Shown: in pieces, positions 1 to 64,000 of the stretch
Layout: the number at the start of each line of letters is the position of its first letter
Position numbering within the stretch: position 1 is the stretch's first letter
Assembly: GCA_026418415.1 (NCBI GenBank)
Contig: JAOABK010000009.1
Coordinates: 1 to 64,000, forward strand
From: Pseudomonadota bacterium
GTDB taxonomy: Bacteria; CALINM01
Length of the DNA stretch: 64,000 nt
Direction of reading: 5' to 3'
Notes under the pieces: generated by a model
Databases searched by the model: none
What the model was told of the DNA's origin: nothing
What the model saw: only the letters and a program-made list of their open reading frames with translations
Made by a program: the position numbers and the translations under genes

Positions 1-437
1 GACTGTCCGGATAGAATTTAATTGCCTCAATTGAAGAGGCAGTAGGAATTTAGACCTCATTTAGAAGGGATTGCGACCTTCTTGTACTTTGCTTTCTAAC
101 CACCCTACTGGGGTAGGAATTTAGACCTCATTTAGAAGGGATTGCGACAACTCTTCTCTGTTTTTGAATTCTGTTTTCACTGAAACGTAGGAATTTAGAC
201 CTCATTTAGAAGGGATTGCGACGGGGCTTTCGCCCCCTGAAATTAAATAAACTTCTGTAGGAATTTAGACCTCATTTAGAAGGGATTGCGACTGTCCGGA
301 TAGAATTTAATTGCCTCAATTGAAGAGGCAGTAGGAATTTAGACCTCATTTAGAAGGGATTGCGACGTTAGGATATAAACTTATTTTTTTCCGATAAGAT
401 GGTAGGAATTTAGACCTCATTTAGAAGGGATTGCGAT
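1..437 (+). CRISPR. CRISPR array, right-hand end: 36-bp repeats GTAGGAATTTAGACCTCATTTAGAAGGGATTGCGAC at 42-77, 113-148, 187-222, 257-292, 331-366, 402-437, plus the last 3 nt of another repeat at 1-3; six spacers of 34-38 nt
   Basis: Six full copies of the same 36-mer at regular spacing; the last copy differs only in its final base (T instead of C). The array runs off the left edge. The repeat 3' end ATTGCGAC resembles the ATTGAAAC/G-type 8-nt crRNA handle, and the degenerate repeat is on the right; both suggest + strand transcription. Confidence 0.98.
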
Positions 438-663
438 AGTATTTTAATTTTTTATGGCATAATTTTTGCTAATAAAAATTCTTATCCCTTTAATTGCATA
501 AGCAGATGGTCTTCAAAGCAAGGAATTGCAAGAATTCTTGGGAAAACCACTAAAAATCTGTATAATATAATGAGGTACATTAATTTTAAATGAAAAAATA
601 GTTTTTAAATCTCCATTAGATTCCCGTGATATTATTTTGGATTTATATTGGATAATCCTCTAA

Positions 664-1023
664 CATGTTATTAACAGCCTATTCCAAAGCATAAAAATTG
701 AAGCTGAAAGACAAGCAATTAACTTCAGAATACAAAACTTCTCATCAGATTTAGGACTACTTGGTATGTATTTGTTTTGGGAAAAATTAAAAGAAAGGAG
801 GTGGTTAGACAAAGTAAAACCATTTTGGTTTATCCATGATGCTATTTTATTTCAAGCAAAAAAGGAGGTTTTTGATGAAGCAATGGGTTTATTAAAAGAA
901 TGTTTAGAAGTAGAAACAAAGAAGTATATCAAAGAATACTTTGGAATTGAGATTGGTTATCCAATAGAAAGTGAAGGTAAGTTTGGGTTGAATTGGGGGG
1001 AAATGGAAAAATATAAAGATTAA
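664..1023 (+). pseudogene. 5'-truncated family A DNA polymerase C-terminal fragment
   Basis: The open frame after a TAA at 661-663 reads ...IKIEAERQAINFRIQNFSSDLGLLGMYLFWEKL...KPFWFIHDAILFQA...YFGIEIGYPIESEGKFGLNWGEM. It contains the ERQAINxxIQ and HD motifs of PolA-type polymerases; the first ATG (766) lies inside the homologous part. Confidence 0.75.
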
Positions 1024-1034
1024 TAGGAGGGTAT

Positions 1035-1274
1035 ATGATAACAGAAGATATTTTTGAAGAAAGATTATTAAATTATTTATTTTCTCTGGTAGTGAATTCA
1101 AATAAGATAATTAATAAGGCAAATATAAGTGTTTTAGAGAATAAGATAAAAGACGAAACTATCGCAATTCAACTTGATGATGAAATTAGAGAAACTGCAA
1201 AACAAATATTGTCTCTATTTGTAGAACTTTTAACATCACCACAATTTGATACAACTAACAAATTTTATAATTAA
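1035..1274 (+). CDS. hypothetical small protein
   Basis: 79-aa ORF with AGGAGG-like RBS just upstream (taataggagggtatatg). Confidence 0.6.
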   Translation: MITEDIFEERLLNYLFSLVVNSNKIINKANISVLENKIKDETIAIQLDDEIRETAKQILSLFVELLTSPQFDTTNKFYN

Positions 1275-1283
1275 GGAGGATTT

Positions 1284-1517
1284 ATGAATTACAGCAAACA
1301 GAAACAAGAAGTTTTAGAGGCTATCATGTTTGAGTTATTAGCCTGTTTCAAATTTATTTCAGAAAATATTCTTGAAATTGATAATTTTAAGAAATTACAG
1401 AAAATAACCTCAAAGGATGATAAGAAAGCAGAAAATCTTCTTGCTTTGCTTACTCTTTTTGCTAATAACATTTATGATAGAGTAGAAAAAATGGAAGGAC
1501 TACAAAAAATAAACTAA
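1284..1517 (+). CDS. hypothetical small helical protein
   Basis: 77-aa ORF with strong RBS (aaggaggatttatg), closely following the previous ORF. Confidence 0.6.
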   Translation: MNYSKQKQEVLEAIMFELLACFKFISENILEIDNFKKLQKITSKDDKKAENLLALLTLFANNIYDRVEKMEGLQKIN

Positions 1518-1734
1518 AGATTAATTCTTTTTTAACTCCCTTTATTCTCCTAATAATGAACCATTATGTGATTAAAAATCTAAAACCTTAGATTTTAGGC
1601 GTGTAAGTATTATTACCTTGCAAGGTGCGAACAATAGATATTGAAGATAATTTTTTGGCAAAAATATATTTTTTTCAACCAAAACTTATTTAAAATAGAA
1701 TTTTTATAGCCTTTTATTACATTCCTGTACTGAA

Positions 1735-2271
1735 TTAAACAAACAGATATTTTGTAAGAATTTTGTCCCATAGCCCTTTTGCTCGAAGAATTATTTCACA
1801 AACCTCTCTCACCGCTCCTCTACCGGCATAGTTTAACGTTATATAATCTGCATATTTCTGTACTTCAAGGGGAGCATCAGGAACTGTTATCTTTAATCCT
1901 ACTCTCATAAATACTGGAAGATCGACTATATCGTCTCCTATATAACATATCTCTTCTGCATTTACCCCTTTATCCCTTAAGAATTCTTCGATTATTTTCC
2001 CTTTATCATGGGCATTCTGTATAACATATTTTATGCCCAACTCCTCTGCCCTTTTATTAACTATTGTTGAATTTCTTCCTGTAATTATACCAACCTCTAT
2101 ACCATTTGACACAAGCATTTTGATGCCATGTCCATCTCTAACATGAAAAAATTTGAGTTCTTTGCCCTCACTATCATAAATAATCCTACCATCTGTTAAC
2201 ACACCATCAACGTCTGTGAGGAGTATCTTTATTTTTTCAGCTTTTTTAAGAATTTCTTCAGCGATAAGCAT
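1735..2271 (-). CDS. kdsC: 3-deoxy-D-manno-octulosonate 8-phosphate phosphatase (HAD)
   Basis: LLTDVDGVLTDG and YIGDDIVDLPV motifs; next to kdsD/kdsA/kdsB. Confidence 0.93.
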   Translation of the reverse strand: MLIAEEILKKAEKIKILLTDVDGVLTDGRIIYDSEGKELKFFHVRDGHGIKMLVSNGIEVGIITGRNSTIVNKRAEELGIKYVIQNAHDKGKIIEEFLRDKGVNAEEICYIGDDIVDLPVFMRVGLKITVPDAPLEVQKYADYITLNYAGRGAVREVCEIILRAKGLWDKILTKYLFV

Positions 2272-3234
2272 TACACAACACCAGCTTTTAATAAATCATG
2301 TAGATGAACAATGCCAACTGGCTTTTTTATATTTTCTTTTTCAAAAACAAAAAGTGATGTAATCGAGTATCTCTCCATAGTCTCCAGAGCCTTTGCAGCA
2401 AGTTCATCTTTCAGTATCCATTTTGGATTTTTTGTCATAATCTCACTTGCTTTTTTATTAAGTATATCTTGATATTTCTCTAATGCCCTTCTTAAATCTC
2501 CGTCAGTAATAACCCCTATTAAATCCCCATCATCAGATATAACCCCAGTTATACCTAACTTTTTAGATGTAATTTCGAATATTGCATCTTTCATAAGAGT
2601 TTCTTGGTTTACAAGTGGTATATCTTTACCTTCATGCATGATGTCTGAAACCTTAAGTAATAGCCTCCTTCCTAAAGCCCCACCGGGATGCCTTATTGCA
2701 AAATCACTCTCACTAAAACCCCTTAACTTTATTAATGCAACCGCAAGGGCATCTCCAAGGACTAATGTAACTGTGGTGGATGCTGTGGGAGCCAAATTGA
2801 GTGGACAGGCTTCTTTTTTTACCCCAATATCAAGCACCACATCCCCTGCCTTTGCTAATACAGATCTTTTCTTACCGGTCATAACAATAAGTTTTACCCC
2901 AAACCTCTTTATAATTGGCAATATCTTAATTATTTCTTCAGACTGTCCACTGTTGGATATTGCTATAACTACATCGTTTCTGCTTAATACGCCTAAATCA
3001 CCATGCAAACCTTCTGCTGGATGCATAAAAAATGCTGGTGTTCCTGTACTTGCTAAGGTTGAAGCGATTTTTTGACCAATGATGCCTGATTTACCAATGC
3101 CTGTAACTACAACTTTGCCCTTACAATTATAAAGTATCTCGCAGGCCTTCACAAAGGAATCGTCTAATTTTTTTTCAAGATCGTTTATTGCATCTCTTTC
3201 AATATCTATGACTTCTTTTGCAACTTCTATAAGA

Positions 3235-3242
<8 letters not shown>
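2271..3242 (-). CDS. kdsD: arabinose-5-phosphate isomerase (SIS + CBS domains)
   Basis: GIGKSGIIGQKIASTLASTGTPAFFMHPAEGLHGDLG; C-terminal CBS pair. Likely start at MINLIE, inside the longer called ORF (3263). Confidence 0.93.
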
Positions 3243-5717
<2,475 letters not shown>

Positions 5718-5722
5718 CTATC

Positions 5723-6496
5723 TTACCCTTTCAAAATTTTTCTTGCTCTCTCCAGATCTGCTGGAGTATCTATACCAAAACCAGTATATTTTACTGTTGG
5801 GACTTTTATAATTATACCATTTTCAAGAGCTCTTAACTGTTCTAATTTTTCAACCCCTTCCAAAAAACTCTCTTTCATTTTAGTAAATTTCATCAAAAAA
5901 TCCCATTTATAACCGTAAATACCTATGTGTTTGTAAGAAACACCACAAATTTTATTTACTGTCTGTTTATCAAGCTTACCATTTTTTTTGTACTGTTGGA
6001 ACTCATCTCTAAAATAAGGAATCGGTGCCCTTGAAAAATATATCGCCCTATCGTTCTTATCGCATATAACCTTGACAACTGCTGGATTAAAAAAATCAGC
6101 AATATCAGTAATATGTGTCTTTGCAGATGCCATTTCAATTGTTTGGTCTTTAAGCATTAATCTTAAAACTGTATCAATAACCTCTACATCAATAAAAGGT
6201 TCATCTCCCTGAACATTTAGTATAATTTCTGAATCAAGCTTCCTTGCTACCTCTGCAATCCTGTCGGTCCCAGAAGGATGGTGGGGAGAAGTCATCTGGG
6301 CTTTACCACCAAATTTTTTAACAACTTCAATGATTTTTTCATTATCAGTTGCCACTATAATTTCATTAACATACCTTGATTTTTTTACATTTTCATATAC
6401 CCATTGAATTAGTGGTTTATCACCAATTATAGCCAATGGTTTTTCAGGCAGTCTCGTAGAAGATATTCTTGCAGGTATAACCGCTGTTACTTTCAT
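5723..6496 (-). CDS. kdsB: 3-deoxy-manno-octulosonate cytidylyltransferase
   Basis: VIPARISSTRLPEKPL; NVQGDEPFI. Confidence 0.96.
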   Translation of the reverse strand: MKVTAVIPARISSTRLPEKPLAIIGDKPLIQWVYENVKKSRYVNEIIVATDNEKIIEVVKKFGGKAQMTSPHHPSGTDRIAEVARKLDSEIILNVQGDEPFIDVEVIDTVLRLMLKDQTIEMASAKTHITDIADFFNPAVVKVICDKNDRAIYFSRAPIPYFRDEFQQYKKNGKLDKQTVNKICGVSYKHIGIYGYKWDFLMKFTKMKESFLEGVEKLEQLRALENGIIIKVPTVKYTGFGIDTPADLERARKILKG

Positions 6497-6957
6497 GATC
6501 TTGCTTTTTCTTTATTTCTTGACTTATATTTCCATTGGAAATCTATCTCTTTTTCATAAAACAATTTTTTTATAACCACATTGCCCTTAATACTAACATT
6601 ATTCAATGGCTCATCGTTTCCCAAAAGTTGAGAGTTGATCAATAAACCAAGAACATCCATAAGATTCTCATTTTTTATTAAAACTGGCAAACCTATTACA
6701 GTAGTACTTTTGCCCTCCAAAATCTTCGGTCCCTGCCAATTGCCAGTACCTATTACATTATTCTTATAATATACCTCATAGTTTGCCCTAATAATTTCCA
6801 TAGAGTAATTATTCGGATTTTCGACATTTAAAAAAATCTTTAAATTAATATCATTCTTTTTAAATCCCTCAATTTTGATATCTTTAAGAGATATCAAAGG
6901 CTTTTGAGAGCAACCAAATAACAATAATAAAAACAAAATTGAAATTTTCAGCCTCAT
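6493..6957 (-). CDS. LEA type 2-like lipoprotein
   Basis: Lipobox LLFGCSQ; NVENPNNYSMEIIRANYEVYYKNNVIGTG resembles LEA14/WHy domains. Confidence 0.65.
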   Translation of the reverse strand: MRLKISILFLLLLFGCSQKPLISLKDIKIEGFKKNDINLKIFLNVENPNNYSMEIIRANYEVYYKNNVIGTGNWQGPKILEGKSTTVIGLPVLIKNENLMDVLGLLINSQLLGNDEPLNNVSIKGNVVIKKLFYEKEIDFQWKYKSRNKEKARS

Positions 6958-6993
6958 AAATCACTAATAAATTAGGTTAAAACTAAATCCCTG

Positions 6994-8193
6994 TCAAGTT
7001 AAACTTAAGCTTTTGAGATGATCAAAAATATTGTAAGCCACTTCCTCTTTTGTCATAAGTGGTAGAGGTAATTTTCCAGTTTTGGTAATTAATATTACCC
7101 GATTTGTATCTTTTTCAAATCCAGCATCCTTTTCAGCAACATTGTTTACAACTATCATATCAAGATTCTTGTTTGTTAGTTTTTGAATTGCATTTTTTTC
7201 AGCATCCTCTGTCTCTGCCGCGAAACCAATAAAAATTGCTCCCTTTTTCTTATACTTACTCAATTCAAAGAGAATGTCTGGATTTTTTATTAGATTTAAA
7301 GTTAATTTATTATCCTTACCCTTCTTTATTTTCTTATCTGCCCTGCTTTCTGGCTTATAATCTGCAACTGCTGCGCATTTAACTAAAATATCTGTATCTT
7401 CGATAAATTCTTTACATTTATTTAACATGTCTTTTGCAGACTTTACATAATGAGTTTCAACACCATAGGGCTTTTTTAAAGCGGTTCTTCCACTTACGAG
7501 AACAACCTCTGCACCTAACCTTTTTGCTACCCTTGCTATTGCATAACCCATTTTACCCGATGAATAATTTGAAATAAACCTAACTGGATCTATCTCTTCA
7601 ATTGTTGGTCCAGCAGTAACCAATACCTTTTTACCAAGAAGGGGTTTTGGAGAAAGTACAATCTTGATCATTTCAAAAATGTCATCTACTTCAGGCAATT
7701 TACCAGAACCATAGACTCCACAAGCAAGAAGCCCCTCAGCTGGGTTCATTATCGTATGGTATTTGGATATTTTTTTTATATTTTCAATAACAACTGGATT
7801 TTCCCACATATTTTTGTTCATTGAAGGAACAATTAGAACAGGTGCTTTTGTTGCAAGTACTGTTGTAGTTAACAAGTCATCAGCAATACCGCTTGCAATC
7901 TTTCCTATTACATTTGCAGTTGCTGGTGCAATCACCATACAATCTGCTTTCTCAGCCAAGGATATGTGTCCAATTTTTGATTCTTTAATTAGAGTGAAAA
8001 GTTCAGTATAAACTGGATTACCTGTCAGGGTCTGAATAGTTAAGGGTGTAATGAACTCACAAGCACTTTTTGTCATTATCACTTCAACATTAAAATTCTC
8101 TTTTACAAGAAGCCTAATCAAATCACATATTTTGTATCCCGCAATACCACCAGTTATACCAATAATTATATTTTTTCCATTAAATCTATTCAT
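6994..8193 (-). CDS. coaBC: bifunctional phosphopantothenoylcysteine decarboxylase / phosphopantothenate-cysteine ligase
   Basis: GITGGIAGYK; PSMNKNMW; VTAGPTIEEIDPVRFISNYSSGKMG. Confidence 0.95.
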   Translation of the reverse strand: MNRFNGKNIIIGITGGIAGYKICDLIRLLVKENFNVEVIMTKSACEFITPLTIQTLTGNPVYTELFTLIKESKIGHISLAEKADCMVIAPATANVIGKIASGIADDLLTTTVLATKAPVLIVPSMNKNMWENPVVIENIKKISKYHTIMNPAEGLLACGVYGSGKLPEVDDIFEMIKIVLSPKPLLGKKVLVTAGPTIEEIDPVRFISNYSSGKMGYAIARVAKRLGAEVVLVSGRTALKKPYGVETHYVKSAKDMLNKCKEFIEDTDILVKCAAVADYKPESRADKKIKKGKDNKLTLNLIKNPDILFELSKYKKKGAIFIGFAAETEDAEKNAIQKLTNKNLDMIVVNNVAEKDAGFEKDTNRVILITKTGKLPLPLMTKEEVAYNIFDHLKSLSLT

Positions 8194-8450
8194 TTTTCAA
8201 TCCTTTTATAAATCCATACTTCATAATTCATTACATCTGCTATTATTTTTGAGTTTGACAACTCAATCTCACACAAAACCGCCATTTCAGGATCTTCTTC
8301 CATCTGTTTTTCCACAATTTTATTCTCCTGTATCCAGTCAAGCATTTCCCTAACCTCTTTCAGTTCTAAATCAAGATGGGTTATGATGTTATAGAAGATA
8401 TTTTTGTGAATTATCGGGAAAATAATATACTCTTCTTCGTCTCGAACCAT
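8190..8450 (-). CDS. hypothetical protein
   Basis: 86-aa ORF overlapping the coaBC start and following the YbaK gene on the same strand. Confidence 0.6.
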   Translation of the reverse strand: MVRDEEEYIIFPIIHKNIFYNIITHLDLELKEVREMLDWIQENKIVEKQMEEDPEMAVLCEIELSNSKIIADVMNYEVWIYKRIEK

Positions 8451-8452
8451 TT

Positions 8453-8920
8453 TTAAAACTCCTTAGCCACATCAACAATACTACCACCTGTTAAACTGAC
8501 TAATTCAGAAAAGGTTGTTGGAAACATATTATTAGATTCTCCAGCAGCAGGATAAATTTCATCATATCTCTTTAAACTCTCATCTACGAATATTTTTAAA
8601 CTGGTCTTATGCCCCACTGGACTTACCCCACCAACCTCATATCCAGTTATATTATAAACCTCATCTGCCCTTGCCATTCTAACTTTCTTTGCAGATACTA
8701 ATTTTTTTATTTTTTTCTCATCAACCCTTTTATCGCCACTTATAACAATTAGTAGTGGGACACCATCTGCTAAAAAAAGGATTGACTTAGCAATCTGTCC
8801 CTGCTCTACACCAAGCGTTTCCGCTGCTTTCATTGAATTTTCAGTACTTTTGTCAAAGAAAACAATCTCTTTACTTATGCCTTTCTCTTCAAAAAACTTT
8901 TTTACCAATTCCACACCCAT
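8453..8920 (-). CDS. YbaK/EbsC-family aminoacyl-tRNA deacylase
   Basis: GVEQGQIAKSILF, VGGVSPVGH motifs; likely start MGVELV. Confidence 0.85.
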   Translation of the reverse strand: MGVELVKKFFEEKGISKEIVFFDKSTENSMKAAETLGVEQGQIAKSILFLADGVPLLIVISGDKRVDEKKIKKLVSAKKVRMARADEVYNITGYEVGGVSPVGHKTSLKIFVDESLKRYDEIYPAAGESNNMFPTTFSELVSLTGGSIVDVAKEF

Positions 8921-8921
8921 A

Positions 8922-9701
8922 TTAAACCTTAAGACAGCTTTTTCTACATATGTTAACACAATTCATACATCTTATACACTTAAAATTATTCACTTCTTCA
9001 GGTATCTTCAAATCAACCGGGCAGACATCTTTACAGCCCTCACAAAGATCACAATTTGCTCTATCATATTTAATTTTTAGAAAAGCAATTTTATTAAAAA
9101 TACCGAGAATAAAACCCAAAGGACATAGGGTCCTGCAAAAAAATCTATAAATAAAAACACTAAAAAGAGCTACAAAAATAAGAAAAAATATCTTGAAAAC
9201 AAAAACACCTCCAATATTGCTTCTTACACCCTCATCAAGAATCACCCATGGTATTGAAGCTTGAAGAGTACCCATGGGACATAAATACCTCGAAAACCAA
9301 GCATTAGAAAAGACATAGGAGAATATTATCACTCCAAAAACTAATGATAGTATAGGTAAAAAAGTAAATCCATTGTTTAACTTTAACTTCTTTGTTTTCA
9401 ATCTAAAAATGAGCTCCTGTATAAACCCTGCTGGGCATATAAACCCACAAAAAAACCTGCCCAATAATAATCCCGGAACAATAATATATAAAAGAGGGAT
9501 AAAAGGAATTTGGCCCGATTTAACGTATACTTCTATTGCACCAATTGGACACCCTGTTAAAGCTGATGGACAGCTCCAGCAATTAATTACGGGGATACAT
9601 ACTCTTTTCAAAGCTCCACCATAATTAACCCTGTTTATAAAGCCCTTAATGTAGCTATTTAGGCTTATTAAACTTACAATCTGAATTATTTTTCTTTTCA
9701 T
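8922..9701 (-). CDS. NapH-like polytopic 4Fe-4S ferredoxin
   Basis: FCGFICPAGF, FCRTLCPLGF and CDLCEGCKDVCPVDLK/CIRCMNCVNIC clusters plus TM segments. Confidence 0.85.
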   Translation of the reverse strand: MKRKIIQIVSLISLNSYIKGFINRVNYGGALKRVCIPVINCWSCPSALTGCPIGAIEVYVKSGQIPFIPLLYIIVPGLLLGRFFCGFICPAGFIQELIFRLKTKKLKLNNGFTFLPILSLVFGVIIFSYVFSNAWFSRYLCPMGTLQASIPWVILDEGVRSNIGGVFVFKIFFLIFVALFSVFIYRFFCRTLCPLGFILGIFNKIAFLKIKYDRANCDLCEGCKDVCPVDLKIPEEVNNFKCIRCMNCVNICRKSCLKV

Positions 9702-9838
9702 GGCTTAACTAAGCCCAATACAATCAAGTCAGAGAAAAGTTCCTATTTTCTGTAATCTCAAAACTGAATTACTAAAAAATGTTGTTGTAAAAAGATAAAA
9801 AACGATTAGTAGCAAAAGAATAATAAGAATTTTCTTAG

Positions 9839-10492
9839 TTATTCCTCTTTCCAACCAAAAGCCCCTATTAATTTTACAAACCTAACACCACCATATGAGC
9901 TCTTTTTAAAACGATTCCCCTCTCTCACAACAAGTATAAGATCCTGAGAAAAAACATCACCAACAGGGATTATAAGTCTTCCACCATCTTTTAACTGTTC
10001 CAAAAGTGGCTCAGGTATTGACGGTGCTGCAGCAGTGACTAATATCCCATCAAAGGGAGCTTTGTCCTTCCAACCATAGGTACCATCACCGACTTTTATA
10101 ATTACATTGTGGTAACCTAAGGAATCAAGTATTTCCCTGCTTTTTTTAGCCAATCCGGGAATTCTCTCTACAGAATAGACAGTGTCAACTATTTCAGCCA
10201 ATACCGCACTTTGATACCCACTACCAGTGCCAATTTCAAGAAATTTCTCATTACCCTTTAAATTTAGAGCTTCTGTCATTAACGCTACTATGTAGGGCTG
10301 TGAGATTGTTTGTCCATAAGAAATAGGAAGGGGATAATCATCATAGGCACGTGAACGAAGCCCCTCATCAACAAAAAGATGTCTTGGCACTTTTCTCATT
10401 GCCTTTATTACCAAAGGATCACTAATACCTCTGGCTATAATTTGATGTTCTACCATTCTATTTCTCGCCTGTTCAAAATCCATCTTAACCAT
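9839..10492 (-). CDS. pcm: protein-L-isoaspartate O-methyltransferase
   Basis: [33 protein letters not shown]. Confidence 0.95.
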
Positions 10493-10567
10493 AGTTGTGT
10501 ATTATACTACTCTAGTAAAACAAAAAAAACTTGAAATTTAAACTGTTAGAAAATAGAATTTATAACA

Positions 10568-12274
10568 ATGTCGTTTAAGAATAATAAATCTGTTATTGCC
10601 TATTTCTCAATGGAGATTGGCTTAACACCCCAAATACCAACATATAGCGGTGGGTTAGGAATACTTGCTGGTGACACAGTAAAAACCGCAGCTGACCTGA
10701 AATTACCCTTTGTAGCGATAACCCTTCTTACAAAAAAGGGATATTTCGAACAGGTTATTGATTCTGAAGGTAATCAGATAGAATATCCTGCAAATTTTGA
10801 GCCCCACTCAATGATGAAACTTTTGGATGTTACTACTTACGTTTTAATAGAAGGCAAAAAGGTTTATATAAGGCCCTGGTTATACGAGGTAAAAAGCCAG
10901 ACAGGCGGTGTAGTTCCTGTATTCTACTTAGACACTGACTTTGATTTAAACTCAGATAGAGACAGGGAAATAACCCATTATCTTTATGGTGGTGATAGCG
11001 AATACAGATTAAAGCAAGAGATTATTCTCGGTATAGGCGGAGTTAGAATTCTAAAAGAGATGAATTTTAATGTATGGCGTTATCACATGAATGAGGGGCA
11101 CTCTGCCTTGCTAACCCTTGAACTTCTTAATGACAACAAAAGAAGTATTGAAGAGGTTTGGGATGAAAACCTTATCTGGGACCCCGAAGCGGTTAAACAA
11201 CTATGTGTTTTTACAACCCATACACCTGTTGCAGCAGGTCACGATAGATTTGATTATTCTTTGGTTTCAAAATTATTACGAGAAGACTATGTTCCAATTC
11301 ATATTTTGCAAAGATTTGCAGGTAAAGATAACTGCAATATGACATATTTAGCGATGAACCTCAGTGAATATATAAATGGTGTAGCAAAAAAACACGGCGA
11401 AGTTTCAAGGAAGATGTTCCCCGGCTACGAAATTAGTGCAATAACCAATGGAGTCCATAGCTATACGTGGGTTTGCCCAGAGATGGCAAAGATATATGAT
11501 AAGCACATACCTGGTTGGGCAAATGAGCCAGAACTCTTTGTTCGCGTTGAGACAATACCAGACGAAGAAATAAGAAACGCAAGAAGGGAAGCAAAAAAAG
11601 CCCTTTTTGATTTGGTTTTACAAAAAACAGGTGTTAAGTTTGATTTAGACATTCTCACCATTGGTTTTGCAAGAAGGGCTACAGCCTATAAAAGACCTCA
11701 TCTGCTTTTTTATGACATTGAAAGACTTGTTAAAATTGGTGAGGGTAAGATACAGATAATTTATGGTGGTAAAGCCCATCCCCATGACTATGAGGGGAAG
11801 AAAATAATTAAAAGAATTTTCGAACTTGCAAACTATCTTAAGGATAAGATAAAACTTGTTTATTTACCTAATTATAACATGGAAGTGGCACAAAGATTAG
11901 TATCAGGGGTTGATGTCTGGCTTAATACACCACAAAGACCCTTAGAGGCTTCTGGCACAAGCGGTATGAAAGCAGCTCACAATGGTGTAATTAACTTTAG
12001 CGTACTGGATGGTTGGTGGATAGAAGGTTATATCGAGGGTGTAACTGGCTGGTCAATCGGCAAACACCACTCCAGCGAAGATTCATTTGTGGACACCTCA
12101 CCAAGCGATGCGGAGGATTTATACTACAAATTGGAACACGAAATTATACCCACCTATTACAATGACAGACAAAAATGGTGTTTTATGACAAAAAATTCTA
12201 TCTCAAAGATAGCCTATTACTTCAACACCCATAGAATGATGAGAAGGTATGTAACTGAAGCTTATTTAGCATGA
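10568..12274 (+). CDS. glgP: alpha-glucan phosphorylase, short form (GT35)
   Basis: IAYFSMEIGL, YSGGLGILAGD, NTPQRPLEASGTSGMKAAHNGVINFSVLDGWW. Confidence 0.92.
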   Translation: MSFKNNKSVIAYFSMEIGLTPQIPTYSGGLGILAGDTVKTAADLKLPFVAITLLTKKGYFEQVIDSEGNQIEYPANFEPHSMMKLLDVTTYVLIEGKKVYIRPWLYEVKSQTGGVVPVFYLDTDFDLNSDRDREITHYLYGGDSEYRLKQEIILGIGGVRILKEMNFNVWRYHMNEGHSALLTLELLNDNKRSIEEVWDENLIWDPEAVKQLCVFTTHTPVAAGHDRFDYSLVSKLLREDYVPIHILQRFAGKDNCNMTYLAMNLSEYINGVAKKHGEVSRKMFPGYEISAITNGVHSYTWVCPEMAKIYDKHIPGWANEPELFVRVETIPDEEIRNARREAKKALFDLVLQKTGVKFDLDILTIGFARRATAYKRPHLLFYDIERLVKIGEGKIQIIYGGKAHPHDYEGKKIIKRIFELANYLKDKIKLVYLPNYNMEVAQRLVSGVDVWLNTPQRPLEASGTSGMKAAHNGVINFSVLDGWWIEGYIEGVTGWSIGKHHSSEDSFVDTSPSDAEDLYYKLEHEIIPTYYNDRQKWCFMTKNSISKIAYYFNTHRMMRRYVTEAYLA

Positions 12275-12930
12275 GTATTATAAAGCCCTCTAAGCAATAC
12301 ATAGAAATCCTGTCAAAATTAGAATTTGATAACATTGACCAGAAAATTAAAGATGAAATGGCAATCCCCTCTTATAATCATCCAAATCCTTTAATTCGCT
12401 GGTTGATGTGGAAAAGATATGAAGTTATCTTTAAATTAGCAAAGATTGACAAAAACATGATAGTTTACGAGTTCGGATGTGGGCTTGGTTTATTTTTGCC
12501 TACTATTTCAAAATATGCAAAGAAAACTTATGCCACAGATTTATATCCCCAATATGCTATTAAGCTTGCTCAAGACTTCAATCTAAATATTAATTTTATT
12601 ACTGATATAACTGAATTAGATGAAACGTTGGATCTTATAATCTCCGCAGATGTCTTGGAACATATCGAGAGTCTGGAGGAATTATTATCATTGTGGAATA
12701 AATATTTGAAGGATGATGGAAGAATCATAATTTCAGGACCTACAGAAAATTTTTTTTACAAGATTGGTAGATTAATCGCTGGATTTAGAGATAAAGGGGA
12801 TTATCATCACCATAATATTGATTTTATTAGAAATGAAATCATTAAAAGAGGATTCTTACCTCAAAAAGAAAAAAGCTTACCCTCTACTTACTTAAAACTC
12901 TTTAAGATCATAGAATTCAAGAAAGCTTAA
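12271..12930 (+). CDS. class I SAM-dependent methyltransferase
   Basis: VYEFGCGLGLFLPTISKY; ISADVLEHIES; ATGA overlap with glgP stop. Confidence 0.85.
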   Translation: MSIIKPSKQYIEILSKLEFDNIDQKIKDEMAIPSYNHPNPLIRWLMWKRYEVIFKLAKIDKNMIVYEFGCGLGLFLPTISKYAKKTYATDLYPQYAIKLAQDFNLNINFITDITELDETLDLIISADVLEHIESLEELLSLWNKYLKDDGRIIISGPTENFFYKIGRLIAGFRDKGDYHHHNIDFIRNEIIKRGFLPQKEKSLPSTYLKLFKIIEFKKA

Positions 12931-13669
12931 ATTTACCAAAATCCTTATTTAAAATATCAATTACCGAGTAGTTTGTAAGGTCCAAATGAATTGGAGTAAT
13001 TGAAACATATCCGTTATAAACCGCTTCTAAATCTGTATTTTCAAGAGGTTCATAACCAATCTCTTCTCCAGCAAGCCAGTAATATTTCTTGCCCCTTGGA
13101 TCTAACTTCTCAATTATTGTATCACTATATTTTTTCTTACCCATTCTGGTAATCTTAATCCCCTTTAGTTCATTGAATGGTTTATTAGGAACGTTTATAT
13201 TTAACAATGTATCCTGGGGAAGCCCTCTTCTCAAAACTATATCAACAATACTTGAGGCTACCCTTGCTGAAGACTCAAATAAAAAATCGCTTTTAGACGC
13301 ACAGGATACTGCAATAGATGGTATTCCCAATAACAGCCCTTCCATGGCAGCGGATACTGTTCCTGAATAGGTTATATCCTCTGCCATATTAGGACCTTTA
13401 TTGATACCAGAAACTACCATCTTTATTTTACCTTTAAAAAGGCCGTTAACAGCTAAATTAACACAATCCGTAGGTGTTCCATCAACTGAATAAAAATCCC
13501 CATTAATCCTTTCAACCCTTAAAGGTCTGTATAATGTAAGAGCCCTGCTAACTGCACTTCTCTCCCTATCAGGTGCAACAACAACACAACGGTGTTTCTT
13601 CTTAATCTCTTCATAGAGAACCTTTATACCGTCAGACTGGATACCATCATCATTTGTAATCAATATCAT
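12917..13669 (-). CDS. surE: 5'/3'-nucleotidase SurE
   Basis: ILITNDDGIQSDGI; VDGTPTDCVNLA; SGINKGPN. Confidence 0.96.
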   Translation of the reverse strand: MILITNDDGIQSDGIKVLYEEIKKKHRCVVVAPDRERSAVSRALTLYRPLRVERINGDFYSVDGTPTDCVNLAVNGLFKGKIKMVVSGINKGPNMAEDITYSGTVSAAMEGLLLGIPSIAVSCASKSDFLFESSARVASSIVDIVLRRGLPQDTLLNINVPNKPFNELKGIKITRMGKKKYSDTIIEKLDPRGKKYYWLAGEEIGYEPLENTDLEAVYNGYVSITPIHLDLTNYSVIDILNKDFGKFKLS

Positions 13670-13670
13670 A

Positions 13671-14546
13671 TCACCACTTCCATAAAGTTATTAAAAATAT
13701 TATAAGAAAAACTATAACTAAATTTATATAGGCAAGGACAAAAAACAATTTTACAGGACCTGATTTTTGAATACTACTGGAAACTAAAATTCCAATCTTC
13801 TGAAATCTATTTAGAACATCTGCATTATGGGGCGCTAACTTTAATGCCTCGGTTAAGTCATTTCCACCCTGATGTCTTGCCATATGCATACCATTCTTCC
13901 ATAGCTTGCTGTTACTAACATCGTATATTTCTCCCCTATAGGCAATATAACAATTTCTGCCCTCTTTGCCATCAAAAAACTCTAAATCCTCAATTGTCAT
14001 TTTATCCTTCTTTTCCAAGGAAGCCTTCACATTTTTTCCCTTCATCTTTGGACCTAATATAAAGGTTACAACAAAAGCGCTTGTAACCATAAAAATATAA
14101 AGAAAAATCTTTAAAGATAAAATAATCCCAAAATGTGTTGAATATAATTCAGCAAAATCTTTAATTCTAAATAGAGTTAAAATTAAACCAGTTAATCCCA
14201 TTACAACAATAGAAATCCAACCTAATATAAGCTCACCCCTTGGTAATCCTTTTGAGGCATAACTGGGCTTTAATATTATGTGAACATACAATATTGTACC
14301 AAACCATAGTACGCCAAAGAGAAAATGAAAGTAATAAATCAGTATCCTGAATACTCTTTTCAAGCCAGAAGGTCTTAACTCAGTTTTTAAAAAAAGCTCA
14401 CCCTCTTTAGTTAACCCACCTCCACTCTCATCGACATGACAAAAGATACAGTCTTTGCCAGTTTTTTCTGCATACTCTGGTCTTGCATTTGCTAATAGAG
14501 GAAACAATAGAATGAAAAAAAATATAAGTAAATAATTCCTCATCAA
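13671..14546 (-). CDS. membrane protein with CxxCH haem-c motif and cytochrome b5-like domain
   Basis: KDCIFCHVDESGG; several TM segments; RNCYIAYRGEIYDVSNSKLWKNGMHMARHQGGNDLTEAL resembles cytochrome b5 folds. Confidence 0.7.
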   Translation of the reverse strand: MMRNYLLIFFFILLFPLLANARPEYAEKTGKDCIFCHVDESGGGLTKEGELFLKTELRPSGLKRVFRILIYYFHFLFGVLWFGTILYVHIILKPSYASKGLPRGELILGWISIVVMGLTGLILTLFRIKDFAELYSTHFGIILSLKIFLYIFMVTSAFVVTFILGPKMKGKNVKASLEKKDKMTIEDLEFFDGKEGRNCYIAYRGEIYDVSNSKLWKNGMHMARHQGGNDLTEALKLAPHNADVLNRFQKIGILVSSSIQKSGPVKLFFVLAYINLVIVFLIIFLITLWKW

Positions 14547-15661
14547 CTAACCTCTATTAATTCATAATCCCTCTTTCCCAAACCAATTTTTTCAGCATAT
14601 TCCATTTGGGGACGCCAATCAATCTCTGGATATACCCCCCTAAACTTATCTTCTCCTGATTTATGTCCTGACTTTAAGGCAGTGTTTTCAAATCCAATTT
14701 GCTTATTAACTAAATCACAGCTTGCTTGATCGATAGCTACAGGGTCTTCTGATAGTAAAATCCCGATATCACTAGTAATAGGCATATCATTATGGCCATA
14801 ACAGTCACAGGCTGGGCTTATTTGTGTTAAAAAGTTTATATAAAATACCTTATTTTCCTTATTTTTTATAGCACCGTATGCATATTCAATCATTTTTTGC
14901 TGTAATACTGGCACCTGTTCGTTCCAGTTAATAATAATTGCGCCTTTTGGACATACAAGAATACATTCAGCACATCCCACACATGTCTTATCAATAATCT
15001 CTGCTTTTTCACCAACCATTGTTATAGCACCATGTTGGCACCATTTTACACATATACCACAGCCAATACAGTTTTTCTTTTTTATGGAAGGAGCAATATT
15101 TGAATGTTGAGCTAACTTCCCTTCCCTGGAAGCGCAACCCATTCCTAAATTTTTCAAGGCACCACCAAAACCAGTTAATTCATGGCATTTAAAATGAGAC
15201 ATTACTACAAGCCCATCTGCATTTGCAATTTCCTCCCCTATTGATACGTGTTTAAAATGTTTTAAATTGACTTCTATCTTCTTTACATTGTTTCCACGAA
15301 GACCATCTGCAATAATCACAGGTGCATTAACTACCGTATAATTAAATCCATTTTCTAAAGCAGTAATAATATGACTGACAGAGTCAGACCTTGTCCCTCT
15401 ATATAGGGTATTACAATCTGTTAAAAAGGGTTTTACATTATTTTTTTTCAAACAATCTACTACTACCCTAACAAAGTTTGGTCTTATATAAGACAGATTT
15501 CCCTTTTCACCAAAGTGTATCTTTATACCAACAAGATCTCCCTCTTGAAATTTACCTTTAATATCAATTTTTTCTACCAAAGACTGCAATTTTTCTAACA
15601 ATCCTCTGCCTGGCTTTGTCCTTAAATTTGTAAAATAGACCTTGGATTTTCCCTTAGACAT
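14543..15661 (-). CDS. DUF362 family protein with two 4Fe-4S clusters
   Basis: CIGCGICVKWCQHGAI, CVGCAECILVCPKGAI; DUF362-type N-terminus (VYFTNLRTKPG). Confidence 0.88.
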   Translation of the reverse strand: MSKGKSKVYFTNLRTKPGRGLLEKLQSLVEKIDIKGKFQEGDLVGIKIHFGEKGNLSYIRPNFVRVVVDCLKKNNVKPFLTDCNTLYRGTRSDSVSHIITALENGFNYTVVNAPVIIADGLRGNNVKKIEVNLKHFKHVSIGEEIANADGLVVMSHFKCHELTGFGGALKNLGMGCASREGKLAQHSNIAPSIKKKNCIGCGICVKWCQHGAITMVGEKAEIIDKTCVGCAECILVCPKGAIIINWNEQVPVLQQKMIEYAYGAIKNKENKVFYINFLTQISPACDCYGHNDMPITSDIGILLSEDPVAIDQASCDLVNKQIGFENTALKSGHKSGEDKFRGVYPEIDWRPQMEYAEKIGLGKRDYELIEVS

Positions 15662-15674
15662 AATTTTATCCTCC

Positions 15675-16301
15675 TTATATCTGAAATATTTCTTCCTCAG
15701 GTAATTTTATAGCTGTTAAAAATCCACCATAAACTGCACCAGTATCTATTCCTATTTTATCTTTATCAAAATAGGGCAAATAATTTCTTGATGGTGTATG
15801 CCCAAAAATAACTTTTTTTCCGATTTTAATATCACTATATATAAACTCAGATCTTATCCATAACAAATCTTCTTCATCCTGTGCAGAAAGAGCCTTATTG
15901 GGAGCGATCCCTGCATGTACAAATAGATAATCCTTGGTCTCATAATAAAGCTTTAAACTGTTAAAAAAATCTAAATGCTCTGAGGGGAGGTGAAAATGAC
16001 CTGAAACAGAGTAACTCTTAATAGTCTCTTGACCACCATTAGCAAAAAAAACATCTATATTCTCGCCCTTTAGAAAATCAAGAAACATCTTTTCATGATT
16101 ACCTTTAAGACAGATTACTTTATCACCTCTAATAGATTTTAATTCCAGAATAAAATCAATAACTTTTTTACTATCCGGTCCTCTGTCAATATAATCACCT
16201 AAAAAGATTATCTCATCATTCTTTTTCAAAGGTATTATCTCAAACAATTTTTTGAGTTTATCATAACAACCATGAATATCACCAATGGCAAAGAGAGACA
16301 T
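15675..16301 (-). CDS. PPP-family serine/threonine protein phosphatase
   Basis: AIGDIHGCYDKL; FLGDYIDRGPDS; LKGNHEKM. Confidence 0.92.
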   Translation of the reverse strand: MSLFAIGDIHGCYDKLKKLFEIIPLKKNDEIIFLGDYIDRGPDSKKVIDFILELKSIRGDKVICLKGNHEKMFLDFLKGENIDVFFANGGQETIKSYSVSGHFHLPSEHLDFFNSLKLYYETKDYLFVHAGIAPNKALSAQDEEDLLWIRSEFIYSDIKIGKKVIFGHTPSRNYLPYFDKDKIGIDTGAVYGGFLTAIKLPEEEIFQI

Positions 16302-16407
16302 AAAAAAATCTTACATTAGTAAAGATAAAAAAGCAATCCAATCAAATTGCTTGACTTTAAAATTATTAGTGATACATTTTAAGAAGAAACCAAGAAGGAG
16401 GGGGGAG

Positions 16408-18441
16408 ATGAAAAAGTTTATAATTTTTGCCTTTTTAATAACATTTTTTAGTTTCATTTCAAATCTAAATGCTGTAACAAATATCCAAAAACCAAGAGAG
16501 GACTTCTTACCAGGAGAAGTTTTAATTATTTTCAAACCTAACCTATCCATTTTCACCATTAACAAAATTATTTCCGAAATTGGCGGAAGTGTAAGAAATA
16601 AAATAAATCTCCCCAAGGGAAAAATATATAGGATATCACTGCAAGAAAAGACTCAAAGCATAGTCCAAAATACTATGGAAAAAATGAAAAGCAATCCCAA
16701 CTATACTGATAAAATAATCGCAGTTGAACCAAATATGAAGAGATATGTTCAGATTGAGAGCAAAATTACCCCCTTCTCTCAATCAAACGATCCCTTTTTA
16801 AGCCTTCAATGGGGATATTTTAATGTGGATGGAAACTTTTCAATGACCCCAACTTCATCAATGCTTACAGTTGCAGTAATAGATACAGGTATAGATTATA
16901 CCCATCCCGACTTAAAAGATAAAGTAATAAAAGGCCCAGACTATATAAATGCTGATACTGATCCTATGGACGATTTGGGACATGGAACACATGTAGCTGG
17001 AATAATAGGGGCAAAAACAAATAATGGTATGGGTATAGCGGGAATAGCATGGAATAGTAAGGTTATGGCTATAAAAGCAATTGGAGCTGATGGAACTGGA
17101 TCAGATTTTGATGTTATTCAAGGAATACTTTATGCAGCAAATAACCCCTCAGTAAAAATTGTAAATATGAGCTTAGGAGGCAATTATTCAGAAGCTGAAG
17201 AAATAGCTGTTGACTACCTTGTAAATACAAAAGGTAAGCTACTAATTGCCTCTGCTGGTAATAACAATACAAATGTACCTCTTTATCCCGCTGGATTCTC
17301 TACTACCTTTCCTAATAAAGTTATCGCAGTTGCAGCACATAAAGACGATAACTGCAAAGCAAGCTTTTCAAATTATGGTTCCTGGATATCAATTTCAGCA
17401 CCTGGTGTAAACATCCTTTCAACCTTTCCAATGAATATGATGGATTATGTTTATCTTTCAGGAACTTCAATGGCAGCACCCTTTGTATCAGCTGCAGCAG
17501 CACTTTTGTGGTCTCAAAATCCAACTTTAACAAATGAACAGATAGGTCAACTTTTAGTAACAAGAACATCACCCACGCCATTAAACAGAGATGGTGTATG
17601 CTGGCCTAATGATGGATCTACTTTCGGAAGATTAAACTTAGCAAACTTGCTTGAAAACACAACAATCGTCAGTGAGGATTTCGGGATTCTTTATGGTATT
17701 GTTATGGACGCTGAAACAGGACTTCCCCTTTCAGGTGCCACAGTTACAACAAAAAAACCTGATAATACAATTACAGGCAAGGATGTAGTCCCAGTTTATG
17801 GTGCAACAATACATCCTTACACACAAGATATTTTTTATGAGTACTATGGGTTATTTAGTATTGTTGCTCGCGATGCAGGCACTACTCAAAATTTAACAAT
17901 TACAAAAACAAAATATGGGACATTTAGCAATAATTATAACATTATAACAGATTTTATTTATGCAGGTTTTATACCAATACCACCGTCAAAACCATTCTAC
18001 TGGCTAACAATCACATGGAATCCGACTTATACTGGTCCAGCATCATATGATTCTTACTTATTCGCAGATTATACTGATGATACAAAAGACACTTTAATTT
18101 ACTACGATAACTTAGGTAGTTTTTATTCAGAACCCTATGCAAGATTTTTATGGGATAGCGACTCACCTGCAAGCTTTTTACAGATCAACTCAGAAACTAT
18201 AAGAATATCCAGAATTGCAAGGGGTGCTACCTACTACTATTATATTTACGATTGGGGGGTTGGTTTGGGTAGTAATGAATGGACAGCTTCAGGTATTAAA
18301 GCTTATATCTGGAAATGGAGCGGAACAAAACCCGTACTTATAAATGTATTAACACCACCAGCTGGACAAGTTGGAAGATTTTGGGACGTTGGTTATATAT
18401 CAAACGGCGTATTTACAGTAACAAATACAATATCAGATTGA
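16408..18441 (+). CDS. secreted S8 (subtilisin-like) serine protease with propeptide and carboxypeptidase-regulatory-like domain
   Basis: Triad VAVIDTGIDYTHPDL / GHGTHVAGIIGA / GTSMAAPFVSAAAALL; signal peptide after ATG 16408, preceded by RBS aaggaggggggag; the called start at 16285 is unlikely. Confidence 0.93.
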   Translation: MKKFIIFAFLITFFSFISNLNAVTNIQKPREDFLPGEVLIIFKPNLSIFTINKIISEIGGSVRNKINLPKGKIYRISLQEKTQSIVQNTMEKMKSNPNYTDKIIAVEPNMKRYVQIESKITPFSQSNDPFLSLQWGYFNVDGNFSMTPTSSMLTVAVIDTGIDYTHPDLKDKVIKGPDYINADTDPMDDLGHGTHVAGIIGAKTNNGMGIAGIAWNSKVMAIKAIGADGTGSDFDVIQGILYAANNPSVKIVNMSLGGNYSEAEEIAVDYLVNTKGKLLIASAGNNNTNVPLYPAGFSTTFPNKVIAVAAHKDDNCKASFSNYGSWISISAPGVNILSTFPMNMMDYVYLSGTSMAAPFVSAAAALLWSQNPTLTNEQIGQLLVTRTSPTPLNRDGVCWPNDGSTFGRLNLANLLENTTIVSEDFGILYGIVMDAETGLPLSGATVTTKKPDNTITGKDVVPVYGATIHPYTQDIFYEYYGLFSIVARDAGTTQNLTITKTKYGTFSNNYNIITDFIYAGFIPIPPSKPFYWLTITWNPTYTGPASYDSYLFADYTDDTKDTLIYYDNLGSFYSEPYARFLWDSDSPASFLQINSETIRISRIARGATYYYYIYDWGVGLGSNEWTASGIKAYIWKWSGTKPVLINVLTPPAGQVGRFWDVGYISNGVFTVTNTISD

Positions 18442-18459
18442 TATTCTATCACAAATAAT

Positions 18460-18490
18460 GATGGGGGAAACTTGGAGTTTCCCTCATCTT
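18460..18490 (+). terminator. hairpin gatgggggaaac-ttgga-gtttccctcatc after the S8 protease
   Basis: 12-bp stem with one G-U pair; only a weak T tract follows. Confidence 0.6.
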
Positions 18491-18552
18491 AAATCTATTA
18501 TATAACTTCAAGCCTTTTTTTATTTCTTAGATATTGATATAATAAAAAGATT

Positions 18553-20877
18553 ATGAAAAGTGGTTTTATATTAAAAATACTATTATTTGTCATTCTTTCT
18601 TTCTGGTTATTACTTGCAGGCTTTGGTATATATATTTACAAAGAACTACCTGATATTACCGAACTAAAACAATATAAACCTAATTTAATTTCCCGTGTCT
18701 ATTCAGAAGAGGGTGAGTTAATTGGTGAATATTACGTAGAAAGAAGAATTGCAGTTCCCATTGATAAAATCCCTCCTATAGTAATAAAAGCTTTCTTAGC
18801 AGCAGAAGATGCAAGATTTTTCGAACATCATGGTATGGATATAAGGGGTATAATCAGAGCAACAATAAAAAATATTCTTGCTGGCGCCTATGTCCAGGGT
18901 GGAAGTACCATAACTCAACAATTAGCCCGTTCTCTTTTTCTCTCCCAGGAAAAAACTATAGGTAGAAAATTTAAGGAACTTATACTTGCTTACATTTTAG
19001 ATAACAAATTTAGCAAACAAGAGATTCTACAGTTATACCTTAATCATATTTACTTGGGAAACGGCGCCTATGGTGTTGAAATGGCATCTCAAGACTACTT
19101 CGGTAAATCTGTCAAACAATTAAATATAGCAGAAGCAGCACTTATAGCTGGATTGCCAAAGGCACCATCCACATACTCACCTTTTAAAAATCCAGGAAGA
19201 GCAAGAAAAAGACGTGATTATGTTTTATCCAGAATGTTTGAGTTAGGGTTTATTACAGAATCAGAATATAAAAGGGCAATAGAAACACCACTACCGAAGG
19301 AAAACAAAAGAATCAAGAATTTGCAATATAATAGCCATTTAACCGAATATATTAAACAAAATCTAATATCGAAATATGGAGAAGAGAAGGTCTTAAAAGG
19401 AGGTCTCACAATATTTACAAGTATTAATGCGGGATTTCAAAGAAGGGCATACGAAGCAATAGACAGAGGCCTAAGAGAATTAGATAAAAGACAGGGATTT
19501 AGAGGTCCAATTGACAACTTTGCCGATAACAATGACAAAAAAGAGTCTTTCTTAAAAAATGGTCCTCAAAATGTGGATGACCTAAACCTGAATGAATATT
19601 ACAAAGCAATTGTTGAGGAAGTTAATATTAAACAAAAAAAATATATTTTAAAACTTGGTATATTTACAGTTTCTCTCCCCTTTGCAAATATGCAATGGGC
19701 AGTTTCCAAAAAACCAGTTGAATCAGTATTAAAACCTGGAGACATCGTATATGTTAAAATTTTATCAGTTGGCAAAAATAACGAACTAATAGCATCATTA
19801 GAGCAAGAACCCCTTGTAGAAGGTGCACTTCTTAGTATAGACCCTAATACAGGCTATATAAAAGCCCTAATCGGTGGAAGAGATTTTATTAAAAGTCAAT
19901 TCAACCGTGCGATTCAGGCTAAACGTCAACCTGGCTCATCTTTTAAGCCATTCATATATGGTGCAGCAATAGAAAGAGGTTTTACCCCTGTAAGTATAAT
20001 AATTGATGAGCCAATATCCTACGATTTAGGATTTAGAGAATGGGCTCCTAAAAATTTCGATGGCAAGTATTATGGTCCTACAACATTAAGACATGCCCTT
20101 GCTAAATCAAGAAATGTTATAACAATTAAATTACTTGAATCTATTGGCACACAAAATGCTATAGATTTTGCTAAGAGGGCGGGTATAGAAAGTAAACTAG
20201 AACCAAATTTAGCACTTGCCCTTGGTGCAAGTGATGTTACTTTATATGAAATGGTGAACGCTTACACAACCTTTGCCTCGATGGGTAAAAGATATGAACC
20301 ACAAGTAATTTTAAAAGTTGTTGATAGTACTGGAAATATTCTTGAAGAAGCTTCACCAAAGAGTGAGCAGACTATATCACCATCGGTATGTTATGTACTC
20401 ACAAGTATGGCAAAAAGCGTTATTGAAGAAGGCACAGCAATGAGAGCAAAAGCCCTTGGAAGACCGGTTGCTGGTAAAACTGGAACAACCAATAATTATG
20501 TTGACGCATGGTTTTTAGGATATACACCAAATTTAGTTACTGGTGTTTGGGTAGGATTTGACCAACCAAAACCTTTAGGTAATTTAGAGACAGGTGCAAG
20601 AGCTGCTTTACCTATATGGCTTGACTATACAATGTATGCAGAATCTTTCTATCCTCCTGTTGACTTTATAGTACCAGAGGGAGTAACTTTCATTCCCGTT
20701 GATGCAAAAACTGGTCTTCTTGCTTCATCATATTCTAAATCAACAAGACAAGAAGTATTTATTGCTGGAACTGAACCTAAAGAAGCTTTTGACCCACTTA
20801 TACATCTAAAAAAAGAGGAATATCTTAAATTAGACATGGATTATGATGAAGATAAGAAACATGAACCTGGCTGGTAG
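18553..20877 (+). CDS. penicillin-binding protein 1A (transglycosylase/transpeptidase)
   Basis: AAEDARFFEHHGMD; GGSTITQQLAR; RQPGSSFKPF; GKTGTTNNYVDAWF. Confidence 0.95.
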   Translation: MKSGFILKILLFVILSFWLLLAGFGIYIYKELPDITELKQYKPNLISRVYSEEGELIGEYYVERRIAVPIDKIPPIVIKAFLAAEDARFFEHHGMDIRGIIRATIKNILAGAYVQGGSTITQQLARSLFLSQEKTIGRKFKELILAYILDNKFSKQEILQLYLNHIYLGNGAYGVEMASQDYFGKSVKQLNIAEAALIAGLPKAPSTYSPFKNPGRARKRRDYVLSRMFELGFITESEYKRAIETPLPKENKRIKNLQYNSHLTEYIKQNLISKYGEEKVLKGGLTIFTSINAGFQRRAYEAIDRGLRELDKRQGFRGPIDNFADNNDKKESFLKNGPQNVDDLNLNEYYKAIVEEVNIKQKKYILKLGIFTVSLPFANMQWAVSKKPVESVLKPGDIVYVKILSVGKNNELIASLEQEPLVEGALLSIDPNTGYIKALIGGRDFIKSQFNRAIQAKRQPGSSFKPFIYGAAIERGFTPVSIIIDEPISYDLGFREWAPKNFDGKYYGPTTLRHALAKSRNVITIKLLESIGTQNAIDFAKRAGIESKLEPNLALALGASDVTLYEMVNAYTTFASMGKRYEPQVILKVVDSTGNILEEASPKSEQTISPSVCYVLTSMAKSVIEEGTAMRAKALGRPVAGKTGTTNNYVDAWFLGYTPNLVTGVWVGFDQPKPLGNLETGARAALPIWLDYTMYAESFYPPVDFIVPEGVTFIPVDAKTGLLASSYSKSTRQEVFIAGTEPKEAFDPLIHLKKEEYLKLDMDYDEDKKHEPGW

Positions 20878-20879
20878 TA

Positions 20880-21860
20880 ATGAACAAAGATAAATATGGA
20901 AGAAAAATCAGCTATCTTAGAATATCAGTTACAGACAGATGCAATTTAAGATGTATCTACTGCATGCCCCAAGAGGGCATAAAACTTTTTCCCCATCAAG
21001 AAATTTTAACTTATGAAGAGATAATAAAAATTACTAAAGCCTCAAAACAGATTGGTATTGACACTGTAAGAATTACTGGTGGAGAACCACTTATAAGAAA
21101 AAATCTTTCCTTTCTTATTTCTCAGATAAGAAACATAGAAGGCATAAGGGATTTAGCAATAACTACCAATGGAATACTCCTTGATAAATTACTACCCGAA
21201 CTTTTTTCTGCTGGATTGAAAAGGGTTAATATAAGTTTAGATTCCCTTAAAAGGGATAGATTCTTTAATATTACAAGACAAGATTCATTACAAGAAGTTT
21301 TAAAGGGTATAGATAGAAGCTTAGAAATCGGACTAACGCCGATAAAAATAAATATGGTTGTAATTAAAGGGATTAATGATGACGAAATAATTGATTTTGT
21401 TAAACTTACAGAGGAAAGACCTTTGATAGTTCGCTTTATAGAGTATATGCCATGGGGCTCCATTAACAATTGGGGCGAAGAAAAAATAATAAAGGCAAAG
21501 GAGATAAAATCAATTATTGAAAAAGAATTTGGTAAAATTTTGCCGGTGGATATAAATTCAAGGGGACCTGCAGATAATTATCAGATTGATGGATTCAAAG
21601 GCTTTATCGGTTTTATAAATCCTCTTTCAGAGCATTTCTGTGGAAAATGTAATAGAATTAGATTAACAGCAGATGGAAAACTTAAGCTCTGTCTTTTTTC
21701 ACAACAAGAGATTGACATAAAGGCGAAGTTGAGGGCTGGTACATCATTAGAAGAGCTAACTGAATTCATTTCTAATTCAATTCATCTTAAACCAGAAAAA
21801 ATAGATTTAGATAGCCATATAAAAAATCACCCCCGTGAAATGAGCCAAATCGGAGGGTGA
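20880..21860 (+). CDS. moaA: GTP 3',8-cyclase MoaA
   Basis: CNLRCIYCMP radical SAM motif; C-terminal CGKCNRIRLTADGKLKLCL and terminal GG. Confidence 0.96.
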   Translation: MNKDKYGRKISYLRISVTDRCNLRCIYCMPQEGIKLFPHQEILTYEEIIKITKASKQIGIDTVRITGGEPLIRKNLSFLISQIRNIEGIRDLAITTNGILLDKLLPELFSAGLKRVNISLDSLKRDRFFNITRQDSLQEVLKGIDRSLEIGLTPIKINMVVIKGINDDEIIDFVKLTEERPLIVRFIEYMPWGSINNWGEEKIIKAKEIKSIIEKEFGKILPVDINSRGPADNYQIDGFKGFIGFINPLSEHFCGKCNRIRLTADGKLKLCLFSQQEIDIKAKLRAGTSLEELTEFISNSIHLKPEKIDLDSHIKNHPREMSQIGG

Positions 21861-21865
21861 TTTTT
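21822..21865. terminator. bidirectional terminator: aaaaatcaccc ... gggtgattttt
   Basis: 11-bp perfect inverted repeat with T/A tails between convergent moaA and the carboxyltransferase gene. Confidence 0.85.
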
Positions 21866-21878
21866 AAAAAGAAATTAT

Positions 21879-23621
21879 CTAACACATCTCTGGCTTAATA
21901 ATCCTTGGTAATATCATCTGATGGTGTGGACATGCAGTATCTGGATTTTGATAACAGGACTCTGCAAAAGCAACCATATACTGCCTTAAATCTGAAAAAT
22001 TTACAATCTCATCAACAAAACCCATTTTTGCACAATAATCTGGTCTTGACTTTTCATAGTACTCTTTAACAAGTTTATTCATCTTATCAATTGTTTCTTG
22101 TAAATCTTTGCCTTCCTCTTTATCTTTTACAAGTCTCCTTGCATAAGTTGCAACTGCTGCAGTTTCTCCATGCATAACATATATTTCAGTCGCAGGTGTA
22201 CCTAAAGTAAATGCATTATTATTGTTTGCTTGAGGACCAGCCATAACATAGTGACTTGCAGCAGAACCCTTTCTTAAAACTATAGTCATCATAGGCAATT
22301 TCGATGCTTCAATTGAATATAAAAGAGCCTGTCCTAAACCTAATAACTCAGCCTTTTCAGCTAAGTCACCCACATCTATACCAGTATTATCCTGAAGCCA
22401 TATTATTGGAATCCTATCCCTCCCACATAATGTAACAAACTCATTCATTTTAATTAGCCCCTCCCTATATAACTTACTACCAATACCTGGATAATCAGCA
22501 TAATGGGGATAACCTTCTCCTAAAAAACCCTGCCTATTTGCTATTATTCCAACCAAAAAACCATTTAATTTAGCAAGTCCTGCATATATCTCTGGACCAA
22601 AATTTGGTTTAAATTCCATATGTTCGCTTCCATCAACAATTCTTGCTATAACCTGCTCTATTTCATAAATTCTTTTCTGATTCATTGGTATAATATACTT
22701 TAACTCACTTATTGAAAATTTTGGTTCCTTAGGCTGTGCTACCCTAAAGTACCATGGATCGTAGGAAGGTAGCAGAGATATACACTCCTTTATAGCATCA
22801 AGAACTCCCTCTTCTGTTTTATATACCCTTCTTACAAAACCAGTAACATCATGATGTATTTTCATGCTTCCTGGTGGTTGAACTTTGTATTTTTTTGTAA
22901 GTTCTATTATTGTTTCTGCTCCTTCTTTATCAAATCCACCTTTTGGACTCATGCCAGAAACAATCCCACCACCACCAACAGCCATTGATGCCTTTTCATG
23001 GGCGAAAATAATAGCTGGACTTATTGAATGGTAGCCACCACCAGCTGGGTTAGTTCCAAATATACCCACGATTACTGGTATACCTTTCTGAGCCAACTCA
23101 GCATGTCTAAAAAAGGATCTCCCACCACAACGTCTTCCCGCATAAACCTTTTCTTGTTCTGGAAGGCTAACCCCACTACAATTTAAAATCCAGACAAGAG
23201 GAATTCTTAATCTTTCTGCTATATCTTGGGCTCTAAAAACATTTTCAGCCTGTCCGGGTATCCATGCGCCTGCAAGTACTCTATTATTGCTTGCTATTAT
23301 TGAACACCACTTACCGTTTATTTTTCCAAGCCCATTAATTACACCAGTTGTACCATATTTATTATTCTCTGGGTTATAAAGCGTATTCAAAGGTAACCAT
23401 GTACCTTTGTCAACAAGATACTCTATCCTCTCGACTGCTGTTTTTTCACCTCTTTTGTGAATTTCATCAACTGATAAACCCTGATTTAAAGCAATTTCCA
23501 TTAATTTTTTTATATTACCCCATACCTCATCTGCTTCCTTAGCACTTTCAGCCATCATTTTTAAATGAGCTTCTGTTAATGATTTACCTAACCCCTCCAT
23601 CTCTTCAAAATACCTTCTCAT
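21879..23621 (-). CDS. gcdA: glutaconyl-CoA decarboxylase alpha subunit-like carboxyltransferase
   Basis: NGKWCSIIASNNRVLAGAWIPGQAENV, LVWILNCSGVSLPEQEKVY, GTNPAGGGYHSISPAIIFAHEKA and C-terminal CPHHQMILPR closely match the GcdA pattern as I recall it. Confidence 0.85.
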   Translation of the reverse strand: MRRYFEEMEGLGKSLTEAHLKMMAESAKEADEVWGNIKKLMEIALNQGLSVDEIHKRGEKTAVERIEYLVDKGTWLPLNTLYNPENNKYGTTGVINGLGKINGKWCSIIASNNRVLAGAWIPGQAENVFRAQDIAERLRIPLVWILNCSGVSLPEQEKVYAGRRCGGRSFFRHAELAQKGIPVIVGIFGTNPAGGGYHSISPAIIFAHEKASMAVGGGGIVSGMSPKGGFDKEGAETIIELTKKYKVQPPGSMKIHHDVTGFVRRVYKTEEGVLDAIKECISLLPSYDPWYFRVAQPKEPKFSISELKYIIPMNQKRIYEIEQVIARIVDGSEHMEFKPNFGPEIYAGLAKLNGFLVGIIANRQGFLGEGYPHYADYPGIGSKLYREGLIKMNEFVTLCGRDRIPIIWLQDNTGIDVGDLAEKAELLGLGQALLYSIEASKLPMMTIVLRKGSAASHYVMAGPQANNNNAFTLGTPATEIYVMHGETAAVATYARRLVKDKEEGKDLQETIDKMNKLVKEYYEKSRPDYCAKMGFVDEIVNFSDLRQYMVAFAESCYQNPDTACPHHQMILPRIIKPEMC

Positions 23622-23846
23622 AACTATATCTCCTTCAAATTATAAAGATGTTTTATTTAAGCACTTAAAATCTAACATGTTTTTTTTCTTCTGTAAAGTT
23701 TTTTTTACCTTAACGTAAAGTGTAAAGTAAAATAAATTAAATATTTTTAAACCTTTAAAAAAAGTTATATAAAATAAAACAGTATTTAAAATTAAACTTA
23801 AAAAATAAAACATCTTGAAGTATGTGCAAAAAACTATAAAATAGTT

Positions 23847-25289
23847 GTGATGATTAAGTTTGCTTTAATTGTGTTCTTTATTACAATAATGGTCTTTTCT
23901 GGAATATTTAGTTATTTTAAAACAAAAACTGTAGACGATTTTGTTTTAGGAAATAGGGATATTGGTCCTTGGTTCTCAGCTTTTGCCTATAGCACAACTT
24001 ACTTTTCAGCGGTATTGTTTATTGGCTATGCTGGAAAAATTGGATTTACTTATGGACTTTCTGGATTATGGATAGCCTTAGGTAATGCAATAATTGGGAG
24101 TTATTTAGCATGGAAAGTACTTGCAAAGAAAACAAGGTTTTTGACAGAAAAACTTAATGCTAGAACAATGCCTGAATTTTTGGCCTATAGATATAATCTG
24201 CCAATCTATAAACCTCTTTCTGCCCTAATAGTCTTTATATTTCTTGTTCCCTATTCAGCATCTGTCTATATGGGACTTAGTTATTTTTTTGAAGCTGTTT
24301 TTAATATAAATTATAAACACGCCCTTTATATGATGGCAATATTAACTACTATCTATCTTATGCTTGGTGGTTATCATGCAGTAACATTAACTGATTTTAT
24401 TCAGGGACTAATAATGATTTTTGGTGTCGTTGTGATGGTTTATTTTATTGTGAACTCTGATCCTGTTGGAGGTTTTTTCAGTTTTTTCCATAAATTAGAG
24501 AGTAGAAACCCAAGGCTTGTAAACCTCTTTGATTTCTCTAATCTACTGCCAATTATATTTTTAACAATTTTAACCAGCTTTGGTACATGGGGACTCCCTC
24601 AGATGGTTCAAAAGTTTTATGCAATTAAAGACGAAAAAGCAATTACACCTGCAACGATTGTAAGTACTATCTTCTGTCTTGTTATCTCTTCGGGTGCTTA
24701 TTTTACAGGTAGTCTTACACCTCTTTTCTTTGATAATCTTCCAATAGATCCAGTAACAAAAAGAGCAAACGCAGACCTGCTTATACCACAAATTTTATCT
24801 TCCTATCTTCCCGAATGGGCATCGGTACTCATATTTCTATTGGTTCTCTCTGCTTCAATGTCAACACTATCATCTCTTGTATTAGTATCAAGCTCATCTG
24901 TTGCTATTGACCTTTTTGGTGATTACAACTACTTTAAGAAAGATAGTAGACAAGTTATTGCTCTTAGAATACTCTCTTTAATTTTTATTCTTCTTTCAAT
25001 AATTATTGCAATAAACAAACCTGTTATTATATTAACTTTGATGGCAATATCTTGGGGTGCAGTCTCTGGAAGCTTTATGGCTCCTTATATACTTGGTTTA
25101 TACAAAGATGATGTATCTGGTAAATCGGCAATAATAGGAACTATAGTAGGTTTATCATCCTCCATCCTATTAGCCATTTATTTTAAATTTGATGCTAAAT
25201 ATATTCCTATAACAAGCACTATAAGTATTTTACTACCCTTTTTTGTTATACCCCTTGTAAACTATATTTTCAAAAGTCAAAATAAATAA
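23847..25289 (+). CDS. sodium:solute symporter family protein
   Basis: SSS-family architecture: DDFVLGNRDIGPWFSAFAYSTTYFSAVLFIGYAGKIG, many TM segments. Confidence 0.9.
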   Translation: MMIKFALIVFFITIMVFSGIFSYFKTKTVDDFVLGNRDIGPWFSAFAYSTTYFSAVLFIGYAGKIGFTYGLSGLWIALGNAIIGSYLAWKVLAKKTRFLTEKLNARTMPEFLAYRYNLPIYKPLSALIVFIFLVPYSASVYMGLSYFFEAVFNINYKHALYMMAILTTIYLMLGGYHAVTLTDFIQGLIMIFGVVVMVYFIVNSDPVGGFFSFFHKLESRNPRLVNLFDFSNLLPIIFLTILTSFGTWGLPQMVQKFYAIKDEKAITPATIVSTIFCLVISSGAYFTGSLTPLFFDNLPIDPVTKRANADLLIPQILSSYLPEWASVLIFLLVLSASMSTLSSLVLVSSSSVAIDLFGDYNYFKKDSRQVIALRILSLIFILLSIIIAINKPVIILTLMAISWGAVSGSFMAPYILGLYKDDVSGKSAIIGTIVGLSSSILLAIYFKFDAKYIPITSTISILLPFFVIPLVNYIFKSQNK

Positions 25290-26107
25290 TCTGCATCTTC
25301 GATGGTTGAAGTTGGCTGATCTTTATCATCCGATAAATTAGGAATTAATACAGACACTTTATAATTAGATAAACTTTTGATCTGCTCAGGTATAGCATGT
25401 TTCCATGCATGTCCTTTACCAGTAATTAAAACAACCTTTTTTATGTTATTTTTTTTCATATAGTTGATTGTATTTAAAGCCATAGCTTTATCCCATAACA
25501 TCTGAGCTTCACAAAAATGAACAAACTCTCTTGCTCCTCCATGAAACTGATGTGTTTTTTTAATAAAATTCATGTAAGTTTCAGATATTTCACATGTAAC
25601 TCCTTCTGGTAACCTCTTTAACTCTTCTCTTGTAAGTGATGCAAAACCTCTTTGAGCTACTTTTCTTGTTATTTCCGATGGAACATTAAGACCTATAATA
25701 GGGATCTTATTATCTCTGGCAAAAAACAAAATTTCTGAATATAGTTCCCAACCTGTTCTCCAGTTATCTTTAAAAACCTTTTTGAATTCATCTTCACTCA
25801 TTTGCTGTTTAACCCAACGATCAAGCTCAGGCTGTGCTTCTGCTCTAAACATTTCCATTGCTATGGCTATATTCTTTTCTCTTTCAAAAATTGCTCTTAT
25901 TACCCTTAGTTGAAATCTATGATGCTCCATTACATCGTGTAATTCCCCAACAACAATTATTTCTGACTTAAATATATCATCAATCATATCATTAAAATTA
26001 ACTACTCTTTCTTTCCTTAAATCATATACAGAATCATTACCAACAACAGGACCATAGCATCCTAAAGTGTTAAATATTAACAATAAGAAAAATATGAATT
26101 TCTTCAT
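25277..26107 (-). CDS. ChaN-like lipoprotein
   Basis: Lipobox TLGCYG; VGELHDVMEHHRFQLRVI; GKGHAWKHAIPEQ. Confidence 0.85.
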   Translation of the reverse strand: MKKFIFFLLLIFNTLGCYGPVVGNDSVYDLRKERVVNFNDMIDDIFKSEIIVVGELHDVMEHHRFQLRVIRAIFEREKNIAIAMEMFRAEAQPELDRWVKQQMSEDEFKKVFKDNWRTGWELYSEILFFARDNKIPIIGLNVPSEITRKVAQRGFASLTREELKRLPEGVTCEISETYMNFIKKTHQFHGGAREFVHFCEAQMLWDKAMALNTINYMKKNNIKKVVLITGKGHAWKHAIPEQIKSLSNYKVSVLIPNLSDDKDQPTSTIEDADYLF

Positions 26108-26115
26108 AAGTCCCC

Positions 26116-28134
26116 CTAAAATCTATAGTATAATCTATTTTTTTCTGATTCAATTAACCCCTTATCAACATTTATACCATTTTTAAAAACAAGATAACTG
26201 AAAGGACCATAGTGTGTTATTCTATGGGCAACATTTTCTGCTTCAATATCACTAAAGGCTTGAAAGATACAATATATTTTATTGTTCTTTTTCATCACAA
26301 AAAATAAAACATCCCCTTGATCTTTATAAATAACTTTATTTACCTCAAAAAAATCTCTATCAACTATAATTCCCTTTTCGGTGGTTCGATTATTAACTCC
26401 AAGAAGAACTATAGCATCAAAATCATTGTTTTCGCTATTACTCACACTAAAATTTTTGATTCCCATTGTTTTAGTAAATCTTTGAATAAAATTGTCGTTA
26501 AAATGTTTGCTACTTTGAACAATCAGAACCTTCTTTGCAGACTTTAAACTATTAACAGTAGCAGGGATTTCTTCATCACTTAATCTTCTTAGAACATAAA
26601 AATTTTCATTTATAATTAAATCAGAAGGTTCTTTGTTTAGCTCAATAATGAAGCTTTTATATTCTCTATCAAAGAGTAAAACCTCACTTAATATTAAATT
26701 ACCTCCTTTTCCATATATATTTATTGGCAGTTTCAAACTATAATGAGGCTTTTTTTGAGAAAGTGAGAGTTCAACTAACCATTTATTGCCTTTTTTTATT
26801 TTATTTGCTTTTTTTATCTCAAAGTCTGGTATACCTACTCTTTCTACCCATTGTTCAAATATAACCTTTATTTCTTCACCACCTTTTTCAATGAAAGAGG
26901 TTCTTAGCTCATCCCATGATACAGGCTTAAATAAATTGTCTTTATAAAACTTTCTCAAGGCATCAAAAAATGCCCTATCTCCCATATAATATCTAAGATA
27001 GTTAAAAAACATTGCAGATTTACCATATCCAATAACACGGGTTGCTAAATCATACCTACCAATAAAATCTCTTAAGGAGAAGTCCTCTCCTTCTTTTACT
27101 ATTGTTGAATAATCAATGGTCAACTTTCTTAGGTAACCTATAGCATCTTTTTCTGTTTTTTTTTCTTTCACCAAATAATCGGCAAGATAAGTAACAAGCC
27201 CTTCACTCCAATTACCCCTTCTATAATCAACAAATACACCATTACCAAACCACGAATGAAGTATTTCATGGGGCAAGCTCGTATCAATTAGAAAAGGAAG
27301 CTTTATTAAATCTTTACTAATTATTGTAAATGTTTGATAACTAATACCAACGGGCAAATAGGTCTCTACAATAGCAAACTTCTCATAAGGATAGGGTCCT
27401 ATCAAATCAGAATAAAATTTTAAATAGTTTTCTGTTGCATCTATATATCGTTGAGAATGTTCAATATTTTCTGCATAGGAAAAAACAAAAATTTGTAAAT
27501 TATTTAAATCTTTAAATTTTACAGAATAGGGACCTCCCAAGACTGGCAAATTTCTTATTTTATTATCAACCAACCATGTGGATTTAATAAAATTATTAGA
27601 TTTTTGGTGGTCCACACGCCTACCCTCCGTTATGAACTCAAACCCCCTTTCTGAAACAAATGTTATCTCTTTCTTATCAGAGTTAATACTAAATTTAGGA
27701 TACCATATAACATTTCCACCAATAAAAATTCCCTCTTCAGATATATGGCTGATTAAATTACTTGCTGGATCCTCAAAATCCAAGTTCTTAAAATTAACTG
27801 CCTTAGAAAATTTGATTGAATAATTTACATTAAGTAGATGCTCATTTTGCTCTCTTTCTAAGATAACTTTTACTATTCCATTGTTAAAATCAAAATCAGC
27901 TTCTTTATTGTTTATTAAAATATTTTTTATCTTAGCTTCATTTGGTAATTCAAATTCAATAAAATTAACCCCGTATAAAGCCACTTTAACTTCCCCTTCG
28001 CAAAAAAGCATTGCCTCATTTAAATCAAATTTCACAGTTAATTTTTCATGATTAATCTTATAGTATCCTTCCTTTGTAGTGGCTGAACAGGAACTATAAA
28101 ATAAAACAAAAATTAAAAATAAAATTTTTTTCAT
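26116..28134 (-). CDS. M1 family metallopeptidase-like lipoprotein
   Basis: LPHEILHSWFGNGVFVDYRRGNWSEGLVTYLADY (HExxH...E); lipobox YSSCS; start probably at MKKILF. Confidence 0.85.
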   Translation of the reverse strand: MKKILFLIFVLFYSSCSATTKEGYYKINHEKLTVKFDLNEAMLFCEGEVKVALYGVNFIEFELPNEAKIKNILINNKEADFDFNNGIVKVILEREQNEHLLNVNYSIKFSKAVNFKNLDFEDPASNLISHISEEGIFIGGNVIWYPKFSINSDKKEITFVSERGFEFITEGRRVDHQKSNNFIKSTWLVDNKIRNLPVLGGPYSVKFKDLNNLQIFVFSYAENIEHSQRYIDATENYLKFYSDLIGPYPYEKFAIVETYLPVGISYQTFTIISKDLIKLPFLIDTSLPHEILHSWFGNGVFVDYRRGNWSEGLVTYLADYLVKEKKTEKDAIGYLRKLTIDYSTIVKEGEDFSLRDFIGRYDLATRVIGYGKSAMFFNYLRYYMGDRAFFDALRKFYKDNLFKPVSWDELRTSFIEKGGEEIKVIFEQWVERVGIPDFEIKKANKIKKGNKWLVELSLSQKKPHYSLKLPINIYGKGGNLILSEVLLFDREYKSFIIELNKEPSDLIINENFYVLRRLSDEEIPATVNSLKSAKKVLIVQSSKHFNDNFIQRFTKTMGIKNFSVSNSENNDFDAIVLLGVNNRTTEKGIIVDRDFFEVNKVIYKDQGDVLFFVMKKNNKIYCIFQAFSDIEAENVAHRITHYGPFSYLVFKNGINVDKGLIESEKNRLYYRF

Positions 28135-28229
28135 GCTACAATATTTTACCACAAGAAAATACTAAAAAAGTAACTGCTAAAAAAATTAAAGAATGTTATA
28201 ATTTTTAAAACTTTAAATCGGGAGTTTTC

Positions 28230-28766
28230 ATGAAATACATAATCTTATTTTTAGTGTTTTTCACTTTGCTATTTACAGGTTGCAGGAAGATGGAAAACAA
28301 ACCACAATCATCAACACCACCTCAACAATTACAACAAACAATCAATTATGCTGAAAAGATTGAATCACTAAAAGCACTATTAAAAGAACATCCTGAAAGC
28401 TTAAATGGATGGATTCAATTAGGGAATTATTCCATGGATGCTGGGCTCTTCAAAGATGCCATAAATGCCTACGAAAAAGCTCTCTCTATTGACCCTAATA
28501 ACGTAGATGTAAGGGTTGATTTAGGCACCTGCTATAGAGAGACAGGTAATCCTAAAAGGGCTATAGAAGAGTATAATAGGGCTCTTAAAATCAAGCCAGA
28601 TCATGCTAATGCATTAAAAAACTCTGCTGTAGTATATTATTATGACTTGAAGGATCCAAAATCTGCTATAAATGCTCTTGAAAAGTATCTTAAATACTAT
28701 CCAAATGCACAGGATAAAATCCAGATCTTAAGCTGGTTAGAGGATATGAAAAATCCAAAAAGATGA
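28230..28766 (+). CDS. TPR-repeat lipoprotein
   Basis: Lipobox FTGCRK; TPR repeats. Confidence 0.88.
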   Translation: MKYIILFLVFFTLLFTGCRKMENKPQSSTPPQQLQQTINYAEKIESLKALLKEHPESLNGWIQLGNYSMDAGLFKDAINAYEKALSIDPNNVDVRVDLGTCYRETGNPKRAIEEYNRALKIKPDHANALKNSAVVYYYDLKDPKSAINALEKYLKYYPNAQDKIQILSWLEDMKNPKR

Positions 28767-29560
28767 AGACAAGTTGGGATTATAATCAAAACCTATTTGA
28801 AGACCTAATTGAGTTTGTTAAAAGCAAAAAAGGAGATCCTAAAAACCCAGAAAGCTTATGCCATTTTGACCAGATTCATGCAGGAGGTTTTCGTGCTACA
28901 ATAAATCTACTAAACCTAATCGATATTAAAGAAAATCAGATTTTGCTTGATTTAGGTGGTGGTATAGGTGGCAGTGCAAGGATATTGGCTACTAAATTTA
29001 GATGTAAAATAATAAACCTTGACTATTCTTTGAATTATTGTATAACAGGTAAAAAACTATCAAAACTATGTAATATAGAAAACATCTTTTTTATCAATGG
29101 TGACGCAACCCAAATTCCATTGAAAAATAATCTAATATCCCACATCCTTCTACAACATCTAAATATGAATATAAAGGATAAAGATACACTATTAGAAGAA
29201 TGCAAAAGGGTTTCGACAAACGATGGTATTATAGTTTTTCATGAATGGTTTATTAAAGATAATTTGAATATAGATAAGCTAAAATATCCACTACCTTGGT
29301 CAGATAATCCAGAATTTAGTTATCTAATCACTTACAAGGACTTTCTCGAAAGGGCATCAAAATATGGCTATGAAATTTTACATACCGAAGATGATTCATT
29401 AGTCGCACTTAAATTCTATAAAAAAATTTATGAAGAAAGAAACTTCTCTAATCCAATCTTTTCAAAAAGAAACCCAGAGCAGATATTTGAAAACATTATA
29501 TCCGCCCTGGAAAGTAATTTACTGGAAGTATATACGGGCATCTTAAAACTTAACAAATAA
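28763..29560 (+). CDS. SAM-dependent methyltransferase
   Basis: LLDLGGGIGGSARILATKF; resembles glycine/sarcosine methyltransferase-type enzymes. Confidence 0.82.
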   Translation: MKTSWDYNQNLFEDLIEFVKSKKGDPKNPESLCHFDQIHAGGFRATINLLNLIDIKENQILLDLGGGIGGSARILATKFRCKIINLDYSLNYCITGKKLSKLCNIENIFFINGDATQIPLKNNLISHILLQHLNMNIKDKDTLLEECKRVSTNDGIIVFHEWFIKDNLNIDKLKYPLPWSDNPEFSYLITYKDFLERASKYGYEILHTEDDSLVALKFYKKIYEERNFSNPIFSKRNPEQIFENIISALESNLLEVYTGILKLNK

Positions 29561-29562
29561 AT

Positions 29563-29958
29563 TTATTTCTTAGCCTTCTTCTCTCTATAGTCCTTTATTG
29601 CAGCTTCTATTGCTTGCTGAGCAAGAACAGAACAGTGTATCTTTGAAGGTGGCAGTCCACCTAATGCCTCTGCAACAGTCTCATTGGTTACCTTTAGTGC
29701 TTCTTCTATTGTTTTTCCCTTTATCATTTCTGTTACCATACTACTTGAAGCAATTGCTGCGCCACAACCAAAGGTCATAAACTTTGCATCCTCTATAATT
29801 TCATTTTCATTAATCTTTAAGTAGAGCCTCATAACATCACCACAGGAAGGATTACCTACTTCGCCAATACCACTTGCATCAGGTATTTCTCCCATATTTT
29901 TTGGATTTAAAAAATGTTCCATAACTTTTGGACTATATGGACCTTGTGCATCTGCCAT
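29563..29958 (-). CDS. iscU: Fe-S cluster scaffold IscU/NifU N-terminal type
   Basis: [33 protein letters not shown]. Confidence 0.93.
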
Positions 29959-30037
29959 ATCAAATCCTCCTTATAATTTAAATTTTTTTCTAACAAATTA
30001 TTTCCCGCTTTCGATGTCTGCAAACAAGTACTGAATT

Positions 30038-31270
30038 TTATTTATCAACCTTAGTTAGTTTAGGAGTATGTCCCTTAATTTTATCTAAATAAAAGGGCGA
30101 CATCTGCCATAACCTATTTACAATCCCTGGGAAAATTTGGAGAACATAATCAATCTCTTCTATTGTATTACTCATACCTAAACTAAATGTCAGTGAACCA
30201 GTGCAAATATCTTTAGGTACACCTATCGCTGTAAGAACAGGCGATGCTACCAAATCATCCTCACTTTTTCCTCTTAAATTAGAACTACACGCTGAACCAC
30301 TTGATGCCATAACACCCATGTAGTTTAACATTAAAAGTAAAGACTCCCCTTCAGCAAACTCAATCCAGAAACTTACATTATTAGGAAGCCTCTTTTCAGG
30401 ATGACCTGTAAAATGAACAAAATCTATATTCTTTTCGATCCCTTCCCATAACCTATTTCTTAATGGTTTCAAATAATTACATCTATCTGACATTTCTATT
30501 TTACCTAATTCACAGGCCTTGGCAAAACCTACAATTGCAGGCAAATTTTCAGTTCCAGATCTAAGTCCACCTTCTTGAAAACCACCTTCTATAAGGGGCT
30601 GTAAAACCAAGCCATTTTTTACAAATAGTGCACCAACTCCTTTAGGACCATAAAGAGAAGTGGGCGATAATGTTAATAAATCAATATTCAGCTCCGAAAC
30701 ATTGATATCTATAAAACCACATCCTGCAGTCGCATCGCTGTGAAAAACTGCACTGCTATTTTCCTTAACCACTGATATAAGCTCCTTTAGATCCTGAACC
30801 GTTCCAATTTCATTATTTGCAAGCTGGATCGAGACAAGTATTGTTTCATTTCTCAAAGACTTTTTGAGTTCATCTGGAGATACGAATCCAAAAGAATCAA
30901 CAGGTAAGTATGTAACTTCAAAACCAAACAATCTCTCAAGTGTTCTTAAGGGAGAAGTAATACTAAAGTGCTCTATTTCAGTAGTAATTATATGTTTACC
31001 TCTATGCTGGTTTGCAAAGGCATATCCTTTAAGAGCTAAGTTGTTAGCCTCTGTGGCACCTGATGTAAATATAATTTCTTCAAATTTCGCACCAATGAAA
31101 TCTGCAACAATTTTTCTTGAATTATCAAGTGCTGACAGGGCTTCATTTCCCTTTGTTATTATATGAGATGAAGGATTACCAAATTTTTCAATAAAGTAAG
31201 GAAGCATTGCTTCTAAAACTCGGCTGTCACAGGGTGTTGCATTTGCATAATCCATAAATATCTGTTTCAT
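30038..31270 (-). CDS. cysteine desulfurase
   Basis: MDYANATPCDSRVL; FTSGATEANNLALKG; SGSACSSN. Confidence 0.93.
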   Translation of the reverse strand: MKQIFMDYANATPCDSRVLEAMLPYFIEKFGNPSSHIITKGNEALSALDNSRKIVADFIGAKFEEIIFTSGATEANNLALKGYAFANQHRGKHIITTEIEHFSITSPLRTLERLFGFEVTYLPVDSFGFVSPDELKKSLRNETILVSIQLANNEIGTVQDLKELISVVKENSSAVFHSDATAGCGFIDINVSELNIDLLTLSPTSLYGPKGVGALFVKNGLVLQPLIEGGFQEGGLRSGTENLPAIVGFAKACELGKIEMSDRCNYLKPLRNRLWEGIEKNIDFVHFTGHPEKRLPNNVSFWIEFAEGESLLLMLNYMGVMASSGSACSSNLRGKSEDDLVASPVLTAIGVPKDICTGSLTFSLGMSNTIEEIDYVLQIFPGIVNRLWQMSPFYLDKIKGHTPKLTKVDK

Positions 31271-31307
31271 AGTCTCTCCTTTTTGTTAATTATACCATAA
31301 AATTAAA

Positions 31308-32039
31308 TCAATAAAAGACTTCGTAAAGATAGAGACCTTGAGGTGGTGCTGTTTTTCCAGCCTTTTTTCTATCACCCTTTTCAAGAATATTTTTAAAGTC
31401 TGTTACTGTTAATTTGCCCATACCAACATCTACCATAGTCCCTACAAGTATTCTAACCATATTGTGCAAAAAGCCATCAGCAGTTATCTGAAATATTAGA
31501 TAATCTCCCTCTTTTTTCCAGAATGCTTCATAAACTGTTCTTTCAGTTGTCAATCTCGAGCAAATAGATGAGCGAAAAGCCCTAAAATCCTTTCTTCCCA
31601 ATATTAACTTCGCACACTGATTCATAGCTTCTAAATTTATCTCTCCATAAATATGCCAACATCTATTTCTATCAAGGGCTGTGGGTTCAAATCTGTTTAG
31701 GATTTTATAAATATATGTTTTTTTCTTCGCTGAAATAATAACATGAAAATCATCACTAACCCTTTCAACCTTCTTAATTCTTATATCCTCTGGCAATAGA
31801 TGATTCAGACCGAAAATAAATGCAGAATCGGGAAGACTTTTTTCAGTTCTAAATGTGAAATACTGGTTTATGGCATGCACTCCAGTATCAGTCCTACCAG
31901 CTCCTAAAATCTTCACCTTTTCTTTAAGTAGAACCGATAGAGCCTTTTCTATTGTCTCTTGAATGGTTATTTGATTCCTTTGCTTTTGCCAGCCGAAATA
32001 GTTCGTACCATCATATTCTACACATAATTTGTATTGCAT
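31308..32039 (-). CDS. truA: tRNA pseudouridine(38-40) synthase
   Basis: YDGTNYFGWQKQ; GAGRTDTGVHA. Confidence 0.96.
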   Translation of the reverse strand: MQYKLCVEYDGTNYFGWQKQRNQITIQETIEKALSVLLKEKVKILGAGRTDTGVHAINQYFTFRTEKSLPDSAFIFGLNHLLPEDIRIKKVERVSDDFHVIISAKKKTYIYKILNRFEPTALDRNRCWHIYGEINLEAMNQCAKLILGRKDFRAFRSSICSRLTTERTVYEAFWKKEGDYLIFQITADGFLHNMVRILVGTMVDVGMGKLTVTDFKNILEKGDRKKAGKTAPPQGLYLYEVFY

Positions 32040-32081
32040 ATTTGCATTGTAAAAAAATATTGATAAAATGAAAATACCAAA

Positions 32082-33281
32082 ATGGCTCCAGAAGATATTT
32101 TAAAAAGCATAGAAAAATCATATAATGACATTAAATCCTTTATTCATCATACCCCACTAATCTATTCAAACTCCTTCTCAAAAATGTTTTCAAAGAACAT
32201 TTATTTAAAAGCAGAAAACATACAAAAGACAGGTTCTTTCAAAGTTAGGGGTGCTTTAAACAAAATCCTAAAGACAAATGCTAAAATGGTAAGCGCAGTT
32301 TCGATGGGCAATCATGCACAGGGAGTAGCCTATGCTGGAAGGAGTCTTGGGATAAAAGTCAAAATTGTAATGCCCCTTAATGCTTCCATAGCAAAGGTTG
32401 AAGCGACAAAATCATATGGTGCGAAGGTCATATTAAGAGGCGATACCTTAAGTGAATCCCTCTTATATGCAAAAAACCTTACGGGATATACATTTATTCA
32501 TCCCTTCAACGACTTTGATGTTATTTGTGGTCAAGGAACATTGGGAATAGAAATTTTAAAAGACCTCCCCGAAATAACAGATGTAATTATTCCAGTAGGT
32601 GGAGGTGGTTTAATTTCTGGAATATCTGCTTATTTAAAAGAAAAAAAGCCATCTGTAAAAATTATTGGCGTTCAGACAGAATCAGCAAAATCAGGGGTCG
32701 AATCCTTTAAAAAAGGGATATTAACACCGATGAGTCCACTCCCAACTATTGCTGACGGTATATCAGTAGAAAAAATCGGTGAAATCCCCTTTGAAATAAT
32801 TAAAAAATATGTGGATGATATAGTCTCTGTAAAAGAAGAATCTATTGCAAAGGCCATATTATTGCTAATGGAAAGAAAAAAACTCGTTGTAGAGGGAGCT
32901 GGTGCTGTTGGACTTGCATATCTTCTTGAAGATAATGGAATTAAAATAGGAAGAAATACTCTTCTAATTTTAAGCGGTGGAAATATAGACATGATGCTTA
33001 TGGACAAAATCATTTTCACTGGGCTTATTTCTTCGAAGAGAATTTTGTCCTTTAGTGTAGAGATTAACAACTTTTCTAAAGAAATCTATGAAATAATAAA
33101 AATCATTGAAAAAAACGGGGGAGTAATTAAAAACCTACTTCAAGATAATTTGAATATGACACCACCATTTCAATCTAATATAATAAACTTTTTAGTTGAA
33201 ACAAAAGGAGAAGAGCAGGCGAAAAAAATATTATATTCATTGGAAAATAAAAAAATAAATTTTTTTGTTAAGGAGTCATAA
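32082..33281 (+). CDS. ilvA: threonine ammonia-lyase
   Basis: ENIQKTGSFKVRGALNKI; VPVGGGGLISGI; ACT-like C-terminus. Confidence 0.9.
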   Translation: MAPEDILKSIEKSYNDIKSFIHHTPLIYSNSFSKMFSKNIYLKAENIQKTGSFKVRGALNKILKTNAKMVSAVSMGNHAQGVAYAGRSLGIKVKIVMPLNASIAKVEATKSYGAKVILRGDTLSESLLYAKNLTGYTFIHPFNDFDVICGQGTLGIEILKDLPEITDVIIPVGGGGLISGISAYLKEKKPSVKIIGVQTESAKSGVESFKKGILTPMSPLPTIADGISVEKIGEIPFEIIKKYVDDIVSVKEESIAKAILLLMERKKLVVEGAGAVGLAYLLEDNGIKIGRNTLLILSGGNIDMMLMDKIIFTGLISSKRILSFSVEINNFSKEIYEIIKIIEKNGGVIKNLLQDNLNMTPPFQSNIINFLVETKGEEQAKKILYSLENKKINFFVKES

Positions 33282-34022
33282 ATGAAATCTTTATTAGAGG
33301 AAAAAGATAGTATAGCAATCTTAAAGTTAAATAATGGGGTAACCAATGCTATTTCTCAGGATTTAATAGATGATCTTTCAAAAAAATTAGATATTATAGA
33401 AAAAAATTTTAAAGGATTGATTATAAGAGGGAACGAAAAATTTTTTTCCATGGGATTTAATCTTCCTGAACTAATTGTTATGGATAAATCAAGTTTCGAA
33501 AAATTCTATGAATCATTCAACGAATTGATATTAAAAATATTTACATTACCCCTACCCACTATAAGCGTTATAGAAGGGCATGCAGTGGCAGGTGGTTTTA
33601 TAATTGCTATTTCTACTGATTACAGGATAGCCTTAGCAGATAAAAAATTAGGCTTAAATGAAATTAATCTTGGAGTTCCAGTGCCATTTTTAGCAATTGA
33701 ACTTTTAGAAAGGCTTTCTGGAAAAAGGATTGCGGAAAACCTTTTGTATTCTGGAGATTTGATAAAAACACAGGATGCTTTAAGATTCTCGATAGTTGAT
33801 GAAATTATTGAACCAAATGAAATATTTGAAAAAACTGTAGAAAAAATTAAAAATTTGGCATCTAAACCCCAAAGGGCATTTGAAAACATTAAAAGCTTAT
33901 TAATTACTCAATTAAAGGAGAAGTACACCAGATTTAAAGAGTTAGATAAAGAAAAGTTTCTCGAATGTTGGTATACTGAAGAAGCTCAAACTATTTTAAA
34001 AGAAACTGCAAAAAAGTTTTAA
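33282..34022 (+). CDS. enoyl-CoA hydratase/isomerase family protein
   Basis: Crotonase pattern IRGNEKFFSMGFNLPEL, EGHAVAGGFIIAISTDYRIA. Confidence 0.88.
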   Translation: MKSLLEEKDSIAILKLNNGVTNAISQDLIDDLSKKLDIIEKNFKGLIIRGNEKFFSMGFNLPELIVMDKSSFEKFYESFNELILKIFTLPLPTISVIEGHAVAGGFIIAISTDYRIALADKKLGLNEINLGVPVPFLAIELLERLSGKRIAENLLYSGDLIKTQDALRFSIVDEIIEPNEIFEKTVEKIKNLASKPQRAFENIKSLLITQLKEKYTRFKELDKEKFLECWYTEEAQTILKETAKKF

Positions 34023-34023
34023 T

Positions 34024-35208
34024 ATGAATAGTCTATTTAAAAAAGCTCTAATTTTAATTATTTTCTTGATGTTATATAAAATCTGCTATGCAGACTTAAT
34101 TGAAGAGGGGGAGATTGCATATAATAATCAAGACTACACAAAAGCCTTTGAGCTATGGAAAAAGGCTTGTGATAATGGTTATCCAGATGGTTGTAATAAT
34201 GTTGGTATCCTTTATGAACAAGGATTTGGTGTAAAGCAAGACTATCAATTAGCTGGGAGTTATTATAAGAAAGCCTGTGACAAAAATTTAGCTATTGCCT
34301 GTTTCAATCTTGGAGTTCTTCATATAAAAGGAAAGGGTGTTGCAAAAAATATAAAATTAGCAATACAGTTATATCAGAAGGCTTGCGACAAAAAAATTCC
34401 AGAGGCCTGCTATAATTTAGGTCTTGTTTATGAAAAAGGCGAAGATGTAAAGGTAAATATAGAAAAAGCCTTTGAATACTATAAAAAATCTTGTGATTTA
34501 GGTCTACCTGAGGGTTGTCATGATGCTGGAACATTATTAGAAAAAGGTGAAGGTATTAAACAAGATCTTTTCAGATCTGCTGAACTTTTTAAAAAAGCCT
34601 GTGATAAAAATTTAGAAATTTCTTGTTTTGCACTAGGATTAAAGTTTGAAAAGGGATTGGGGATAAAGAAAGATTATGAAAGAGCTTTTGAACTATACAA
34701 GAGAGCCTGTGATGCAAAACTACCAATTGCTTGCTACAATTTAGCAGGAATGTATATAAGAGGAAGGGGAGTACAGAAAAACTTCCCCGTGGCAGGACAA
34801 TTATATAAATTTGCCTGTGATAACAACATTTATGAAGGGTGTTATAATTTAGCTCTAATGTACGAGGTGGGAAAAGGTGTTGAACAGGACTACGAAAAAG
34901 CTTTTAATCTCCTTGAAAAGGCGTGTAATGGAGGCAGTTCAGATGCCTGTAACCAGTTAGCCCTTCTATATGATAGTGGTATGGGGACAAAGAAAGATAT
35001 TGAAAAGGCAATAATTCTCTTCAAAAAAGCCTGTGATGAAAATGTTGCTATCGCCTGTTACAATTTAGGGGTTAAATATTCTAAAGGTATAGGGGTTAAA
35101 AGGGATGAGTTTTTAGCCTTAGAATTATATCAAAGGGCCTGCAAGCTTAATTTAAGTATTGGTTGCGAAAATTATAACCTTCTAAAAAGTGAGCTTTCAA
35201 GCAAATAA
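34024..35208 (+). CDS. cysteine-rich SEL1-repeat exported protein (Hcp-like)
   Basis: About ten 36-aa SEL1 repeats of form YxKACDxxxxxACYNLGxxYxxGxGV; signal peptide. Confidence 0.92.
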   Translation: MNSLFKKALILIIFLMLYKICYADLIEEGEIAYNNQDYTKAFELWKKACDNGYPDGCNNVGILYEQGFGVKQDYQLAGSYYKKACDKNLAIACFNLGVLHIKGKGVAKNIKLAIQLYQKACDKKIPEACYNLGLVYEKGEDVKVNIEKAFEYYKKSCDLGLPEGCHDAGTLLEKGEGIKQDLFRSAELFKKACDKNLEISCFALGLKFEKGLGIKKDYERAFELYKRACDAKLPIACYNLAGMYIRGRGVQKNFPVAGQLYKFACDNNIYEGCYNLALMYEVGKGVEQDYEKAFNLLEKACNGGSSDACNQLALLYDSGMGTKKDIEKAIILFKKACDENVAIACYNLGVKYSKGIGVKRDEFLALELYQRACKLNLSIGCENYNLLKSELSSK

Positions 35209-35273
35209 AAACCCCTTATCCTTGACTTTCTTTTGTTCTTTGGTAAACTTGAAAAAATTGTTAAGGAGTTTAT

Positions 35274-35432
35274 ATGGACAAATGGCTATGCACTGTTTGC
35301 AATTATATTTATGATGAGAAAGAAGGTGATCCAGACAACGGAATCCCAGCTGGTACACCTTTTTCAGAACTGCCAGATGATTGGGTTTGTCCCCTTTGTG
35401 GAGCTTCAAAATCGGAGTTTCAAAAGTTATAA
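35274..35432 (+). CDS. rubredoxin (52 aa; absent from the supplied ORF track)
   Basis: Manual translation [52 protein letters not shown] with both CxxC motifs; RBS aaggag upstream. Confidence 0.95.
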
Positions 35433-36614
35433 TTACTCATCAAGGAGCCTCTTTTCTCCCTCTAACTTTTTGATTTCCGTGATGTCTTGGGTTACTTCAA
35501 GGCAACCTAAATAGGTGCCTTTTTTATTTCTCACAGCAAAATACTGAATTAAAATAAATCTGCCATTTAGGGTAATCCAAAATTGCGCTCTCTCTCGTTT
35601 ACCCTCTTTAAATTCAGACAAGATTCTGTTAACCAAATGAAAACTTTTTTCTGGGTGACACTGCTGAACCTTTCTTCCAATTATTGCTGGAGTTCTAAGA
35701 AAAATTCTGTCTCTTGTCTTGCTAAAATAACAAACTTTATCATCTCTATCTACAAAGGTTATATCAACTGGTAAAGTATTAAAAATTGCTTCTATTTCAT
35801 CAAAATATAGATTACCCGTATCAAAATGAACCACATGTTCTTCTCCATATTGAATAACTTTCTCTTCTATAATTGCTACTCCTGAAAAAGCAGGCGGTTG
35901 AACAAATGAATACCCGATATCATCAAACTCTTTTCTTACCTTTACCCATTCTAACTCATTAATATTTCTTATCCCTGCTGGAAACAAAATATTATTTTCC
36001 TTATAAAAATGTGTTGATAGCATTTCTACAAGTCTAAAACAAGCATCTTTTAGAGCATCAAATTTATCTTTATCCAAACACTCGAATATTTCTTTTTTAA
36101 TAGCCCTTATACTGTCATGTTCACTCCACATCATCTTAGGTGGCTCAGTAATACCATACTTTTCCAAATAGGGGAACAATACATTCTCCTCTCTTAAATA
36201 ATGATTTTCAGTATTTTTTAAATCGTCTATTAATCTTCTAACCTTATTTAAATGTTCAAACATCCTGCCATCAAGATAACAGGTAATGCTATTTAAAAGA
36301 TCTCTTGCCATATTCAAGAATATCCTATGCTCTTCCATAAGAATATGTATTGGATGTCCAGGGGGAGCAATCACGGTCTCATTTTCTAAGGATTCTTTAA
36401 AAAGCTCTATATGTAAATTACAAAGTTTTCTAATATCTTCTCTACTTAATCCCTCTTTTATAAGTTCCTCTTCCAATTGGGTTATTTCTGTAGAAGTAAC
36501 ATGGCTAAGAAGGCTTTTGAATTTACTCTTTAGTTCTTCTATTGAATCACCTTGATGAAGTAGCTTTATAATTTCTTTGAGAATTTCTTTTTTCTGCAGT
36601 TTTTCCATAATCAT
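35433..36614 (-). CDS. DUF438/hemerythrin-like protein with PAS domain
   Basis: HPIHILMEEHRIFLNM, HYLREENVLFPYLEKYG, HFYKENNILFPAG; PAS-like C-terminus. Confidence 0.88.
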   Translation of the reverse strand: MIMEKLQKKEILKEIIKLLHQGDSIEELKSKFKSLLSHVTSTEITQLEEELIKEGLSREDIRKLCNLHIELFKESLENETVIAPPGHPIHILMEEHRIFLNMARDLLNSITCYLDGRMFEHLNKVRRLIDDLKNTENHYLREENVLFPYLEKYGITEPPKMMWSEHDSIRAIKKEIFECLDKDKFDALKDACFRLVEMLSTHFYKENNILFPAGIRNINELEWVKVRKEFDDIGYSFVQPPAFSGVAIIEEKVIQYGEEHVVHFDTGNLYFDEIEAIFNTLPVDITFVDRDDKVCYFSKTRDRIFLRTPAIIGRKVQQCHPEKSFHLVNRILSEFKEGKRERAQFWITLNGRFILIQYFAVRNKKGTYLGCLEVTQDITEIKKLEGEKRLLDE

Positions 36615-36728
36615 GCCCCTTTTTTAAAGAATATTACCACAAAAAAAGATATTATCAAGATGCTAAGTTTTTTTTAATATAAAATGTACTTAAAATAAAT
36701 ATTAAAATATGTTATTATTAAAAAATAA

Positions 36729-38627
36729 GTGTTAAAAAATAGATTTAAATATATCTATACGCTTGGATTTCTTTTCATTATTATCAGTTTTTTTACAAGA
36801 ACTATCCTGATTTTAAAAGCATTTTCCCATATTAACAATAAAATATTTAATTTAGCCAAAATTTATTTTATTGGATTTATTTTCGATATAAGCACTTTTT
36901 CTTATTTTGCTATAGTAATTATTACCTATTTATCCTTCATTAATAACAAAATCTATACAAGCAAATTTAACAAAACAATCCTTATTTCTATAGCATTTCT
37001 TTATACGTGGCTATTAATCTTCATCTCCTTTTCAGAATATTTCTTTTTTGATGAATTTGGGGTTAGATTCAATTTTATTGCTGTTGACTATTTAATTTAT
37101 ACACATGAAGTTTTAAGAAACATTGTAGAATCTTACCCATTATTTTGGATTTTATCAATAATTACAGTTACATCAATGTTGATATTATTATTTATTAGAA
37201 AAAAGATTATCTATCACGATCATTACAATTTTCTCAAGAGATTAAAGATATACTCATTAAGCATATGCATATTTTTAACTATACATCTATTTGTTAAATC
37301 TGATTTCAAAAATGTATCAAACAATAACTACGTAAACGAATTGTCCTCAAATGGAATATACAGTTTTTTTTATGCTTTTAAAACAAATAAGATTGAGTAT
37401 GAAAAGTTTTACCCTTCTATGGACATAAATAATGCCTTTTCTAATTTAAGACACTTGCTGAAAGAATCAAATAATACTTTTATAAATCAAAACATTTTTG
37501 ATATTTCAAGATATATAAAAGGACAAGAAGAAAAAGAACAAAAATTAAACGTAATAATGATTGTGGAAGAATCCTTGAGCGCTGAATATATGGGTATATT
37601 TGGCAACATTTATAAACTTACTCCAAACTTAGACAAATTATCGAAGGAAAGCATGTTTTTTACAAACTTTTATGCCACTGGAACAAGAACTGATAGAGGC
37701 TTAGAAGCCATAACATTATCAGTGCCACCCATACCTGGACGCTCAATTTTAAAGCGTCAGAATAATGAGAATCTTAATTCTTTAGGATATATTTTTAATG
37801 AAAAGGGTTATGATGTAAATTTTTTATATGGTGGATATAGCTATTTTGACAATATGAAACATTTCTTTAGTAATAACAATTTCAAAGTAATCGACCTTAG
37901 TAACTTTTCTAAAGAAGAAATTACCTTTCAAAATGCTTGGGGGCTTTGTGATGAAGATGTTTTTAACAAAGCTATTAAAATATCTAATGAGAGCTATAGA
38001 ATCGGCAAACCCTTTTTTACTTTAATTATGACTACTTCCAACCATAGACCCTATACCTATCCAGATGGCAAAATTGATATTCCCTCTCATTCCGGTAGAG
38101 AAGGTGCAGTTAAGTACGCTGATTATGCTTTAGGAAAATTTATAAATGATGCAAAAAAATATCCATGGTATGAGAATACAGTATTTGTAATTGTAGCTGA
38201 TCACTGTGCAAGCTCGGCTGGAAGATTAGCGTTACCTGTCAATAAATATCATATCCCTCTTTTAATTTACTCTCCTCGATATATTAAACCAATAGCATTG
38301 GATAAACAATCCAGTCAGATTGACTTAGCGCCCACAATTTTAGGATTATTAAACTTCAATTACAAATCAAAATTCTATGGTAAAAATATATTAAGAATGA
38401 AGAGAGAAGACGAGAGAGCCTTTATTAGCACATACCAAAGGCTTGGCTATATGAAAGGAAACAGACTTATAGTACTTGATCTAATGAAAAAAAAATCTTT
38501 TTATACATTTGATAAACTAACAGGATTTTTAACACCAATATCAAAGGAAGATACCTTATTAAATGAAGCGATAACCTATTACCAAACCGCAGATTATTTA
38601 TACAAAAATAACCTTCTAAAACATTAA
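36729..38627 (+). CDS. LTA synthase/sulfatase family membrane phosphoglycerol-type transferase
   Basis: TM N-terminus; NVIMIVEESLSAEYMGIFG, TGTRTDRGLEA, VIVADHCASS; GTG start. Confidence 0.88.
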   Translation: MLKNRFKYIYTLGFLFIIISFFTRTILILKAFSHINNKIFNLAKIYFIGFIFDISTFSYFAIVIITYLSFINNKIYTSKFNKTILISIAFLYTWLLIFISFSEYFFFDEFGVRFNFIAVDYLIYTHEVLRNIVESYPLFWILSIITVTSMLILLFIRKKIIYHDHYNFLKRLKIYSLSICIFLTIHLFVKSDFKNVSNNNYVNELSSNGIYSFFYAFKTNKIEYEKFYPSMDINNAFSNLRHLLKESNNTFINQNIFDISRYIKGQEEKEQKLNVIMIVEESLSAEYMGIFGNIYKLTPNLDKLSKESMFFTNFYATGTRTDRGLEAITLSVPPIPGRSILKRQNNENLNSLGYIFNEKGYDVNFLYGGYSYFDNMKHFFSNNNFKVIDLSNFSKEEITFQNAWGLCDEDVFNKAIKISNESYRIGKPFFTLIMTTSNHRPYTYPDGKIDIPSHSGREGAVKYADYALGKFINDAKKYPWYENTVFVIVADHCASSAGRLALPVNKYHIPLLIYSPRYIKPIALDKQSSQIDLAPTILGLLNFNYKSKFYGKNILRMKREDERAFISTYQRLGYMKGNRLIVLDLMKKKSFYTFDKLTGFLTPISKEDTLLNEAITYYQTADYLYKNNLLKH

Positions 38628-38780
38628 AAACCTGCTCCTATTCTTGCGAAGCGTATTTCTTTGAATTACTGGAAATTTTATATTATTCAAGATTCTCAAG
38701 TGAATTTTAAAGAATTGTACTATATTTTTGAAAGAGTTTTGTTTATACTATTTATTTAAATTCTTTATGAGAGGTTATTA

Positions 38781-39812
38781 ATGGCAAGGAACGACAGATT
38801 TTTGAAAGCCTGTAGAAAAGAGCCTGTTGATTGCACTCCAATCTGGATGATGAGACAGGCGGGTAGATACTTAAAAGAGTATAGAGATATTCGTTCTAAA
38901 TATAGCTTTATCGAGATGTGTAAAACCCCAGAACTGGTCGTTGAAGTAACACTACAACCCATTAGAAGGTTTGAGCTGGATGCGGCAATAATATTTGCAG
39001 ATATTCTTCTACCCCTTGAATATATGGGAATTGACTTTGAGTTCACAAAAGATGATGGACCTCAGATTAAAAATCCTGTAAGAACAAGAAGAGATGTTGA
39101 AAAAATGAGAAAATTCAACATCGAAGAGCATATGGATTATCTTCTTACCTCTATAAAACTTGTAAGAAAAGAACTCGATGGAAAAGTTCCACTTATAGGC
39201 TTTTCTGGTGCCCCTTTTACACTTGCAAGTTATATTATTGAGGGTGGAGGCTCAAAAAATTATGTTAATACAAAAACGATGATGTACACTGAACCAGATA
39301 CATGGCATTTATTGATGGAAAAATTGGTCGATATGATTATCGATTACTTGAACGCCCAGATTAAAGCGGGAGCTCAAGCGATTCAAATATTTGATAGTTG
39401 GGTTGGATGTCTATGCCCTTCTGATTACAAGGAATTTATTCTCCCCCATCAAAAAAGGCTTTTTGAAGGACTTGATAAATCAGTTCCAAATATCCATTTT
39501 GCCTTTGGTGCCTCACACCTCCTCAAGCTTGTGAAAGAAGCAGGTGGTGATGTAATAGGACTTGACTGGAGAGTGGACATTGATGAAGCATGGAAGCAAT
39601 TAAACTATGAAACCGCAGTTCAAGGGAACTTAGACCCAACAGCATTATATGGCTCTAAAGAGTATATAAAAAAGAGAGTTGAAGATATTCTTAATCGCGC
39701 AGGAAACAGAAATGGGCACATATTTAATTTAGGACATGGTATTCTTCCTACAGTGCCCGTTGAAAATGCAGAATACCTTGTCAATTTAGTCCACGAGCTA
39801 AGTAAGAGATGA
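38781..39812 (+). CDS. hemE: uroporphyrinogen decarboxylase
   Basis: PIWMMRQAGRYLKEYR; GFSGAPFTLASYIIEGGGS. Confidence 0.96.
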   Translation: MARNDRFLKACRKEPVDCTPIWMMRQAGRYLKEYRDIRSKYSFIEMCKTPELVVEVTLQPIRRFELDAAIIFADILLPLEYMGIDFEFTKDDGPQIKNPVRTRRDVEKMRKFNIEEHMDYLLTSIKLVRKELDGKVPLIGFSGAPFTLASYIIEGGGSKNYVNTKTMMYTEPDTWHLLMEKLVDMIIDYLNAQIKAGAQAIQIFDSWVGCLCPSDYKEFILPHQKRLFEGLDKSVPNIHFAFGASHLLKLVKEAGGDVIGLDWRVDIDEAWKQLNYETAVQGNLDPTALYGSKEYIKKRVEDILNRAGNRNGHIFNLGHGILPTVPVENAEYLVNLVHELSKR

Positions 39813-40702
39813 AAACAGGTATTGCTTTAATTTCCCTGGGAGGACCCAAAAGTTTAGAAGAAGTACCTGATTTTATAAAGAACTTAACTGGTGTTGACCT
39901 CCCAGAAAGAGTAATATTAGGCATCAAAGAACGATATAAACTCATTGGTGGAGGTTCTCCTCTTCCTGAAATAACTGAAAAACAAGCAAAATCCCTTGAA
40001 AAATTACTCCCACCAGATTTTACATGTTTACCAGCTTTTAGATACACAAAACCTGATATTGGAGAGGTAATAGATTTTTTTGTAAACAATGGATATGAAC
40101 AAATCTTTTTCTTTATACTCTCGCCTTTCTTCACATCCGTAACCACTGGAAATTATCTAAACTTTGCAGAAAACTTCATAAAAACAAGAAATATTCAAAT
40201 CTCATACTCTTTCATCTACAGTTGGTATAAAAATGAATCTTTTATAAACTGCTGGGTTAAAAAAATAAAAGATGAGTCAAAAGAAGACCTTGATTATTTC
40301 TATCTTTTTTCGGCTCATAGCCTCCCAGAGAGATTATCAAAGGAACCATATAAAGAACAAATTGAAGAGTTTTGTAAAATAATATCAGAAAGGTTGGGGC
40401 TAAAAAACTGGGCATTAGGATGGCAAAGCATACCTTCAAATGCAAAAGAACCATGGATTGGTCCTGAGGTTGAAAAGGTAATGGAAGATATAAAATCTAA
40501 GGGGTTCAATTCTATTCTTCAAATACCTATTGGATTTACTGCTGATCATATTGAAACTCTATATGATATTGATATTATACATGCAAATTATGCTAAATCT
40601 CTTGGTCTTTCTTACAAGCGTGTCTCTTCTTTAAATGATTATCCTCTATTTATAAAAGCACTATTTGATATACTCTTAGAAAGGATGGATAAAGCATTAT
40701 GA
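39809..40702 (+). CDS. hemH: ferrochelatase
   Basis: ALISLGGPKSLEEVPDFI; SAHSLPER; GFTADHIETLYDID. Confidence 0.95.
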   Translation: MKTGIALISLGGPKSLEEVPDFIKNLTGVDLPERVILGIKERYKLIGGGSPLPEITEKQAKSLEKLLPPDFTCLPAFRYTKPDIGEVIDFFVNNGYEQIFFFILSPFFTSVTTGNYLNFAENFIKTRNIQISYSFIYSWYKNESFINCWVKKIKDESKEDLDYFYLFSAHSLPERLSKEPYKEQIEEFCKIISERLGLKNWALGWQSIPSNAKEPWIGPEVEKVMEDIKSKGFNSILQIPIGFTADHIETLYDIDIIHANYAKSLGLSYKRVSSLNDYPLFIKALFDILLERMDKAL

Positions 40703-42087
40703 GTAAAAAGGTTGCAATAATTGGTAGTGGTGTTTCAAGCTTAGCATCTGCGGTTATGCTTAAAGAAGCAGGCATTGATTTTGTAATATATGAAAAAGAA
40801 AGCCAATTGGGCGGAAAAATAAAAACCGAATATATAAACAATTTTACCATTGAAGCAGGACCAGACAGTTATCTCCCAGAAAAATTCTGGTCCGTACAAC
40901 TAATTAAAAAAGTCGGGCTTGAAGAAGAGATGCTTTGTAGCAATGATGAACATAAGGGAACTTTTATTTATTCAAATGGAAAACTTCATCCACTACCTGA
41001 GGGTGTAATGTTAATGGTTCCAACTATGATAATGCCCTTACTAAAATCAAGTCTTATCTCATGGCCGGGAAAAATAAGGATGGGACTTGAATTATTCATA
41101 CCCCCCAAAAAAGATGATAGCGATGAGAGCCTTGCTCAGTTTGTCACAAGAAGGCTTGGAAGAGAATGTCTTGAAAAAATTGCAGAGCCCCTTGTTGCTG
41201 GAATTCACACATCAAACCCTGACAACATGAGTGTTAAAGCAACCTTTCCAAGATTCATAGAAATGGAAAAAAAATATGGTAGTCTTATAAAAGGCATGGT
41301 TCAAGCTATGAAAAATAAGCCTGCTCCTCAACAAAATGCTAAAAAAATGACCTATTTTATGTCACTTAAAAAGGGCATGGAGCAGTTAGTTGAAGCATGT
41401 AAAAAGTTCATAGGCGAAGATAGAATAATTACAAACAAACAAGTAGTCTCAATAACTAAGGACAATGCGAAATTTATAATTAAAACAAATGATAATTTTG
41501 AAGATGACTATGACTATATAATTGCTGGGACTCCATCCTATACAACAGCAGATATTATTAAAGGATTTGATCCAGACTTAGCTAAATTACTAAGTAGAAT
41601 TGAGTGGTCCTCATCAGCTACCATATCATTAGCTTATAAAAGAGATGATATTAACGTAGATTTAAAGGGATTTGGTTTTATAGTACCAAAAATTGAAAAT
41701 AGGCGTATCAATGCCTGTACATGGAGTTCAATTAAATGGTCCTATCGCTCCCCAGATGATCATATATTAATTCGTTCCTTTGTTGGTGGTGGCCATCACG
41801 AAGAATTAGTTAATGAAGGAGATGAAAAACTCGTTGATATTGTTAGAGAAGAGTTAAGAGATATTGTAGGAATAAAAGCTCAACCAGTGCTTTCTAAAGT
41901 CTATAGATGGTATAATGGCATGCCAAAATATACGGTTGGACATTTAGAAAGGATACAAGAGATAGATAATTACTTAAAAAAACACCCCGGATTATATTTA
42001 ATCGGCTGTAGTTATAAAGGCATAGGTATTGGCGATTGTGTAAAAAGTGGTTTTGACGTAGCCTCAAAAATTATTAATAATTTATAA
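40699..42087 (+). CDS. hemY: protoporphyrinogen oxidase, HemY/HemG FAD type
   Basis: FAD motif AIIGSGVSSLASAVMLKEAG; C-terminal GLYLIGCSYKGIGIGDCVKSG; coupled to hemH. Confidence 0.93.
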   Translation: MSKKVAIIGSGVSSLASAVMLKEAGIDFVIYEKESQLGGKIKTEYINNFTIEAGPDSYLPEKFWSVQLIKKVGLEEEMLCSNDEHKGTFIYSNGKLHPLPEGVMLMVPTMIMPLLKSSLISWPGKIRMGLELFIPPKKDDSDESLAQFVTRRLGRECLEKIAEPLVAGIHTSNPDNMSVKATFPRFIEMEKKYGSLIKGMVQAMKNKPAPQQNAKKMTYFMSLKKGMEQLVEACKKFIGEDRIITNKQVVSITKDNAKFIIKTNDNFEDDYDYIIAGTPSYTTADIIKGFDPDLAKLLSRIEWSSSATISLAYKRDDINVDLKGFGFIVPKIENRRINACTWSSIKWSYRSPDDHILIRSFVGGGHHEELVNEGDEKLVDIVREELRDIVGIKAQPVLSKVYRWYNGMPKYTVGHLERIQEIDNYLKKHPGLYLIGCSYKGIGIGDCVKSGFDVASKIINNL

Positions 42088-42272
42088 TTTTTAGTTTCAT
42101 ATTTTTTGTGATTTTGTTTTTTTGATTTATATAAAGATATTAAACACTCACATTATTTGTTGCTAAAAAACACATGCAAAACTTTACTAAATTTAAACCA
42201 AATCTCTTTTATCTTATCAATATTAAATAATTATAATGTTGTTTTTCTAAAATAATCTGATATACTTAGATA

Positions 42273-42965
42273 ATGAAGATTTATTTATTATTTCTTAATT
42301 TACTTTTTATATTATCATCTTTTACTTCCTACGCTGAAGAATCCCAACTATTAAAAACTGAAAAAGATAAGGTTAATTATTCTATTGGAGTAAATTTAAT
42401 CAATAATTTTAAACAACAGGAAATTGATATAGATCTTGATTTAGTAATCAAGGGCATGAAGGATGCATATAATGGTAACAAACTATTGCTTAGTCCTGAA
42501 GAAATCAAAAAAAGTCTCGACATTTATCAAACCGCTGTAAGACAAAAGCGTGCAACAAATTTCTCAAAAATTTCTGAAGAAAATAAGAAAAAAGGAGATG
42601 CCTTCCTTTCAGAAAACTCAAAAAGGGAAGGGGTAGTAACACTTCAATCTGGTCTCCAATATAAAATCATTAAGAAGGGTGAGGGTAAAATACCTACTGA
42701 AAATGATGTTGTAGAATGTAATTTCATAGGAACACTTATTGATGGCACAGAGTTTGAAAATACCTACAAAAAAGGAAATCCTGCTATATTAAAAGTTTCT
42801 ACAGCAATACCCGGATTAAGGGAAGCACTAAAAATAATGCCCTTAGGATCAAAATGGCAAATTTTCATCCCCCCCAAATTAGCATATGGCACAAAAAAAG
42901 TGGGAAGCTATATAGGACCAAATAGCGTACTCATCTACGAATTAGAGCTTATCTCTGTAAAATAA
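42273..42965 (+). CDS. FKBP-type peptidyl-prolyl isomerase, periplasmic (Mip/FkpA-like)
   Basis: VNYSIGVNLINNFKQQEIDID dimerisation domain; LQYKIIKKGEG ... FIGTLIDGTEFENT. Confidence 0.92.
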   Translation: MKIYLLFLNLLFILSSFTSYAEESQLLKTEKDKVNYSIGVNLINNFKQQEIDIDLDLVIKGMKDAYNGNKLLLSPEEIKKSLDIYQTAVRQKRATNFSKISEENKKKGDAFLSENSKREGVVTLQSGLQYKIIKKGEGKIPTENDVVECNFIGTLIDGTEFENTYKKGNPAILKVSTAIPGLREALKIMPLGSKWQIFIPPKLAYGTKKVGSYIGPNSVLIYELELISVK

Positions 42966-42993
42966 AAATATAAAAAAGGAGGTGTTAAATATT

Positions 42994-43257
42994 ATGAAAA
43001 ATTTAATCAAAAAAGGGGTAGTTTTTGTATTTTTTTTAACAATCTTTACCACGGCATATGGAGCTCCAAACGATGAAATAAAAACAACCAACCCAAAAAT
43101 TGAAAGGGAACAAAAAAACAGAAAGATTAAAAAGGAAACTCCAAACTCTGCTAAAGAATGGCACAACAAGGAGAAAAAACGAAGAGAAAATAAAAAAAGA
43201 GCTGAAGAGATGAGACAAAAACAGCAAGAAAAGAGCGATAGCACTAAAATTAAATAA
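42994..43257 (+). CDS. small exported highly charged (K/E/R-rich) protein
   Basis: ATG 42994 after aaaggaggtg RBS; signal peptide MKNLIKKGVVFVFFLTIFTTAYG then an almost entirely charged tail. Confidence 0.6.
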   Translation: MKNLIKKGVVFVFFLTIFTTAYGAPNDEIKTTNPKIEREQKNRKIKKETPNSAKEWHNKEKKRRENKKRAEEMRQKQQEKSDSTKIK

Positions 43258-43299
43258 TTTTTATTACAAAATAAGCGTTTTCAAATAGAGGAGGTAGTT

Positions 43300-46200
43300 A
43301 TGAAAAGAGCTAAAATATTTTTTTACATTCTCTTAGTGCTTTGTGGAATGGTTGGCATACCACCACAAGGATTTGGATTGACCCCTATGCCAAACCCAGG
43401 AGGTACTCCTGATTATTTTAATGTACCAAACTGGGCTAATAGTCCACCTTTAAGAAAATTTGTTGATACACTTCCAGGTCTTAACTCTGTTAATCAAAAT
43501 AATCTCGGACAGTATATTCCAGTAGCCATACCAGACACTACAACTTATCCAGGTTCAGATTATTATGAAATTGAGCTTGGTGAATACTCAAAGCAAATGC
43601 ATTCAGATTTACCACCCACAAGGCTTCGTGGTTATAGACAAATAAATACTAATGATCCTACAGTAAGTCAGTTTCAATATTTAGGACCTTTAATTATTTC
43701 ACAGAAAAACCGCCCAGTAAGAATTAAATTTATCAATAGTTTACCTACCGGGAATGGAGGAAACTTATTTGTACCTGTTGACACAACCATAATGGGTTCT
43801 GGGCAATTTTTTATTGACTATGATCCAGAAACAAAACAAATGATTAGTCCTATTTCAGGCTTTTTTTCTCAGAATAGAGCCACCCTTCACCTACATGGTG
43901 GTCATTCTCCTTGGATCAGTGATGGAACGCCACATCAATGGATAACTCCAGCAGGCGAACCAACATCATATCCTAAAGGTGTTAGTGTTGCCTATGTACC
44001 TGATATGTGGTTTGACTCTGCGGGCAATACAATAACTGCATGTGCAGGGCAAACTACCTGTAATGTACCCGGTGCTACAAATAATCCAGGACCTGGCGCT
44101 CAGACCTTCTATTGGAGCAATCAACAAAGTAGTAGGCTTATGTTTTATCACGACCATTCATGGGGAATCACCCGTTTAAATGTTTATGTTGGTGAGGCAG
44201 CGGGATATATAATTAGAGACGATGTTGAACAGGAATTAATAAATTTAGGTCTTATACCAACAGACGAAATACCACTTATAATTCAAGATAAAACTTATGT
44301 AGATGAAAACACTATAGTAAATACTGACCCCACATGGAACTGGGGTACAAGTCCAGGTAATGCAGTAACTGGTGACTTATGGTGGCCCCACGTATATATG
44401 CCTGCCCAAAACCCTTATAATCCTGACATGAGTGGAATCAACGCTTTTGGAAGATGGCATTATGGCCCATGGTTCTGGCCACCAACACCTGTTTGTGGCT
44501 CATCAAATCAGGCGGTGAAACCTCTTTGTATAGAAAATGGAACTGTACCAAATGAGTATTATTTAAATGATCCAGCTTGTTTTCCTATTGAAACACCACA
44601 ATGTATTCATCCACCTGAAAGACCAGGCACACCTAATCCATCATGGGGTGCAGAAGCATTTTTAGATACGCCTATTGTAAATGGTACTGCCTATCCAAAA
44701 CTTGACGTTGAACCCAAAGCATACCGATTCCGTATTTTAAATGCTGCTCACGACCGTTTTCTCAATCTACAACTATATCAAGCAACATCAATTGTAGATA
44801 AAATTACCATAACAAATGGAGGGACAGGATATACTTCTCAACCCACTGTTCAGATTATTGGTGGTGGTGGAACTGGTGCTACTGCTAATGCTGTTGTAGA
44901 CCTTAATCCACTAAGTCCAACCTTTGGACAGGTTATAGCAATAGACATTGCAACCGTTGGAAGTGGATATACTTCTCCACCAATAGTTAATATCATTGGT
45001 GGCGGTGGAACAGGTGCTACTGCAACTGCAACAATTTACACACAAATGACCGAAGTCGGCATGGTGCCAGCAACTTTAACTTCTGGATTTCCTCCACTAT
45101 GGCCAAAAGATGGCAGAGAAGGTGGTGTTCCTGATCCATTCACTGCTGGTCCTCCTTTTATTCAGATCGGGACAGAAGGTGGCTTTTTACCACAACCAGT
45201 AGTTTTGCAAAACCAGCCCATTCAGTGGAATACAGATCCAACAATGTTTAATGTTGGTAATGTTTTACCAGTTGCGGAAGGTGGTGGAACATTAATACTT
45301 GGTCCAGCTGAAAGAGCAGACGTTATAATCGATTTTTCCCAGTATGCAGGAAAAACACTAATTTTATATAACGATGCACCTACCGCTTTTCCAGCCCTTG
45401 ACCCCCATTATGACTATTATACAAATAATCCCGATAGAACTGACATAGGTGGAGCTCCTTCAACACCACCTGGATTTGGTCCAAATATACGTACCATAAT
45501 GCAAATAAATGTAGCCAATAATCCACCTGCACCAGCCTATAATGTTTCTGCATTAAAGGCAAAGTTTCTTTCTACAAATTCACAACAGGGTGTTTTTGAG
45601 CGTTCACAGGATCCAATAGTTGTAGGTCAGGCAGATTATAATACTACATATAATAAATCATTCCCCACAAGATGGCCTACATGGGGATACTCAAGAATCT
45701 CCGATACAACTTTGAGTTTCATGCAACCTGATGGAACTATTGTAAATAACTTTCCAATGAAACCAAAGGCAATTCATGATGAGATGGGAGCTACTTTTGA
45801 CGATTATGGTAGGATGAGTGCTAAATTAGGGCTCGAAATGCCCTTTGCAAATGCTGCTATTGCAAATTTCATACTCCAAAATTATGTTGATCCACCAACT
45901 GAAATTATAAAGCAAGGAGAATACCAGATCTGGAAAATAACCCATAATGGAGTTGATACACATCCAATACATTTTCATTTATTCGAAGTGCAAATTGTTA
46001 ATAGGGTTGGATGGGATGGTTTTATTAGAAAACCAGATCCTAATGAATTAGGCTGGAAAGATACGATTAGGGTTAGTCCCCTTGAAGATACAATAATCGC
46101 CTTGAGACCAATTCCACCAGTTGTACCCTTTAAAGTGCCTGATAGTGTTCGTCCTTTAAATCCAGAACAACCTCTTGGTTCTATGATGGGATTTTCTCAA

Positions 46201-48882
46201 CAAGATCCCTTTACGGGACAGCTAATGAACCCACCTGTTGAGAACGTTATGTATAATTTTGGCTGGGAATATGTCTGGCACTGTCACATATTAAGCCATG
46301 AAGAAAACGATATGATGAGGTCTATAGTATTTCAAGTTCCACCTGATGCTCCTTCAAACTTAGTAGCAAGCGGTACAAACCCTACTAATCTTGGATGGAT
46401 TGATAACTCGGTTAGTGAAACTGGTTTCACTTTACAAAGAGATACAGCTCCTGATTTCGCAAACCCTGTAGAATTTTCGATAGGTCCAAGCAATCCAAAT
46501 ACAAACTATGGTGGAACAATTACCTACAGTGATACATCCACAACAACAGGAACATATTACTACCGAGTTAGATCTTTCAGTCCTAATGGAACATCTGCAT
46601 GGTCAAATATAGCTACAAATAGCAATATCCCTATTGCTGTAATAAATCCAAAATCACTTGCCTTCGGAAATCAACCTTACAATACAACAAGCGCACCTTT
46701 GAGTATTACTCTTTCAAACATAGGCAATGTTAACCTTGCGATAACAAGTATTGGGATCAGCGGTGCTAACTTGACTGATTTTGCTCAAACTAATAATTGT
46801 GGAACTTTACTTACAGCGGGATCAAACTGCACAATAAATATAACATTTAATCCCTCTGCTCTCGGAGCAAGATTGGCAAATCTTTTAATTATTAGTAACG
46901 ATCCTATAAATCCGACTATTTCTGCTACATTAACAGGAACTGGGATTGCTCCAATTGCTACCGCAAATCCTCTATCCATTACTTTTACAAATCAACTTTT
47001 ATTTACTAATAGTAACGCTAAAACTATAACACTTTCTAATACTGGACAGCTTCCTCTCAATATTAATAACATACTTGTAACAGGAACAAATTCCACTGAC
47101 TTTTCACAAACGAATACTTGTGGTGCATCTCTATCTATTGGAGCAAGTTGTACTATTAGTGTAATATTTACTCCTACAGTCGTTGGTATTAGAAACGCCA
47201 GCATTTCTATCTCAACAAATGACCCTATCAATCCTACAGTATCTGTTTCTCTTTCTGGAACTGGTTTTGTAATTCCTATCGCAAGTATCACTCCAACATC
47301 TCTTAATTTTGGAAATCAATTGGTCAATTCTACAAGTGCAAGCCAAACAATAACACTGTCAAATACTGGACTTGATGTTTTAAATATTACAAGTATAGGA
47401 ATAGCTGGAACTAATGCAAGCAACTTTTCCCAGACAAACAATTGTGGAACAACACTTGCTTCGGGTTCAAATTGTGTAATAAACATAACATTTACACCCT
47501 CAACTACAGGAGTTAGAATAGCCAATTTATCTATTACAAGTAATGATCCCGCAAATCCAACTTTGACAGCATCTCTCTCTGGAACAGGTGTAACACCAGT
47601 AGCTAGTATTTCTAAAGCTTCTTTAAGCTTTTCAAATCAATTAACAAATACTGCAAGTGCACCACAAACCATCACACTTTCTAATATTGGTACAGCACCT
47701 TTAACAATCAATGGCATAAACATTACTGGATTAAATCCCACTGACTTTACTCAAACTAACAACTGTACAAGTACTTTATCTATTGGTGGAAATTGTACAA
47801 TTAATGTCACTTTCATCCCAACTGCAAATGGAGTCAGATCAGCAAATCTAAATGTCCAAAGCAACGATTTAACAAATCCCACACTGTCTGCTCAACTAAG
47901 TGGTACAGGAACATCAGTTTCACTAAGCACATCATCTCTCCTTTTTGGAACTCAACTTGTTGGCACAACAAGTGCTTTGCAAACAGTAACCCTTTTAAAT
48001 AATGCTAATTCTCCTTTAACTATTAACAGCATAACTCTTGGTGGAACTAATTCAACTGATTTTCTTATGACAACAAACTGCCCAGCAACGTTAGGTGCTA
48101 AGGCAAGCTGTAGTATTGGTATACGTTTTAGACCATCTGCAATGGGTGCAAGAACAGCAATATTAACAATAAACGACTCAGATCCAACAAGTCCACAGAG
48201 TGTCAGCCTGAATGGTACTGGTATTGCTCCCGTAAATAGCGTTTCTCCAGCTTCTTTAACTTTTAGCTCACCACTTAATATAACCAGTACAGCACAAAAT
48301 GTAACAATTACAAATACTGGTACAGCAAGCATGACTATATCTCGTATCTTCATTAATGGAACTAATGCAAATCAGTTCGTAAGAACAGCAACAACTTGTG
48401 GAACTACACTACCCGCTGGATCAAGTTGTACTGTAAGTATAGCATTTAGACCAACTTTAGTTAATCCTTTGACTAAAGCAGCAAATTTAAACATTCAGGT
48501 AAGTGCACCGGCAACATCAGTTGTCGTACCACTACAAGGTAATATTATAGTACCAACTTATACCGCTAATCCTAACTCCCTAAATTTTGGAAACCAAACT
48601 ATAAATACGACAAGTATTCCACAAACTATAACTATTACTAATACTGGCACTTCTGCACCTTTGAGGATAACAGGTATTAGCCGTACAGGTACAAATGCCA
48701 ATCAATTTATAAGTACAACAACTTGTGGTCCTTTTCCTGCAGTTCTTAATCCCGGTGCATCATGTGATGTAACCGTTTCTTTCAGACCTACATCCGCTGG
48801 CACCAAAAACGCTAATATTAACATAAACGTTTCTGCTCCAGCCACATCACAAACCATACCTTTAACAGGAATTGGCCAATAA
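43300..48882 (+). CDS. secreted multicopper oxidase fused to Fn3-like and seven choice-of-anchor D (ASPM/HYDIN-type) domains
   Basis: Signal peptide; copper motifs LHLHGGH, FYHDHSWG, THPIHFHLF, WHCHILSHEENDMM; seven tandem Ig-like repeats at the C-terminus. Confidence 0.95.
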   Translation: MKRAKIFFYILLVLCGMVGIPPQGFGLTPMPNPGGTPDYFNVPNWANSPPLRKFVDTLPGLNSVNQNNLGQYIPVAIPDTTTYPGSDYYEIELGEYSKQMHSDLPPTRLRGYRQINTNDPTVSQFQYLGPLIISQKNRPVRIKFINSLPTGNGGNLFVPVDTTIMGSGQFFIDYDPETKQMISPISGFFSQNRATLHLHGGHSPWISDGTPHQWITPAGEPTSYPKGVSVAYVPDMWFDSAGNTITACAGQTTCNVPGATNNPGPGAQTFYWSNQQSSRLMFYHDHSWGITRLNVYVGEAAGYIIRDDVEQELINLGLIPTDEIPLIIQDKTYVDENTIVNTDPTWNWGTSPGNAVTGDLWWPHVYMPAQNPYNPDMSGINAFGRWHYGPWFWPPTPVCGSSNQAVKPLCIENGTVPNEYYLNDPACFPIETPQCIHPPERPGTPNPSWGAEAFLDTPIVNGTAYPKLDVEPKAYRFRILNAAHDRFLNLQLYQATSIVDKITITNGGTGYTSQPTVQIIGGGGTGATANAVVDLNPLSPTFGQVIAIDIATVGSGYTSPPIVNIIGGGGTGATATATIYTQMTEVGMVPATLTSGFPPLWPKDGREGGVPDPFTAGPPFIQIGTEGGFLPQPVVLQNQPIQWNTDPTMFNVGNVLPVAEGGGTLILGPAERADVIIDFSQYAGKTLILYNDAPTAFPALDPHYDYYTNNPDRTDIGGAPSTPPGFGPNIRTIMQINVANNPPAPAYNVSALKAKFLSTNSQQGVFERSQDPIVVGQADYNTTYNKSFPTRWPTWGYSRISDTTLSFMQPDGTIVNNFPMKPKAIHDEMGATFDDYGRMSAKLGLEMPFANAAIANFILQNYVDPPTEIIKQGEYQIWKITHNGVDTHPIHFHLFEVQIVNRVGWDGFIRKPDPNELGWKDTIRVSPLEDTIIALRPIPPVVPFKVPDSVRPLNPEQPLGSMMGFSQQDPFTGQLMNPPVENVMYNFGWEYVWHCHILSHEENDMMRSIVFQVPPDAPSNLVASGTNPTNLGWIDNSVSETGFTLQRDTAPDFANPVEFSIGPSNPNTNYGGTITYSDTSTTTGTYYYRVRSFSPNGTSAWSNIATNSNIPIAVINPKSLAFGNQPYNTTSAPLSITLSNIGNVNLAITSIGISGANLTDFAQTNNCGTLLTAGSNCTINITFNPSALGARLANLLIISNDPINPTISATLTGTGIAPIATANPLSITFTNQLLFTNSNAKTITLSNTGQLPLNINNILVTGTNSTDFSQTNTCGASLSIGASCTISVIFTPTVVGIRNASISISTNDPINPTVSVSLSGTGFVIPIASITPTSLNFGNQLVNSTSASQTITLSNTGLDVLNITSIGIAGTNASNFSQTNNCGTTLASGSNCVINITFTPSTTGVRIANLSITSNDPANPTLTASLSGTGVTPVASISKASLSFSNQLTNTASAPQTITLSNIGTAPLTINGINITGLNPTDFTQTNNCTSTLSIGGNCTINVTFIPTANGVRSANLNVQSNDLTNPTLSAQLSGTGTSVSLSTSSLLFGTQLVGTTSALQTVTLLNNANSPLTINSITLGGTNSTDFLMTTNCPATLGAKASCSIGIRFRPSAMGARTAILTINDSDPTSPQSVSLNGTGIAPVNSVSPASLTFSSPLNITSTAQNVTITNTGTASMTISRIFINGTNANQFVRTATTCGTTLPAGSSCTVSIAFRPTLVNPLTKAANLNIQVSAPATSVVVPLQGNIIVPTYTANPNSLNFGNQTINTTSIPQTITITNTGTSAPLRITGISRTGTNANQFISTTTCGPFPAVLNPGASCDVTVSFRPTSAGTKNANININVSAPATSQTIPLTGIGQ
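46630..48879 (+). repeat. seven tandem ~107-aa Ig-like repeats within the multicopper oxidase CDS
   Basis: Repeated pattern FGNQ..NTTS..QTITLSNTG..PL.I..I...GTN..DF.QTN.CG..L..G..CTI.I.F.P...G.R.A.L.I.SNDP..P......LSGTG. Confidence 0.93.
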
Positions 48883-48892
48883 CTAAAACTTC

Positions 48893-48928
48893 AACAAGGG
48901 GGATTTTATCCCCCTTGTTCTTTTTTAA
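48893..48928. terminator. strong intrinsic terminator aacaaggggga-tttta-tcccccttgtt-cttttttaatttt-like
   Basis: 11-bp perfect stem followed by a T tract, between the convergent multicopper oxidase and secretin genes. Confidence 0.92.
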
Positions 48929-49008
48929 TTTAACTAAATATTTTTAGAATTAAAATAAGATCTTTTCATAGAGATGATATATGTTTTTCATTGGGAAGTA
49001 ATCTTCCC

Positions 49009-50427
49009 CTACCCTTTCATATCGACTATTCTTGGGGTGATGAGAATAAGAACTTCAGAATCTTCTGTTATCTTCTCAGTCTTACTGAAGATAAAATTCA
49101 GGATAGGAATATAGCCTAAAATGGGTACCCTTGTAACCTTCTCTATCTCTCGTTTTCTAATAAGACCACCTATAACAATAGTCTCTTGGTTTTTGACAAC
49201 CACTGTCGTATTCACAGACCTTTTGTTTATCATTGGAAGACCATCTTTACCAACCTCAATGAAATCGCTTACTTCCGCTGGTTTAATCTTAACAAGGATA
49301 TTATCTTCATCGGAAATCAAAGGTAGAATGTTCAAATTAACCCCTGCTTTGATCGTCTCTAATTTAACATAGGGATATGTCACTGGACCAGTTACAAGGG
49401 AGATATACTGTTCTAATCCAATATTAATTGATGCTTCTTCTCCATCCATCGTAGTTACTCTTGGTGTTGCCTTTATTGATGCAAGCCCAGTTTCTACAAG
49501 AGCTTTTATTTGTGCGGTAATCCTCCTTGTAATTGCGGGCTGACTTATATATGTTAGCGTTAATTCAAGGGCATCAGATGCTGCAGAAAACTTTCTTGAT
49601 GTAGCAGACCAATCTATTCCTAAACTTTTTCTCCCATCATTAGATAGCTCTACCACTAATGCCTCAAGGGTGATTTGTTTTGGCATCTTATCTATCTTTT
49701 TAATATCCTCTAAAATCCTCTGTACTAACTCTGGAGATGCAGTTACTGTTAGCATATTTCTCTCTTCATTGACCTGTATGTATGATGAAAAGGAGTTAGA
49801 TATTAGCTTTACTATTTCCTTTGCCTTTAGAAACTTTGGCTTATATTCTACAGTGGTACTAAGATAATTAAAAAGCGGGCTTCTTGGATCAGCTGAACCA
49901 ACTATATAATAATCATCAATCTTTTTGAATGTGTATCCACCGGGAGATAAAATCAGCCTTAAAACCTTTTCCAGGGGCTGGTTCTCAAACTTAACACTTA
50001 ATACACCTTGAACAGTATCATCAGTTATTATATTAATACCTGTTTCTGATGAAATGGTTCTTATAATCTCTTTAATATCTGTATCATAAAAGACATTGCT
50101 TAAAAGTTTTTCCTCTTTTTCTCTAATTTCGACATCTCTTTCCTTTAAGGCAACTTTATCATCATGTTTTATGCTGTTTCTATGGGCAACCTCTTTCTTT
50201 GTTAACTCTTCAATTCTTTTTAGATAATCATCCGCTAAATCAATTATTTGACTATCTGGATGCTTACTTTTAAATTCTCTAAACTTCTGTTCCGCTTTAT
50301 CATACTCCTGTCTCTCATAAAACTTTTTACCTTCTCTAAAAAGAGTATAATCATGGGCACAGGAATAAAAAAATAACAAAATCAAAATAAAAATGATTCG
50401 TCCTTGCCCCATTAAACGCCACCTCAT
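49009..50427 (-). CDS. GspD/PilQ-type secretin lipoprotein with N-terminal TPR and STN/N domains
   Basis: Lipobox FFYSCAH; NVFYDTDIKEIIRTISSETGINIITDDTVQG; VVVKNQETIVIGGLIRKREIEKVTRVPILGYIPILNFIFSKT...LLILITPRIV. Confidence 0.93.
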   Translation of the reverse strand: MRWRLMGQGRIIFILILLFFYSCAHDYTLFREGKKFYERQEYDKAEQKFREFKSKHPDSQIIDLADDYLKRIEELTKKEVAHRNSIKHDDKVALKERDVEIREKEEKLLSNVFYDTDIKEIIRTISSETGINIITDDTVQGVLSVKFENQPLEKVLRLILSPGGYTFKKIDDYYIVGSADPRSPLFNYLSTTVEYKPKFLKAKEIVKLISNSFSSYIQVNEERNMLTVTASPELVQRILEDIKKIDKMPKQITLEALVVELSNDGRKSLGIDWSATSRKFSAASDALELTLTYISQPAITRRITAQIKALVETGLASIKATPRVTTMDGEEASINIGLEQYISLVTGPVTYPYVKLETIKAGVNLNILPLISDEDNILVKIKPAEVSDFIEVGKDGLPMINKRSVNTTVVVKNQETIVIGGLIRKREIEKVTRVPILGYIPILNFIFSKTEKITEDSEVLILITPRIVDMKG

Positions 50428-50963
50428 TTATAAAAGATTCTGAAACCAGTCAGATAAACATTTCCATTAATATCAATAATACGTATTTCAACTTCTTCTT
50501 CATACTCCTTTTTACCAAAGGGTGGACTATTTTTAAGTGCCTTTACATAAATCTTTCTTTTATAATCACTATAATCAGAGGGGGTTTCATAATAATTATT
50601 GAATTTTGCTCCATCCATCCACCTTTTATCATTTAGTAATGGTGGTGGTGAATTATAGGGTAAAACAATATAATAGGTTAATAAATATTTTGAATCCTTG
50701 TAAATGTTACCACCTGGCCTTTTCGTAAAAAAATATACCGTAAATGGTGAGTTTGAAATTATGTGTAGAAGGGCAAACTCCTGACTATATAGAACCTTAT
50801 GTCCTATTTCATGTAAATATAGAACTGGTGGATACAAATTTATTTGAATTTGCTGGTTAACCTTTCCAAAAACTGGCACTTTTTTTTGGTTAAGGACTTT
50901 TTCATTCCCTATAGAATCCCTAACCATCAAAAGAAAAATTAAAAGAAATAGTATTTTTCTCAT
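50424..50963 (-). CDS. hypothetical exported protein
   Basis: Signal peptide; ORF overlaps the secretin start (ATGA). Confidence 0.7.
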   Translation of the reverse strand: MRKILFLLIFLLMVRDSIGNEKVLNQKKVPVFGKVNQQIQINLYPPVLYLHEIGHKVLYSQEFALLHIISNSPFTVYFFTKRPGGNIYKDSKYLLTYYIVLPYNSPPPLLNDKRWMDGAKFNNYYETPSDYSDYKRKIYVKALKNSPPFGKKEYEEEVEIRIIDINGNVYLTGFRIFYK

Positions 50964-50964
50964 T

Positions 50965-52602
50965 TTAATTCACATTAAACTCTATTTTTTTTGTAAGTTT
51001 TTCTTTACCACCATAATCAATCTCTGCTACTGCAAAGTATTTCCCCTTTTTTAACTTCTTATCTATTTTCCCGTTCATTTTCATAGTTAAACCGGGTAGT
51101 AATCTTTGTCCCTTTAAGTTTAAAAGGGCGAGTTTATTCTCATCACTATCCATAATCAGCACTTTCCCTTCCGGAACAATATGAATTTTAGAGTTATTTT
51201 TTATATGCAAATCTAACTCCCTATCCTCACTCCCCTTTATTTCAAAGCCAGTTATTTCTGCCTGATTTTCAAATTTATCGGGAATAATAACTGAAACATC
51301 AATGAATTTTTTATCTTCACTACCATCATTTTCAACCACTATCTGTCCGTACCTACCACCGTTATGAAAATTGGAAGGCACTTTTACATCAAATTTTAAG
51401 CTTTTAGTCTGCCTTGGCTCTATCGTCAAATTTTTATCTTCTAACTTTACCAGTTCTTTCAAAGTATATGTTGTAGTGCCTATTTCTTTTATAACCCTTT
51501 CCCCATCCTCTGTATATTCTACGTCTTTCAAATCTAATCTTAATTGAATTTGCCTATCTGACTCATTAATGATATTAACAAAAGCAGATCTCGACCCGCC
51601 CTTTGGAACTTTTATTTCTATATTTTGCTGTTTAATTGTATATAAAAACTTCTCTTCATTTTTTAAGGAGCTAACTAAATCAGAACTAAAAAATATTTTA
51701 TCCTTTGCAGTAATAGTTCTCTTGCCAAATTTCATTGACACAATCGCAGTATATTCGCCCTCTTTAAGGGGTTTTGATATTCTACCAAAGAAATTTACTT
51801 TGGCGCCTGGAAAAATCCTCTGTCCTTCTTCATCACTAACTAAGCCTTTCTTTTTTGTTTGTTTTTGTACATTATTATCCTGCTTTTCCCTTTTTTGCTT
51901 CTCTTCTAAATAATGAGTTGTTAGTGCTATCGTCTCTATAATTTTTCCAGAACTATCGTGTAAAACTACCTTACCTGTTGCTCTATAATCAATATTTGAA
52001 TTATTAATTAGAGAAGTCTCGATAATAGGAGTTCCATCGGGAAGGAGTTTTAATCTTATATCCTGTGTTTTACCTGATTCTATTAGATTTTTACCCTTTA
52101 CCTTGACCTTTAATATTACAGCATAACGAAGTTTAACCGTTATTCCCTTTTCCTTCTTTTCATATGCCGGTTCAATCATTATTGTTGCAACTCTGACCCC
52201 TGATGCATCCCTTGGGACATTTATCTCCCCCTTTAACTCCACTGTCTCACCAGCATTGACAATAAAATCATTTCTTTGAAGTTTTATCCATTTAGCGCAG
52301 GAAAAAGGGCTTTTTCCAGGTTCCGTAAAATCCACATTTCCATCCTCTTTCTGGTCAATATCAAATAAAGATACGCTTACTGGAGTATCTTCATTAGAAG
52401 TAGAATAAACATCTATTGAAAACTCTCCCTTTTTTCCTGGTTGAAGCTCTAAATCGATATTTAGAGGTTGAACTCCAACTGTTCCAACTCCAAAAGATTT
52501 TACAGGTATAATCAAAGTTAAGATTACAATAATTAAGACTAATTTTCTATGCAAGGTTTCACTCCTTAAGTGAAATAAAGAGCGGGCAATAAGCCCGCCC
52601 AA
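50965..52602 (-). CDS. exported tandem Ig-fold protein, DUF916/PapD-chaperone-like
   Basis: VGVQPLNIDLELQPGKKGEFSIDVYSTSNEDTPVSVSLFDID; two homologous halves, each ending in an LLPG/IFPG...KGKYxAxxxxxxG module. Confidence 0.75.
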   Translation of the reverse strand: MGGLIARSLFHLRSETLHRKLVLIIVILTLIIPVKSFGVGTVGVQPLNIDLELQPGKKGEFSIDVYSTSNEDTPVSVSLFDIDQKEDGNVDFTEPGKSPFSCAKWIKLQRNDFIVNAGETVELKGEINVPRDASGVRVATIMIEPAYEKKEKGITVKLRYAVILKVKVKGKNLIESGKTQDIRLKLLPDGTPIIETSLINNSNIDYRATGKVVLHDSSGKIIETIALTTHYLEEKQKREKQDNNVQKQTKKKGLVSDEEGQRIFPGAKVNFFGRISKPLKEGEYTAIVSMKFGKRTITAKDKIFFSSDLVSSLKNEEKFLYTIKQQNIEIKVPKGGSRSAFVNIINESDRQIQLRLDLKDVEYTEDGERVIKEIGTTTYTLKELVKLEDKNLTIEPRQTKSLKFDVKVPSNFHNGGRYGQIVVENDGSEDKKFIDVSVIIPDKFENQAEITGFEIKGSEDRELDLHIKNNSKIHIVPEGKVLIMDSDENKLALLNLKGQRLLPGLTMKMNGKIDKKLKKGKYFAVAEIDYGGKEKLTKKIEFNVN

Positions 52603-52606
52603 GTTT

Positions 52607-53137
52607 TTATGGTGCCCATACCGTCAAAGTAATTGTTGCGGAGTAATGTCCAGCAATCTGATCATTAACATTGGGACCGAGTTTGGCATAACCAATTACC
52701 TCATACTTGCATTTTGTTCCTGCACTTTGACCAGGAGCCACTACCAAATCGCCAACTGGGTTATATGTTGACCAACTCCTATTGAAATACCCCAGAACCA
52801 GAGAGGGGGTTACTCTTTTAGCCCTGTAAGCAGTTTTAATTGAGTAGTTTCCATTTTTTAAGTCAGTTCCAGAAAAGGTAAGATTCACGTCTGCATTTGT
52901 CTCTACCTCAAATACAGCGTTATCTACTGGACCTAACTCTTCATTTGGTTGCCCTGAGAACACACCAAAATCCATTGGTTCTGTAACAACCCTTACTTTA
53001 GCGTATTTCCAGACCTTACCATTAACTGGTACTAACTCAGAGATTGGTGGAGCTCCCTCACCCGCAATTACCTCTGACACCATAAGCATAAACATTAGAA
53101 ATATCATGGTGCAAGAGAGCTTTATTATGGGTTTCAT
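52607..53137 (-). CDS. small exported beta-rich protein, paralogue of the 53153-53602 product
   Basis: Signal peptide; EGAPPISELVPV...VFSGQPNEE...AGHYSATITLTV. Confidence 0.75.
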   Translation of the reverse strand: MKPIIKLSCTMIFLMFMLMVSEVIAGEGAPPISELVPVNGKVWKYAKVRVVTEPMDFGVFSGQPNEELGPVDNAVFEVETNADVNLTFSGTDLKNGNYSIKTAYRAKRVTPSLVLGYFNRSWSTYNPVGDLVVAPGQSAGTKCKYEVIGYAKLGPNVNDQIAGHYSATITLTVWAP

Positions 53138-53152
53138 AAAAAGCTCCTTTTA

Positions 53153-53602
53153 TTAAATTTTTGTAACTGTCAATGTTATCTCTCCCTGATAGTCCCCTGC
53201 AAGTGGTGAGGTAGCACCAGTAACACCAATAATTGTAAATGTATCATTCCATTCACTACCAGCAGCATTAAAATAATTTACCTCTTTATTGCCTACAGCA
53301 TTTAGATAAAGTTGTATAGTACTATTATTAGGTCCAGTAAGTTCCTTTGAAACTTTTACATTGTAGTTAACATCGCAATTGGTCTTTTTATTTGTTGTAA
53401 ATGTTGTTGATTTAGTTTCATTAGGAGCACCTGAAAAGCTTAATAGACCAGGTTGCTGTGTTACATTTAATGAGACATAGCAGGCAACTTCTGCATAAAC
53501 ATCAACCTTTTCTGTAAGTGGTGGTGCTCCTTCCGCTGAAAAGGCAATTGATGAAAAGGCAAAAATAGCTAAAATTGCTGTTAATAATGCTACTTTTTTC
53601 AT
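53153..53602 (-). CDS. small exported beta-rich protein (fimbrial subunit/spore coat U-like pattern)
   Basis: Signal peptide; EGAPPLTEKVDV...SFSGAPNET...AGDYQGEITLTV; RBS aggagggag. Confidence 0.78.
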   Translation of the reverse strand: MKKVALLTAILAIFAFSSIAFSAEGAPPLTEKVDVYAEVACYVSLNVTQQPGLLSFSGAPNETKSTTFTTNKKTNCDVNYNVKVSKELTGPNNSTIQLYLNAVGNKEVNYFNAAGSEWNDTFTIIGVTGATSPLAGDYQGEITLTVTKI

Positions 53603-53717
53603 ACTCTCCCTCCTAAAATTTTAGTCTTTTTCTGACCTCGCAGAGTAGTCAGTTTTCTTTTAAATTCATCACCTCCTTTCCTTATGGGATCCTCTGCGAA
53701 AAAATCCCAAAATTTTA

Positions 53718-54659
53718 TCAAAAAAGATCCCCTCCCTCCTCCATATCTGGTTCATAGGTAACAATTATTTCGCCTTTATACTCACCCGCTTTATCTTCAG
53801 AAGTTGCTTTTAGTTTGAAATAAAGTTGTGTAGATACACGCTCTTTCTTTCCAATGTTTTTTTCCTTCCCTGTTAGAACTATTACAGGCTTATCAAGGCT
53901 ATAGTAATTCCCATTCCCCATATTTACATAGATCCTATTTGGTGGTATTGTTCCCTTCTCTCCTACTAAAGGTGTTATATGAATCTTTACTACAAAATCA
54001 CTTTTACCAATAACAGTTATATTTACAGGGTTATCAGCAGGAAAATCACCAGGACCAGTAATTAAAAATCTGAGCTTATCTGGGTTTACTGTTATGTAAC
54101 TTTTCTTTGGTTTTGGTTTATGGCCGATAAAGGGTCTTTCAAATTCAACAGGCATTGGCTGTATAATCACTTTTAAAAACATTGTGGGTCCACCATCGGG
54201 AGATACGATCTGCCCCTCATAGATACCAGGCTTTTCAAAGCCTGTTGAATTAAAACCAATCATTATGTTGCCTATCTCTTCTGTCTTTGCACCTGTAAAG
54301 CTTCCCTTGCCCACCATCCTTGGTATATCTAAACTCTCAAAATTTCTCGTATAGGGGGTCTGTATCAGCAGTTGAGATGGCGATATTGTCTCTCCTTTCT
54401 CGTTCCTCAAGGGTGTAGCATGGTAGTGAACAGACCAATCTTTTAAATCGGATTTTACAAGAACCCTTACGGGCATTTCTGCCATAATCGGTCCTGTCTG
54501 CCCTTCTGTAACCCTTATTGTTACTTGAAAGTGGGATAATATTATCTGAGGAGTAATAGCGGTACTGGTTAAAACCGGTAAAATTATTAGAAAAATTAAG
54601 ACAAATATTAATTTTTTCATACCTGATTTAAATATAAACTTTATGTAAGGGTTAGACAA
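53718..54659 (-). CDS. exported protein with two tandem beta-sandwich domains
   Basis: Signal peptide; internal repeat WSVHYHATPLRNEKGETISPSQLLIQ vs FVVKIHITPLVGEKGTIPPNRIYVN. Confidence 0.72.
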   Translation of the reverse strand: MSNPYIKFIFKSGMKKLIFVLIFLIILPVLTSTAITPQIILSHFQVTIRVTEGQTGPIMAEMPVRVLVKSDLKDWSVHYHATPLRNEKGETISPSQLLIQTPYTRNFESLDIPRMVGKGSFTGAKTEEIGNIMIGFNSTGFEKPGIYEGQIVSPDGGPTMFLKVIIQPMPVEFERPFIGHKPKPKKSYITVNPDKLRFLITGPGDFPADNPVNITVIGKSDFVVKIHITPLVGEKGTIPPNRIYVNMGNGNYYSLDKPVIVLTGKEKNIGKKERVSTQLYFKLKATSEDKAGEYKGEIIVTYEPDMEEGGDLF

Positions 54660-54736
54660 TTAGACTAAAGTTTGGTTTTAAACAATTTTTTGATTTAATA
54701 AGAAAGTTGTAATGTTAATAAATTTTAATTTTAAAA

Positions 54737-55321
54737 CTAAAGATTTAAACAATTGTCTTTACAAAGGGATACTAACTGTGCACGGTTTGTAATATTAAGC
54801 TTTTTAAAAACTCTATTTAGATGAGATTTTACAGTTTGTTCAGATATTGATAGGTTAACAGCAATCTGTTTATTACTCAAACCTTCACAAACAAATTTTA
54901 CAATATTTTTTTCCTGCTCGGTCAGACCATTATTGCTTATATTTTTATTCAAATTAAGGTTATTTATAAAATTCTTAAGAAGCTTGTTATCAATCCAAAT
55001 CTGTCCTTCATTTATAACCTGAAGTGCCTTGACAAAAAGTTTTTTGTCCGTATCGGTGGAAATAATACCAGCAAGTTTATAGACACCAAGAGCAGTTATT
55101 AACTGTTCCTTTTTTAAAGAAGTATCAACTAAAACCAACTTTGCTTTCGGATATTTATTCTGTATCTCATTGTTCAGGCTATTGTAATCGAGAAGTATAA
55201 TGTCTGGGGTTGTTTTTTTTTCAACATTGAAATAGGGTGTTATTTCACTACCACAATTTCTTAAATAATCGTAAAAAAGCTCATTTATCAAACTACTTGT
55301 AAAATTAAGTAGAACATTCAT
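54737..55321 (-). CDS. LuxR/NarL-type regulator with degenerate receiver-like N-terminus
   Basis: LTEQEKNIVKFVCEGLSNKQIAVNLSISEQTVKSHLNRVFKKLNITNRAQL HTH; N-terminus lacks the acidic DD pocket. Confidence 0.9.
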   Translation of the reverse strand: MNVLLNFTSSLINELFYDYLRNCGSEITPYFNVEKKTTPDIILLDYNSLNNEIQNKYPKAKLVLVDTSLKKEQLITALGVYKLAGIISTDTDKKLFVKALQVINEGQIWIDNKLLKNFINNLNLNKNISNNGLTEQEKNIVKFVCEGLSNKQIAVNLSISEQTVKSHLNRVFKKLNITNRAQLVSLCKDNCLNL

Positions 55322-55446
55322 ACTCTCCCCTCCCCCTATTAATTCTAAAAGACCCTTCTTCTCCCCTGTCCTCCTTCAACTATTTTCTATAAAAATTATA
55401 CACCTGTAATCATATAATTCAATTTTTTCAAAATTATTATTTACCT

Positions 55447-56598
55447 CTATTTTGGTATTATTTTATAAATCTTGTCATCCCCTTTTTTTGGACTTCCCCT
55501 ACCATCTCTATTGTTAGTAAGAAAATATATAGCCCCATCGGGACCTATAATAACATCCCTTATCCTTCCGTAAATGCTTCTTCTACCATCATGAAACCAC
55601 CTTTCTATCTTACTAATAACATATTCACCCTTATCATATAATAAATTTATCCTTACCAGACACTCGCTTCTTAATGTGGCTACAAATAAATCACTTTTTA
55701 AATGAGTTAGTAGATTGCCATTGTAAAAAGCAATCCCAGAAGGTGGAGTTGCTTCCTTCCAAACAATTAGTGGATCTATGTATTCCCTTCTATTTACCAT
55801 ACCAACAGCTTTAGCCCAGCCATAATTTCCGCCCCTTTTTATAACATTAATCTCATCGTATCCAAAAATCAAAAACTCTCCTGAAGGGCCATGTTCCGAT
55901 GAAAATAAATCTTTTGTCTCTGGATGCCAGCTTAGCCCCTGTGGGTTTCTATGTCCATAGGAGTAAATGGGTGAATTTCTAAAAGGATTGTCTTCAGGGA
56001 TACTGCCATCATCATTTAATCGAAGGATCTTACCACCCAAAGATTTTAAATCCTGAGCTAAGCTACTTTCAAATATCTCACCTGTAGTTATATATATCTT
56101 TTTATCAGGACCAAAAGCAATCCTTCCTCCATTGTGAAACCTACCGCCAGGGATAAAATCAATTATCGTTTTATCTAAAACACCATGATCGCCTTTGTGA
56201 GTAATCCTTACAACTTTATTAAAAACTCCCTTGCCCTTTTTATAAGTAAACATTGCATAGACATAGGGCTTATCTGGAAAATCAGGATGCCTTGCAAGAC
56301 CTAATAACCCACCTTCACCAGTATGGTTAACATCTAACTTAAGATAGGCTTTTCTCTGTAAATTCCCATCTTTTATTAGTTTTATTTCTCCTCCCCTTTC
56401 TGATACAAGAGCGGTTTTATCATCTAAAAATATTAATGACCATGGTATATTCAAACCCTCTATCCATGGGACAACCCTGACATTCTCTCCCTCTGGAAGA
56501 TAAACATCTTTTAGTTCCAATGTTTCACCTCTAATAGGAAAGGCAAATAGCTGGCTATATAAAAAAAGGGTTAGAAAAACTTGAAGGATGTATATCAT
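55447..56598 (-). CDS. PQQ-dependent (soluble aldose/sorbosone) sugar dehydrogenase family protein
   Basis: VVPWIEGLNIPWSLIFLDDKTALVSERGGEI; FHNGGRIAFGPDKKIYITTGE; YSYGHRNPQGLSWHP. Confidence 0.9.
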   Translation of the reverse strand: MIYILQVFLTLFLYSQLFAFPIRGETLELKDVYLPEGENVRVVPWIEGLNIPWSLIFLDDKTALVSERGGEIKLIKDGNLQRKAYLKLDVNHTGEGGLLGLARHPDFPDKPYVYAMFTYKKGKGVFNKVVRITHKGDHGVLDKTIIDFIPGGRFHNGGRIAFGPDKKIYITTGEIFESSLAQDLKSLGGKILRLNDDGSIPEDNPFRNSPIYSYGHRNPQGLSWHPETKDLFSSEHGPSGEFLIFGYDEINVIKRGGNYGWAKAVGMVNRREYIDPLIVWKEATPPSGIAFYNGNLLTHLKSDLFVATLRSECLVRINLLYDKGEYVISKIERWFHDGRRSIYGRIRDVIIGPDGAIYFLTNNRDGRGSPKKGDDKIYKIIPK

Positions 56599-56636
56599 AT
56601 TTTAAGTATACATGCTATAAATTTCCTTCGCTACTT

Positions 56637-57080
56637 TTATAATTCCTTCAGGATTTCTATAACTCTCTTAGCAGTTTGTGATACTAAATTTGATAATTCT
56701 TCCGAAAGCCCTATTTTGGGGGTCGTATCTTTAACCCTTGTTCCAACCACAATACCATTAACATCAATATCATAAAGGGAGAGTAAATCAAATACCTGAG
56801 CCAAACTCACTTCATGTAAGCTTTTTAGATTGGACTGATAGGCCTTTAGCTTTGATAGGGGGAAGGTCTCAATTTTTCCTAACTCTCCATCATAAAGGGC
56901 ATCTACAACTATGAAATAATCTCCTTCTCTAAAAACTTCATACAATAACCAAGGAGAAGGGGTAGGAAGTTTTATAAACTCTACCCCCTCAATTTTCTCG
57001 TTTTCAAGTAAATTAAGAACTTCTAAACCAAATCCATCATCTCCGAGAAGTGGGTTCCCCACCCCGACTACTTTAATCAT
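56637..57080 (-). CDS. hydrogenase maturation protease
   Basis: VVGVGNPLLGDDGFGLEV; downstream of hydrogenase genes. Confidence 0.93.
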   Translation of the reverse strand: MIKVVGVGNPLLGDDGFGLEVLNLLENEKIEGVEFIKLPTPSPWLLYEVFREGDYFIVVDALYDGELGKIETFPLSKLKAYQSNLKSLHEVSLAQVFDLLSLYDIDVNGIVVGTRVKDTTPKIGLSEELSNLVSQTAKRVIEILKEL

Positions 57081-57772
57081 TATTTCTTTTTCCTGACAAA
57101 TTTATAGCCACTAAAGACTATTGACATATCGCCCTCCTTCCAAATGGCTTCACGCCAGACCTCTAAATATACATGTACAATAACAAAAACTATTAATATC
57201 CAAGCCATCACATGATGGGCAAGTCTAATTGTTGCCAAATCACCAAAAAGTAGGTATGCAATTGCACCAATACCAGAAAAGACATATTGTCCACCTGGGA
57301 TTGCAGTATTTGCTGAAGTTATCTGTGGAGAAAGCATAGCAAAACCAGTTATAAGCATAAGGGCTTTAAAAAGTATAATGAAGAGCAAAAACCCCCATGC
57401 ATTAAGAGCATCCATCCTATCTCCCGTTTCAGGTCTATCCTCTGGTTTTAGGGTGAAGTAATGCTTTAGCATTTGTAGCGCCTCTTTAAGTCTTGGTTTG
57501 AAAGGAAAAATGAACTTAAAATAAGCATGGTGTCCGAAAAAGAAGAGATAGAGCCATACAATCAGTATTACATCAAGGAAAATAGCACCAAGATAATGTA
57601 TTAATCTTACATATCCCATCACATAACTATCAATGATCTCGCCAGTTTCAAATACAAGAAATGGGTGGGCTATGTAAAAACCCGTAATTGCACAGGCGAC
57701 AAAGGCAATTACCATCAGCCAGTGGTTTATCCTCATAATTAGATTCATTCTATAGACTCTTTCGTAAGACAT
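57080..57772 (-). CDS. Ni/Fe-hydrogenase b-type cytochrome subunit
   Basis: RMNLIMRINHWLMVIAFVACAITGFYIAHP; LAHHVMAWILIVFVIVHVYLEVWRE. Confidence 0.93.
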   Translation of the reverse strand: MSYERVYRMNLIMRINHWLMVIAFVACAITGFYIAHPFLVFETGEIIDSYVMGYVRLIHYLGAIFLDVILIVWLYLFFFGHHAYFKFIFPFKPRLKEALQMLKHYFTLKPEDRPETGDRMDALNAWGFLLFIILFKALMLITGFAMLSPQITSANTAIPGGQYVFSGIGAIAYLLFGDLATIRLAHHVMAWILIVFVIVHVYLEVWREAIWKEGDMSIVFSGYKFVRKKK

Positions 57773-57777
57773 ATAAC

Positions 57778-59424
57778 CTACCTCCTTGCCACGTGAATGG
57801 CACAGGCAAGACAGGGGTCAAAGGAGTGAACAGTCCTCAAAACCTCTAAGGGCTTTTCAGATGAATGACAGGGACTTCCTATCAATGCCTGCTCACAGGC
57901 ACCTCTTTGTTCTTTTGCATCCTTAGGTGAGAAATTCCATGTGGAAGGAACTATACATTGATAATGCTCAATCTTGTGGTTTTTTATCGATACCCAGTGT
58001 CCCAAAGCTCCCCTTGGTGCTTCAATGAGTCCATACCCATACGCTTCTTTCGGCAGGTCATAGGGGGTGAAGGTTTCATCATTATTTTTGAGATTTGTAA
58101 TAAGTTCACCAAACCACTTCTCCACATTATTTGCAATGTATAGAGTTTCAAGGCCTCTTGCAGCTGTTCTTCCAAGGGTTGAAAATAGTGCACTTGGTGG
58201 TAAATCTACTGCTTTTAATGCGCCATTAACAAGTTCCTGAATTTCTTTGTTGCCCGAAGCATAAGCAACAAGAACTCTTGCCAAAGGACCTACCTCCATT
58301 GGTTTGTCATCGTACCTCGGAGCCTTTACCCAGCTATACTTTTCCTTTTCTTTGCATGTTCCATCTGGATTTAAACCCGTATAGTTTGGCTCAGTTATGC
58401 CATCTTTGGGATGTAACCCTTTATTTTCATCGGGATATTTATACCATGAATGCTTCACATGCTCAGAAATTTTATCGGGATCAAAGGGTATAACCTTTGA
58501 TAAATTGCCATTTAGTATTACACCAGCAGGGAAAAACATATTTTTTCTGTCAAAATCGTCGGAAAGCGGGAAATCACCATAGGATAAATAATTTTTATGT
58601 CCTGCACCTATGTTTTTAAGACCATAATCTCTATAAACCTTACCAGCAAGTAACAGGTCAGGTATATATGCGGTTTCAACAAACTCTTTTAGCTTCTTAA
58701 ACCTGAATATCACCTCTCCTAATCTTTTTGGGTCTAAAATATCCCTTACGCAAGTAACACCACCAACTACAAGACCTTGGGTATGGGGTTCTTTACCTCC
58801 TAAAATTGCCATTATCTGGCCACCAAGTCTTTGAACTTCCAGGGCATCAAGATAATGGGAAACTATCAATAAAACTGCCTCAGGTGGAACTTTGTATTCG
58901 GGGTGTCCCCAATAACCATTTGCAAAGGGCCCTAACTGACCACTTTTAACAAGATTTTCTACCCTTTGCTTCACTGCAGAAAATCTTGCCTTTCCTGCAT
59001 TATAGGTTGAGCCTACCGCCATTGCTAAATCATGAGTTTTACCCGGATCTGCTTGAAGAACCTTAGTTACATCTACCCAGTCAAGACCATGTAAAATATA
59101 GAAATGAATAATATGATCTTGAATATACTGAGCTCCTTTAATCAAGTTTCTAACTAATCTTGCGTTTCTTGGTGGTAGAACCTTTACAGCATTTTCCACA
59201 GCCCTTATTGAGGCATCATAATGAACATGCGTACAAACGCCACAGATTCTCTGTGTAAAAAGCCCTGCATCTCTTGGATCCCTGTTTTTCACTATTATCT
59301 CAAAGCCCCTAAAAAGAGTACCAGAAGATAATGCCTCAGTTACCTTACCACCATTTACCTCTACCTCTATTCTTAAATGCCCCTCTATTCTTGTAATTGG
59401 ATCTATTATTGTTCTTTTAGCCAT
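57778..59424 (-). CDS. [NiFe] hydrogenase large subunit (group 1)
   Basis: ITRIEGHLRIEVEV; RICGVCTHVHYDASIRAV; C-terminal DPCLACAIHVARR. Confidence 0.96.
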   Translation of the reverse strand: MAKRTIIDPITRIEGHLRIEVEVNGGKVTEALSSGTLFRGFEIIVKNRDPRDAGLFTQRICGVCTHVHYDASIRAVENAVKVLPPRNARLVRNLIKGAQYIQDHIIHFYILHGLDWVDVTKVLQADPGKTHDLAMAVGSTYNAGKARFSAVKQRVENLVKSGQLGPFANGYWGHPEYKVPPEAVLLIVSHYLDALEVQRLGGQIMAILGGKEPHTQGLVVGGVTCVRDILDPKRLGEVIFRFKKLKEFVETAYIPDLLLAGKVYRDYGLKNIGAGHKNYLSYGDFPLSDDFDRKNMFFPAGVILNGNLSKVIPFDPDKISEHVKHSWYKYPDENKGLHPKDGITEPNYTGLNPDGTCKEKEKYSWVKAPRYDDKPMEVGPLARVLVAYASGNKEIQELVNGALKAVDLPPSALFSTLGRTAARGLETLYIANNVEKWFGELITNLKNNDETFTPYDLPKEAYGYGLIEAPRGALGHWVSIKNHKIEHYQCIVPSTWNFSPKDAKEQRGACEQALIGSPCHSSEKPLEVLRTVHSFDPCLACAIHVARR

Positions 59425-59438
59425 ATAGGTCTTCCTCC

Positions 59439-60626
59439 CTATTCATTTTCTTCATTCTTACAACAGGGCTTTTCCCCCTGATTATTAATAGACTTTGATT
59501 TAAAATGACTGTAAACTGCATGTATTCCCATACCTGCAAAAGCTACACCTACGAGAGCCCAACCCACATGATCTGCTACCGCTTCGATTCCTGGAAGTGT
59601 TCTTGCCTCGATAGGTTTTTCCAATGGAGCCATCTTATCCCAGAAAGCCTTCTCGCTACACCCAATACAACCATGCCCGGACCTTATTGGAGAACTAATA
59701 TCTTCATTCCAACCAGGGACATTACAGTTATTATAAGTAAGAGGACCTTTACACCCTACCTTGTATAGACAAAAACCTTTTTTTGCTGCCTCATCTCCCC
59801 ATGTTCTTACAAATTCGCCTGCATCAAAATGAGCCCTTCTCGGGCAGGTATCATGAATTCTCTTCCCATAGGCAAATACAGGACGACCGCCTTTAGTAGG
59901 TGGTAGTTTACCAAAAAGTAAGAAATACAAAACCGTTCCAACAAGACTTGAACTATTATAAGGACAACCGGGAATTATTACTGAATTTATTCCAAGGGCT
60001 TCGTTTATCGATTTTGAGCCAGTTGGGTTTGGATAGGCAGATTGAGGGCCACCATAGGAAGCACAGTGTCCTATTGAAATTACTGCTAAAGCATCTTTCA
60101 CAACTTCTTTTGCCCTTTCAAGCCCTGTTACAGCTTTCGAACCTATTCTCAAATAATTACCATTATTGTTCGTGGGGATTGAGCCTTCACAGATACAAAT
60201 ATACTTGCCCTTATACTTCTTCATAGCATCATAAAGACTTTTTTCAGCAAACTCACCAGAAGGAGCCATTACTGTATCATGGTATTCAAGGGATAGATAA
60301 TCGAGAATAATATCAGCAATAGTTGGATTAGCAGATCGTAATATTGATTCTGTGCAACCAGTGCATTCTGCGAAATGAAGCCAAATAACGGGGATACGTG
60401 GTGCGATCTCTGCTGCACGTGCAACCCTCTTTGTAAAAACAGGTGGTAGCATCAGGGTTGCACTCATAATGGCAGACCATTTAAGAAAACTTCTTCGACT
60501 TATACCTCTAAACTGAAGCCATTCAATAAATCCCGATTGCCTGCCATACTCTCTTTCAAGTTCATCAAGGCGTGCATCACATTTTTTTATTAAATCTTTT
60601 AATTCTTTTTCTAACTTCTCTTTCAT
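59439..60626 (-). CDS. [NiFe] hydrogenase small subunit, Tat signal and C-terminal anchor
   Basis: SRRSFLKWSAIMSATLML Tat motif; WLHFAECTGCTES; C-terminal TM. Confidence 0.96.
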   Translation of the reverse strand: MKEKLEKELKDLIKKCDARLDELEREYGRQSGFIEWLQFRGISRRSFLKWSAIMSATLMLPPVFTKRVARAAEIAPRIPVIWLHFAECTGCTESILRSANPTIADIILDYLSLEYHDTVMAPSGEFAEKSLYDAMKKYKGKYICICEGSIPTNNNGNYLRIGSKAVTGLERAKEVVKDALAVISIGHCASYGGPQSAYPNPTGSKSINEALGINSVIIPGCPYNSSSLVGTVLYFLLFGKLPPTKGGRPVFAYGKRIHDTCPRRAHFDAGEFVRTWGDEAAKKGFCLYKVGCKGPLTYNNCNVPGWNEDISSPIRSGHGCIGCSEKAFWDKMAPLEKPIEARTLPGIEAVADHVGWALVGVAFAGMGIHAVYSHFKSKSINNQGEKPCCKNEENE

Positions 60627-60833
60627 GCCCCTACCCCCTTTTGATGTTCTAATCTTTTTTAATCACATTTTGCATTTATTGTCAATAAAAAAAATAAAAC
60701 ATTTTTTTATTTTTAAATTTTATCAAAAAAAGTTAAACAAATTTATTAAATGTTTGTAATAATAAAACATTTTTTTACAAATTAAGAAATATTAATTCTA
60801 TAAATTTTAAGCATACAGTGCTATTATATAGGC

Positions 60834-61319
60834 ATGGGTGAAGAAAAAATTAAAGATAGAAAAGAAATCACAATTATAGCAGACAGGCTTAGTGAAAAAG
60901 GTAAAATAATTGTTTTTACAAATGGTTGCTTTGACATAATTCATAGTGGTCATATAAAGTATCTTTATGAAGCAAAGAAGTTAGGCGACATTCTTATTAT
61001 TGGACTCAATAGCGACAGTTCAATTAAAAAAATTAAGGGCGAGAAAAGGCCAATAGTAAATGAACAAGAAAGAGCCTATGTCCTCTCAGCCTTGGAAATG
61101 GTGGATTTCATAGTTATATTTGACGAAGAAACACCCTATGAGCTTATAAAGGCGGTAAAACCCCATGTCCTTGTTAAGGGCGGGGATTGGGATATAGAAA
61201 AGATTGTTGGCAAGGATATTGTTGAATCTTACGGTGGTAGGGTTTTGAATATTCCCTTCGTAGAAGGTAAAAGCACTACAAATATTATTGAGAGAGTACT
61301 TGATGTTTATGCCAGATAA
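60834..61319 (+). CDS. rfaE2: D-glycero-beta-D-manno-heptose 1-phosphate adenylyltransferase
   Basis: VFTNGCFDIIHSGHIKYLYEAKKLGD; NSDSSIKKIKGEKRP. Confidence 0.93.
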   Translation: MGEEKIKDRKEITIIADRLSEKGKIIVFTNGCFDIIHSGHIKYLYEAKKLGDILIIGLNSDSSIKKIKGEKRPIVNEQERAYVLSALEMVDFIVIFDEETPYELIKAVKPHVLVKGGDWDIEKIVGKDIVESYGGRVLNIPFVEGKSTTNIIERVLDVYAR

Positions 61320-61821
61320 AGAGACCTTTATAGTAATTGATGTGGAAACAAATGGGAAAAAAATACCTGATGGTAAGATTATTGAAATTGCCATGATTAA
61401 GATATACAATAATTTGCCAATTGATTATTTTCATTCCCTAATAAACCCTCAGGAAAGGCTTCCATGGTTTATCACAAAACTCACAGGCATAAAAAATTCT
61501 ATGCTAAAATGTGCCCCTACCTTTAACGAAATAGCCTTGGAAATTGTAAAATTTATAGATGATGGTATAATTGTTGCCCATAATGCCACCTTTGATTATG
61601 CATATCTTAAATGTGAATTAGAACGGTCAATACAAAATTTTAACCTTCAAAATGAGAAGATCTGTACAGTCAAACTTGCAAGAAAAAAGTTCCCTGAGTT
61701 GGGTAAATATAATTTAGACTTTCTATCTGAAACATTTAATATAAATAATCCCAAAAGACACCGTGCTTATGGAGATGCTATGGCAACAGCAGAATTTTTT
61801 ATAAAACACTTAATAAAATAA
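61303..61821 (+). CDS. DnaQ-like 3'-5' exonuclease
   Basis: FIVIDVETNGKKIPDGKIIEIAMIKI; VAHNATFDYAYL; HRAYGDAMATAEFF. ATG within the 61288 ORF, overlapping the rfaE2 end. Confidence 0.88.
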   Translation: MFMPDKETFIVIDVETNGKKIPDGKIIEIAMIKIYNNLPIDYFHSLINPQERLPWFITKLTGIKNSMLKCAPTFNEIALEIVKFIDDGIIVAHNATFDYAYLKCELERSIQNFNLQNEKICTVKLARKKFPELGKYNLDFLSETFNINNPKRHRAYGDAMATAEFFIKHLIK

Positions 61822-61868
61822 CAATAGTTGCAAGTTTATAAAAACTATTCTAAAATTCAAAAAGGCTT

Positions 61869-62714
61869 ATGGACACTAAAAAATCAGATTTTGAGTTCAC
61901 AGATCTTCACAAGAAAATCATCGATTACCTTTTAAACCATGGCATGCAGATTATAACTGCAATAGGTATCATCATCGCGGGGTTATTTATAAGTAAATGG
62001 CTAAGTAATTTTGTACAAAAATGGCTTACCAAAAAAAGGCTTGAACCCCAATTAACGTCTTTAATCGTTAGAGTCGTTAAGTTATTGATTTTGGGTTTAT
62101 TTTTTATAATGGCCCTTGGTCAAATTGGTGTTCAGATCACCCCACTTCTTGCAGGTATTGGTGTCGCTGGAGTTGGAGTTTCTCTGGCTATGCAAGGGCT
62201 TTTGGGCAATATAGTCGCTGGCTTAACTATAATCTTTACAAAGCCCTTTACAATTGGAGAATATATAGAGCTTTTGGGAGTATATGGTCAGGTAATAGAT
62301 ATATCCCTATTCAGCACAACCTTACAACATGCAGACAATTCCCATGTTGTAGTACCAAATAGAAAAATAGTTGGAGAGATATTACATAATTACGGAAAGG
62401 TAAGACAATTAGATCTATCGATAGGTGTTTCATATGACAGTGACTTAAAATTAGTGATAAAAACCATCGAAGATTTACTTAACTCAAATCCAAAGGTGAT
62501 AAAAGATCTAAAGCCAATAATTGGTATATCTGCTTTTGAAGACAGTGCTATTAGAATTTCTATAAAACCTTGGGTTTCGGTAGAACATTATTCAATAGCT
62601 GGTAATGAAATAAATTTAGAAATTATTGAAAAATTTAGAGAGAAAAATATTAAAATACCCTTTCCCCAGAGAGAAGTCAGAATATTTAATGACAACCTTA
62701 TAAAATCCTCATAA
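61869..62714 (+). CDS. small-conductance mechanosensitive channel (MscS family)
   Basis: GIGVAGVGVSLAMQGLLGNIVAGLTIIFTKPFTIGEYIEL. Confidence 0.95.
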   Translation: MDTKKSDFEFTDLHKKIIDYLLNHGMQIITAIGIIIAGLFISKWLSNFVQKWLTKKRLEPQLTSLIVRVVKLLILGLFFIMALGQIGVQITPLLAGIGVAGVGVSLAMQGLLGNIVAGLTIIFTKPFTIGEYIELLGVYGQVIDISLFSTTLQHADNSHVVVPNRKIVGEILHNYGKVRQLDLSIGVSYDSDLKLVIKTIEDLLNSNPKVIKDLKPIIGISAFEDSAIRISIKPWVSVEHYSIAGNEINLEIIEKFREKNIKIPFPQREVRIFNDNLIKSS

Positions 62715-62717
62715 ACT

Positions 62718-63704
62718 TTATATATCTCCTTCATGAAGACTTAATTTAGAAAGCATATCTATATTGCTTTTATACCAATCAATGCATTTTGCTATACCAT
62801 TTTCAATACTAACCTCTGGCTTCCACCCAAGTATTTTTTCAGCCTTATTTATATCAGCATAAGTTTCAAACATATCTGCCTTGTGAAAGGGTTTAAAATC
62901 AATTATTGCTTTTTTCTTCAGGTTTTGCTCGATCAAGTTTATCACCTTTATAAGTTCTACTGGTTTGTTGTTGCCTAAATTTATAATCTCAAAATTTGGA
63001 AACCCTTTTTCATATGCAAGAATGGTACCCTTTGCAATATCATCAATATATGTAAAATCACGTCTTTGTTTGCCATCTCCATAAAGTGTTATGGGCTTTC
63101 CTTCATCAATTAGCTTAATAAACCTAAAGTAGCTCATGTCTGGTCTGCCCGCAGGCCCATAGACTGTAAAGTATCTTAAAACAACACCCTTAATGCCATA
63201 AAGATAATTGTAAGTATATAAAAGCATCTCTGCAGACTTTTTTGACCCCGCATAGGGCGAGATGGGAGTTTCTGTCGCCATATCCTCCCTGTAAGGTATT
63301 TCTTTTCCCGCATATAGAGAAGATGTAGATGCAAGCACAATTTTGTTTATTTCATGCCTTCTCATTAGCTCTAATAAATTTAAAGTGCCCATAACATTTG
63401 TGCTGAAATAAACAAAGGGATTAACTGTAGAATACCTAACCCCTGCCCTTGCTGCTAAATTAATCACTCCTGAAGGCTTTTCTTTTTGAAAAACCTCCTC
63501 TAAATCTTTTATATTCTCAATATCAACTTTATAAAATTTAAAATTAATATATCCATTTAGTTTCTCAAGGCGCCACTTCTTTAGATTCACATCGTAATAG
63601 GTGTTTAGATTATCAATCCCAATAACATCATATCCTTTACTTATTAGTAGCTCAGATACCTTCCAACCAATAAATCCACTTGCCCCAGTAACTAAAACCT
63701 TCAT
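62718..63704 (-). CDS. NAD-dependent epimerase (UDP-glucuronate 4-epimerase type)
   Basis: VTGASGFIGWKVSELLISKGYDVIGIDNLNTYYDVNLKKWRL; YAGSKKSAEML. Confidence 0.9.
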   Translation of the reverse strand: MKVLVTGASGFIGWKVSELLISKGYDVIGIDNLNTYYDVNLKKWRLEKLNGYINFKFYKVDIENIKDLEEVFQKEKPSGVINLAARAGVRYSTVNPFVYFSTNVMGTLNLLELMRRHEINKIVLASTSSLYAGKEIPYREDMATETPISPYAGSKKSAEMLLYTYNYLYGIKGVVLRYFTVYGPAGRPDMSYFRFIKLIDEGKPITLYGDGKQRRDFTYIDDIAKGTILAYEKGFPNFEIINLGNNKPVELIKVINLIEQNLKKKAIIDFKPFHKADMFETYADINKAEKILGWKPEVSIENGIAKCIDWYKSNIDMLSKLSLHEGDI

Positions 63705-63718
63705 ACAAAACTCCCCTT

Positions 63719-64000
63719 TTAGGTTTTAATACATATATCGATTAACTCATCTAATTTATTTTTAAAATCATATTCCCTTACCGAGTTTCTTATAAAAATT
63801 CTATCGTAGCTTCTATTGGCAAGCTCAATTGCATATATAAGCTCCTCTTCTTTTTTTAGATCTTTTATAACGTATCCTGCCCTTTCAGTAATAACCTCGC
63901 TACAACCATTGGCATTACTTGTTATTGTGAAAAGTCCCATCGCAAGGGCTTCAAGTGTGGCATTAGAAAAGGGATCATAAATAGTAGGGAGAATGAAAGC
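63719..64000 (-). CDS. glycosyltransferase family 4, C-terminal part; runs off the right edge
   Basis: Reverse-strand frame is open to the edge: AFILPTIYDPFSNATLEALAMGLFTITSNANGCSEVI, the GT4 acceptor/donor motif; the ORF track only starts at the internal Met. Confidence 0.88.
   Translation of the reverse strand, partial: AFILPTIYDPFSNATLEALAMGLFTITSNANGCSEVITERAGYVIKDLKKEEELIYAIELANRSYDRIFIRNSVREYDFKNKLDELIDICIKT

Follow-up and report, generated by a model that had tools for sequence, protein, structure and literature searches.

A conserved operon combining a tandem PapD-like chaperone with a dedicated secretin suggests a chaperone–secretin pathway for surface fibers

Donor-strand chaperones deliver the subunits of pili to ushers. 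Secretins, which normally work with inner-membrane partners, serve the ATP-driven machines of type II secretion (T2SS), type III secretion (T3SS), and type IV pili (T4P). What, then, would an operon build that encodes a relative of the former chaperones next to a secretin? The question is raised by positions 49009 to 55321, on the minus strand, of the window, by which we mean the whole analyzed stretch of 64,000 nucleotides from a Pseudomonadota genome (G000; assembly GCA_026418415.1, contig JAOABK010000009.1). The original prediction described seven co-directional genes there and saw in them a fimbria-like or coat-like surface structure, assembled through a stand-alone secretin and not an usher. 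All seven open reading frames (ORFs) were found at the predicted stops and on the predicted strand (Table 1; genes are named by their lower coordinate), and we put the probability that the locus encodes a chaperone–secretin pathway for surface fibers or adhesive filaments at about 60%. This reading draws on gene content, linkage, and the relationships of the chaperone and the secretin; each part of the predicted structure has gained comparative support, while its assembly through the secretin is what we infer from them.

For three of the genes, the likely start read from the sequence differs from the listed ORF start: 54620 (ATG) vs. 54659 for 53718, 52554 (TTG, with AAGGAG upstream) vs. 52602 for 50965, and 50412 (ATG, with GAGGTGG upstream) vs. 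50427 for the secretin. A Pfam search gave no family above the cut-off for 53718, 53153, 52607, or 50424, and the signal peptides of the middle products look ordinary and lack a prepilin motif.

Table 1. Features at the locus, with likely gene starts
Feature	Positions	Strand	Evidence
LuxR/NarL-type regulator, 194 aa	54737..55321	-	Pfam GerE 3.7e-19
Two-domain Ig-like exported protein 53718	53718..54620	-	blastp to 312-aa protein of G048, profile comparison
Pilin-like subunit 1, 149 aa	53153..53602	-	Profile match, synteny with L001
Pilin-like subunit 2, 176 aa	52607..53137	-	L001 homologue, weak Foldseek matches
Terminator-like GC-rich hairpin, candidate attenuator	52580..52600	-	Junction of subunit and assembly genes
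Tandem DUF916 chaperone, two PapD-like units	50965..52554	-	Pfam, PDB, hhalign, Foldseek
Predicted donor (G1-like) strand of 50965 unit 1	52099..52134	-	Alignment with PapD
Exported beta-rich accessory protein, 179 aa	50424..50963	-	Conserved with L001
Minimal secretin, N0 + N1 + secretin domain	49009..50412	-	Pfam PF00263
Intrinsic terminator of convergent multicopper oxidase gene	48893..48919	+	T-run on + strand, strong fold

The HHpred/AlphaFold-type check proposed with the prediction, carried out as profile–profile comparison and structure modeling, gave a strong link for the chaperone and low-confidence models with weak matches for the subunits. The identification of 50965 as a DUF916/PapD-type chaperone held up well: the protein matches Pfam WxLIP_PGBD (that is, DUF916) at 2.8e-13, above the cut-off, and in hhalign comparisons with three canonical PapD-type chaperones, short DUF916 proteins reached a probability of 98.8 (E 1.2e-16, 204 columns) and the long DUF916 form (second unit) one of 96.7 (E 4.5e-10), against <1 for the controls, 53718 and the pilin families. 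When the families are aligned jointly, both halves of 50965 can be followed over the length of PapD; the canonical G1 donor strand, ALRFGVPIF, falls on KLRYAVIL of unit 1 with the arginine kept (residues about 157-168 of the 545-aa ORF), and unit 2 lacks the Arg-bearing G1 match. Judged by its sequence, 50965 is a periplasmic protein of two tandem PapD-like chaperone units.

By sequence, the PDB gave the Enterococcus WxLIP (EfmWxLIP1) at 3e-8 and a weak match to EcpB, a fimbrial chaperone, at 0.001; by structure, the Foldseek matches of the 50965 model (pLDDT 62) include WxLIP, EcpB, Caf1M, and DraB along with other Ig arrays, the ciliary ones ranking above WxLIP. The structure models were confined to the window proteins and their homologues in L001 (metagenome-assembled, "bacterium isolate HOT.CON.50"), which probably explains their low confidence. 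The hairpin at 145-179 of the model is disordered or of low confidence, matching the report for free WxLIP; in an AlphaFold2 prediction, the WxLIP hairpin, disordered when free, becomes the strand that completes the sandwich of WxL (PMC10599100). These relationships suggest that WxLIP of Gram-positive and PapD of Gram-negative bacteria belong to one chaperone superfamily.

In the proposed subunit 53153, the signal peptide is followed by EGAPPLTEKVDVYAEV. A profile built from 52607 and its L001 homologue (a 171-aa protein, 51% identical) finds 53153 (6e-7) and a subunit of G048 (4e-4); 53153 itself has a syntenic 144-aa counterpart in L001. This kinship, together with the pilin-like genes upstream of the chaperone in relatives, upholds the earlier view of 53153 and 52607 as a subunit pair, and subunit genes often occur in two or three copies per locus. 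53718 matches a 312-aa protein of G048 (blastp, E 3e-11), and its C-terminal half is related to the pilins (family profile vs. pilin profile: probability 90, E 1.5e-6). It is a candidate tip or initiating subunit, tip adhesion being a guess; the galectins found in the PDB with the profile of its family (E 0.001) were read as a generic beta-sandwich match. All three proteins thus look like exported, pilin-like beta proteins that would behave as subunits. Sequence comparison does not establish that they are homologous to the classical pilins: the match to SCPU (probability 66 over 29 columns) covers the C-terminal strand only, and those to the Pam pilin C-terminal domain of the CPR Pam pilus (NCBIfam NF058581; E 0.029 for 52607 and 0.0075 for a 172-aa protein of G340) are far below the cut-off. 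The structural resemblance of 52607 to pilins is suggestive only: CfaB, the PapG pilin domain, PapK, Csu, and the Pyrobaculum bundling pili are among the better Foldseek matches of its model (pLDDT 65), all at E 0.004 or worse, and these weak matches are mixed with unrelated beta folds, none having E <0.001. The accessory protein 50424 shares 31% identity with an L001 protein and has no match to the other subunit profiles; kinship with the 53718 family, or with small Ig-like proteins that accompany the operon elsewhere, was looked for and not found.

The secretin, 49009, matches Pfam PF00263 (8.4e-39), keeps the N0 and N1 domains, and falls below every curated NCBIfam secretin subfamily cut-off. 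Its N-terminus appears TPR-like and the protein is a probable lipoprotein, the lipidation being a guess; lipidation does not look general across the DUF916-linked secretins. We built a tree from 31 secretins. A 99/99 branch, recovered in 100% of bootstrap trees, separates all 13 that are linked to DUF916 from the remaining secretins of G000, of T4P/T2SS type, and from matches without DUF916; the split argues for a distinct, dedicated family. Secretins of G269, G017, G104, G244, and G313 have high profile scores but no DUF916 neighbor and lie outside the clade, several of them adjoining pseudopilin-like genes, and a Bacillota secretin of T4P type without DUF916 (L002) was set aside.

Chaperone and secretin are also linked in genomes far removed from the window. 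Of 386 genomes, 44 from across the domain have matches to the DUF916 profile, and we annotated the neighborhoods of these with local profiles. A secretin lies within 3 kb in 8/11 loci with the long form, vs. 1/34 of those with short forms only (Fisher p = 6e-6); an usher-like barrel was found at 1 and 20 of these loci, respectively. L050, the single short-form exception, is really a long form cut by a contig end, of which the second half is left. Of the three long loci without a linked secretin, one has the barrel; another (L088, in G036) runs into the end of its contig, and a fitting secretin opens a different contig (L121); the third (L055) has neither barrel nor secretin. The short, one-unit DUF916 proteins adjoin usher-like barrels of 770-1195 aa, which resemble a true usher weakly (probability 88 for the plug region and 89 for the C-terminal region); no homology between barrel and secretin was found.

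At least five phylum-level groups, the window's own among them, share the combination of pilin gene or genes, double DUF916, and secretin, mostly with the gene order kept. In L001, the order is preserved over the whole block, from the C-terminus of 53718 through the secretin, and 16/16 further neighborhoods (12 picked by secretin, 4 by DUF916) hold both DUF916 and secretin, nearly all with pilin-like genes upstream. The secretin is present in 3/3 genomes of the phylum of G048, in 1/6 of that of G340, and in 27/103 of that of G325, which is Thermotogota-like; in the latter, DUF916 adjoins the secretin in every copy examined, and a nine-member pilin profile finds at least one gene upstream of the chaperone in most copies. 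The long-form profile has matches in 10/20 genomes of the phylum of G212. The operon is missing from the two nearest relatives of the window genome that were searched (G001 and G002), making its distribution patchy. The co-occurrence anticipated by the original prediction is thus real and reaches across phyla, and the possibility, raised with it, of a neighborhood confined to this one genome falls away.

With a gene set that recurs in order in unrelated genomes, the neighborhood is not due to chance, and a fortuitous grouping of unrelated envelope genes, already contradicted by this conservation and by a secretin clade that matches the DUF916 linkage, is hardly credible despite the absence from the nearest relatives and the 1/6 presence in one other phylum. 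That the secretin serves a T2SS or T4P machine encoded elsewhere, its neighbors being exported substrates, would agree with its N0 and N1 domains and with a genome that holds several PilB-type/T2SSE ATPases, all away from the window's contig (C161), on which no T2SSE ATPase (PF00437) was found, and four T4P/T2SS-type operons. Those operons, however, have secretins of their own, accompanied by PilM/N/O-like genes or pseudopilins and in 2/4 cases by an adjacent ATPase, and the DUF916-linked secretins stand apart in their separate clade. The secretin of one genome in the phylum of G325 is presumably TM1117 of Thermotoga maritima MSB8. TM1117 and TM0088 are listed as pilQ (PMC5637354), an annotation that speaks for such service. 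Against it, no ATPase or platform gene was recognized next to the operon in the loci that were examined; we regard service to a distant machine as improbable. The locus 49009-55321 itself has no usher (PF00577), and the lack of an adjacent ATPase or usher noted in the prediction is borne out.

The Gram-positive WxL clusters offer a different model, in which DUF916 stays bound to beta-sandwich proteins at the surface as a coat or tether and the secretin would export the complex with no polymer being formed. WxLIP is the best match of DUF916 by sequence and structure and has been described as the surface partner of WxL (PMC10599100), and the subunits at the locus are few and small. On the other hand, Pfam finds no WxL domain in any product and 50965 has no C-terminal membrane helix; the repeated subunit genes, the alignment of a two-unit chaperone along the length of PapD, and the partnership of the DUF916 family with usher-like barrels elsewhere also weigh against a mere tether, which we consider rather unlikely. 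Nor does the secretin operon make up for a missing usher pathway: the only PF00577 match of G000, on contig C80, lies in a canonical archaic chaperone-usher operon.

Returning to the chaperone–secretin pathway, we can outline how it might work. The subunits 53153, 52607, and 53718 would cross the inner membrane by Sec, and the tandem chaperone 50965 would lend a G1-type strand that completes the presumably open beta-sandwich of each and dock them on the ring that the N0 and N1 domains of the secretin form in the periplasm. Subunits would then polymerize by strand exchange while leaving through the secretin, the export being powered by folding and not by ATP, and 53718 may start or cap the fiber. 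Whether this amounts to a distinct class of outer-membrane fiber assembly, one where a dedicated secretin receives Ig-like subunits from donor-strand chaperones of the PapD/DUF916 kind with neither ATPase nor usher, in at least five phyla including that of Thermotoga, is in our judgment an evenly balanced proposition.

The arrangement of the genes gives a hint of how the parts could be balanced. Just behind the second subunit gene, a hairpin with an 8 bp stem (7 GC) and a T-rich tail breaks up the cluster. Hairpins with stems of 8 bp or more and six or more GC pairs occur at the last pilin/chaperone junction in 14/16 loci, which span several phyla, vs. 5/29 control gaps, the other co-directional gaps of the same loci; related loci are non-independent, and the p-value of 6e-6 is optimistic. 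The junction hairpins look unrelated in sequence, so their position seems to be the conserved feature. This fits a control of stoichiometry providing more subunit than assembly machinery: the hairpin would lower the expression of chaperone and secretin relative to the subunits.

Two regulatory details of the original prediction are not supported as they stood. The first is that the operon is luxR-led: a promoter-like site is present in the gap between luxR and 53718, such matches occurring at chance level (27 found vs. 27.4 expected). The regulator 54737 has a receiver-like N-terminus from which the N-terminal acidic pair is absent, and its best NCBIfam match, below the cut-off, is CsgD (3.7e-20; 72.5 bits vs. 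a cut-off of 250); a LuxR/CsgD-like regulator of this kind may switch the gene set. The strong terminator said to close the operon has its T-run on the plus strand, which makes it the terminator of the multicopper oxidase gene that converges on the operon (43300-48882); any action in both directions would be weak at best, and it is not clearly that of the minus-strand operon.

The open-access literature, in which DUF916 appears mostly in Gram-positive surface proteins, yielded no description of DUF916 together with a secretin, publication elsewhere being possible, and nothing relevant on usher-less or Pam-type pili; within that literature, the gene set does not belong to any named system. A 2016 survey reported for Thermotogota none of the protein secretion systems searched, chaperone-usher not being included (PMC4793230). 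Our reading proposes a function for the conserved Thermotogota secretin operon, whose secretin in Thermotoga currently carries the annotation of a competence or T4P gene. If true, it would mean that chaperone and channel modules are exchangeable, and export through a secretin driven by folding only would become testable.

How does the locus compare with the systems already known? It shares with T4P and T2SS the homologous secretin domain with N0 and N1 (PilQ/GspD) but has no ATPase, platform protein, type IV pilins, or pseudopilins. The minimal secretin of filamentous phages (pIV type; PDB 7ofh) is similarly short and matches by profile (E 5e-35), yet it is more distant than GspD/PilQ, and no phage genes were seen at the locus. 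The WxL clusters (WxL plus WxLIP, DUF916-DUF3324) likewise encode small beta-sandwich partners alongside DUF916, and the predicted strand insertion of WxLIP into WxL (PMC10599100) is a further likeness; the locus differs in its outer-membrane secretin as well as in the missing WxL domain and membrane helix. Membership fails in each established class, for lack of an usher in the case of chaperone-usher systems, of an ATPase and pilins in that of T2SS/T4P, and of a WxL partner in that of WxL clusters. The chaperone-usher systems (PapD/FimC with PapC/FimD; archaic, Csu type) have an usher where the locus has a secretin in the channel position, and the locus has subunits not recognizable as SCPU or fimbrial families and a chaperone made of two units in tandem. 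With them, however, it shares a chaperone of the PapD-like two-domain family, a compact operon with no ATPase, and several Ig-like exported subunits plus one two-domain subunit, and it is a chaperone-usher system that the secretin operon, as we read it, works most like.

The operon copies resemble one another in a feature outside the coding sequences, a GC-rich hairpin that separates the chaperone gene from the last pilin-like gene, found at 14 of 16 loci from several phyla (named for it are the window, L017, L185, L188, L189, L193-L200 and others). The adjoining regulators are of LuxR/NarL type in the window and in G048, a genome of another phylum, whereas the Thermotogota-like copies have BTAD/SARP-type regulators. 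In relatives of G048 and in Thermotogota-like genomes, the secretin is followed by a second outer-membrane component, which in G048 combines secretin-type N domains with a barrel-like C-terminus; the window operon has none. The L185 copy (genome G478) we take to be probably that of Thermotoga maritima, with its secretin likely TM1117. No pilus ATPase lies beside this secretin. TM1117 is annotated as pilQ (PMC5637354).

Features of the window and the compared loci (L-numbers; C80, another contig of the window's genome, G000)
Feature	Location	Strand	Remark
GC-rich hairpin	window 52580-52600	-	last pilin-like/chaperone gene junction
Second outer-membrane component	L017:3682-5484; L050:2109-3911; L185:9468-10580; equivalents		downstream of secretin
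BTAD/SARP-type regulator	L185:10684-11748; also L053, L186, L191, L193, L198		
Archaic chaperone-usher operon	L157 = G000:C80:3093-9257		canonical; SCPU-type pilins
Multicopper-oxidase-like protein, 1860 aa	window 43300-48882	+	convergent with operon

In the multicopper-oxidase-like protein, Ig-like repeats form a long array at the C-terminal end.

Besides the secretin operon, the window's genome encodes a chaperone-usher operon of the canonical archaic type, part of which is also seen in the sister genome G001. Short DUF916 chaperones, for their part, adjoin usher-like barrels of 770-1195 aa (L018, L019, L057, L058, L060, L061, L065, L067, L068, L070-L072, L074, L075, L077-L079, L082-L085), none of which Pfam calls an usher; these loci apparently form a broad and so far unrecognised branch of the chaperone-usher systems.
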